DNA of 35,911 nucleotides, taken from positions 1 through 35,911 of the IMG/VR virus record IMGVR_UViG_3300026512_000001, one strand, 5' to 3'. The notes under the pieces were generated by a model. That model ran no database searches. It worked only from the letters and a program-made list of their open reading frames with translations, and was not told where the DNA came from. Source of the stretch: a virus. Shown here one piece after another: positions 1 to 35,911 of this stretch (position 1 is the stretch's first letter; each line of letters opens with the position of its first letter). The position numbers and the translations under genes were made by a program.

Positions 1-127
1 TAAAAGAGGTACAAGCACTCTCCAAAGAGGTTGTTAAACTCTCAAAAAGTTCTAAAAGTTCTGCAACAGATGTATCAAAATTATCAAAATCTTTTAGTTC
101 TCTCGGTGGTACACTTACGGCAGTAGC
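1..127. repeat. Terminal direct repeat, left copy (127 bp, same as 35785-35911)
   Basis: Exact identity of 127 bases with the right end. This equals a common assembly k-mer length and marks a circularly closing contig, not necessarily physical phage ends. Confidence 0.95.
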
Positions 128-3100
128 TGGGGGATTTACAGCATTTGAGGGTATAAAATTAGCTGTAGGGACTATTTCAGATTTTGAAAGTTCGATGGTG
201 AAACTCAAAACTGTTTCAAATGCAACGGCACAAGAATTTGAACTTTTAGAATCAACAGCTTTAAAAATGGGGGAATCAACAAAGTTTAGTGCGACAGAAG
301 CAAGTGAGGGTCTAAACTTCTTGGCTATGGCTGGATTTAGTGCAACTGATGCCGTTAAGGCTCTTCCATCAACTTTAGATTTAGCAGTTATTGGGAATAT
401 GGATTTAGCCCGTGCCACAGATATAGCAAGTGATTCACTCACGGGATTTGGGCTTGAAGCTAGTGATATGGATAGGGTAGTCGATGCAATGGCAGTTACT
501 ATCACAAGTTCAAATACAACAGTGGAAGCTTTAGGGAGTGCATTTAGTAAAGTTGCTCCAGTTGCTAATGCGATGGGTATATCTGTAGAATCTACAGCTG
601 GAGCATTAGGAGTAATGGCTGATGCTGGTATTAAAGCCGAAGTTGCAGGAACAAATCTAAAAATAATTTTAAACAGACTAGCAACTGACAAAGGCTCTCA
701 AAAAGCGATGAAAGAGCTAGGTGTCGCAATTTATGACACTGAGGGCAATTTTAGAGGTTTAGAAAAAATTACGGCAGATTTAAAACCAGCCTTAGCAGGA
801 TTAGATGCACAAGCAAAGCAAACAGCCCTCAAAAAGATATTTGGGAGTGAAGCTATTGCAAGTGGTGCAGTTCTAATTGATAAAACAGAAACCTTAACTA
901 AAAGAGTAGAAGCCTTAAATTCTGCGAATGGTGAGGGTAAAAGAATAGCTAAAGAGATGAGTGATACATTAGACAACTCATTTAAAGCAATTTATTCAGC
1001 AGTTGAGGGGCTTATACTTTCAACTTCCAATGATTTACTTCCAATTATGAAAGATTTAACTAAGCAAACAGTAGAGTGGATTCGTTCGATTGATAAAAAA
1101 ACTATATCTGATTTCGCAGGTGGTGTAGCTAGTTTAGTAAAAGGTTTAGTTAGTTTAGCAAGTGGAATCGGTACTGTTATAAATTTTTTAGGAACTTTAG
1201 CAAGTAAATCAGTGGTTTTGAAAGCTGTTGCTGATGGTTGGGGAAAAATATTTGACCAACTGGGGCGATATACAAAAAGATTACAAGGCTCATACACACA
1301 AGAAACAACCAAAGCTATAATTTCTGCTAATCAATTAACTAAAGCCGTAGGGTCATTTGATGGGAATCAAGCTGAATTTAATAAGTTACAAAAATCGCTA
1401 AAAGATACAATTGAAGAGCAAACTGCCTTATCTGAAAAGATGCGAAATGACGACCCAGAATACTATGCAAAACAGATAAAAGCACTTGAAAAATCAACAT
1501 TAAAATTAACAAATCAATCTAAAATCCTAGCAGGACTAGACCCACACAAAACAGCAACGGCATCAGTTAAAGAGAGCATAAATGCCGATAAAGATAAAAA
1601 TAAATCTTTAAATACTGTTATAGCTAAAGAAAAAGAACTTACGGAAGCACAAAAAGGAAGTTTAGCTAAAACTATAGCAGATATAGGAAAGAGAGAATCT
1701 ACAGCTAAAACCTCGTTAGATAAGATGCTTTCAAATGAACAAAAACTTAAAAATGATTTAGTTAAATTAGAGGAAGAACTAGCGAACATAAGAAAAGGAT
1801 TCGCAAATAAAAGAGAGAATCTAGTATTTGACAATCAGCAGAAAATAGCTGATATTGAAGCTAAAGGGCTAGATGAACATGGGAAGTACATTGATGCACA
1901 AAAGAGAGCTGATGAAGCTTTATCCCTTGCTAAAAAGGCTTTATCTGATGGGGATTTGGCACAAGCTAAAAAATACCAAGCCGATTATTTATCTCTAATT
2001 CAAAGAGGGGCAGGGGACGAAATAAAGGTAGGGGATGAAATAAGATTATCTCAATCGCAAACAGCAGAAGAATATAAGAAAGACTTATTGACTGGTCAAT
2101 CTCTCTCAATTAATATTTTAAATAAAGAAGAAGCTGAGCAGATAAGAGTACATAATACTAAAATCAACAATAAAAAACTAGAAATTTCAATGATTAGAAC
2201 TCAAATTGAAGCTGAAAAAGCATTAATTACACAAATGGGCTTATTGATTGCACAAGCCACAGGTGCAAAATTTGAAATGGACTTTACGACAGTTGATGCT
2301 TCTTTAGCTAAACTAGATTCTGATATGGCTATCCTTGAATCTCAAAAGAGAACAGCAAATATTGAAGTAACAAGCGACACTACATTAGCTGAAACAAAAA
2401 TTGATACATTAACCAATACTACAAATGCAACGACACTCAAACCAGCATTTAGTTTAGATACTACACAAGCAAATGCGAAGGTAAAAGCAGTACAAACAGA
2501 AGCTAAACAGCCTATAGGCTCAACTTTTACGATGTTTGTTCGCGATACTTTGGATGGAGATTTAAGACCACTAAAAGCCGAAGCCGAAGCCCCTACAATG
2601 TCTATTTATTCAGTTGATACAGCTGAGGCAGATAGAAAAATTGTAGAGTTAAAATCTAGTGCAGGTTCAACGGTTCAAACAACTGTAAATATCGAAACTA
2701 CACAAGCTAATACAGAAACAGATGCACTTAAAACAGAGATAGAGCAACCTATAAACAGCACTCTAACAATTACAGATAATAAAACAGAGATTCAAGCTGG
2801 ACTTACAGAGCTTACAACTCCCACGGCTTCAATTCATACGATTACAAGTAATACAGCAGAAATACAAACCTCAAACCAAACACTAACAGAACCACTTGCA
2901 GAAGAACACACGGTTACTACAAATGTAAAAGATGTAGTTGCAGATATTCAAAAAATACAGACACCCACAGCCTCTACTCACAATATAACAGCAGATGCCA
3001 CACAACCAATTAACACTATAAAACAGCTTCAACAAAACACATCTAGTGTTCACACAGTTTATGTTCAAACAATAGAAACAAGTGCTACTGGTGGAGTAGT

Positions 3101-3464
3101 AGGTAGAACAGCTGTCGGCAAGTTCGCAACTGGTGGAGGTTACAAAAAGAGACGGGGAAAAATAGCAGGTCACGACTTAACAGGTCGAGATGATATTCCC
3201 TCGATGCTTACCCGTGGTGAATTCGTGCAAAAAGTTAGAGCCGTAGATTATTACGGAGTTGATTTTATGAAGAGGTTAAATAGCTTACAAGTTCCAAAAA
3301 GTGAGCTACAACTTGCAACTGGTGGGATTGTAGATACAAGTGCAGAACCATCAAAAAATATAAACTTATCTTTAATGATGCCTGACAATAAAACTCAATT
3401 TAGTATGCAAACAGACGAACAAATCGCTGGAGCATTAGAGCGATATATTCGTAAGATGAGATAA
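1..3464 (+). CDS. Tape measure protein (main part; 5' end lies at the other end of the window)
   Basis: This is the body of the phage tail tape measure protein, which sets tail length and helps DNA ejection. The frame is open from the first base and continues from 35595 across the circle junction, giving about 1217 residues. After the first internal ATG (195) there is a PhageMin_Tail-like region rich in small residues, then a hydrophobic stretch (around 1110-1200), a long charged coiled coil (about 1380-2260), Thr-rich 24-residue repeats (2757-3044), and a Gly-rich C-terminus with the 'SMLTRGEFV' type motif usual in tape measure ends. It directly follows the tail chaperone gene, the expected order. 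The ATG at 195 is an internal Met, not the true start. Confidence 0.93.
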   Translation, partial: KEVQALSKEVVKLSKSSKSSATDVSKLSKSFSSLGGTLTAVAGGFTAFEGIKLAVGTISDFESSMVKLKTVSNATAQEFELLESTALKMGESTKFSATEASEGLNFLAMAGFSATDAVKALPSTLDLAVIGNMDLARATDIASDSLTGFGLEASDMDRVVDAMAVTITSSNTTVEALGSAFSKVAPVANAMGISVESTAGALGVMADAGIKAEVAGTNLKIILNRLATDKGSQKAMKELGVAIYDTEGNFRGLEKITADLKPALAGLDAQAKQTALKKIFGSEAIASGAVLIDKTETLTKRVEALNSANGEGKRIAKEMSDTLDNSFKAIYSAVEGLILSTSNDLLPIMKDLTKQTVEWIRSIDKKTISDFAGGVASLVKGLVSLASGIGTVINFLGTLASKSVVLKAVADGWGKIFDQLGRYTKRLQGSYTQETTKAIISANQLTKAVGSFDGNQAEFNKLQKSLKDTIEEQTALSEKMRNDDPEYYAKQIKALEKSTLKLTNQSKILAGLDPHKTATASVKESINADKDKNKSLNTVIAKEKELTEAQKGSLAKTIADIGKRESTAKTSLDKMLSNEQKLKNDLVKLEEELANIRKGFANKRENLVFDNQQKIADIEAKGLDEHGKYIDAQKRADEALSLAKKALSDGDLAQAKKYQADYLSLIQRGAGDEIKVGDEIRLSQSQTAEEYKKDLLTGQSLSINILNKEEAEQIRVHNTKINNKKLEISMIRTQIEAEKALITQMGLLIAQATGAKFEMDFTTVDASLAKLDSDMAILESQKRTANIEVTSDTTLAETKIDTLTNTTNATTLKPAFSLDTTQANAKVKAVQTEAKQPIGSTFTMFVRDTLDGDLRPLKAEAEAPTMSIYSVDTAEADRKIVELKSSAGSTVQTTVNIETTQANTETDALKTEIEQPINSTLTITDNKTEIQAGLTELTTPTASIHTITSNTAEIQTSNQTLTEPLAEEHTVTTNVKDVVADIQKIQTPTASTHNITADATQPINTIKQLQQNTSSVHTVYVQTIETSATGGVVGRTAVGKFATGGGYKKRRGKIAGHDLTGRDDIPSMLTRGEFVQKVRAVDYYGVDFMKRLNSLQVPKSELQLATGGIVDTSAEPSKNINLSLMMPDNKTQFSMQTDEQIAGALERYIRKMR
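2757..3044 (+). repeat. Four 24-residue repeats in the tape measure protein
   Basis: Four consecutive units of exactly 72 bases start at 2757, 2829, 2901 and 2973, with a partial fifth at 3045. The protein pattern is roughly S-x-H-T-I-T, then a short acidic/amide helix-like segment, then T-P-T-A. DNA identity between units is low, so the repeat is old and held at the protein level. Further degenerate units may lie upstream (2380-2756). Confidence 0.7.
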
Positions 3465-3471
3465 AAAGAAG

Positions 3472-3501
3472 TATCATTTTGTTAGCTTCAACAAAATGAT
3501 A
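3472..3501. terminator. Bidirectional terminator hairpin after the tape measure gene
   Basis: A perfect 12-bp stem (3472-3483 with 3490-3501) with a 6-base loop lies between two convergent genes. It is followed by GTTTT on the + strand, and on the - strand by a T-rich stretch shortly beyond the stem. It probably ends both the late operon and the opposing small gene. Confidence 0.8.
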
Positions 3502-3512
3502 GTTTTGGTGGT

Positions 3513-3758
3513 TTATATATTTTTATAAATCATCATATGTGGGTTAATCCTAACCCATTCTTGAGGATCGAATTTACTAATAAGTTTAAATTGATTTTCT
3601 ATACCATTTGAAATAACTGAAATATAATTAAGGATTGGAGAATTAACATTTTCTTTGGTTAAGATGCTAATTTCTTGAGGGTTATAATTCACTCGACAAC
3701 AGTCACCGTGTTTTACTTCAATATCCAATGTTTTAATTGTTTTAGTATAAGTTTTCAT
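3513..3758 (-). CDS. Small hypothetical protein (81 aa) with its own promoter
   Basis: Not recognised. It is a soluble-looking 81-residue protein with Lys-rich N-terminus, two Cys together (CC) near residue 21 and no membrane segment. It sits alone on the reverse strand between the tape measure and the tail tip genes, which is typical of a moron (an independently transcribed cargo gene). An AAAAGG ribosome site precedes the ATG. The promoter just upstream is a near-exact copy of the one driving the 76-aa gene at 14738-14968, so both are probably under the same repressor and expressed in the same conditions. Confidence 0.75.
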   Translation of the reverse strand: MKTYTKTIKTLDIEVKHGDCCRVNYNPQEISILTKENVNSPILNYISVISNGIENQFKLISKFDPQEWVRINPHMMIYKNI

Positions 3759-3765
3759 TTTAAAG

Positions 3766-3893
3766 CCTTTTATATTTTAGATAGTGTGATTATAGTTAAA
3801 TATTTTAACAATGTAAAGCTTTTTGACCCTAAAATGTAAAGAATTTTAACATTCTATGATTTTAGGTATTTTTATGTAATTTCTATTAAATAT
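3766..3893 (-). promoter_or_regulatory. Promoter-operator cassette, copy 1
   Basis: On the - strand a TTTACA (-35, 3812-3817) and TATAAT (-10, 3789-3794) are separated by exactly 17 bases, close to a consensus sigma70 promoter. Repeated GTTAAA/TTTAAC elements overlap the spacer and the region upstream of -35, including GAATGTTAAAATTC. Bases 3766-3857 match 14977-15068 with one difference, and 3781-3893 match the reverse complement of 29582-29694 with two differences. Confidence 0.85.
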
Positions 3894-3911
3894 ATAGTAT
3901 GCAGAATTAGA

Positions 3912-3917
3912 TATAAT
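3912..3917 (+). promoter_or_regulatory. Promoter -10 for the tail tip operon
   Basis: TATAAT at 3912-3917 lies 25 bases before the 3943 ATG. No clear -35 is visible, as is common in Campylobacterota promoters. The 12-base stretch TATAATTACAAA recurs at 8177-8188 ahead of another tail gene. Confidence 0.5.
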
Positions 3918-3942
3918 TACAAAACTCAATTAATGGGGAAAT

Positions 3943-4320
3943 ATGAAAATAAAAAAAATAGGTTCAATAAAGTTACTTAATAGCCTTTGGTGGACAAACC
4001 ACAATGATGTAACACCAATTATAGCAGAAACAGTCTCCACAATTGATGGGGGTGTAGTAGTTTTTGAACTTGAAGCACAAATAACAGCACAAAACATACA
4101 ACTTTCTAGTTTAGAAAACGGCTGGTTGTCTATTCAAAATAAAAATGATATTATTGATTTGATAAATGCTGGAAATACAACAACTATAACAACAGATGAT
4201 GATGATGAGATTGATGTTCGATTTAGATATGAGAACTCCAACCCTGCTAAGTTTACAAGATTAGTACAGGCTAAAGATAGTATCTACTACACAATAGATT
4301 TAGCACTAGCAAAAATATAG
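3943..4320 (+). CDS. Hypothetical tail protein (125 aa)
   Basis: First gene of the tail tip/fibre block, just after the tape measure unit. The protein has Trp-rich N-terminus (SLWWTNHND), alternating hydrophobic residues suggesting beta structure, and an acidic run TTDDDDEID near residue 85. I do not recognise the family. Position after the tape measure is where distal tail or baseplate-hub parts usually lie, so a structural tail role is inferred. GGGG ribosome site 5 bases before the ATG. Confidence 0.7.
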   Translation: MKIKKIGSIKLLNSLWWTNHNDVTPIIAETVSTIDGGVVVFELEAQITAQNIQLSSLENGWLSIQNKNDIIDLINAGNTTTITTDDDDEIDVRFRYENSNPAKFTRLVQAKDSIYYTIDLALAKI

Positions 4321-4369
4321 AATATTTTATAGTAAACTAAATAATAAATTATATAAAAGAGGTTAAAAG

Positions 4370-5035
4370 ATGGCACTAATTACACGAGATTCCAAAGGTG
4401 AAGAACTTACCTATGATGAAGTAGATGGAAATTTTATATATTTGAATAATAAAAATGCAATCGCAGATACAGCACCAACAGCAGATGATAATGAAACAAA
4501 AGGTTTTATTGTTGGTTCGGAATGGAAAGATTTAAGCGATAATTTAAAGGTTTATGAGTGTACCGACAATACAACTGATGATGCAGTTTGGGAAGTTAGA
4601 AAATATGGAGTTTCTCAATTTATAAGTTTATCCGATGCACCAGAAGAATTAACAGCAGATAAGATTTTGAGGGTTTCCGATACTGGGACGGCTATATTTT
4701 GTGATTTACCAACTTTAATAGAAGCGAAAGATTCGCCAGATTCCTATGAAGATAATGCTGGAAAGATTCTAAATGTAAATGACGATGAAAATGCTATGGA
4801 ATTTATAGATTTTAAACTAGAAACACTAAAAGATGTATCCACGACACTTTCTAACGAACAAGGTATCACTTTTAGAACCGATGATACTTTAAAAGTCCAC
4901 ACAAATACAATAGGAACAACAGACGACAGACCACAAAAAATAGAGGATTCTATGTGTTATTTTGACACAGATTTATCTAAGCCAATTTGGTTTTTTGATG
5001 GTGATTGGTATGATGCAGATGGTACAGTAATATAA
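4370..5035 (+). CDS. Tail fibre-like structural protein (221 aa)
   Basis: The N-terminus (ITRDSKGEELTYDEVDGNF) resembles the short start motif seen at the head of many phage tail fibre and appendage proteins ('eLTydEvDgNF..L'). The remainder is acidic and rich in Asp, Thr and Asn, and carries a repeated theme around residues 80-145 of 'SLSDAPEEL-AD-ILRVSDTGTAIF' and 'A-KILNVNDDENAMEF', as in trimeric fibre shafts. It precedes the large tail protein by one base, so the two are probably translated together. Role as a fibre or tip component is inferred from motif and place. Confidence 0.65.
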   Translation: MALITRDSKGEELTYDEVDGNFIYLNNKNAIADTAPTADDNETKGFIVGSEWKDLSDNLKVYECTDNTTDDAVWEVRKYGVSQFISLSDAPEELTADKILRVSDTGTAIFCDLPTLIEAKDSPDSYEDNAGKILNVNDDENAMEFIDFKLETLKDVSTTLSNEQGITFRTDDTLKVHTNTIGTTDDRPQKIEDSMCYFDTDLSKPIWFFDGDWYDADGTVI

Positions 5036-5036
5036 A

Positions 5037-7151
5037 ATGGCTTATGTAAATGATGGATATTGGCTGAGTGGTTATTGCAAGGGTGACACAAGAATAGCAG
5101 TAATGCCAACAGATACAATCGCAAGAATCAAAAGAAGTTTTATTTTAGATGGTGTTGATATTTCTAAATTCGTAGATTCTTTTTTTATGAATAAATTATT
5201 AAATAGACTGTACCATACAGCAGAATTAACATTAAATAACTATGAACTTGACTATACACTTGTTAAAAATAAAAATAAATTATTAAATGTAAAAATTGAA
5301 AATGATGAATATAATTTTATTATTATTGATGTAGAAACCAGCAGTAGAAAAGAAAATATTTTAATACTAAAAACACAAGGTTGCTTGCTTGAAAAACCAT
5401 TTTCTCAAGAGAAAACAGAGCAATTTATAGATATTAGAAGTTCATCAATTATTAAAAAATTAACTAAAAATATTTCAACGAACAATAATATTCCTTCTTT
5501 TTTCACAAATGGTCGATTTCTAAGAGAATCTTTAACGGATGGCGAAACTTTAGAATCTATTTTATCTATTACAAAAAGTGATTTCTATGAAAAGGAAAAT
5601 GCACTTTTTTTAAGTGAAAGATTTAGGATTTACAGTGAAGAATCTCCTAAATTTGAGTTTGAAGATAAGTTCATAATAAGCAAAAAATTTTCAAACAATA
5701 GCGATGGCGATAGAGATTTAAAAACAATTTTCTTAAATCTTGAAGATTATCAGCAAGATTTAAAAATCGGAATCAATAAAGATGCAAACTGTCAAAGACC
5801 ATCATTTTTATTTTGCCCACTACTCATTACAACACACGAATTAACAGCAAATCTAGGAACTTTTAGTATTAGTGAGGTCTCATTAACTCAAACTACACTT
5901 ATAGTGTTAGATGACATAGTGAAAGTAGAGTGGGGCATTCTAAGAATTGAAAGAATTTTAAGAGATGGTGATATATATCCATCTTCAAATTATGGTTTTC
6001 AACCTCGCTCTAATGTAATAAATTTTACAGAAAAAGTTTACGGAAATTTTACAATTATTTATTATTCAAATACTGTTTCTAACTACTCTCAAAACGGAAA
6101 CACAGTAGCAATAAATACAAGAAGCTACAACTTAAGTTACTACGGAGAGGAATTTAACGAAGTCGTGCGATGCGATTTGGATTTATCAACTATTGGGGAG
6201 ATTCAAAAATGCTATTTAGATTGTCCGTCAAAAGTTGGAGAGGGTAGAAGTTTAACAATTATTGCAAAACAAAATTCAATAGAAGCTATTCGTTTTGTTG
6301 GTTTGAACCCCCCAGATGACTATACATACGATTCCGAAGTAGAGGGAATTAAGTTTCAAAGCAGGGTCGTAAATTCTAACTATTTAAATGGTACCAAAGT
6401 TACTAATTCAACTGAAACAATACCACTAAGGTATACAATTGTAGATCTAAATCCTTTCGCAGAAGTTTTTAACATCTTAGATTCTGGTGATTATAGGGAT
6501 TTTTATTTTTGGGGATTCGCAACAGGAATAGGAGAGTTACTTACAGATGAGTTAGGGATATTAGAAACTTATACAAGAATTAGAACACAAGGAGTAACTT
6601 ACTATTATCAATATTCAAAAAATAGCAATTTAGCAATGAAAATTGGAGAAATAATTGAATGTTCCGTTGTAATGGATATTTCAGAGATTTATATTCCGAA
6701 CTATAGGGCTTTCTATAACCACCTAAATTACAATCCAGAAACACGGACAGTTACATCCGTTTCAAAAAAATATTTAACTTCCGTAAAAACAATTTTTATA
6801 GATGGATGCGAACCGAAAAAGATTGAAGTTATGAAAACTAGCTTAATACATTTGAGAGATGGCGGGAGAAGTAATGCAGATGAAACAGTAGCACCATCTA
6901 GTAAAGGAGATTGTATCACAATCCCACAAAGTAGTTTTGTTGTAAAAATAGCTGAAGTATTAAGAGTGTCAAATCGAACGGCAAGGAACAAAGATGTTAT
7001 TTTAGATGGCAAAACACTAAGAACAAATTCGAGTGGAAATTTAACGATTTCTCTTTCTGCCATAAGACGAAAATATGTCATTGACACTACTACAATAGAA
7101 GAGGGTACCAGAGTAGTGGTAGATTGTTCAAGTGCAGAGGTGAGTAAATGA
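5037..7151 (+). CDS. Large tail tip / central fibre protein (704 aa)
   Basis: The largest tail gene after the tape measure. Residues 25-160 read like an immunoglobulin/hub-type opening ('RSFILDGVDISKFVDSFF...LYHTAELTLNN') followed by alternating beta strands, as in baseplate hub or tail tip proteins. No membrane segment or enzyme motif is seen. It overlaps the next ORF (7148) by 4 bases, indicating coupling. I infer that it forms the tail tip or central fibre and contacts the host, but the family is not certain. Confidence 0.7.
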   Translation: MAYVNDGYWLSGYCKGDTRIAVMPTDTIARIKRSFILDGVDISKFVDSFFMNKLLNRLYHTAELTLNNYELDYTLVKNKNKLLNVKIENDEYNFIIIDVETSSRKENILILKTQGCLLEKPFSQEKTEQFIDIRSSSIIKKLTKNISTNNNIPSFFTNGRFLRESLTDGETLESILSITKSDFYEKENALFLSERFRIYSEESPKFEFEDKFIISKKFSNNSDGDRDLKTIFLNLEDYQQDLKIGINKDANCQRPSFLFCPLLITTHELTANLGTFSISEVSLTQTTLIVLDDIVKVEWGILRIERILRDGDIYPSSNYGFQPRSNVINFTEKVYGNFTIIYYSNTVSNYSQNGNTVAINTRSYNLSYYGEEFNEVVRCDLDLSTIGEIQKCYLDCPSKVGEGRSLTIIAKQNSIEAIRFVGLNPPDDYTYDSEVEGIKFQSRVVNSNYLNGTKVTNSTETIPLRYTIVDLNPFAEVFNILDSGDYRDFYFWGFATGIGELLTDELGILETYTRIRTQGVTYYYQYSKNSNLAMKIGEIIECSVVMDISEIYIPNYRAFYNHLNYNPETRTVTSVSKKYLTSVKTIFIDGCEPKKIEVMKTSLIHLRDGGRSNADETVAPSSKGDCITIPQSSFVVKIAEVLRVSNRTARNKDVILDGKTLRTNSSGNLTISLSAIRRKYVIDTTTIEEGTRVVVDCSSAEVSK

Positions 7152-7441
7152 AAATCTTAAGAAAACAATTTAATATTAATGATACAAAAGAAAATAAAGT
7201 ATTTATAAATGAAGAATTTTTAAATACTGAATCTTCTGTAAAAGCAAGAATAGAATCCGAAGTATTAAAATTGGCATACATTGAAAGAATTTTAGAACTC
7301 AAAATTGCATATTTAGAAAATGTTGAAATTGGTGATATTTTTCAATATGATTCCGAATTATTTAAAATTACAGAAGCAGAAACAGAAGTGAGAAAAGCAA
7401 AAGTTACATTAAGAATTGTTGGGAAAAGATGGGAGCAATAA
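7148..7441 (+). CDS. Small tail-associated protein (97 aa)
   Basis: Overlaps the stop of the 704-aa gene (ATGA type). Mixed helix in residues 20-60 and a C-terminal part ('GDIFQYDSELFKITEAETEVRKAKVTLRIVGKRW') with the pattern of small beta-barrel tail proteins. Not assigned to a family. Probably co-assembled with its upstream neighbour. Confidence 0.65.
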   Translation: MKILRKQFNINDTKENKVFINEEFLNTESSVKARIESEVLKLAYIERILELKIAYLENVEIGDIFQYDSELFKITEAETEVRKAKVTLRIVGKRWEQ

Positions 7442-7585
7442 ATGAATAATTATTTAAAAACCACCCAAAAACAAATGCAAAGAACTGTAAATACAAGTAA
7501 AAGTAATAGTACAATAAAACCGAAAATTTTAGAGCCAATCACGAACAATTTAACAGTAGTTAGTGTTGTAAAGCTAAGCTTCTAA
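7442..7585 (+). CDS. Small hypothetical protein (47 aa)
   Basis: An ORF of 47 residues fits exactly between its neighbours: its ATG directly follows the stop of the 97-aa gene and its stop overlaps the next ATG (TAATG). It is basic and rich in Thr, Ser, Lys and Asn with a hydrophobic C-terminus (TVVSVVKLSF). The tight packing suggests it is translated; function unknown. Confidence 0.55.
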   Translation: MNNYLKTTQKQMQRTVNTSKSNSTIKPKILEPITNNLTVVSVVKLSF

Positions 7586-8169
7586 TGAGTTGCATACGAA
7601 CATATAAACAAGTAAATAGTTCTTGCATAACAACACATAAAGAAGTATATAACCCGTGTACAACAACATACAAGATGACAGAGCCTTTGGATTTATGTTT
7701 TCAAGAATTAACTACTTATTGTGAAGATACGGACTTTATGATGGGTGTTTGTTGTGTACCTGATGCTACTATATATTTTGTAGATAGAGTTGGAAGACAG
7801 GTAGTTTTATCAAATTTTGTGGGGATTTTAAACTTTAGCAACTTTGGCAATACATTCGATGGACTTACAGCAAAAAGATCTTATATGTATGATGCACGAA
7901 TGTTTCATTTTTCCACTGGAAAATTGAAATTGAAACTTCAAAAAGGGGAAGATAAAGCATATCAAAGAATATCTAAGTTGAATGAATATTCTTTCCCTCC
8001 GATGGAAGGTTCTTGCATTTCTTCAAGTGATTACGGCATTACTTTCTACGGCGATGAATTAAAACAAGAGGCTCTCCTAGTTTACGATTCTACACAAGCA
8101 AGATATTTCGTTTGTGCCAGAAGTGGAACTAATACAAACTTCTCAATTGCTGAATTAGAAACAGAATAA
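7585..8169 (+). CDS. Cys-containing hypothetical tail protein (194 aa)
   Basis: Translation is probably coupled to the 47-aa gene through TAATG. The first 30 residues hold three short repeats of the form C-x-x-T-[YH]-K (CIRTYK, CITTHK, CTTTYK), followed by more Cys (DLCFQ, TYCED, GVCCVPD). The rest is beta-rich with 'ATIYFVDRVGRQVVLSNFVG'. It sits in the fibre block, so a structural or receptor-contact role is likely, but no family is recognised. Confidence 0.7.
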   Translation: MSCIRTYKQVNSSCITTHKEVYNPCTTTYKMTEPLDLCFQELTTYCEDTDFMMGVCCVPDATIYFVDRVGRQVVLSNFVGILNFSNFGNTFDGLTAKRSYMYDARMFHFSTGKLKLKLQKGEDKAYQRISKLNEYSFPPMEGSCISSSDYGITFYGDELKQEALLVYDSTQARYFVCARSGTNTNFSIAELETE

Positions 8170-8176
8170 ACTATTG

Positions 8177-8182
8177 TATAAT
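8177..8182 (+). promoter_or_regulatory. Promoter -10 before the 81-aa gene
   Basis: TATAAT followed by TACAAA, the same 12 bases as at 3912-3923. It lies in the 45-base gap ahead of 8215, one of the few gaps in this operon, and may restart transcription of the fibre genes. Confidence 0.45.
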
Positions 8183-8214
8183 TACAAATCTTTAAAAGAT
8201 AAAGGATTATAAAA

Positions 8215-8460
8215 ATGGGAAAGAAAATTGATTTAATCAAGGATTCCTCTTATAAGGGGATACAATGTCCCGTGCTGAGAAGCATAGTTTCGAGTGGGAC
8301 TTCTTTTACTCCAACAAAAGATATGATTGTAACACTTGGTGCAAATGTATCTATTACTGTAGATGGTGAAAGTATCGATAAACTACAAGAATCTACATTC
8401 ATACTTTTAGCAGGTGTAGAATATAGGTTTAGCGATGATATAAAACTAATGATTAGCTAA
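8215..8460 (+). CDS. Small hypothetical structural protein (81 aa)
   Basis: 81 residues with beta pattern ('PTKDMIVTLGANVSITVDGESIDKL...FILLAGVEYRFSDDIKLMIS'). This resembles small capsid or tail decoration folds, but no family is certain. AAAGGA ribosome site about 9 bases before the ATG. The stop is directly followed by the next ATG. Confidence 0.65.
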   Translation: MGKKIDLIKDSSYKGIQCPVLRSIVSSGTSFTPTKDMIVTLGANVSITVDGESIDKLQESTFILLAGVEYRFSDDIKLMIS

Positions 8461-8679
8461 ATGTTTGTATTTTTCAGACGATTCAATTTCGGCGATGAAT
8501 GGCACTCTACACCTAAGGAAAATGATGATTTTCTTTTAGAAGATGGTTTTAGTGTATTGCTTGAAAGTGGCGAAAGACTTGTTTTAGAGAATGAAGCTAC
8601 AGAGAGTGAAGAAGATAAATTATTATTAGCTAATGGTGATTATATTTTACTTTCAGATGGTTCAAAATTAATTATATAA
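8461..8679 (+). CDS. Small acidic protein with LLEDG repeats (72 aa)
   Basis: Contains repeated short beta-hairpin-like units: FLLEDGFSVLLESGERLVLE, then LLLANGDYILLSDGSKLII. Such 'LLEDG-x-LLLE' units occur in many phage structural ORFs near fibres. Starts immediately after the previous stop. Structural role inferred. Confidence 0.65.
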   Translation: MFVFFRRFNFGDEWHSTPKENDDFLLEDGFSVLLESGERLVLENEATESEEDKLLLANGDYILLSDGSKLII

Positions 8680-8688
8680 AGGGAAAAA

Positions 8689-9006
8689 ATGGCAGATCAG
8701 AAATTATCCGAATTAGATGATTCGGGGACACTACAAGGTGACGAGTTAGTTTATGTTGTTCAAGATGATGAAAGTTATAAAACAACAGTAAATAATATGA
8801 GAGGTGATGGAGAAGCGAATGTACAAGCTGATTATACGGAAACTGATGATACTTTAGATAGTTTTATTAAAAATAAACCAGATTTAAGCACTTATGCAAT
8901 TAAAACACAGACAAGTGATACTGATACTGTTTACGATGATAAAAGTACAGATACGAATTATAAATTATATGTAGATAATGGTGATATTATCTTAGAGGAG
9001 TTATAA
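8689..9006 (+). CDS. Tail fibre-like protein (105 aa)
   Basis: Starts with 'ADQKLSELDDSGTLQGDELVYVVQDD', a typical opening of phage fibre/appendage proteins, and has 'NVQADYTETDDTLDSFIKNKPDLS', the 'qADW-eTD--s--FIkNKP' motif found in many phage tail fibres. Short for a fibre, so it may be one segment of a multi-chain fibre with the next gene. GGGAAAAA precedes the ATG. Confidence 0.75.
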   Translation: MADQKLSELDDSGTLQGDELVYVVQDDESYKTTVNNMRGDGEANVQADYTETDDTLDSFIKNKPDLSTYAIKTQTSDTDTVYDDKSTDTNYKLYVDNGDIILEEL

Positions 9007-9007
9007 G

Positions 9008-9391
9008 ATGGCAACTGGTGATAAAACAATAATTGCAAGTAAAAATTATGTAGATACAGCTACTGAAAATATGGTGAAAGATGATGTAGCTACTACATTT
9101 ACAGCACCACAGAGAGTGTCTAGCACCAATGAAGATGATGGAAGCATAGATTTTAGAAATAGTAATGATTTCGATATAACTTTAGATGATGCAACAGATA
9201 TAACAGTAACTTCAATCGATGGTTGTGATGGTCAATCAGGAGTGATTGTGATTCACGATAGAGAGAACATTGACAGTTGGTCAGATGATTTTGGCTGGCT
9301 AGGTGATACTCCAGCAGATGAAACAGATTTAGGAATTTTTAGCTATAAAATTGTAGCAGGAAACTTATATATTGCAGAGGTAAAAAACTAA
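9008..9391 (+). CDS. Tail fibre segment-like protein (127 aa)
   Basis: Follows the 105-aa fibre-like gene by one base. Residues 30-125 carry 'FTAPQRVSSTNEDDGSIDFRNSNDFDITLDDATDITV' and a Trp-containing C-terminus, as in fibre tip domains of unknown fold. Stop overlaps the next ATG (TAATG). Fibre role inferred from sequence style and place. Confidence 0.65.
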   Translation: MATGDKTIIASKNYVDTATENMVKDDVATTFTAPQRVSSTNEDDGSIDFRNSNDFDITLDDATDITVTSIDGCDGQSGVIVIHDRENIDSWSDDFGWLGDTPADETDLGIFSYKIVAGNLYIAEVKN

Positions 9392-9957
9392 TGAATCAAA
9401 TGTATAATAAAACAGAAAATAAGGTGATGAAAGTACCAAAAGTAATAAATGCTAATGGTGCTAATAGATACACAAGTAAAATGAGTATTGAGAAATTAAA
9501 TAGTTTAGGCTGGTATGAAGTTGAAAAAGGTATTAAACCAGATGCAAAGTTTTATACCAATAAAGAACAAGCAGAGTTAATTGATAATATTTATGTGATT
9601 GAATATAAAGCTATTGAAAAAAGTGTTGAGGATTTGCAAAACACTTTAAAAAGTAAAATATCAAATAAATACAAAAAAGAGATGATTCGCCCTCTAGTAG
9701 ATACTGGTCTAGGGTATTTCATTGACGGGGGTCGTGATGACTTAGAAAGTTTTAAGATTGGCAAAAAAAGAGGGTTTACTTTTATTAAAGATGCAAATGG
9801 TATTAACCACAATGCTGATACTAATACTTATGATACTTGTATTAAAACGATTGAAGACAAGGGTATAGAGTTGATGCAGTCAAAATGGGCAGATGAAGCT
9901 AGTGTTGATGACTTAACAATTTTTGATGAGTTAGTAGATGCGATTACTCAAATATAA
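9391..9957 (+). CDS. Tail fibre assembly-like protein (188 aa)
   Basis: The N-terminus resembles fibre-assembly chaperones ('SIEKLNSLGWYEVEKGIKP...IYVIEYKAIEKSVEDL'), followed by a helix, and the C-terminal half has 'KKRGFTFIKDANGINHNADTNTYDTCIKTI' in the pattern of DUF4376-type fibre assembly domains. It follows the fibre genes, the usual order for such chaperones. Family match is from memory and not tested. Confidence 0.55.
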   Translation: MNQMYNKTENKVMKVPKVINANGANRYTSKMSIEKLNSLGWYEVEKGIKPDAKFYTNKEQAELIDNIYVIEYKAIEKSVEDLQNTLKSKISNKYKKEMIRPLVDTGLGYFIDGGRDDLESFKIGKKRGFTFIKDANGINHNADTNTYDTCIKTIEDKGIELMQSKWADEASVDDLTIFDELVDAITQI

Positions 9958-10300
9958 AGACTTAACAGAAGAGCAAAAAAAATTTATTACAAACGGTTGT
10001 GGTGGTAAGGGGGGGTGGATAAAACCACCTAACTTTATATTTAAGGCTTCTTGCAATCATCACGATTTCTTATATTGGCGAGGTGCAACAGAAGAGGATT
10101 TTAAACTAGCAAATATCAAGTTCTATGATAAAATGGAGGAAGATATAAAAGAAGTAAAAAACTTTTTAAAAAGAACCCATTACAAAATTTGGGCTTATGC
10201 TTATTTTAAAAGTGTTAGTTTGTTTGGTAGAAAATATTTTAATTTTAAAAGAATTAAAACTTTAGCTGATTTAAAAAGGGAGATGCTATGTTTGGGATGA
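9938..10300 (+). CDS. Phospholipase A2-like protein (120 aa)
   Basis: The sequence NGCGGKGGW...ASCNHHDFLYWRGATEEDF carries the phospholipase A2 signature C-x-x-H-D (C39, H42, D43) plus a Tyr three residues on. In this superfamily the His-Asp pair hydrolyses the sn-2 ester of phospholipids. The C-terminus is basic and helical with possible amphipathic segments. The gene lies among fibre genes, overlapping the previous by 20 bases and the next by 13. A role in membrane passage at infection or release is inferred; an inactive structural use is possible. Confidence 0.65.
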   Translation: MRLLKYKDLTEEQKKFITNGCGGKGGWIKPPNFIFKASCNHHDFLYWRGATEEDFKLANIKFYDKMEEDIKEVKNFLKRTHYKIWAYAYFKSVSLFGRKYFNFKRIKTLADLKREMLCLG

Positions 10301-11262
10301 TGAGTGGAGGGAAAGGAGAATGTGATTTTAAAATATTATCAGATACAAATGCTGGGGATGATCCTAAAGATATTTGTGTTGATATAGATAGAGAAATAGC
10401 ATTTAATGTAGCTTATGGAAGTGATAGAGTATATATTACAGATATTAGTAATAGTTCTAATATAGAAAATATTTCTTTTTTTGACACGAGAGACGGTCCA
10501 GATCACTGTGAAATAGACTTAGTAAATTCTATTTTATATGTTTCAAATGCTGGGAAGGATTCCTTAGAAGCATTTGATGTATCTGATATAGATAATGTTT
10601 CTCAGCTTGGCTATGTAGATGGCATTGATGCAGCAAGAGGTATTGCACTAGATTTAGATAATAGTATCGCTTATGTTGCTGGGCAAAATGCAGATAAACT
10701 ATACTCAATCGATATTTCAGATTCTGCTGATATGTCGATAATTCAAGGTTTAAGTGGATTTGATGGTATAGAGGGTATAGTTTTAGATTTAGATAATAGT
10801 ATCGCTTATGTTACTGGGCATGATGCAGATAAACTATACTCAATCGATATTTCAGATTCTGCTGATATGTCGATAATTCAAGGTTTAAGTGGATTTGATG
10901 GTGCTTTACAACTAGAAATAGATATTGAGAGAAGTTGTGTTTTTGTCATTTGTTACCAATCAGATAAGTTATACTCAATCGATATTTCAGATCCTGCTGA
11001 TATGTCGATTTTAAGCAGTGTAGATATAGACTCTCCTCGATTTGGTATAGCATTAGATTTAGATAATAATATTGCCTATGTTCCGACTTATGGAGATGAC
11101 TTACTATATGCAATTGATATTTCAGATGTAAATAACATAAAAACTATACAAACACTTACAATTGGAGGTGATTTAGCTGGAGTTGCATTAGATTTAGATA
11201 ATAATATTGCCTATGTGTTATCTTACAGTGAAAATGATATAACCAGTGTGTGTATAAAATAA
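10288..11262 (+). CDS. Seven-bladed beta-propeller protein (LVIVD-like repeats, 324 aa)
   Basis: Seven units of exactly 45 residues start at residues 32, 77, 122, 167, 212, 257 and 302. Each has 'A-DLDN-IAYV' followed by 'D-LYSIDISD-ADMS', the pattern of LVIVD/NHL-type propeller blades. Seven blades close a ring, with the N-terminal 31 residues probably completing the last blade. No signal peptide. Located at the end of the fibre block, it is a candidate receptor-binding tip or secreted decoy. Blades 3 and 4 are nearly identical in DNA, showing recent duplication. Confidence 0.8.
   Translation: MFGMMSGGKGECDFKILSDTNAGDDPKDICVDIDREIAFNVAYGSDRVYITDISNSSNIENISFFDTRDGPDHCEIDLVNSILYVSNAGKDSLEAFDVSDIDNVSQLGYVDGIDAARGIALDLDNSIAYVAGQNADKLYSIDISDSADMSIIQGLSGFDGIEGIVLDLDNSIAYVTGHDADKLYSIDISDSADMSIIQGLSGFDGALQLEIDIERSCVFVICYQSDKLYSIDISDPADMSILSSVDIDSPRFGIALDLDNNIAYVPTYGDDLLYAIDISDVNNIKTIQTLTIGGDLAGVALDLDNNIAYVLSYSENDITSVCIK
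10651..10920 (+). repeat. Recent 135-bp tandem duplication within the propeller gene
   Basis: Units 10651-10785 and 10786-10920 differ at only three of the first 117 bases, while other blades differ much more. The exact 135-bp period (45 codons) keeps the frame, so blade number could change by recombination. Confidence 0.85.
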
Positions 11263-11417
11263 TGAGAAAAGCAGAAGCCACAATTATAACAATAATAGCA
11301 ATGTTAATATCATCCTACTTATCTCTATACATTCCACAAAAAACACAAAAAGAGATTAAGCAAGTAGTAGAAATTGTGGTAAAATTAGATAACAATACAA
11401 CTAGCAAAGGTGAATAA
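11262..11417 (+). CDS. Small membrane protein (51 aa)
   Basis: ATG overlaps the propeller stop (TAATG). One hydrophobic helix (residues 7-24, 'TIITIIAMLISSYLSLYI') then a charged tail. It stands at the start of the lysis block, so a spanin or holin accessory role is possible, though nothing in the sequence proves it. Confidence 0.6.
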   Translation: MRKAEATIITIIAMLISSYLSLYIPQKTQKEIKQVVEIVVKLDNNTTSKGE

Positions 11418-11480
11418 ATGGCTAATAGTAAACTTAAAGAGATTCTTAACACTTTAGATTCTGTTTATTTCGCAGGGTAA
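11418..11480 (+). CDS. Very short ORF (20 aa)
   Basis: ATG follows the previous stop directly (AAAGG ribosome site upstream). Its stop codon lies in the 5' arm of the hairpin at 11477-11499. It could be a leader peptide coupled to that hairpin, or simply chance. Confidence 0.3.
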   Translation: MANSKLKEILNTLDSVYFAG

Positions 11481-11499
11481 CACCTTTCTTAGGTGTTAC
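11477..11499 (+). promoter_or_regulatory. Perfect 9-bp hairpin between tail and lysis genes
   Basis: GTAACACCT pairs perfectly with AGGTGTTAC around a TTCTT loop. There is no T tract, so it is not a classic terminator; it may be an RNA processing or translation-control element 20 bases before the TTG start at 11519. Confidence 0.55.
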
Positions 11500-11518
11500 T
11501 TACAAAAAAGGTTTAAAT

Positions 11519-11878
11519 TTGGAAACAAGACTAAGAAGAGTAGAAGATCTAACTATCGAAATGAAAAACGATTATAAATTAGTTATACAAACACAAAAAT
11601 CGATAAGCGAAACGTTAAGAGAATTAAAAACTATTATCGATAAGCTACATTCTGTAGAAAAGCATTTAATAAAAGAAGACAATCAAATCGACACTTTAGC
11701 GACACAAACTAAAGTTCTTTTTAAATTTAAAGAAGAAACGGAACTTAGACTAAGAAAACTTGAAACGAGCGACTCGGTGCAGGGTATAAAACTTGGTGGG
11801 GGTGAGAAATTCTTTTGGATAGGTGTTACAGCTATGGTTGGTATTGTAGTAGCTGTTTTTAAAGGAGGTGCACAATGA
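11519..11878 (+). CDS. XhlA-like coiled-coil membrane protein, probable holin component (119 aa)
   Basis: The start is TTG with an AAAAAAGG ribosome site. A charged coiled coil fills residues 1-90 and a single membrane helix (about 95-115, 'FFWIGVTAMVGIVVAVF') ends the protein. This is the build of hemolysin XhlA-type proteins, which work with a holin in lysis cassettes. It overlaps the next ORF by 4 bases and is two genes before the lysozyme, which supports a lysis role. The family call is by architecture only. Confidence 0.65.
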   Translation: METRLRRVEDLTIEMKNDYKLVIQTQKSISETLRELKTIIDKLHSVEKHLIKEDNQIDTLATQTKVLFKFKEETELRLRKLETSDSVQGIKLGGGEKFFWIGVTAMVGIVVAVFKGGAQ

Positions 11879-12177
11879 ATAATTATGATTTGGGGTACTC
11901 TCTTCTAATTATCTCTACTATTTTAGCATTCGTAGCTGGAATGTTTGTTCTCAGATATGCCAGAAGAGGTAATATCTGTCTAATTTTAATGTTGTTCTTT
12001 ACTGGATTCGCACAGTTATTATGGGAGTATCTACCAACTTATATAACAGATATAAATATTATATTATTTATTCTTTATGTAATAAAAAGAAATATACATT
12101 TCGAGCAAAAAGTGATTTCACATTGCAAATCTTGTAAATCTTATAAATCTTATAAAAACTGTAAAGGTCAAAAATGA
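11875..12177 (+). CDS. Multi-pass membrane protein, candidate holin (100 aa)
   Basis: Three hydrophobic segments (about residues 7-27, 33-53, 58-70) are followed by a basic tail rich in Cys and Tyr with a repeated 'KSCKSYKSYKNCK' end. The size, membrane segments, charged tail and position directly before the endolysin (4-base overlap) match a holin. The Cys/Lys tail is unusual. Confidence 0.65.
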   Translation: MNNYDLGYSLLIISTILAFVAGMFVLRYARRGNICLILMLFFTGFAQLLWEYLPTYITDINIILFILYVIKRNIHFEQKVISHCKSCKSYKSYKNCKGQK

Positions 12178-12572
12178 CAGATGGATTATTAGAAAATTTA
12201 AAGTTTTCAGAGGGATTCCGAGGTGAGCCTTATAGCGACAGTTTAGGATTCTTAACGATAGGCTATGGAACTAAATTACCACTCTCTAAAGAAGAAGCAG
12301 AACAAATTTTAGTTTCAAGATTAAGTGCTAAAATTATTGAACTTCAAACCAAAAAACCAGTCATACTAGAATTATCCGAAAATGCACAAAATGCACTTTT
12401 TGAGATGGCTTATCAACTTGGGGTTAATGGGCTTTTAAAGTTTAAAAAAATGTGGAAAGCTTTAGAAAAAAAAGATTTTAAAAAGGCTAGTTTAGAAGCT
12501 TTGGATTCTAGATGGGCGAAGCAAACACCAAATAGAGCTAATAGAATCGCTCAGGTTATTCGTGAGGGGTAA
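12174..12572 (+). CDS. Endolysin, T4-type lysozyme (GH24)
   Basis: Cleaves the glycan chains of peptidoglycan to release progeny. The catalytic triad of T4 lysozyme is present with the same spacing: E13, D22 and T28 in 'SEGFRGEPYSDSLGFLTIGYGT'. The C-terminal helices with 'NALFEMAYQLG' and 'SRWAKQTPNRANR' match the family, and 132 aa is a compact full-length form. There is no signal peptide or signal-anchor, so it should depend on the holin upstream. Confidence 0.95.
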   Translation: MTDGLLENLKFSEGFRGEPYSDSLGFLTIGYGTKLPLSKEEAEQILVSRLSAKIIELQTKKPVILELSENAQNALFEMAYQLGVNGLLKFKKMWKALEKKDFKKASLEALDSRWAKQTPNRANRIAQVIREG

Positions 12573-12599
12573 AACCCTCATACTCCAAATATATGGAGA
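12563..12599 (+). terminator. Hairpins at the end of the lysis cassette
   Basis: TGAGGG pairs with CCCTCA (12563-12580) across the lysozyme stop, and CTCCA with TGGAG just after. No strong T tract follows. It lies between convergent genes and may end the tail-lysis operon weakly. Confidence 0.4.
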
Positions 12600-12605
12600 G
12601 CTCAC

Positions 12606-12791
12606 TTATTTTTTACTTAATTCTATATCGTAGTTATAGGCTCTTATATAAATATCCCACATCCCTTTGCCTGTCTCGTCATATTTTTTTTTAAGTTGTC
12701 GAAATGCAGATATAGCACTTCTTTCGTTAGAATATCTGTTTACGAAGTGCTTTCCTAGCACTCTGTAGTCTATGTTTATGTTGTTAAGCAT
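12606..12791 (-). CDS. Small hypothetical protein (61 aa)
   Basis: Not recognised. Basic, helical, 'NRYSNERSAISAFRQLKKKYDETGKGMWDIYIRAYNYDIELSKK'. A strong AAAGGA ribosome site lies 6 bases ahead of the ATG. It faces the lysis cassette tail to tail and is probably a cargo gene with its own promoter upstream. Confidence 0.65.
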   Translation of the reverse strand: MLNNINIDYRVLGKHFVNRYSNERSAISAFRQLKKKYDETGKGMWDIYIRAYNYDIELSKK

Positions 12792-12829
12792 TTGTGTCCT
12801 TTATTTTTTTATGATATACTTCTATCGTT

Positions 12830-12905
12830 CAATCTAAAGACTATTTAACCGATACAAGCATTGTATTTAAATTTATGAATATTTTAAAACACAAGCTTTA
12901 GATTG
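12830..12905. repeat. 10-bp inverted repeat enclosing a smaller hairpin
   Basis: CAATCTAAAG (12830-12839) and CTTTAGATTG (12896-12905) are perfect complements. Inside them, ATACAA-GCA-TTGTAT forms a second hairpin. The 138-base gap between two - strand genes holds nothing else obvious; this may be an operator, a terminator of the upstream gene, or a small structured RNA. Confidence 0.4.
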
Positions 12906-12929
12906 GATTCTATTCCACATAATCCTGTT

Positions 12930-13478
12930 TTAATAAGATAAAATTTTTTCAACTTCTAATTTATTTTTTGTAATCCATACATTTTTTGAATATACAGATA
13001 AATCTAGATCGTCCGAACTTTCTTTATAATATCTAAAATACTTTTTTATTTCGTTCCATTTTTCTATAGTCACTCTTCCACTTAAACTATACCAACCTTC
13101 ACCACCTGCAACTAAGTCAAATCCTCTATATTCTAATGTTACAATCGGTTTAGTAATTTCTAAATCTTCAATATCTGTTCTAAAAAATTCAGTAAAGTTT
13201 TTAAGCATATTATCAAAACTTTTTAAATCTTCTGGGAAACTTACATTCGGTTTTAAATCTTTAAGTTCTGCATAGTCTTTATATTTAGAATGTATTACTG
13301 GAGCATAATAGTCAAACAAAGGAGAGTAATCTTCACCCTCTCCTCCAGCTCTTAAAGTATATATTACTCCATTTACATTATATATCTTTGTTCTGCCAAT
13401 GTTGCCTAAAAGTTCTTTTGGCTCAACAACTTTTATAATACTGTAATCTTTGTCTTTTTGTAATTCTTTCGGTAACAT
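12930..13478 (-). CDS. Hypothetical protein (182 aa) under a consensus promoter
   Basis: Not recognised. A mixed alpha/beta soluble protein with two repeated-looking motifs 'LRAGGEGEDYSPL' and 'VAGGEGWYSLSGR' that may be related halves. It has an AAAGGA ribosome site and the best promoter in the window (TTGACA-17-TATAAT), independent of the phage late genes. This is the pattern of a gene expressed from the dormant phage, such as an exclusion, toxin-antitoxin or conversion gene; which of these is unknown. Confidence 0.75.
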   Translation of the reverse strand: MLPKELQKDKDYSIIKVVEPKELLGNIGRTKIYNVNGVIYTLRAGGEGEDYSPLFDYYAPVIHSKYKDYAELKDLKPNVSFPEDLKSFDNMLKNFTEFFRTDIEDLEITKPIVTLEYRGFDLVAGGEGWYSLSGRVTIEKWNEIKKYFRYYKESSDDLDLSVYSKNVWITKNKLEVEKILSY

Positions 13479-13509
13479 CTTAAATCCTTTGTTATTTTTG
13501 ATATGCCGT

Positions 13510-13547
13510 ATTATAACAAGAAATCTTCACAATGTCAAGAAATCTTC
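13510..13547 (-). promoter_or_regulatory. Consensus sigma70 promoter with two direct-repeat operators
   Basis: On the - strand TTGACA (13533-13538) and TATAAT (13510-13515) are 17 bases apart, a perfect consensus. CAAGAAATCTTC occurs at 13517-13528 and 13536-13547, a 19-base period (about two helix turns), one copy in the spacer and one across -35. Each core GAAATCTTC is nearly palindromic, as expected for a dimeric repressor. Confidence 0.85.
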
Positions 13548-13636
13548 GCAATTCTTTATAAACACTTCAAAAACAATAAAATATCGTAAAGTAAATAAAC
13601 TCACAAATGAAGATTTTAGAAGATAATAAACTATCA

Positions 13637-14158
13637 TCAAAACGAATTATTATTGAACATTTCCCTTAATTGGCTCATATAGTTTGGCAAAAGTTTATTA
13701 TCTTCTAAATTCTGTTTCCATAAAATCGAATTAATATCAGTTATCAAGCAAAAATACCTTATACCATCTTTTTCAAATCCTAAAGAAACAGTACAATCTT
13801 CTATCTTTTGAGCCAAGGGCTGTTTATACTTAACTTTTATAATACTTACAGTTAAATTACTACAAGTAGCTGTTTTCGCTAGATAGTTTATATCCCAGTC
13901 AATCTTCAATTTATCTTCAAAATCACAAATCGCAGTAAAGATTTTTTTGTAATCATAAAAACCAATATCTTTAAATTTGAATTTTACCCCATTTATTGTC
14001 TTTCTATCTTTACTAATTACTATATAATCATTTTGAGAAAAGGTAGTGATATAATCATCATCTGATAATGTTTCCATATACTCTTTTAGAAAACTTTTCC
14101 ATTTCTTTAATGTGTTCATACTATTTAAAATCTTCATTTGTTTATTGTTTAATAACAT
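13637..14158 (-). CDS. Hypothetical protein (173 aa)
   Basis: Not recognised. Lys-rich N-terminal helix followed by alternating beta strands ('DDYITTFSQNDYIVISKDRKTINGVKFKFKDIGFYDY'), no membrane segment. An AAGGAA-like ribosome site lies ahead of the ATG. It stands alone between the consensus-promoter gene and the CI-like pair, so it is another candidate cargo gene. Confidence 0.65.
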   Translation of the reverse strand: MLLNNKQMKILNSMNTLKKWKSFLKEYMETLSDDDYITTFSQNDYIVISKDRKTINGVKFKFKDIGFYDYKKIFTAICDFEDKLKIDWDINYLAKTATCSNLTVSIIKVKYKQPLAQKIEDCTVSLGFEKDGIRYFCLITDINSILWKQNLEDNKLLPNYMSQLREMFNNNSF

Positions 14159-14174
14159 AAATATTCCTTGTATT

Positions 14175-14191
14175 GCAGCAGTTCTTGCTGC
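14175..14191. repeat. Short GC-rich hairpin
   Basis: GCAGCA pairs with TGCTGC around GTTCT in an otherwise very AT-rich 150-base gap (14159-14309). It could be an operator or RNA hairpin in the leader of the 173-aa gene. Nothing else is evident in the gap. Confidence 0.35.
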
Positions 14192-14309
14192 TGTTCTTGT
14201 GATTATTCTAATCTATATTAAAATTAACTTCTCATTAAACTTTATTTTAAAAAATATTGTTTCATTTTTAATATAAAACTTTTTCTAGTAAATCTTTTGT
14301 AATTTCCAT

Positions 14310-14507
14310 TTATTTAACCATCCATTTAAAAATATTTTCACCAATTACACCAGCACCAATAATAATATTTAATAGAAAATAATATTCTAAAATTATTTCA
14401 TATTTTGTGTCATTTAAAACTTTAAAGTTATTCAATAAAACCAAAAGTAACAAGATAGAAATTGTTGCACCTATCGTTCCAATATGTAAAATTATCCATT
14501 CTTTCAT
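14310..14507 (-). CDS. Small two-helix membrane protein (65 aa)
   Basis: Two hydrophobic helices (residues 5-25 and about 42-60) joined by a short charged loop. It overlaps the CI-like gene by 4 bases (ATGA), so is co-translated with it. A membrane protein paired with a repressor suggests superinfection exclusion or a toxin, but no family is recognised. Confidence 0.65.
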   Translation of the reverse strand: MKEWIILHIGTIGATISILLLLVLLNNFKVLNDTKYEIILEYYFLLNIIIGAGVIGENIFKWMVK

Positions 14508-14728
14508 TTTTTCACCTCATTTTCAAAAATATAATTCAAATCTAATTCGTGCTCAATAGCAAACTCTATTATTATATCACTTGGAATCTTTCCACGGTAT
14601 TTATATGTTGAAAATGTAGCAGGAGGAACATTCAATAGTGTTGCTATCTCTTTACCCTTGTACCACTTTACAATACCCATTTTATAATTATAAGATGCAA
14701 TTACTCTCGATAATTGTGTAAACTTCAT
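14504..14728 (-). CDS. CI-type HTH repressor-like protein (74 aa)
   Basis: A DNA-binding helix-turn-helix of the phage CI repressor N-terminal type: 'GKEIATLLNVPPATFSTYKYRGKIPSDIIIEFAIEHELDLNYIF' (residues 25-68). Only the DNA-binding domain is present; the C-terminal oligomerisation/protease part of full CI is missing, so it may be a Cro-like or anti-sigma-like small regulator. It follows the 76-aa gene at 14738-14968 and shares its operator-bearing promoter, suggesting self-control through the GTTAAA elements. That link is inference. Confidence 0.8.
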   Translation of the reverse strand: MKFTQLSRVIASYNYKMGIVKWYKGKEIATLLNVPPATFSTYKYRGKIPSDIIIEFAIEHELDLNYIFENEVKK

Positions 14729-14737
14729 TTTCTTAAT

Positions 14738-14968
14738 TTAATATTTAAAATCTTGAATTTCAACAATAGTATTTAAACAATCGCTTGTAATATCAAGTTT
14801 AATTATTTTAAAATATATTATCTCATCACCTTCAAAATCTGCGATACTTCCTTCCGAATTTTCAATATCTAAAATATCACTTTCAATATCTAAATTGAAA
14901 ATATCCTCAAAGTTTTTAGCTGGTAATCTATTACTTAATTCTAATAATGTCATTTGTTCTGTATTCAT
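14738..14968 (-). CDS. Hypothetical acidic protein (76 aa)
   Basis: Not recognised. Strongly acidic in the middle ('LDIESDILDIENSEGSIADFEGDEIIYF'), which could mimic DNA or bind a partner. It is the first gene of the CI-like operon and lies directly behind promoter cassette copy 2, with an AAAGG ribosome site. Confidence 0.7.
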   Translation of the reverse strand: MNTEQMTLLELSNRLPAKNFEDIFNLDIESDILDIENSEGSIADFEGDEIIYFKIIKLDITSDCLNTIVEIQDFKY

Positions 14969-14976
14969 TTTCTTAA

Positions 14977-15068
14977 CCTTTTATATTTTAGATAGTGTTA
15001 TTATAGTTAAATATTTTAACAATGTAAAGCTTTTTGACCCTAAAATGTAAAGAATTTTAACATTCTAT
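14977..15068 (-). promoter_or_regulatory. Promoter-operator cassette, copy 2
   Basis: TTTACA (15023-15028), 17 bases, TATAAT (15000-15005) on the - strand, identical to copy 1 apart from one base over 92 bp. It contains the same GTTAAA/TTTAAC elements. It drives the 76-aa gene and the CI-like gene. Confidence 0.85.
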
Positions 15069-15101
15069 CTTTTTAGAGAAATTAAATTGTTTAAATCTTG
15101 C

Positions 15102-15488
15102 TTAGTCATTCTTGATTCCTATAACTTCTAATCTTTCATCAAAATTTGTTGGTAGATGCTTATCACTTTTTGACATATACACACCTTTAGCTAAATTGAA
15201 ATAAACAATATATTTAGTTTTGTTATCGAAACCAAGGAGTATATCCCCACCTTTACCATTTTCATTTAAACTAGCAAATATTTTTTTACCATTTTTATCA
15301 ATCATTCCATTAAAATGGATAGCAATAGTTAATAGGTCTATTTCATATTGGTGTCCATTTTCTAGTCTACTTATTGTGCTACATATTTCGTCTCCCATAC
15401 ACATATAAAACCTAGGATAATAAAATCCCTCAATGTATTCATCATTATTTATCTTTTTTGCTCTATATATTGGTATTTGTAAACTCAT
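15102..15488 (-). CDS. YopX-family protein (128 aa)
   Basis: Starts 'PIYRAKKINNDEYIEGFYYP' and continues with 'GMIDKNGKKIF' and 'GGDILLGF', the order of motifs of the YopX family (phage proteins of unknown function with 'ykfRaw', 'Gl-DkNgkeIyegDi'). Such proteins are common in phage early regions. One base separates it from the next gene upstream in the operon. Confidence 0.75.
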   Translation of the reverse strand: MSLQIPIYRAKKINNDEYIEGFYYPRFYMCMGDEICSTISRLENGHQYEIDLLTIAIHFNGMIDKNGKKIFASLNENGKGGDILLGFDNKTKYIVYFNLAKGVYMSKSDKHLPTNFDERLEVIGIKND

Positions 15489-15489
15489 C

Positions 15490-15936
15490 TTATTTCTCCC
15501 ATATTTTCATTAAATCTCTATCTTTTAAAAGAATCCCATTCGCTCTAAACTCATTATTTATAATAGCTCTACTTAATCTAAAAAATCTCCACATCATTAT
15601 AGAGATTCTAAAATTAGTAATTTTATAATTATTTATTCTAAATAATCCATCTCTCAGAAATGTATTCCAAGACCTTAATGTGTGATTTGGATAAGCATAG
15701 AAAAGTAATTTTGCAACAGTGAAAGTCCTATAATTTTTAATGAGTGCAAAAAATTGCTCTTGTGCTTTTTGAATAATAGAATGTCTAAAATTTGCTCTTT
15801 TTAAAAACCAGTTTTCATCTACTAGCACCCTCCTATTTTTCATATAAAAAGCAGGTACAGCAGTTTTTCTAAACTTGATTCCATTTGCTGTTCCCTTAGA
15901 AAGATCATATCTCTTTTCAAAATCTACTAAATACAT
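15490..15936 (-). CDS. Hypothetical early protein (148 aa)
   Basis: Not recognised. Very basic and aromatic, rich in Arg, Phe and Asn, with a possible HTH-like N-terminus ('LSKGTANGIKFRKTAVPAFYMKNRRVLVDENWFLKRA'), which looks like a DNA-binding helix followed by a wing. Member of the replication operon by spacing (1-2 bases to each neighbour). Confidence 0.65.
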   Translation of the reverse strand: MYLVDFEKRYDLSKGTANGIKFRKTAVPAFYMKNRRVLVDENWFLKRANFRHSIIQKAQEQFFALIKNYRTFTVAKLLFYAYPNHTLRSWNTFLRDGLFRINNYKITNFRISIMMWRFFRLSRAIINNEFRANGILLKDRDLMKIWEK

Positions 15937-15937
15937 A

Positions 15938-16135
15938 CTAATTTACCTCATTCTTTGACGATATAGCATTATTATCATTAATAGGTCTATTTATATAGTT
16001 ATGACTAATTATTAAAGCCACGAGTTCTGCACTAACATTAAATTTTTTAGCTATATTTTCTAAACTTAACTTTGATTTACAAATTAGAATATTGAAAGCT
16101 GTTTCATAAGTTATTCCCTCATTTGAAATTATCAT
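15938..16135 (-). CDS. Small HTH-like protein (65 aa)
   Basis: The ATG at 16135 is preferred because AGAGG lies 8 bases upstream and it follows the previous stop by one base; the longer frame from 16213 would overlap its neighbour by 77 bases. Residues 20-47 ('SKLSLENIAKKFNVSAELVALIISHNY') fit a helix-turn-helix. Function unknown; likely a small regulator or accessory of the replication operon. Confidence 0.65.
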   Translation of the reverse strand: MIISNEGITYETAFNILICKSKLSLENIAKKFNVSAELVALIISHNYINRPINDNNAISSKNEVN

Positions 16136-16136
16136 T

Positions 16137-16679
16137 TCAATAACCTCTCTTAATTTGTAGATTTTGCATAGGGTTAGCGATTTGTTTAGTTGCATCATTA
16201 AAGTTTTTATCAACTCGCTTAATGGCTTTTTTAATATCTTTAATAGCCATTTCGCTAGTTTGATAAAGATTGATATTAATTATCTTTTCTTTACCACCAA
16301 ATTCAAAAGCAACTTTTAAAGAGTAATTATCTCGCATTGGAACTCTTTTAGTTTTGCAAAAATCTTCATAAGTTAAATGATTTTTATCAGCATAATCTCT
16401 CATACTAGTGCTAACACTATAAAAATAATTATAAAACTCTTTAGCTATTTCATCGGTTCTATCTATCTCTTGTGGTTTATAGCTTTTAGCAACTAAAATA
16501 ATTGCTTTAATACCATTACCAAAAGTTTCAGCACTCATAACTGCTTTGTAAAAATCTCTTAACTGCTGGTTAGATATATGTTTAATTTCATCAGAAATAG
16601 TGCCAAAATTAAAATTACCTTGTGGAATCTTCAAAGTAAGCATTAATTCTTCTATCATAGATTTTCTAAAGTTATCCAT
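16137..16679 (-). CDS. Replication-operon protein, possible helicase-loader analogue (180 aa)
   Basis: Not recognised by family. Mostly helical with conserved-looking 'AETFGNGIKAIILVAKSYKP' and a Lys-rich end. It overlaps the initiator-like gene by 8 bases and so stands where lambda P or DnaC/DnaT-type loaders stand. No Walker A motif is visible, so if it recruits helicase it does so without its own ATPase. Role is inference from position. Confidence 0.6.
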   Translation of the reverse strand: MDNFRKSMIEELMLTLKIPQGNFNFGTISDEIKHISNQQLRDFYKAVMSAETFGNGIKAIILVAKSYKPQEIDRTDEIAKEFYNYFYSVSTSMRDYADKNHLTYEDFCKTKRVPMRDNYSLKVAFEFGGKEKIININLYQTSEMAIKDIKKAIKRVDKNFNDATKQIANPMQNLQIKRGY

Positions 16680-17484
16680 TAATTACCCCTTGTTTATCAT
16701 TTTGTTGGTACTGGTCTTGTTGTTCTATCATATCCCATACATTTACATCGGTATTAAGTGTTTGTAGTTGTGGGGCATTGTATGGCTTATTTTGTTGTTT
16801 AGGTTCAAATAAACCAGCCCAGCCATTCATAATCGAATTATCTATTATTTGTTGTTGTGTATTTAGATCATATTTACTAAGCATATTTAGAATCTTAGTT
16901 ACAGGAGCAACAGTTTTAAACTTTTTAATTTCTAACCATTCCTTAAACGAATCTAAGTTTATATTTTGATATTCAGATATTTTAGATTCTATTTGTTGGG
17001 ATAGGGAAAGTTTTTTTTGTTTATTTTTTATATTACTATCTAACTTACTATTATTTAACTTACTATTACCCGACTTTTGAGTAGGTAGTCCTCCCGACTT
17101 TTGAGTAGGTAGGTCACTACTTTTGAGTAGGTAGTTACTATCAATTAAATATCTATGTGCATATTCAGTAATACAGATAAAAATCTTATTACCATCTTCT
17201 TTACTTTGATATTTTTTTAAGATGCCTAAATTAACTAATTTATTTAATCTTCTACCAACAACATCATTAGTATTGATGTTTGTCATGGGATTATCTTCAC
17301 GGATAGTTTTATAGTTTACCCATATAAACAATTCATTATTAATTAACTTTTTCAATGCTTTTCCCGAGAGTGTAAAACCTTGAATCCAATCAAATAAGAT
17401 TCCATCAATAGCATCAACTTTAATGTTTTTTTCTTTTCCAATAGCTATAAAATTATGCTGGTTTATGCTTATATAATTTCTCAT
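16672..17484 (-). CDS. Replication initiator-like winged-helix protein (270 aa)
   Basis: The first 110 residues are a winged-helix region ('KALKKLINNELFIWVNYKTIREDNPMTNINTNDVVGRRLNKLVNLGILKKY') as in phage O-type and Rep-type initiators. A linker of repeated 'LPTQKSG' follows, then a helical C-terminal domain ending 'GLFEPKQQNKPYN'. The linker is coded by three DNA iterons, as lambda O contains its own origin. It is followed by overlapping partner 16137-16679. Confidence 0.65.
   Translation of the reverse strand: MRNYISINQHNFIAIGKEKNIKVDAIDGILFDWIQGFTLSGKALKKLINNELFIWVNYKTIREDNPMTNINTNDVVGRRLNKLVNLGILKKYQSKEDGNKIFICITEYAHRYLIDSNYLLKSSDLPTQKSGGLPTQKSGNSKLNNSKLDSNIKNKQKKLSLSQQIESKISEYQNINLDSFKEWLEIKKFKTVAPVTKILNMLSKYDLNTQQQIIDNSIMNGWAGLFEPKQQNKPYNAPQLQTLNTDVNVWDMIEQQDQYQQNDKQGVING
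17009..17134. other. Candidate replication origin: iterons and AT-rich tract inside the initiator gene
   Basis: ACTTTTGAGTAGGTAG (16 bp) occurs exactly at 17073-17088, 17097-17112 and 17119-17134. Next to it, 17009-17070 is almost pure A/T and holds two copies of AACTTACTATTA (period 16), a likely unwinding region. Iterons in the initiator gene beside an AT-rich block are the layout of the lambda origin. Confidence 0.6.
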
Positions 17485-17517
17485 TTTTATTTCAGTAATA
17501 TTAAATTTAGGATGATA

Positions 17518-17629
17518 CCTTAATAGAAGATTATTAAGGAGGTACCAACTCGCTTAACAATTACTTCGTGTAAAAATCCTTTGAGGGTAGCAAGAGCCAC
17601 CCAGTGAGTTGGTACCCTCAAAAGATTTT
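17518..17629 (-). ncRNA. Candidate structured leader RNA of the initiator gene
   Basis: Three pairings are visible. CCTTAATA (17518-17525) pairs with TATTAAGG (17532-17539). GGTACCAACTC (17541-17551) pairs perfectly with GAGTTGGTACC (17606-17616). Bases 17573-17589 pair with 17613-17629 over 17 positions with one mismatch. The last two share bases 17613-17616, so they compete or form a pseudoknot. A transcript from about 17650 would carry all of this ahead of the initiator ATG. It could be a riboswitch-like leader, an attenuator, or an origin element. Confidence 0.5.
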
Positions 17630-17716
17630 AATTATTAATTGTAGTGAAAGTATAACAAAATGCAATTAAAAAAATGCTTAAAATAGAGAATATAGAGGAA
17701 ATAAGAGCGACAAATC

Positions 17717-17726
17717 GGGGGGGGGG
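17717..17726. repeat. Homopolymer G10 tract
   Basis: Ten consecutive G followed shortly by nine A, in an AT-rich gap. Tracts of this length are slippage-prone and in Campylobacterota often act as phase-variation sites. Confidence 0.8.
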
Positions 17727-17730
17727 ATTA

Positions 17731-17774
17731 AAAAAAAATGAAGTTAAAAGCAGAAATTGATTCTTTTAACTTCA
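17731..17774 (-). terminator. Strong intrinsic terminator of the RecT-SSB operon
   Basis: Read on the - strand, a perfect 12-bp stem (17763-17774 with 17739-17750, 12-base loop) is followed directly by nine T. It lies downstream of the SSB-like gene and before the initiator leader, so it separates the two early transcripts. Confidence 0.85.
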
Positions 17775-17781
17775 CGAATAA

Positions 17782-17886
17782 CCATCTAGAATCTTATTTC
17801 AATAATGAAATAGAATTATAGCATAAATATTTAACTATTTTTCCAAATATAATAAACTTGCATTATTGAAATAAGATTCTAGATGG
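17782..17886. repeat. Perfect 26-bp inverted repeat around a 53-base AT-rich segment
   Basis: Bases 17782-17807 are the exact reverse complement of 17861-17886. The enclosed 53 bases carry TATAAT on both strands (+ near 17847, - near 17814-17819). No target-site duplication flanks the arms. It could be an invertible promoter segment, a very stable RNA hairpin, or the ends of a tiny mobile element. Confidence 0.85.
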
Positions 17887-17895
17887 TGTTATCAT

Positions 17896-18210
17896 TTATT
17901 GTTGCCTTATGCTTTCGTGGTATGTTGGCACATTGTTAGGGTCATACTGTCGTTGCCCTTGTTGCCCTTGTTGTTGCTGTTGCTGTTGCTGTTGATTATA
18001 GCCTTGTTGTTGATTATTTTGAGGTCTTTCCTCTTTATCAAAACAATTAAATTTAAAATCTGTTAAACCAACAGGAATAGATTCAATCTCTCCAAATACT
18101 TTTCCGTCATCACTAATAACCAAAGAACCTACATTAATCCACTTAGTTTTTTGAGCATTTGTATTTTTGTCAATGTATGGCTTCGCTACACTTATGTTTA
18201 ATTTTCTCAT
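17896..18210 (-). CDS. SSB-like / DUF736-like protein with poly-Gln tail (104 aa)
   Basis: Residues 1-60 ('KLNISVAKPYIDKN-NAQKTKWINVGSLVISDDGKVFGEIESIPVG') fit a small beta-barrel of the kind seen in phage single-strand binding or DUF736-like proteins. The rest is a Gln-rich low-complexity tail with nine Gln in a row, comparable to the flexible tails of SSBs. It sits between RecT and the replication genes, which supports a single-strand DNA role. It overlaps the upstream coiled-coil gene by 4 bases. Confidence 0.65.
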   Translation of the reverse strand: MRKLNISVAKPYIDKNTNAQKTKWINVGSLVISDDGKVFGEIESIPVGLTDFKFNCFDKEERPQNNQQQGYNQQQQQQQQQGQQGQRQYDPNNVPTYHESIRQQ

Positions 18211-18641
18211 TTTATAATTTCACCTAATTTTTTAATTAATTTTTTAATTTCAACTAACTCTTTGTCTACTTCTGTTTCAGAAGATTCTTCTTTGAGCATA
18301 CTATCTAAATGTTCAATAGATTTTTTTTGTTCAGCAACAACTGTTTTTAGTTTTTTATTTTTAACTCTTAACACATTGCAATGCTCAATAGTTTCAGATA
18401 GTTCATAATCTAAATCTCCAATAGTTTCATCATTAAATTTAATTAAATCATCAGCATTAGAAGCTTCATGTTTTAGTTTTCTATTTTTTTTATCTAATTT
18501 GTTAATAGTTGCACAATTAATATCATTCATATCATCAGTGGTAGCTACTTGTTTCATTAAATCTTTGATAGTTTTTCTATTGTCTAAAACTAAATTAACT
18601 AAATCTTTTTTACTTAATTTTTTTAACTCTTTTTTCTTCAT
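18207..18641 (-). CDS. Coiled-coil protein (144 aa)
   Basis: Nearly all heptad-patterned and highly charged (Lys, Glu, Asp), a long helical coiled coil from about residue 1 to 140. No membrane segment. It lies between RecT and the SSB-like gene in the recombination operon. Function unknown; may scaffold recombination or bind single-strand DNA proteins. Confidence 0.7.
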   Translation of the reverse strand: MKKKELKKLSKKDLVNLVLDNRKTIKDLMKQVATTDDMNDINCATINKLDKKNRKLKHEASNADDLIKFNDETIGDLDYELSETIEHCNVLRVKNKKLKTVVAEQKKSIEHLDSMLKEESSETEVDKELVEIKKLIKKLGEIIK

Positions 18642-18661
18642 AATATACCCTTTTTATTTAT

Positions 18662-18766
18662 TTATTTAAGATAAGCCCCACAAGGCTTCATCACAACTAC
18701 ATTCAAACCAGCATACATAACTAAATCATTTTTAGACTTGATTCGTAAACAATTTTTAGTTCTCAT
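18662..18766 (-). CDS. Small hypothetical protein (34 aa)
   Basis: ATG lies inside the last codons of RecT (GAGAGG about 10 bases upstream), so translation could be coupled. Basic N-terminus then 'VMYAGLNVVVMKPCGAYLK'. A real but unknown small gene is plausible; chance is also possible. Confidence 0.4.
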   Translation of the reverse strand: MRTKNCLRIKSKNDLVMYAGLNVVVMKPCGAYLK

Positions 18767-19556
18767 TTTGCATTACCTCTCCAGTTACAGGATCAGAAAC
18801 TTCAATCTCAGTATTCTCTAACAAATCTTGACCTTGTGCTAAATCATTCAAATCTACATTGACTACTTCTTTTTTAGGCATCTCAATAGTTTGTGCTTCG
18901 ATAACAACATCATCTTTTACAACTACTTCTGCAACATCTTCTCCTATAGGAAGTTTTTTAATTAGCTTTTTAATAACTGTTTTAGATGCCATTTCATCAT
19001 ACCAATCAGCCCAAACACCCGACGGCTTTACACCTTTTTGATTGGCTGAAACTTTACGATGTTTTTCAATCTGATTTTTATTCATAATTTCAACAAAAAG
19101 TGTTCCATCTGGTGCTTGTGCAAGGGCAACGGCATATTTAAAAATCTCTTTATCATTATCAATATTTTTTTCAAAAATGATATGCTCATCAAATCCATTT
19201 ACATTATATTCAAATCTATCACCCTCATTGACAATATAACTCTTAACTTTCCAACCAGTACGAGCCAATAGAGCCACATAACCACGAGCAGAAATAATTA
19301 GTTGAATATTCTGTTTAAATGGTACTAAATAGCAATGGCTTAGAGCAGGAGAAAGGTCTAAGTTTAATTGAGCAACAGTCACACAAGCATCTATAATGCT
19401 GTTTACATTACAGTTAGCTAGTTTGTAATCGTTAGCAACTTTCGATGCTGTTGCCAGGAACTTATCACTTTTAGCTTTGTCACCAAATAGCGAATTAATT
19501 ACTTTTTGTTGAGCAATTAAACCTTGTTTAATTTGCAATTCTCTATTATTTTGCAT
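18756..19556 (-). CDS. recT: RecT-family single-strand annealing protein
   Basis: Anneals complementary single strands in phage recombination, with the RecE-type exonuclease encoded at 21254-22063. The start at 19556 is chosen because AAGGA lies 8 bases upstream; the longer frame adds a hydrophobic stretch that is out of keeping. Recognisable RecT blocks include 'SIIDACVTVAQLNLDLSPAL', 'CYLVPF', 'LIISARGYVALLARTG', and 'DWYDEMASKTVIKKLIKKLP'. About 266 aa, full length. The acidic C-terminal tail (about 60 residues) is common. Confidence 0.92.
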   Translation of the reverse strand: MQNNRELQIKQGLIAQQKVINSLFGDKAKSDKFLATASKVANDYKLANCNVNSIIDACVTVAQLNLDLSPALSHCYLVPFKQNIQLIISARGYVALLARTGWKVKSYIVNEGDRFEYNVNGFDEHIIFEKNIDNDKEIFKYAVALAQAPDGTLFVEIMNKNQIEKHRKVSANQKGVKPSGVWADWYDEMASKTVIKKLIKKLPIGEDVAEVVVKDDVVIEAQTIEMPKKEVVNVDLNDLAQGQDLLENTEIEVSDPVTGEVMQNEN

Positions 19557-19701
19557 TCTTATCATCCTTATGATTAATATAATATTCCAACAAAGCAGAA
19601 TATAATAATTTATTTGATTTTTTGTAAGTGCCAATGGTTTGGCGAGTAATAGAAAAATAATCACCTATTTTTTGATTGGTAATTTCTTTAAAAACTCCCA
19701 T
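19546..19701 (-). CDS. Small HTH protein, first gene of the RecT operon (51 aa)
   Basis: AAGGGGG stands four bases ahead of the ATG. Residues 9-30 ('NQKIGDYFSITRQTIGTYKK') form a helix-turn-helix like that of Cro/MarR-type regulators. Its 3' end overlaps the start of RecT by 11 bases, so the two are co-translated. It may be the Cro-like early repressor of this phage, acting on the operators just upstream. It was found by reading the frame directly, being under 60 residues. Confidence 0.75.
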   Translation of the reverse strand: MGVFKEITNQKIGDYFSITRQTIGTYKKSNKLLYSALLEYYINHKDDKNAK

Positions 19702-19719
19702 AATACCCCCTTAATTTAA

Positions 19720-19822
19720 AAGAGTATTATAGTAAAGAATTTTAACATTTTAGCTTAAATATGTGGTAAATTTTAACATTTGCTTTATTAACTTTATTTG
19801 ATTATAATATTGTTCTTAATAT
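19720..19822. promoter_or_regulatory. Divergent promoter region between the RecT operon and the tRNA
   Basis: On the - strand a TATAAT lies near 19725-19730, followed by the HTH-RecT operon. Two copies of the AATGTTAAAATT element, shared with the promoter cassettes, overlap it. On the + strand TATAAT (about 19803-19808) stands 15 bases before the tRNA. The same regulator probably governs both this and the three promoter cassettes. Confidence 0.65.
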
Positions 19823-19897
19823 GCGAATATAGCTTAATGATAAAGCGATTAGCTTCCAGCTAGTAGATAGGAGTTTGATTCTCACTTATTCGCTCCA
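19823..19897 (+). tRNA. tRNA-Gly(TCC)-like gene with encoded CCA
   Basis: Acceptor arms GCGAATA and TATTCGC are fully complementary, with T then CCA at the end. D-arm GCTT-AATGATA-AAGC and anticodon arm ATTAG-CTTCCAG-CTAGT fit, giving anticodon TCC (glycine GGA/GGG). The T-arm (GGAG with loop TTTGATT) pairs only if one A is bulged, so the gene may be functional but degenerate. Its last 16 bases overlap the 3' end of the Mom-like gene on the other strand. Confidence 0.75.
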
Positions 19898-20577
19898 TTA
19901 ATCCACTTACCCTTATACATTTCAATATCTAATTCTTTAATTTTACTGAATGGTATAAATTCACCTGTAAAGTTTTTTTCTGCTTCTTTATCTATAAAAT
20001 AGATATATTTATACATATAGCCTTTTAGTTTTTTCCACCCTTTGTGTTTGTCATTTAACCACTTATTTATACTGCTATACCCATCTTCCACCATCTTATG
20101 ATTTGCATCAGGTCTTAATGATATCATAGCTTTAACTTCGCCTGTTGGTAGTTGTATAAGTCCATTATTCTCTTTAATCTGGCATAATTTAAAATTACTG
20201 GCTTGATAAATAGTACCGTGTCCACATTGACACCCATCTGCAAAAGATATAACCCATCTAATGCCAGTATTCTTTTTCATCCACTTTAAACTATATGCTA
20301 TTGCTCTACTTTCTGCAAATCTTGGAAGTGCATCAGAAAAAGCCATACGGTTAAGTTCTATCATTTCGTTCCATAATGTGCCTTTTACCATAGGAAGCAT
20401 TTTTCGTTTATCCGTAGGGCTTCCATATTGCATTGCACCGAGTAAAATACCTTTGTAATAGATACCAAAACATAAATTACTATTTTTTACAACCTTACCA
20501 CTGTAATGATATTTTTTTACTATCTTATCAGCTAAAGGTTTAGGAATTGGTTTTACAATTATCTCTTTAGCTGACAT
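19882..20577 (-). CDS. mom: Mom-like DNA modification protein (GNAT fold)
   Basis: Phage Mu Mom converts adenine to a carbamoylmethyl form (methylcarbamoyl adenine), making phage DNA resist host restriction. This protein has the family's landmarks: 'FGIYYKGILLGAMQYG' (residues 38-52), 'EMIELNRMAFSDALPRFAES' (71-90) and 'SFADGCQCGHGTIYQASNF' (111-129). At 231 aa it is of usual length. Ribosome site AGGTG at good spacing, shared with a 36-aa ORF that overlaps its start. It follows a ParB-like gene. Assigned by motif recollection, quite sure of the family. Confidence 0.85.
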   Translation of the reverse strand: MSAKEIIVKPIPKPLADKIVKKYHYSGKVVKNSNLCFGIYYKGILLGAMQYGSPTDKRKMLPMVKGTLWNEMIELNRMAFSDALPRFAESRAIAYSLKWMKKNTGIRWVISFADGCQCGHGTIYQASNFKLCQIKENNGLIQLPTGEVKAMISLRPDANHKMVEDGYSSINKWLNDKHKGWKKLKGYMYKYIYFIDKEAEKNFTGEFIPFSKIKELDIEMYKGKWINGANK

Positions 20578-20669
20578 TCTATCACCTCGTTATTTTGTGT
20601 AAAATATCCAATAATTTTATTATCAACTTTGTGTATCTTATTATCTTTTGTTTTAACTATCCAAACCAT
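20559..20669 (-). CDS. Small coupled ORF between ParB-like and Mom-like genes (36 aa)
   Basis: ATG lies inside the end of the ParB-like gene with GAGG 8 bases upstream; its end overlaps the first codons of Mom by 19 bases. The product 'MVWIVKTKDNKIHKVDNKII' and rest is short and basic. In Mu, Mom translation is controlled by the upstream gene com; whether this ORF has a similar coupling role is speculation. Confidence 0.5.
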   Translation of the reverse strand: MVWIVKTKDNKIHKVDNKIIGYFTQNNEVIECQLKR

Positions 20670-21267
20670 TTTTAAAAACCTCACATATATAATATAAAGC
20701 ATTTCCATTACTGTTTCCATTTACACCTGCTGGGTCTTGAAGTGGAAACTCTTTTGCTAATTTTAAAACTTCTTCTATAAGTTCGTGTTGTTCGTCAGAT
20801 ATTGTAAAAGTCATATTACGAATCGGCTCTCTATCCCCACTTGGTAAATCAGGCTTATATTCTGCTTCGTCATCAATTGAATCTATATCAAAATCAAAGT
20901 CAAAACCTAAATTACTATAATCAAAATTTAACTCACCTAGTTCAGCAAGTTCAAGCTGTAATATATCTTCATCCCAGCCACTATTTAAGGCTAGTTTGTT
21001 ATCTGCTATAACATAAGCTTTCTTTTGTGCTTTACTTAACCCTGTAAGTGTAATAGTTGGAACTTCATTCATATTTAGAAGATTAGCACCCATCAATCTG
21101 CCGTGCCCTGCCACAATGCTATTATCCTCATCCAATAAAATAGGATTAGTAAATCCAAATTCCGTTATACTTGCTGCTATTTGTTGCACCTGCTCGACAC
21201 TATGTGTTCTACTATTATTTACATAAGGAATCAAATCCTTAATTTTTTTATAATTAACTTCTAGCAT
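20653..21267 (-). CDS. ParB/Srx-like domain protein (204 aa)
   Basis: Residues about 5-75 form a ParB N-terminal-type domain with 'IAASITEFGFTNPILLDEDNSIVAGHGRLMGA'; GHGR is its hallmark phosphate-binding motif. In phages this domain is often fused to a DNA methyltransferase; here no methyltransferase follows, only an acidic linker and a helical tail ('SDEQHELIEEVLKLAKEF'). The ATG at 21267 (AGGAG upstream) is preferred to the upstream TTG. Placed directly before Mom-like, it probably takes part in DNA modification, not segregation. Confidence 0.75.
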   Translation of the reverse strand: MLEVNYKKIKDLIPYVNNSRTHSVEQVQQIAASITEFGFTNPILLDEDNSIVAGHGRLMGANLLNMNEVPTITLTGLSKAQKKAYVIADNKLALNSGWDEDILQLELAELGELNFDYSNLGFDFDFDIDSIDDEAEYKPDLPSGDREPIRNMTFTISDEQHELIEEVLKLAKEFPLQDPAGVNGNSNGNALYYICEVFKNGLDS

Positions 21268-22063
21268 ATTCTCTTTCTCCTCTTCTTTGTTCAAGAAACC
21301 AATCGGGGAATCCCGTGGTTTTAACTACATTTACCACACCATCTTCTTTATATTTTTTCCAAGTCGCTAAATACTCTGAATAAATAGCTCGACCCTCTTC
21401 AATGCTATCGGAGTGCATTTCCTGTACCGATACCATATAAGGCTTAGTAGTTTCAACAAGTATAAAAACAAACCTCTCAGCTGGTTTATTTAGACTTTTA
21501 ACCACATCACAATAAAATGCACTTTGTGTTCCATATCCATACTCTAAAATAGACTTTTTAAAATCTCTAATTGACTTTGTAGTTTTTAAATCTATAACCA
21601 CCCCAGCAGATTCTATGTAGTAATCAGCTTTACACTTAACAGGTATTCCATCAAACTTACTAAAAAAAGCTAATTCAGCCACTCCACCTTGAAGCAGTCC
21701 ACCTGCAATAGCTTTTACATTTCTAGCCATCAGAGTAACTTGCTCAAATAAATCTTTAGATAAGATGGTTTTACCTTTAGCACTCTCTAACCAGTTCGCT
21801 TTTGCTTCTTTATAAATTTTAGTGTTCTTGTTAAGCTCACACCCCTCAAAATCTTCTATAATAAAATCTTCATTAAATAATTCATTTTCTAAAACTAATT
21901 TGTGAACAGCAGAACCAAGTGTAAGAGAAGCCCCCTCGATTTTGAAAAGGTCTTGATGCACAAAGTGTAGTACACTTTCTTTCAAAAGTCTAAACCCACT
22001 GTTAGAAAGTGCTGGAACTTTAAAATAGTCCTTGTCACTCATCTTGATAACTTGATTTTTCAT
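21254..22063 (-). CDS. RecE-like PD-(D/E)XK exonuclease
   Basis: Degrades double-strand ends so that RecT can anneal single strands. Seen are 'SNSGFRLLKESVLHF', 'LGSAVHKLVLE' (residues 48-60), a nuclease core 'KCKADYYIESAGVVIDLKTTKS' with the D-x..-D-x-K motif, and 'GYGTQSAFYCDVV' matching the conserved Q-x-x-x-Y. These match DUF3799/exonuclease VIII proteins. Length (269 aa) is that of the catalytic domain. It overlaps the ParB-like gene by 14 bases. Unlike the usual pair, it is not adjacent to RecT. Confidence 0.88.
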   Translation of the reverse strand: MKNQVIKMSDKDYFKVPALSNSGFRLLKESVLHFVHQDLFKIEGASLTLGSAVHKLVLENELFNEDFIIEDFEGCELNKNTKIYKEAKANWLESAKGKTILSKDLFEQVTLMARNVKAIAGGLLQGGVAELAFFSKFDGIPVKCKADYYIESAGVVIDLKTTKSIRDFKKSILEYGYGTQSAFYCDVVKSLNKPAERFVFILVETTKPYMVSVQEMHSDSIEEGRAIYSEYLATWKKYKEDGVVNVVKTTGFPDWFLEQRRGEREYARS

Positions 22064-22251
22064 AATTCAGCCACCAATTCACAAACACTAGAATCGAATC
22101 CAGCATTAAATATAATAGTTTGAGCTTTATCTATTAAAGTTTTAATCTCTAATAGATTAGGTTCAATCTCTAGTCTCATAGCTTCATAACTTATGTTGCT
22201 ATCTTCTATCTTCTGCTCGTATTGTGCCAGTGCTTGTGTGTTCGCATCCAC
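22060..22251 (-). CDS. Small hypothetical protein before RecE-like gene (63 aa)
   Basis: Starts with GTG (AAAAGG 8 bases upstream) and overlaps the RecE-like ATG by 4 bases. Helical and acidic, with 'EPNLLEIKTLIDKAQTIIFNAGFDSS'. Not recognised; may assist the nuclease. Confidence 0.65.
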   Translation of the reverse strand: MDANTQALAQYEQKIEDSNISYEAMRLEIEPNLLEIKTLIDKAQTIIFNAGFDSSVCELVAEL

Positions 22252-22270
22252 TTAAACAACCTTTTAGTAT

Positions 22271-22390
22271 TTATTTGTTAGAATCAAATTCTCGTTTAAG
22301 TTGTGCTACATCTTTTACAGAAACTACTTTTAGATTAATGCCTTGATTTGTCGCAAACTTCATCAAGGCTTTCATTTCAACCATACTCAT
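22271..22390 (-). CDS. Small hypothetical protein, first gene of the RecE-Mom operon (39 aa)
   Basis: The ribosome site AAGGAGGTTGAT before ATG is the strongest in the window, so the 39-residue product ('MSMVEMKALMKFATNQGINL...') is very likely made. Function unknown; a small regulator or leader protein of the operon. Confidence 0.7.
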   Translation of the reverse strand: MSMVEMKALMKFATNQGINLKVVSVKDVAQLKREFDSNK

Positions 22391-22571
22391 ATCAACCTCC
22401 TTTTAAAATTTTAAAACCTATTTCTATTAGTGAGCCATCTATTTACTAGGCAAGGAATTATATACAAACAAAGCTTATATAATTATTAAACTCTTAATAA
22501 AAGATTATTAAGAAGTTATTAAAGTTTGAAAGTGTATAATACATTTATATAACATATATAAGGGGGTCAAG
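22391..22571. promoter_or_regulatory. Divergent promoter region with palindromic operator
   Basis: On +, TATAAT (22535-22540) then AGGGGG 5 bases before the RHH gene. On -, TATAAT lies near 22451-22456 for the RecE operon. Between them is the 20-bp palindrome CTTAATA-N6-TATTAAG (22493-22512), matched by 17519-17538 with one difference in the spacer. Several extra TTATTAA half-sites surround it. Confidence 0.7.
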
Positions 22572-22730
22572 ATGGCAAGACCGATAAGAAGTAAAATAAT
22601 AACTTTTGCAATCACAAAAGATGAAAACAAAAGTCTTGAAGATGCCGTAAATAGCAGTAATTTAAGTAAATCAGAATTTATTAGATTAGCGATAGATAAT
22701 CAAATCAAAAAAGTAAAAAGGAGTAAATAA
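22572..22730 (+). CDS. Ribbon-helix-helix (Arc/CopG-type) regulator (52 aa)
   Basis: Residues 8-16 ('KIITFAITK') are the DNA-contacting beta strand and 'LSKSEFIRLAIDNQI' is the helix pair typical of ribbon-helix-helix dimers. It probably regulates itself and the divergent recombination operon through the palindrome upstream; the second copy of that operator stands before the initiator gene. AGGGGG ribosome site. Confidence 0.8.
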   Translation: MARPIRSKIITFAITKDENKSLEDAVNSSNLSKSEFIRLAIDNQIKKVKRSK

Positions 22731-22732
22731 TA

Positions 22733-22792
22733 ATGACAGTTGAAGAAATTCGTGCTTATGCAAGAAAAGCATCAAAAATATTTAGTAAATAA
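22733..22792 (+). CDS. Very short ORF (19 aa)
   Basis: AAGGAG lies 10 bases upstream of the ATG and the ORF fits between two genes with 2-base gaps. Product 'MTVEEIRAYARKASKIFSK'. Possibly translated; function unknown. Confidence 0.4.
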   Translation: MTVEEIRAYARKASKIFSK

Positions 22793-22794
22793 AT

Positions 22795-23340
22795 ATGAAA
22801 AAACAAAAAGTTTGTAAAATCTGTAAAAAGAAATTTACTCCACAAAGAGACCTACAACCAACTTGTAATAAGATGGAATGTATGCTGGAATATTCAAATA
22901 AACATTTGAATAAAAAGAAAAGGGAAACTTTAAAAGCTCAAAGAAAAGAGGTTAAAGAGTTTAATAATAATGATAAAAGTTTGTTGAAGCAAAAGGCACA
23001 AAAGCTGGTTAATGAGTATGTGAGACTAAGAGATAAAGACTTAGGTTGTATATCTTGTGGAACTAAAACAGGGAAGTTTGATGCTGGTCACTATATGAGT
23101 GCTGGAGGGCATCAACAATTAAGATACAACACGATTAATATTAGAAAACAATGCTTTAGATGTAATAGAATGTTAAGTGCCAATTTAAAGAACTATAGAA
23201 TTAATCTTATAGCTTTGATAGGTTTGGATAGAGTGGAAAGGCTTGAAAGCGACAAGAGCCTTAGAAACTATAATATTGGGTATCTTAAAAAACTAATAAA
23301 AGTTTTTAGAAAAAAGATAGTTCAAATTAAAAAAAGATAA
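22795..23340 (+). CDS. ninG: NinG/Rap-family recombination protein
   Basis: Lambda NinG (Rap) is a Holliday-junction endonuclease that aids phage recombination. The N-terminus is a zinc-finger (C7, C10, C24, C29) with Lys-rich helices; the core 'CISCGTKTGKFDAGHYMSAGGHQQLRYN' and 'KQCFRCNRMLSANLKNYR' hold the CxxC pairs and the HNH-like 'GHYM' motif of NinG. 181 aa, full length. It matches the RecE/RecT system of the phage. Confidence 0.92.
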   Translation: MKKQKVCKICKKKFTPQRDLQPTCNKMECMLEYSNKHLNKKKRETLKAQRKEVKEFNNNDKSLLKQKAQKLVNEYVRLRDKDLGCISCGTKTGKFDAGHYMSAGGHQQLRYNTINIRKQCFRCNRMLSANLKNYRINLIALIGLDRVERLESDKSLRNYNIGYLKKLIKVFRKKIVQIKKR

Positions 23341-23356
23341 ATTTAGGAGTAGCACA

Positions 23357-23539
23357 ATGGAAATAGAGGTTCAAGAAATTTATGTGATTATGAAAGATGA
23401 GAAAGGTAATTTTCATCAAGGCTCATTAAAAAGTATAGATGAATTAATGATAAAAGGAATCGTTAAAGTCCTACCAAATAACAATTTTGAAAAAAGAATC
23501 ATTGACGATTTAAAAGTTTTATGTAGTGGGGCGAAGTAA
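23357..23539 (+). CDS. Small hypothetical protein (60 aa)
   Basis: Not recognised; 'VIMKDEKGNFHQGSLKSIDELMIKGIVKVLP' looks like a small beta fold. GGAG-type ribosome site; stop shares a base with the next ATG (TAATG). Confidence 0.65.
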   Translation: MEIEVQEIYVIMKDEKGNFHQGSLKSIDELMIKGIVKVLPNNNFEKRIIDDLKVLCSGAK

Positions 23540-24120
23540 TGGAAATAAACAGAGATTTATGTATCGGGCAGATGGTGCTTGGAATGATGAGCCACTTTGA
23601 TAATGATGAGATTATTAAATATAATGATTTACAGTATATTGCAAAGATTCTAAAAAAGAAAAATTTTGCATTAAAAAATGGAACTGAAAAAGAGCGATAT
23701 TTTGCAAATGAAAGTTTTGTGATGTTGAAGTTAAAAGCAGTTTCTAAAAATAAAAAGAAACAAAAAGCTATTTTAGATGAATCCATTAAATCTAAAATTG
23801 CAATCGAAAATAAATTACTTAGATGGTCTGAACACGGCAAAATAACAGATTTAGCATGGATGAAAGCCATAGAAAAAATAGATAAAAATAATTACATAAC
23901 AATATTATCTGCTATTCTAGCAGTATTAAGAAAAAACCCACAAACAGTAAAGTTTTACAGTTTTAGCCCTAAGAAATTGGAGCAAATCCAAAAAGCACAA
24001 AGTTTAAAAGATGCTTATATATTTAGTTCCTCCCGAGCCACTACACACCTATTAGATGCCTTAGATGTAGAGATAGCACAATATAACTTTAGACAAGTAG
24101 CAGAAAATGGCAAAAATTAA
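23539..24120 (+). CDS. Hypothetical protein (193 aa)
   Basis: Not recognised. Helical with Lys-rich middle ('AVSKNKKKQKAILDES'). No enzyme motif. Overlaps the zinc-ribbon gene by 14 bases. In the right early block beside NinG, so it could be a DNA metabolism or replication accessory. Confidence 0.65.
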   Translation: MEINRDLCIGQMVLGMMSHFDNDEIIKYNDLQYIAKILKKKNFALKNGTEKERYFANESFVMLKLKAVSKNKKKQKAILDESIKSKIAIENKLLRWSEHGKITDLAWMKAIEKIDKNNYITILSAILAVLRKNPQTVKFYSFSPKKLEQIQKAQSLKDAYIFSSSRATTHLLDALDVEIAQYNFRQVAENGKN

Positions 24121-24739
24121 GAAGATTAGAATTTGTGTCGAATGTGGGGATAAGCAAATAGTAAGTTATTACCCGACTGGAAAAGAAAAGTGTCGCAAAT
24201 GTTCTGCCAGGGATAGAATAGCAAAAACAATTCATCAAAAATACAAAAACCCAGATTTTAAAAGAAATTGCTTTACTTATTTTTGTCCAAACTGCTCAAG
24301 TGTGAGGATAGGACAAAGTAAAAGAAAGACCAACTACTGTGGCGATTGCACGAGAAAAAAAAAATCTTTTATGCAACAATATACATTTTGTTTGAAATTT
24401 ATGAAGTATATTAAAACTAATAAAAAGCCAATAAAAATAAGAATATGTGATATGTGTGGAGATAGAAAAGAAGTTAGCCAAAAAACAGCCTCCACTAGAT
24501 GCAAAAAGTGTTCAAACTCTTTACGAGTTCGGAAAACAGGACTCTCAAGAACATCAACAAATAAACCAGTTCAAGCATCAAAGGAGTATATAGAAAAAAT
24601 GAGGAAACAAAATAGAGATCACAAAAAAAACTTAAAAGCAAAAAAGAAAGTTGTTCAAACTTTATCAGAAAAAGAAATGATAGCTAAGTTTTTAGAGAAT
24701 AATGAAGTAAAAAATATTGATGATGGAGGTATAGAATGA
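24107..24739 (+). CDS. Zinc-ribbon protein (210 aa)
   Basis: Three pairs of zinc-binding units: C10-x2-C13 with C29-x2-C32; 'CPNC' with 'CGDC'; and 'CDMC' with 'CKKC'. The linkers are short and basic, the C-terminus a Lys-rich tail ('KNLKAKKKVVQTLSEKEM'). This is a nucleic-acid-binding build, but it is not the small Com activator of Mu. Overlaps the gpZ-like gene by 4 bases. Possibly a late-gene activator; inference only. Confidence 0.7.
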   Translation: MAKIKKIRICVECGDKQIVSYYPTGKEKCRKCSARDRIAKTIHQKYKNPDFKRNCFTYFCPNCSSVRIGQSKRKTNYCGDCTRKKKSFMQQYTFCLKFMKYIKTNKKPIKIRICDMCGDRKEVSQKTASTRCKKCSNSLRVRKTGLSRTSTNKPVQASKEYIEKMRKQNRDHKKNLKAKKKVVQTLSEKEMIAKFLENNEVKNIDDGGIE

Positions 24740-25377
24740 CTTTAGATATATCAACAAAAACAGTGCAAAAAATGCTAGTAGATGCTATAAGAGATATGCC
24801 TTATATATCAATGTTAGCAATTAATGACATGGCATTTGATGCCAAAGATAGTTTAAAAAAAAGTATGTTGGCTGGATTAGAAATTGAGAAAGCATCTTTA
24901 GCGAATGCTTTTAGAATTAAAAAAGCTAAAAAAACTAATTTAACAGCAGTTTTGTTTGTTAATAAAGATAGCTGGCAATATAAAGCATTAGAACAGCATT
25001 ATGAGGGTGGAGATAGGGCAAGAAAAGGTATGGAATTAATGCTTCAATCTATGGGGGCGATAAAAAAATCAAAGATATTGATTCCAATGGCAAAGATTAG
25101 AAAACGGGGTTATTCAGATATTAAAAATGCTTTAAATTCTAAAGCTAAATCTGATTATTTTTTAGCAACAAAAACAGCTAAAAAAACAGCACATTTAAAT
25201 GAAGGAATCTATGCAAGAGTAAATGCAGGACATAAGGTCGTAGGTATTATGATGATAAGAGATAAGCCAAATTATAAAAAGAGATTTGACATAACATCCA
25301 TAACAGAGAAAGTTGTAAACAGAAGATTTGAACAACACTTTAACATAGCTTTTAAAAGAGCTATTAAAACAAGATAA
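24736..25377 (+). CDS. gpZ-like minor tail / neck protein (213 aa)
   Basis: Resembles prophage minor tail gpZ-type proteins in layout: helical N-terminus ('MLVDAIRDMPYISMLAINDMAFDAKDSLKK'), then 'AVLFVNKDSWQYKALEQHYEGGDRARKGMELMLQSMG', and a basic C-terminus. These help join tail to head. It is out of place, lying before the late promoter among early-right genes, which is odd for a structural protein. Assignment is tentative. Confidence 0.5.
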   Translation: MTLDISTKTVQKMLVDAIRDMPYISMLAINDMAFDAKDSLKKSMLAGLEIEKASLANAFRIKKAKKTNLTAVLFVNKDSWQYKALEQHYEGGDRARKGMELMLQSMGAIKKSKILIPMAKIRKRGYSDIKNALNSKAKSDYFLATKTAKKTAHLNEGIYARVNAGHKVVGIMMIRDKPNYKKRFDITSITEKVVNRRFEQHFNIAFKRAIKTR

Positions 25378-25388
25378 AGGGGGAATAG

Positions 25389-25628
25389 ATGCTAACTAAG
25401 CAAATAGTAATAAACAAAACAACTTTTAAAATAGTGCCAGATAGTCGTTGGATGAGAGTGTTTAAAGAAGATAAGCAAATAGCAAATGTAGTTAATGTAG
25501 CAGCAGCACGACAAGTTATCTATATGGAGTGGGTAAAAGATTATGAGAGTGAGCAAATAGAAGTTATCAAACTTTCAAACGATAAGCCACGATACCTATA
25601 TGATGAAGATTTTGAGGTTATAAAATAA
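25389..25628 (+). CDS. Small hypothetical protein (79 aa)
   Basis: Not recognised. A compact beta-alpha pattern with 'KIVPDSRWMRVFKEDKQIANV' and a C-terminal acidic part. GGGGG ribosome site 6 bases ahead. Probable last gene of the NinG operon before a 78-base gap with a GC-rich hairpin. Confidence 0.65.
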   Translation: MLTKQIVINKTTFKIVPDSRWMRVFKEDKQIANVVNVAAARQVIYMEWVKDYESEQIEVIKLSNDKPRYLYDEDFEVIK

Positions 25629-25706
25629 TCCTAAGTTTTAGTTGTGTTTTACTAGGGGTGCAAACCTAACCAATGCCCCTAAAATGGGGGGCTTAATTTT
25701 AATGAG

Positions 25707-25862
25707 ATGGTTAAAAAACCTTTAAGATATAAGAGAAGAGATGAGTTAATAGCAGAGATAGTTAGATTAGAATCTATAACTGCTAGAATTACTAAGCCAG
25801 TAACACCTATAAGAGTTACTTTACAACAGATAATAGATGGGGATGTAGCAGATGGCAAATAA
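25707..25862 (+). CDS. Small basic protein (51 aa)
   Basis: 'MVKKPLRYKRRDELIAEIVRLESITARI' is a basic, probably DNA-binding or helical start. Weak GAG ribosome site. It overlaps the next 36-aa ORF by 11 bases. Hypothetical. Confidence 0.5.
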   Translation: MVKKPLRYKRRDELIAEIVRLESITARITKPVTPIRVTLQQIIDGDVADGK

Positions 25863-25962
25863 AAGTTTAAACGATAGATATGATATTCCATTTGGTAGTG
25901 AGTGGGAGCATAAGGATGGGGGCTTATATAGCCCTTTTGGTAAAGCATATAAGTGTTGGTGA
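25852..25962 (+). CDS. Small hypothetical protein (36 aa)
   Basis: 'MANKSLNDRYDIPFGSEWEHKDGGLYSPFGKAYKCW' has good composition for a real protein, and 'DGGLYSP' echoes 'RDGGLYYS' in the 116-aa gene at 26159. It may be a shortened relative of that family. After its stop, 25963-26158 holds only a possible promoter. Confidence 0.5.
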   Translation: MANKSLNDRYDIPFGSEWEHKDGGLYSPFGKAYKCW

Positions 25963-26113
25963 TAATATTCCAATAGTTTTATATAGCGAACTTTTTAAAA
26001 AACAAAATATTATTAATAAGTTCGTGAGAACAGTAGACCACTTTAAAAACAGTTTTACTTTTAAGAGGTTATAGATTAAATGCCTCTATAAATGTAATAG
26101 ATATAAAGTTTAT

Positions 26114-26119
26114 TATAAT
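26114..26119 (+). promoter_or_regulatory. Possible -10 for the tandem paralogues
   Basis: TATAAT in a 190-base stretch with no convincing gene, 40 bases before the 26159 ATG. No clear -35. Confidence 0.4.
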
Positions 26120-26158
26120 AAAAACGGAAATATTTTGAATAAAAAAGAGAGTATCTAA

Positions 26159-26509
26159 ATGATTAGTAGCAAACTATTAACAGCAGTATTAGAAGTACCA
26201 GCTACACCACACTTTAAGAGAGACGGAGGATTATATTATTCGCATGATACAGTAGGTAGAGAACCAGCAAGACCAGTATATAAAGATATACACAAACTAA
26301 GCTACATGATTAAAGAGTGGGCTAATAGCAAGGGTTATAGCTATATAGGGAATAAGGGATTGGTAAACATACATTATAGAGACGGTGCAATAGGTGTAGT
26401 AGCAGATGACAGAGTAGGTAAGTGGTATGGTGTAGAGGTGGATTATATCGCTGGGGATTGGATAGTAGAACATATAGAGCAGGTAGCTAAGGAGATAGCA
26501 GATGATTAG
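26159..26509 (+). CDS. Hypothetical protein, paralogue A (116 aa)
   Basis: Not recognised. Starts 'MISSKLLTAVLE', has 'DIHKLSYMIKEWANSKGYSYIGNKGLVNIHY' and 'WIVEHIEQVAKEIADD'. The next gene shares the start (MISSELLTVV), the 'L--L-K-WA---GY-IGS' centre and the C-terminal helix, so the two arose by tandem duplication. They overlap by 8 bases. Place just before the late promoter suggests an early-right accessory. Confidence 0.7.
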   Translation: MISSKLLTAVLEVPATPHFKRDGGLYYSHDTVGREPARPVYKDIHKLSYMIKEWANSKGYSYIGNKGLVNIHYRDGAIGVVADDRVGKWYGVEVDYIAGDWIVEHIEQVAKEIADD

Positions 26510-26831
26510 TAGTGAGTTATTAACGGTAGTAAAAGGTGAGGGGTTAATACTCACACCATTCAATCAGATATGCAATAGATTAGATTACTCAGTAGGGTTA
26601 GAGGATGCACCTAGTTGTTCACATATCAATATATATGAACTGATGCACCTAGTGAAGAGATGGGCGAGGGATGAGGGGTATGAGATAGGAAGCATACAGT
26701 TAGTTAATGGTGGGGCTAGTGCTACACTACTAGATAGTAAGAACAAGATAATGGAAGCAATAACAGTTAATAGTGAATGCGAAGCAGTTTACTCAATGGG
26801 TGAAGTATTACTTAATATTATAGGTGGGTAG
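26502..26831 (+). CDS. Hypothetical protein, paralogue B (109 aa)
   Basis: Distant tandem copy of the gene before it (see 'MISSELLTVV' and 'HLVKRWARDEGYEIGSIQLV'). Base composition is less AT-rich than most of the window. Ends 50 bases before a terminator. Confidence 0.7.
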   Translation: MISSELLTVVKGEGLILTPFNQICNRLDYSVGLEDAPSCSHINIYELMHLVKRWARDEGYEIGSIQLVNGGASATLLDSKNKIMEAITVNSECEAVYSMGEVLLNIIGG

Positions 26832-26879
26832 GCTTTCAAAAAAGTGTTAGGTACTCCGTGATGGGGGTTTTAGCAAGGG

Positions 26880-26909
26880 TAGTGTAAGGCTCGCTTTTAC
26901 ACTATTTTT
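26880..26909 (+). terminator. Intrinsic terminator before the late promoter
   Basis: TAGTGTAA pairs with TTACACTA (8 bp, 26880-26887 and 26897-26904) and is followed by TTTTT. It ends the early-right operon. Confidence 0.8.
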
Positions 26910-26922
26910 CAATTTATAAAAG

Positions 26923-27040
26923 GTGTTATAAAAAAATCACTTTTAAAAATCCCTTTATAGTAAAAGTAAAAACCAAAAATTATAACACTAAATTATAACA
27001 GGGCAAAATTTTTTTAGGGTGTTATAAAAAGTGTTATAAT
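26923..27040 (+). promoter_or_regulatory. Late promoter with five GTGTTATAA-type sites
   Basis: GTGTTATAA occurs at 26923, 27019 and 27031 on + and as TTATAACAC at 26980; 26993-27001 is the variant TTATAACAG. The last + copy contains TATAAT (27035-27040), which stands 24 bases before the terminase start. This is the signature of a regulator-controlled late promoter. The packaging start (cos or pac) may also lie here. Confidence 0.65.
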
Positions 27041-27063
27041 TCTAAATTCAAAAGGGGGATATT

Positions 27064-27591
27064 TTGCAAACAATAGTCAGCCAATCGGAAGCAAGTAAGA
27101 TTCTAGGCATCCATCAATCAGCAATAGCGAGGTATCTAAAAAAAAGTGTAATTAAAAGATATGAAAAATCAAAAGTTTGTATAGAAGAGATTCAAGAATT
27201 AAGAAAAACAGATATTAGGTCTATTTCAAAGTCACCACAACAAAAACCACCACCACCAAAAAAAGAACCCACCCCAGCAGAATCCGAAGATATAAAAAGT
27301 TCAGCATCAAAGATGACATATACAGTAGCAAGAACCCACAGGGAAGCCTACAATGCCAAATTAGCAGAAGTTGCATACAAAGAGAAAATAGGTGAGCTAA
27401 TAACGATTGAAAAAGCTAAAGGTGTTATAGAAGTGATGTTTTCGCCACTATCTCAAAAACTAGATGATGTTCATATAGATTTAAAAAGTCGGTTCCCTGA
27501 AATACCTATGGAAGCAATTAATTGGCTCAATAATTATATAAATACTATTAAAAAATCAGTTAATGAGTATGAGTGGGAGAAGAAAATATGA
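27064..27591 (+). CDS. Terminase small subunit (Nu1-like)
   Basis: Recognises the phage DNA for packaging. TTG start with AGGGGGA five bases ahead. The N-terminus is a winged/HTH-type domain ('SQSEASKILGIHQSAIARYLKKSVIKRYEKSKVCIEEIQELRK') as in Nu1; a Pro/Lys linker follows, then a helical oligomerisation region ('EAYNAKLAEVAYKEKIGELITIEKAKGVIEVMFSPLSQKL'). It directly precedes the large subunit (with a 31-aa ORF between). Confidence 0.8.
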   Translation: MQTIVSQSEASKILGIHQSAIARYLKKSVIKRYEKSKVCIEEIQELRKTDIRSISKSPQQKPPPPKKEPTPAESEDIKSSASKMTYTVARTHREAYNAKLAEVAYKEKIGELITIEKAKGVIEVMFSPLSQKLDDVHIDLKSRFPEIPMEAINWLNNYINTIKKSVNEYEWEKKI

Positions 27592-27683
27592 TTTTAGAAA
27601 ATGAATTATACATAGTAGTGGAAGACGAGTATTTAGATATTCTGCCAACTTTGATTGATTTTATGGAGAGTGAAGATGACTAG
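27588..27683 (+). CDS. Very short ORF between terminase genes (31 aa)
   Basis: ATGA overlap with the small terminase, ends 8 bases inside the large terminase start. Acidic ('MILENELYIVVEDEYLDILP'). It probably bridges translation between the two; function unknown. Confidence 0.45.
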   Translation: MILENELYIVVEDEYLDILPTLIDFMESEDD

Positions 27684-29547
27684 AATGAAAGCAGAACAAG
27701 ATTTAGCAAATTATATCTCTCTTATAATGAAGCCTAGACCCGTATTGACTGGCTCAGAATGGGCTAATAAATATTTTCAACTTTCTAGTGAATATTCTGC
27801 TATTACAGGTAAGTGGAAAACTTATCCGTGGCAAGTTGAGTTACTAGATGCTATGACAGATGATATATCTCAAACAATAGTTATAAAGAAGCCTACAAGG
27901 ATAGGTTACTCAATTATGCTAAGTATAGTTATAGCTTATTATGTGCATCAAAAACCATCAAATCAATTTCACTATCAGCCAAATGATGATGAAGCAAAAG
28001 GGTATGCAGAAGATACGATCGAACCAATGATTAGAGATAATCCAACAATATCGAAATTAGTAGAAGCCAACAACAACAGAGGGCGAACAAAAAAAGAAAA
28101 AACAGTTAAAAAAAATTATCCTGCTGGTCACATGGAATTTTTGGGAGCTGAATCAGATAAAAACTTTAACCGTAGAACAGGTCGGGTCGTGAGTGGCGAC
28201 GAGGTAGATGCTTGGAAGCGAGAAGCTGGAAATACTGGTGATAAGATAATGACAATGCTTAGACGAACCTCCGACTTTTGGAATAGAAAAAATATTCTTG
28301 GTGGAAAACCAATCGGCTCAGAATTTCAAGATGACAAAGAAATAGACGAGAGTACATCTATATTAGATATTTGGTTTAAAAAAGGTACGCAAGAATATCT
28401 GAACATTCCCTGCCCTAAATGTGACCACTTACAGAAGTTTGAGTTTGAACAGTTGCTTTGGGAAAAAGATTTAGATGATAAAGGTCGAACAATTAAGCAC
28501 TACCCACACACGGCACATTTTAAATGTGCAAAATGTGAGCATAAAATTTATGATAAAGATAAAAGAGAACTTTTAAAAAAATGTAAGTGGGTAGCAGAAA
28601 ATCAAAATCCCGAAAAGGGGATTAGATCTTTTAGTGTTTGGGCTATGGTATCTTACTCTCCAAATGTGACATGGGGTAATATCGTAGAAGAGTTTTTAAG
28701 TGCCAAAAATTCTAAATTGAAATTAAAAGCTTTTACCAACGAGGTGTTGGGTAGAACTTGGGAAGAGGACTACACAAAACCTATAATTAGCGATTTTGAG
28801 GATAGATTAGAAGATTATAATGCAGAAGTGCCTGACGGTGTACTTGTATTAAGTTGTGGCTGTGATACACAAGATAATAGGATAGAAGCCCATGTAATAG
28901 GCTGGGGAAAAAACGAGGAAAGCTGGGCTATTGAGTATAAAATATTCCACGGAAACACTAATGATCCCGAAGTTTGGCAAAGATTAGATGAGTATCTAAA
29001 TAAGACTTTTTACCACGAAAATGGAGGTCAAATGAAGATACATACCACCTCAATAGATTCAGGTGGTCACTCAACTCAAACTATTTATGAATTTTGTAAA
29101 ACTAGATTTTTTAGACGAATTTTTGCAGTGAAAGGTGCATCTAAAATAGATGCACCAGTAGCACCTAGATTAGCTAGTCAGATAACTATGAAAAGGGGGG
29201 GTAAAATCCCATTATTTATGGTCGGTGTAAATATGGTTAAAGATGTTTTATATTCTTATGTACTCGCAGAAATTGGGGGTGCTGGTTATTTTCACCATCC
29301 ACGGGATGAAACATATGATAATGAATATTTTAAGCAACTAACAGCAGAAAAAAGAGACAAAGACGGACGATGGAAGCCCACAAGAGCAAGAAATGAGGCT
29401 TTAGATGTATATGTATATAGTTATGCTAGTTTGTTTATAGCTGGTATAGATTTAGAGTTATTAAGTCACAGGGGGGCTTTAATGTATGTTGAAAAACAAG
29501 TTAAAAAGCAAACTAATAGAAGAAAGGATTATTTAGATGAGTATTAA
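27676..29547 (+). CDS. Terminase large subunit (lambda gpA family)
   Basis: ATP-driven DNA packaging motor and nuclease. The start at 27676 is chosen for the GGAG seven bases upstream, over an upstream TTG. The ATPase holds a gpA-type Walker A 'KKPTRIGYS' (about residues 71-79) and an acidic 'SGDEVD' Walker B. A zinc ribbon follows ('CPKCDH', 'CAKCEH'). The nuclease part has 'SCGCDTQDNRIEAHVIGWG', 'DSGGHSTQTIYEFC' and 'NEALDVYVYSYAS'. About 623 aa, full length. Confidence 0.94.
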   Translation: MTRMKAEQDLANYISLIMKPRPVLTGSEWANKYFQLSSEYSAITGKWKTYPWQVELLDAMTDDISQTIVIKKPTRIGYSIMLSIVIAYYVHQKPSNQFHYQPNDDEAKGYAEDTIEPMIRDNPTISKLVEANNNRGRTKKEKTVKKNYPAGHMEFLGAESDKNFNRRTGRVVSGDEVDAWKREAGNTGDKIMTMLRRTSDFWNRKNILGGKPIGSEFQDDKEIDESTSILDIWFKKGTQEYLNIPCPKCDHLQKFEFEQLLWEKDLDDKGRTIKHYPHTAHFKCAKCEHKIYDKDKRELLKKCKWVAENQNPEKGIRSFSVWAMVSYSPNVTWGNIVEEFLSAKNSKLKLKAFTNEVLGRTWEEDYTKPIISDFEDRLEDYNAEVPDGVLVLSCGCDTQDNRIEAHVIGWGKNEESWAIEYKIFHGNTNDPEVWQRLDEYLNKTFYHENGGQMKIHTTSIDSGGHSTQTIYEFCKTRFFRRIFAVKGASKIDAPVAPRLASQITMKRGGKIPLFMVGVNMVKDVLYSYVLAEIGGAGYFHHPRDETYDNEYFKQLTAEKRDKDGRWKPTRARNEALDVYVYSYASLFIAGIDLELLSHRGALMYVEKQVKKQTNRRKDYLDEY

Positions 29548-29581
29548 ATTGATAGACTATTTTATAAACAATTTACACTAC

Positions 29582-29694
29582 ATATTTAATAGAAATTACA
29601 TAAAAATACCTAAAATCATAGAATGTTAAAATTCTTTACATTTTAGGGTCAAGAAGCTTTACATTGTTAAAATATTTAACTATAATAACACTAT
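29582..29694 (+). promoter_or_regulatory. Promoter-operator cassette, copy 3, inside the head operon
   Basis: Reverse-complement copy of 3781-3893 with two differences over 113 bp. On + it gives TTTACA (29658-29663), 17 bases, TATAAT (29681-29686). A second -10 with an extended TGG element (TATAAT at 29718-29723) follows. It could fire transcription of the gpW-portal part of the late operon or be the remains of a lost cargo gene. Confidence 0.8.
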
Positions 29695-29753
29695 TTAAAC
29701 ATTTACAAGTTTTGTGGTATAATTTCATCAATTATACATAAGGCTCCTTATAA

Positions 29754-29981
29754 ATGGCACTTAAAACACTTTCGGAACAACTAGAAGAGGTGCAAACAGC
29801 AATTAGTGCTGTAATGACAGGACAAAGCTATAAAATTGCTGGTCGTGAAATGAGCAAAGCCAATTTAAGAGAGTTGTCCGATAGAGAAGATAATCTTTTA
29901 GCAAAAATTAGTAAGTTCGGATTAGAATTTACACCAACTTCAAAACCACAAAAAGCGAAAATGAATGTCATATTTTCGTAA
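29754..29981 (+). CDS. gpW-like head-tail joining protein (75 aa)
   Basis: Short helical-beta protein ('TLSEQLEEVQTAISAVMTGQSYKIAGREMSKANLRELSDREDNLLAKI') with the gpW pattern and size; lambda gpW closes the head neck and lies between terminase and portal, as here. Overlaps the portal gene by 17 bases. Confidence 0.75.
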   Translation: MALKTLSEQLEEVQTAISAVMTGQSYKIAGREMSKANLRELSDREDNLLAKISKFGLEFTPTSKPQKAKMNVIFS

Positions 29982-31386
29982 TTTAATCCAAAAAATAAAC
30001 CCTTTTCAAACCAGAGCATTCTATTCGGGTGCAAAAAAAAGTTCTGCGAATAAGGATTTTTGGAATGCCAACACACCATTTGAGCAAACAGCAATAAGCG
30101 AGAGAGATACACTTAGAGCCAGAGCCAGATGGCTATCTGCTAATAATCCAATTATGGGAAACATTGATAATTCATTTATAACTAATGTCGTAGGTAAAGG
30201 TATATCACTTCAAGCTAGGACAGCTGATAAAGCATTAAATGATGAGATAGAATCAAGATTCAAAGCTTGGTGTCGAAGATGCGATATAACAGAGCGATTA
30301 CACTTCTTTGATGTCCAAAAAATGGTTTACTTAAATCGTATGGTCGATGGTGAGATATTCATTTATAAGAAAATTGTAAAAGGTGAGTTAAAACTTCAAA
30401 TTTTAGAAGCTGATGCTATTGATGGAACAGAGGGCGAAAACGGATTAACTCTTGATGTAAATGGTAAGGTTACCCACTATAATTTTTTAGATAAAAATCA
30501 AAATAAAATCAAAATAAAATCAGAATTAGTTATTAATTTTTGTAAACTAGAAAGACCCACACAATACAGAGGAGTTTCTGAATACAAAAGGGCTATTTTA
30601 GATATTAAAAACTTTTCTGCTTATCAAAGTTCAACTGTTCTGAATGCTAGAGCAAATGCAGAAATTGCATACACGATAGAGACAGAGCGAAGTAATGAAA
30701 TGTTTGGAGCAACTCCACAAGATGGCTCCGATGAAGAATTGCACGATATAAACGGCTTGATGGTTTATTATCTTAAAGCAGGTGAAAAAATCAATAAACA
30801 CTCTAATTCTTTTGGTGCAGGGTATGATGATTTTATAACTTCAACGGTTAGAATGATTGCAAGTGCTAGATGTATATCGTATGAATTGGCTTTTAAGGAT
30901 TATTCCAAAGTAAATTTTGCAAGTTCTCGGGCAAGTATTATACAAGATAACAAGAAATTTGATGATGAGCAGATACACATTGCTACATATTTATTAGATG
31001 ATATTTATAGAGCTTGGTTAGAAGTAGAAGTATTGAAAACAGGAATTATAGCACCAGTAAAATTTGAAGCTGAAAAAAGCACCTATTTAAAATGTAATTG
31101 GGCTTTCCCTCGCCGTGTTTGGGTAGATCCAAAAAAAGAACTTGATGCGATAGAAAAAGAGATTAAACTAAATCTTACAACGGAAACTGACATCTGCTCG
31201 CAGATGGGTTTAGAGTACGAAGATATTTTAAAGACTAAGCAAAAAGAAAATGAGTTAAAAAAATCTTATGGAATTTTGAGCGATTTTGATGAGGAGATAC
31301 TTATCAAAAAAGCAAGTCAATACAATAAACAAGAATCATCAAACGATGATATAGAGGAGGTAGAAGATGCCAAAACAACAGATTAG
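29965..31386 (+). CDS. Portal protein (lambda gpB family)
   Basis: Forms the dodecameric channel at the head vertex for DNA entry and exit. The N-terminus 'NANTPFEQTAISERDTLRARARWLSANNPIMGNIDNSFITNVVGKGI' is the lambda portal opening; further on 'MVDGEIFIYKKI', 'ILEADAIDG', 'ERPTQYRGVSEYKRAILDIKNF' and 'CISYELAFKDYSKVNFASSRASI' match the family. 473 aa is usual. The end overlaps the protease-capsid gene by 20 bases. Confidence 0.93.
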   Translation: MSYFRNLIQKINPFQTRAFYSGAKKSSANKDFWNANTPFEQTAISERDTLRARARWLSANNPIMGNIDNSFITNVVGKGISLQARTADKALNDEIESRFKAWCRRCDITERLHFFDVQKMVYLNRMVDGEIFIYKKIVKGELKLQILEADAIDGTEGENGLTLDVNGKVTHYNFLDKNQNKIKIKSELVINFCKLERPTQYRGVSEYKRAILDIKNFSAYQSSTVLNARANAEIAYTIETERSNEMFGATPQDGSDEELHDINGLMVYYLKAGEKINKHSNSFGAGYDDFITSTVRMIASARCISYELAFKDYSKVNFASSRASIIQDNKKFDDEQIHIATYLLDDIYRAWLEVEVLKTGIIAPVKFEAEKSTYLKCNWAFPRRVWVDPKKELDAIEKEIKLNLTTETDICSQMGLEYEDILKTKQKENELKKSYGILSDFDEEILIKKASQYNKQESSNDDIEEVEDAKTTD

Positions 31387-33277
31387 AAAAGCTGAATGCT
31401 TACAGGGTGTTACTCATACTAGAAAGCTTAGTATAGCACCGACAAAACGAGAGAATCTAGCAGAAAACACTTTGGAATTTTGTTTAGTTTCAAGCGATAA
31501 TGCTGGAACTCGTTTCGATTGGGATTCATATGAATACTATACAGAGCAACTAGATGTGAATGGTGCAAATGTCGAAAGGTTAAACACTTTCTTTAAAGAC
31601 CATTACAGAAGTGTAGATAGTGCTATTGGTAAAGTTTCAAATGTTCGTGTAAATGGTGGTTTACTTGTTGGTGATGTGACTTTTGGAACCGATGAAGATT
31701 CGCAAAAGATATATAGAAAATATCTTGATGGGATTCTTACCGATGTTTCAATCGGTTATGAAATTAGAAACTATAGTGTAGAAAGTGCAGAGAATGAACG
31801 GGATATTGTAACCGTTACTGAATATGAAATTTTTGAACTTTCAGCGGTTGGGATTGGATTTGATGCTGGAGCAAAAAAAAGAAATGATAACAAATTGGGG
31901 GAAAATATGCCTAAAGAACTATTAGAAAGATTAGCTAATTTAGAAAAATTAGCAACAAAAACCGATGAAGAGAGTGCTGAACTTAGAAGTTTGTTATCTC
32001 AAAAATCAGATATAGAAAAAAATGAGATGATAAGATTAAAATCTGAAAATGTAGAGTTAGCTAGAAAAGCTGATATTGAAGCTACAATCGCAACATATAA
32101 GCCGTCAGAATCTGTTGCAAATCAATTTAGAATGAGTGGAACAGTAAACGAGCTTACTCGTGCTATTTTAGATGAGAGACAAAGTAACCAACCAAATATT
32201 GAGACAAAACCAAATAATGAATCAACTCGAAATGATATGATTTCTGCTATGATTGATGGTCTAGCACTTAGAGTTGGTGCAATCATTGACAATCCACACA
32301 AAGATGCTGCACAATATAGAAATGCACCTTTAACAGCAATCGGTAATGCTCTATTATCTGAAAACAATCGTTCATTTAATCCCTCTGAAATTGCAGAGAG
32401 AAGCCTTGTAAGTGGTGATTTCCCTTTACTTTTACAATCTGTTGGTGCAAGAGTATTATCGGCAGAATTTGAAGCTCAATCGAGAACTTATGCAAGTTGG
32501 ATTAATCAGGTTGAAGTACCAGACTTTAGAGTTAATACAGACCTTACAGCAAGTGTTGGTGGTGGTCGTCTTTCTAAAATCGGCGAAAATGGTGATTTAA
32601 AAGAGTTGAAAGGTAGTGAAAAAGCTGAACAATGGAAAATCGAACCATTCGGAAATAAATTTGTACTTACTAGAGAAATGATTATTAACGATGATTTAGG
32701 TAACTTCACAAACTTGATTTCTGTTTTTGGTACTATGGCACAAACTACTGCTAATGGTTTGGTATATGATTTACTTCAAGGTAAAGGTGCTTATGCCAAC
32801 TATAAAATGGCTGATGGTTCAGGGGTTTTCGTAGCTTCAAGAAATAACAGTGCAACTGATGATCTATCACCTGATGCTATCTCTGCTGGTCGTCTTGCAA
32901 TGAGTAAACAAGTTGGGCTTGATGGCAAAACACCTTTAAATATCACACCAAAATATCTTATCGTTTCACCTGCTCTTGAGGTTCAAGCAAGAGAGATTCT
33001 AGGTGCAACAAATAAAATAGGGGCAACAAATACAGGTGAGATAAATGTTCATCAAGGGGCTTATGAGCTGATTGTAGATGCAGAAATTAAGAGTGATTCG
33101 GCTTGGTTCTTAGCAAGTGATAGAAGAACTATTAAGATGGGCTTCTTAGCTGGAACAGGTCGCAAACCAACGGTAAAATTAAATGAAACTTCAATCTCTA
33201 AAACAGTTTTTGAGGGTATTTTTGATTTAGGTGTAGTTGTGGAAGATTTTAAGGGTCTCTACAGAGGGAATGTATAA
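31367..33277 (+). CDS. Prohead protease - major capsid fusion protein (636 aa)
   Basis: The first 165 residues are an HK97/S78-type prohead protease with catalytic H79 ('FFKDHYRS') and S128 ('TDVSIGYEI'). A Glu/Lys-rich scaffold-like coiled region (182-290) leads to an HK97-fold capsid ('TAIGNALLSENNRSFNPSEIAERSL', 'NLISVFGTMAQTTANGLVYDLL', 'VVVEDFKGLY'). Such fusions are known in phages. An internal ATG at 31907 with GGGGG four bases upstream could make the scaffold-capsid part (456 aa) alone. Confidence 0.9.
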   Translation: MPKQQIRKAECLQGVTHTRKLSIAPTKRENLAENTLEFCLVSSDNAGTRFDWDSYEYYTEQLDVNGANVERLNTFFKDHYRSVDSAIGKVSNVRVNGGLLVGDVTFGTDEDSQKIYRKYLDGILTDVSIGYEIRNYSVESAENERDIVTVTEYEIFELSAVGIGFDAGAKKRNDNKLGENMPKELLERLANLEKLATKTDEESAELRSLLSQKSDIEKNEMIRLKSENVELARKADIEATIATYKPSESVANQFRMSGTVNELTRAILDERQSNQPNIETKPNNESTRNDMISAMIDGLALRVGAIIDNPHKDAAQYRNAPLTAIGNALLSENNRSFNPSEIAERSLVSGDFPLLLQSVGARVLSAEFEAQSRTYASWINQVEVPDFRVNTDLTASVGGGRLSKIGENGDLKELKGSEKAEQWKIEPFGNKFVLTREMIINDDLGNFTNLISVFGTMAQTTANGLVYDLLQGKGAYANYKMADGSGVFVASRNNSATDDLSPDAISAGRLAMSKQVGLDGKTPLNITPKYLIVSPALEVQAREILGATNKIGATNTGEINVHQGAYELIVDAEIKSDSAWFLASDRRTIKMGFLAGTGRKPTVKLNETSISKTVFEGIFDLGVVVEDFKGLYRGNV

Positions 33278-33325
33278 GCTTAATTGCTTATACATTCTAA
33301 AAAACTAAAATAAAAAGGTTTAAAA

Positions 33326-33661
33326 ATGGGAATTGCAAGAAAATTATATACAGGAGATGTTGTAACTATGGTTGCAACTGCTACAATAGAAGTTAAAGAT
33401 GTAGTTATTTTTGGTGATAGTATAGGTGTTGCACTTATGGCTGGTGAAGCTGGTGACACTATTTCGGTCGATACGGTTGGAGTTTACGAATTACCAGCAT
33501 TTACGGACGATGAAATTAATGTTGGAACAGTTTTATATTGGGATGAATCAGAAACTTATGTAACTATCGATTCGGATTCTGGTGCTAATGTTCGTGCTGG
33601 TGTGTCGTGGAACACTAAAGGTTCTGGTGTTGCTGGTGTTGCAGAAGTGAAAATAGGGTAG
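33326..33661 (+). CDS. DUF2190-family capsid decoration protein (111 aa)
   Basis: 'TVATATIEVKDVVIFGDSIGVALMAGEAGDTISVDTVGVYELP' is the typical DUF2190 beta pattern. These small proteins lie just after the capsid gene and stabilise the shell. AAAAGG ribosome site. Confidence 0.85.
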   Translation: MGIARKLYTGDVVTMVATATIEVKDVVIFGDSIGVALMAGEAGDTISVDTVGVYELPAFTDDEINVGTVLYWDESETYVTIDSDSGANVRAGVSWNTKGSGVAGVAEVKIG

Positions 33662-33663
33662 TT

Positions 33664-33939
33664 ATGAGTTTAAAAAATCAAATTAAAACAGACACGGAAT
33701 TTTTCTTAAATATTGCAGAGTTCGCAGATACTGCTTTCTACAATGGTAAAGAAATATCTGTTTTGTTTGATACTGTCGCAGAAGAAAATTTTTTAATAGA
33801 GATTATTACTTGTAACAAAGAGGATTTAGACCCTCTTACTACTTCAACAAAATTTATACTTAACGGCAAGACTTACACGGCTTCAAGCTGGGTAGATAGA
33901 GCAGGAATGATGGAGATAGTTGTCAATGTTCAAAACTGA
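33664..33939 (+). CDS. Head-tail joining protein, gpFII-like (91 aa)
   Basis: Beta-rich protein with 'FADTAFYNGKEISVLFDTVAEENFLIEI' and 'FILNGKTYTASSWV-RAGMMEIVVNV', as in the FII/tail-attachment type. Position after the decoration gene and before tail genes fits. Overlaps the next gene by 20 bases. Confidence 0.65.
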   Translation: MSLKNQIKTDTEFFLNIAEFADTAFYNGKEISVLFDTVAEENFLIEIITCNKEDLDPLTTSTKFILNGKTYTASSWVDRAGMMEIVVNVQN

Positions 33940-34228
33940 AAATGAAGTGATAGAGATTTTAAAGCCCGTGGTGGCATTATTGCACCCTAACACACAGATA
34001 CGAGTAGGGAAAGCCGTTCAGGAGCAAATATCGCTAATTAGAAAAGTTACTTTCTTTGTAGTTATTCCAATTTCAGTGAATCGGGATGACATTATCAAAA
34101 TTTTTAATGAATTATCGATTAAATATAACCGAGAGATATTTTTTTCTGGTTCTGAGGCTGGATTTTTACACAGTGACTTAGAAAATGACTGGTTTTTTAT
34201 AACAGCAGAAATTACACAAAATTTATAA
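33920..34228 (+). CDS. Tail completion / terminator-like protein (102 aa)
   Basis: The size, the place just before the tail tube gene and the alpha/beta pattern ending 'DWFFITAEITQNL' fit a tail completion (gpU-like) protein. The family is inferred from position more than motif. Confidence 0.6.
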   Translation: MSMFKTENEVIEILKPVVALLHPNTQIRVGKAVQEQISLIRKVTFFVVIPISVNRDDIIKIFNELSIKYNREIFFSGSEAGFLHSDLENDWFFITAEITQNL

Positions 34229-34271
34229 GAGTTGTAGCACACTTAAATAAAATAAATTTTAAGGTAAAATT

Positions 34272-35015
34272 ATGGCAAATAAAGAATTTCTACAGATAAC
34301 TGGTGGTGAGGTTTTTATAGAAACTTACAATGCAGATGGTACACTAGCACCTATGATTTCATTTGGTAAAACGGATGAAATGGCTTTAAGTTCTGAAGTT
34401 GAAAAGATTGAACATTACGACACGGAATCATGCGAAACTGTCTTGGATGGAGAAGCTGTTGTATCTCGTACAGCAAATATATCTTTTACAACGGGAGAAG
34501 TTTCTCCAGATATGCTTGGTCGTGCTTACCTAGGAGAAGCAGTTACTACAACACAAACAGCAGTTGCAGATGATGACCAAACAGCAACAGGTGTTATAGC
34601 TGGTGGTAGATATAACCTTGGTGGTTATAGAAATGTTACAAGTGTAGTAGTTAAAAATGATGATGATTCTATTACTTATGAAGAGGGTATAGATTACAAA
34701 TTTGCTTCAAAAGCTGGTTATATTGTTATTGTATCGGGTGCAGGAATCGCTGATGGAGATGATTTAAATCTTACAGTTACAGCACCAGATGGCGAAGTTG
34801 CTACTATTGATGCAATGAAAAAAGATAGTTTAACAGCTAGAATCACTTTTAGTGGTTGTGCCTCTGTTGGTGAATCTAACGAGTATGTTTTTGAAAAAGT
34901 AAAACTACAAAGTGACGGTGATATTCAGTTAAAAGGTAAAGAATACACTACTATTTCTTTTAGTGGTTCTGTTCTTAAAACTAATGGTAAATATTTTACT
35001 GTTACAACTTACTAA
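34272..35015 (+). CDS. Major tail tube protein (247 aa)
   Basis: 'FLQITGGEVFIETYNADGTLAPMISFGKTDEMALSSEVEKIEHYDTESCETVLDGEAVVSRTANISFTTGEVSPD' fits the tail tube fold, and there is an extra beta domain in 125-160 ('NVTSVVVKNDDDSITYEEGIDYKFASKAGYIVIV'). No sheath gene exists in the window, so the tail is non-contractile. Ahead of the tail chaperone as expected. Confidence 0.85.
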   Translation: MANKEFLQITGGEVFIETYNADGTLAPMISFGKTDEMALSSEVEKIEHYDTESCETVLDGEAVVSRTANISFTTGEVSPDMLGRAYLGEAVTTTQTAVADDDQTATGVIAGGRYNLGGYRNVTSVVVKNDDDSITYEEGIDYKFASKAGYIVIVSGAGIADGDDLNLTVTAPDGEVATIDAMKKDSLTARITFSGCASVGESNEYVFEKVKLQSDGDIQLKGKEYTTISFSGSVLKTNGKYFTVTTY

Positions 35016-35070
35016 GGTTGTTATAGCACCCTAAATTGGGTGTTATATAGAATTTTAAAAGGGTTTAAAA

Positions 35071-35343
35071 ATGATAGAATTTCCAACATATGAAGAGCAA
35101 GGCAAAGTTAAAGATTTAGAGTTTACTATTACAGATTTGAGTGTAAAGTTTTTTGATAAAGTAGATAAAGATAATTCACATTACAATGATTTTGAGATTT
35201 TAAAAGATGGTTCAAATCTTACAGATGAACAGATTTTAAGTTTGGGTGCTAGAACTAAAATCGAAATAGTTAATGCTATTTTAGACCTTACAAATCCAGA
35301 CCGAAACAAAACAGATAATGAAGAGGTGGACGGAAAAAAGTAG
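35071..35343 (+). CDS. Tail assembly chaperone, zero-frame product (G-like, 90 aa)
   Basis: Acidic, helical 90-residue protein ('IEFPTYEEQGKVKDLEFTITDLSVKFFDKVDKD') in the slot of lambda G, just before the tape measure. It ends at a TAG preceded by A_AAA_AAG, a top-class -1 slippery heptamer (35334-35340). See the fusion product below. Confidence 0.85.
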   Translation: MIEFPTYEEQGKVKDLEFTITDLSVKFFDKVDKDNSHYNDFEILKDGSNLTDEQILSLGARTKIEIVNAILDLTNPDRNKTDNEEVDGKK

Positions 35344-35579
35344 CAGAGTTAGTCGCTTTTTTAATCACAAAAGGACACCAAAATAGTTACTTATACAGAC
35401 TTAGATTCTTTCAAACTTGTTTAGAGGTAGCATACAAAGAAGATGAAAAATTAACAGCTAGAATCGGAATATCAAAGCATTATAAATTTGATACTCTCAA
35501 AGAGATTCTATATCCACCAATCAAAAAACAACAATCACACGAAAATAATATCGAAGCATTAGAAAATATTTTTAAATAA
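35071..35579 (+). CDS. Tail assembly chaperone, frameshifted fusion (GT-like, 169 aa)
   Basis: Joining 35071-35340 in zero frame with 35340-35579 in the -1 frame adds 79 residues without a stop, beginning VAELVAFLITKGHQNSYLYRL and ending NNIEALENIFK. That second part has no ATG at its start and would be unread without the slip. AGAGGTGG lies 5 bases before the heptamer and may stimulate slipping. GT-like chaperones hold the tape measure during tail building. The predicted junction is A_AAA_AAG; the slip rate is unknown. Confidence 0.85.
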
Positions 35580-35594
35580 AAAGGCGAAAATGTT

Positions 35595-35911
35595 ATGACA
35601 GATAACGAATTAAAAATCAGGATAACAGCAGAATCGAGTAAGGCAGTAAAAGAGATACAAGCACTCTCCAAAGAGGTTGTTGAACTCTCAAAAAGTTTTA
35701 AAAGTTCTGCAACAGATGTATCAAAATTATCAAAATCTTTTAGTTCTCTCGGTGGTACACTTACAGCAGAATCGAGTAAGGCAGTAAAAGAGGTACAAGC
35801 ACTCTCCAAAGAGGTTGTTAAACTCTCAAAAAGTTCTAAAAGTTCTGCAACAGATGTATCAAAATTATCAAAATCTTTTAGTTCTCTCGGTGGTACACTT
35901 ACGGCAGTAGC
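35595..35911 (+). CDS. Tape measure protein, 5' end
   Basis: True start of the tape measure gene: ATG at 35595 after AAGGCG. It runs to the window end in the frame that continues at 3-3464. The first 106 residues hold two 46-residue repeats ('TAESSKAVKE-QALSKEVV-LSKS-KSS' and so on). The overlap of 127 bases with the window start makes the join exact. Confidence 0.93.
   Translation, partial: MTDNELKIRITAESSKAVKEIQALSKEVVELSKSFKSSATDVSKLSKSFSSLGGTLTAESSKAVKEVQALSKEVVKLSKSSKSSATDVSKLSKSFSSLGGTLTAV
35625..35900 (+). repeat. 138-bp tandem repeat at the tape measure N-terminus
   Basis: Copies 35625-35762 and 35763-35900 differ at three bases only. The 46-codon period keeps the frame. Since the contig ends were joined inside copy 2, the true copy number may be higher than two. 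Confidence 0.9.
35785..35911. repeat. Terminal direct repeat, right copy (127 bp)
   Basis: See the left copy. Removing one copy gives a circle of 35,784 bp with one continuous tape measure gene. Confidence 0.95.

Follow-up and report, generated by a model that had tools for sequence, protein, structure and literature searches.

Lambda-type tail assembly chaperones, in which a G protein and a frameshifted GT protein are made from one gene pair, are covered by an established literature (Levin 1993; Xu 2004, 2013, 2014). For basic biology, the G/GT frameshift is an ordinary and well-understood device. G–T frameshifting is conserved widely (PMC5009743), and A_AAA_AAG is the most shift-prone among the heptamers compared in E. 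coli (PMC5009743). Within the Casjensviridae, the chaperones of Chi (gp23/24), Saba, Suzuki, AH2 and RcPutin are annotated as joined frameshift products. In the records of AchV4, SS2019XI and V18 (L002, L048 and L049) the T frame is either given as a small ORF of its own or overlooked, and the join is unannotated. Here we describe a G/T gene pair in a viral contig of 35,911 nucleotides (IMG/VR record IMGVR_UViG_3300026512_000001), the whole of which we call the window. The pair is almost certainly a lambda G/GT-type programmed –1 frameshift of a siphophage tail assembly chaperone, in which slippage would join the two halves.

The pair lies between the genes for the major tail protein and the tape measure protein (Table 1). 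Read from the sequence, the G frame ends GAG GTG GAC GGA AAA AAG TAG, with the slippery heptamer in frame with G in the phase X_XXY_YYZ and the stop codon adjoining it directly. The –1 frame opens at 35322, giving a 19-nt overlap with G ahead of the G stop, and after a slip it would continue as T for 79 residues (VAELVAFL...NIFK) to a stop codon at 35577–35579. ATG, GTG and TTG are all absent from the T segment, and 15 nt (35580–35594) separate its end from the tape measure ATG at 35595. An earlier note on this DNA had proposed a 90-codon ORF ending in A_AAA_AAG then TAG, followed by a –1 reading from 35340 of 79 codons without ATG that stops 15 bases before the tape measure ATG; the first description is exact to the base, and the second is exact as well.

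Table 1. Features of the chaperone locus and its neighbours in the window.
Feature	Position	Strand	Basis
G, tail assembly chaperone, zero-frame product, 90 aa	35071..35343	+	leave-one-out G profile; predicted fold
Slippery heptamer A_AAA_AAG, TAG immediately after	35334..35340	+	sequence; equivalent A-rich in-frame sites in L018, L020, L022, L023, L009
T, –1 extension, 79 codons and stop, without own start	35340..35579	+	leave-one-out and Casjensviridae T profiles; A4 alignment
AGAGGTGG, Shine-Dalgarno-like, putative 5′ stimulator	35322..35329	+	anti-SD match
Major tail protein, Ig-like, PHROG 807 (Chi-like/Casjensviridae type)	34272..35015	+	PHROG 807 E 2e-37; tblastn
Tape measure protein gene, start	35595..35784	+	ORF; 127-bp end overlap; continues at 1..3464
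Tape measure protein gene, remainder	1..3464	+	PhageMin_Tail PF10145 E 4e-54; PHROG tape measure families

Over the 240 nt after the G stop, an equally long open –1 frame was found in 11 of 5000 dinucleotide shuffles. We also scanned both strands of the whole window, requiring three things together: an ORF no shorter than 60 aa, a –1 extension no shorter than 60 codons, and an X_XXY_YYZ in frame and no further than 30 nt from the stop. This combination occurred 3 times in the real window, once as the G/T pair, against 0.017 times per shuffled window.

G, T and GT gave no match above noise in Pfam, PHROGs or NCBIfam, and the GT protein found no matches in viral_contigs and no convincing match among annotated phages. 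In the absence of a family-library match or a convincing single-sequence match, the case rests on comparison. Searches of viral_contigs with the tape measure and major tail proteins returned no matches either, and relatives were therefore reached through the terminase. From these relatives we built leave-one-out profiles, excluding the window sequence, and ran them against the 447 segments of the six-frame translation of the window. Window G was the best of all segments for the G profile (E 4e-8), and window T was the best for the T profile (E 2e-8).

The T domain also links the window to the Casjensviridae. The motif V-A-x-L-x-x-x-G-H-x-x-x-x-x-Y-R-x-x-F-F carried by T has a counterpart, V-S-x-L-x-x-x-G-H-x-x-A-x-x-Y-P, in Casjensviridae T. 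A Casjensviridae T profile ranked window T first among the six-frame segments (E 0.025) and ranked the T frame first in 5 of the 6 relatives tried (L018, L020, L023, L009 and L012); in the more distant L007, the T frame was not top-ranked. The reverse T profile placed the chaperone –1 frame first in all seven Casjensviridae stretches. The E-values of these reciprocal T-profile searches are singly weak (1.7e-4 to 0.66), while their agreement is consistent. An hhalign comparison of T with Casjensviridae T gave P 4e-4 over 32 columns, with a probability of 34%. Homologues of the –1 segment, for which the earlier note had proposed a search, are thus present, as seen in the A4 alignment, the leave-one-out T profile and the Casjensviridae T profiles. 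For G, the Casjensviridae profile ranked the window protein second (E 0.27), with no clear sequence match.

Terminase searches yielded 39 loci. In five contigs the major tail protein is homologous and the sequence continues far enough beyond it for comparison as phages of the same tail type (L018, L020, L022, L023 and L009, the last from a Sulfurimonas MAG). In all five the major tail protein gene is followed by G and –1 T, whose overlap holds a slippery run in frame. The open –1 frame, whose loss in close relatives would have told against the frameshift, is kept together with a slippery run in every same-tail relative found, although the major tail proteins of these relatives share only 26–40% identity. 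The tape measure gene is next after T in L018, L023 and L009; L020 ends before the tape measure and L022 ends inside T. The slip site is A_AAA_AAG in L018, overlapping A_AAA_AAA and A_AAA_AAC in both L020 and L022, A_AAA_AAA inside a run of 9 A in L023 (L023:7831-7839), and a run of 10 A in L009 (L009:9197-9206). Six further terminase relatives, with other tail modules, have a –1 pair and, in frame, an X_XXY_YYZ heptamer, namely A_AAA_AAG in L012 and L025, G_GGA_AAG in L007, L013 and L016, and A_AAA_AAC in L036; these lend weaker support because the choice of G and T was made by eye among listed ORFs, before the search for the heptamer. A stop codon directly 3′ of the heptamer, as in the window, is also found in L009, L012, L020 and L025.

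This variety of slip sites bears on how the two halves are joined. It is very unlikely that G and T are joined at transcription, by an RNA polymerase that slips within the A run, and not by the ribosome, given that the window, L018, L012 and L025 carry A_AAA_AAG with 6–7 A, a classical tandem tRNA-Lys slip site and a length that is short for polymerase slippage. In favour of the polymerase, slippage is plausible at lengths such as the 9 A of L023 and the 10 A of L009, and transcriptional slippage is known from Thermus dnaX (PMC5009743). We also consider a mixed reading improbable: within one phage family, the chaperone join may have drifted from A_AAA_AAG (6 A, ribosomal) to the runs of 9–10 A in L023 and L009, with polymerase slippage replacing the ribosomal mechanism or adding to it. 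At the A_AAA_AAG end of this series, where the stop follows directly and a 3′ stimulator is absent, slippage would be ribosomal. If the drift were true, these phages would form a natural series from translational to transcriptional recoding with the protein outcome unchanged.

There is scarcely any probability that T is a separate gene whose translation begins anew past the G stop, whether through reinitiation or at a rare start codon. T does follow the G stop directly and contains ATC, ATA and ATT codons. However, besides lacking the three common start codons, it has its first rare-start candidate, the ATC at 35364, within the conserved VAFLITKGH motif, so that reinitiation there would lose part of the motif; moreover, in all relatives T lies at –1, overlaps the end of G and comes with an in-frame slip site. 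Finally, a –1 frame open by chance, or one gene split by a sequencing error, can be set aside: a single-base difference would merge G and T into one ORF and homopolymer errors are frequent, but five independent contigs, and likewise the annotated Casjensviridae frameshift products, repeat this –1 split at a slippery run, and such conservation rules the idea out; the shuffle count given above also speaks against it. Programmed –1 frameshifting by the ribosome is the reading that we retain.

We considered sequence elements that could stimulate the slip. The element AGAGGTGG has a best anti-SD pairing of –10.3 kcal/mol, with its 3′ end about 4–5 nt ahead of the heptamer, and an equally good match occurs in 6 of 350 random coding windows (about 2%). 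In E. coli dnaX, the SD element lies about 10 nt from the slip site. The Shine-Dalgarno-like element is not conserved in relatives: L025 lacks it, and the versions in L023 and L009 are weak. The acidic Glu/Gly-rich linker ahead of the slip site would alone yield purine-rich codons. Stimulation of slippage by AGAGGTGG is possible. Downstream, the 65 nt examined in the window hold no stem-loop beyond shuffles (–5.0 kcal/mol, z +1); 3′ structures well beyond shuffles were seen only in L009 (about z –4) and L016 (about z –3). The dnaX-like stimulator suggested earlier has weak support: its strong anti-SD match is real, but the element sits too near the heptamer and is not conserved. With no 3′ structure beyond chance, the locus does not fit a dnaX-like stimulated frameshift.

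Structure prediction agrees with the assignment of G. An AlphaFold2 model built on six G sequences (pLDDT 73) predicts a beta hairpin followed by helices. In the PDB it is most similar to 2OB9, the HK97 tail assembly chaperone (Z 6.1), and to YqbN 3KLU (Z 6.4), over 77 residues at an rmsd of 2.7–3.5 and 9–14% identity; Z in the range 6.1–6.4 is on its own only suggestive of a TAC fold, which is concordant with synteny. Foldseek returned E-values of about 1 in PDB and 2e-3 in BFVD, where the first match is a tail assembly chaperone. The model of T alone was poor (pLDDT 61).

The genome around the pair is that of a phage with a lambda-type portal, a fused protease/major head protein, a cement protein and the PHROG 807 major tail protein, all 5′ of G/T. 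With the major tail protein as query, tblastn matched 225 phage records, mostly Casjensviridae. The ends of the window are identical over 127 bp (35785–35911 = 1–127), from which it follows that the contig is circular and that the tape measure gene crosses the join. A terminase relative with 65% identity sits in the Sulfurimonas MAG (contig L009), which makes a Sulfurimonas-like bacterium the probable host; that MAG gave 6 tRNA matches only. Sulfurimonas phage SNW-1, the sole isolated Sulfurimonas phage found, was set aside as a comparator as its P2-like contractile tail is of a different type.

Several other features of the window were recorded. The start of the tape measure gene carries a 138-bp tandem duplication (35625–35907, 97% match), of which the tape measure starts of L023 and L009 have one copy only, by eye. 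The leave-one-out G profile also matches the tape measure N-terminus (35580–35909, E 2e-4), probably through composition or coiled coil. Another ORF, at 9008–9391, ends GTA AAA AAC TAATG with an in-frame A_AAA_AAC directly ahead of its stop. The gene that follows begins with the ATG at 9391, has 188 codons and is in the –1 frame; as this gene has its own ATG, a second frameshift and a mere gene overlap are both possible. Downstream of the tail genes, 135-bp tandem repeats (10649–11009) lie within a 324-aa ORF, by appearance a repeat (propeller-like) protein. An Rfam tRNA match on the + strand (19823–19893, 40.7 bits, loop CUUCCAG, anticodon UCC, Gly) lies between minus-strand genes and was not called by ARAGORN.

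In the mechanism that we infer, a majority of ribosomes would translate AAA AAG and terminate at UAG, which yields the 90-residue G. A minority would slip back one base on A_AAA_AAG, with both Lys tRNAs re-pairing on AAA AAA; these ribosomes would pass the UAG and go on to translate the T domain of 79 residues, so that a GT of 169 residues results. By analogy with lambda, many G and few GT would cover the tape measure protein, binding it by their G part, T would recruit the major tail protein, and G and GT would depart before the tail is completed.

The locus indicates that the lambda G/GT strategy reaches phages of Sulfurimonas-like bacteria, with chaperones that are unrecognised by current family libraries. 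Automatic annotation would give G as a hypothetical protein and miss T entirely. Alignments A2, A4 and A5 could seed a family that closes this annotation gap.

Set against known systems, the locus resembles the E. coli dnaX cassette in its A_AAA_AAG and in having an SD-like element upstream, and differs from it in the 4–5 nt spacing, in the want of a strong 3′ stem-loop and in a –1 product that is longer, not shorter. HK97 gp13 (2OB9) and Bacillus YqbN (3KLU) share with window G the predicted hairpin-then-helices fold, a likeness in fold only at their low identity. The Casjensviridae chaperones (Chi gp23/gp24, Saba, AH2 and BcepNazgul type) are closer, having a homologous major tail protein, a T domain whose profile ranks window T first, and A_AAA_AAG in Chi, Saba, AH2, pCB2051-A and SS2019XI. 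Their G proteins are longer, with the heptamer about 54–108 nt ahead of the G stop and not directly before it as in the window, and with G similarity undetectable by sequence. Relative to lambda G/GT, the window proteins are shorter (90/169 aa), the slip site is A_AAA_AAG with the stop directly after, and the chaperone has no sequence match in family libraries. The two share the order major tail protein, G, –1 T and tape measure, a slip site of the form X_XXY_YYZ towards the end of G, and a T without its own start. The lambda G/GT arrangement proposed in the earlier note is therefore supported by synteny, the G and T profiles, the relatives and the TAC-like predicted fold, and the window chaperone is a sequence-divergent addition to an already well-known lambda-type arrangement.
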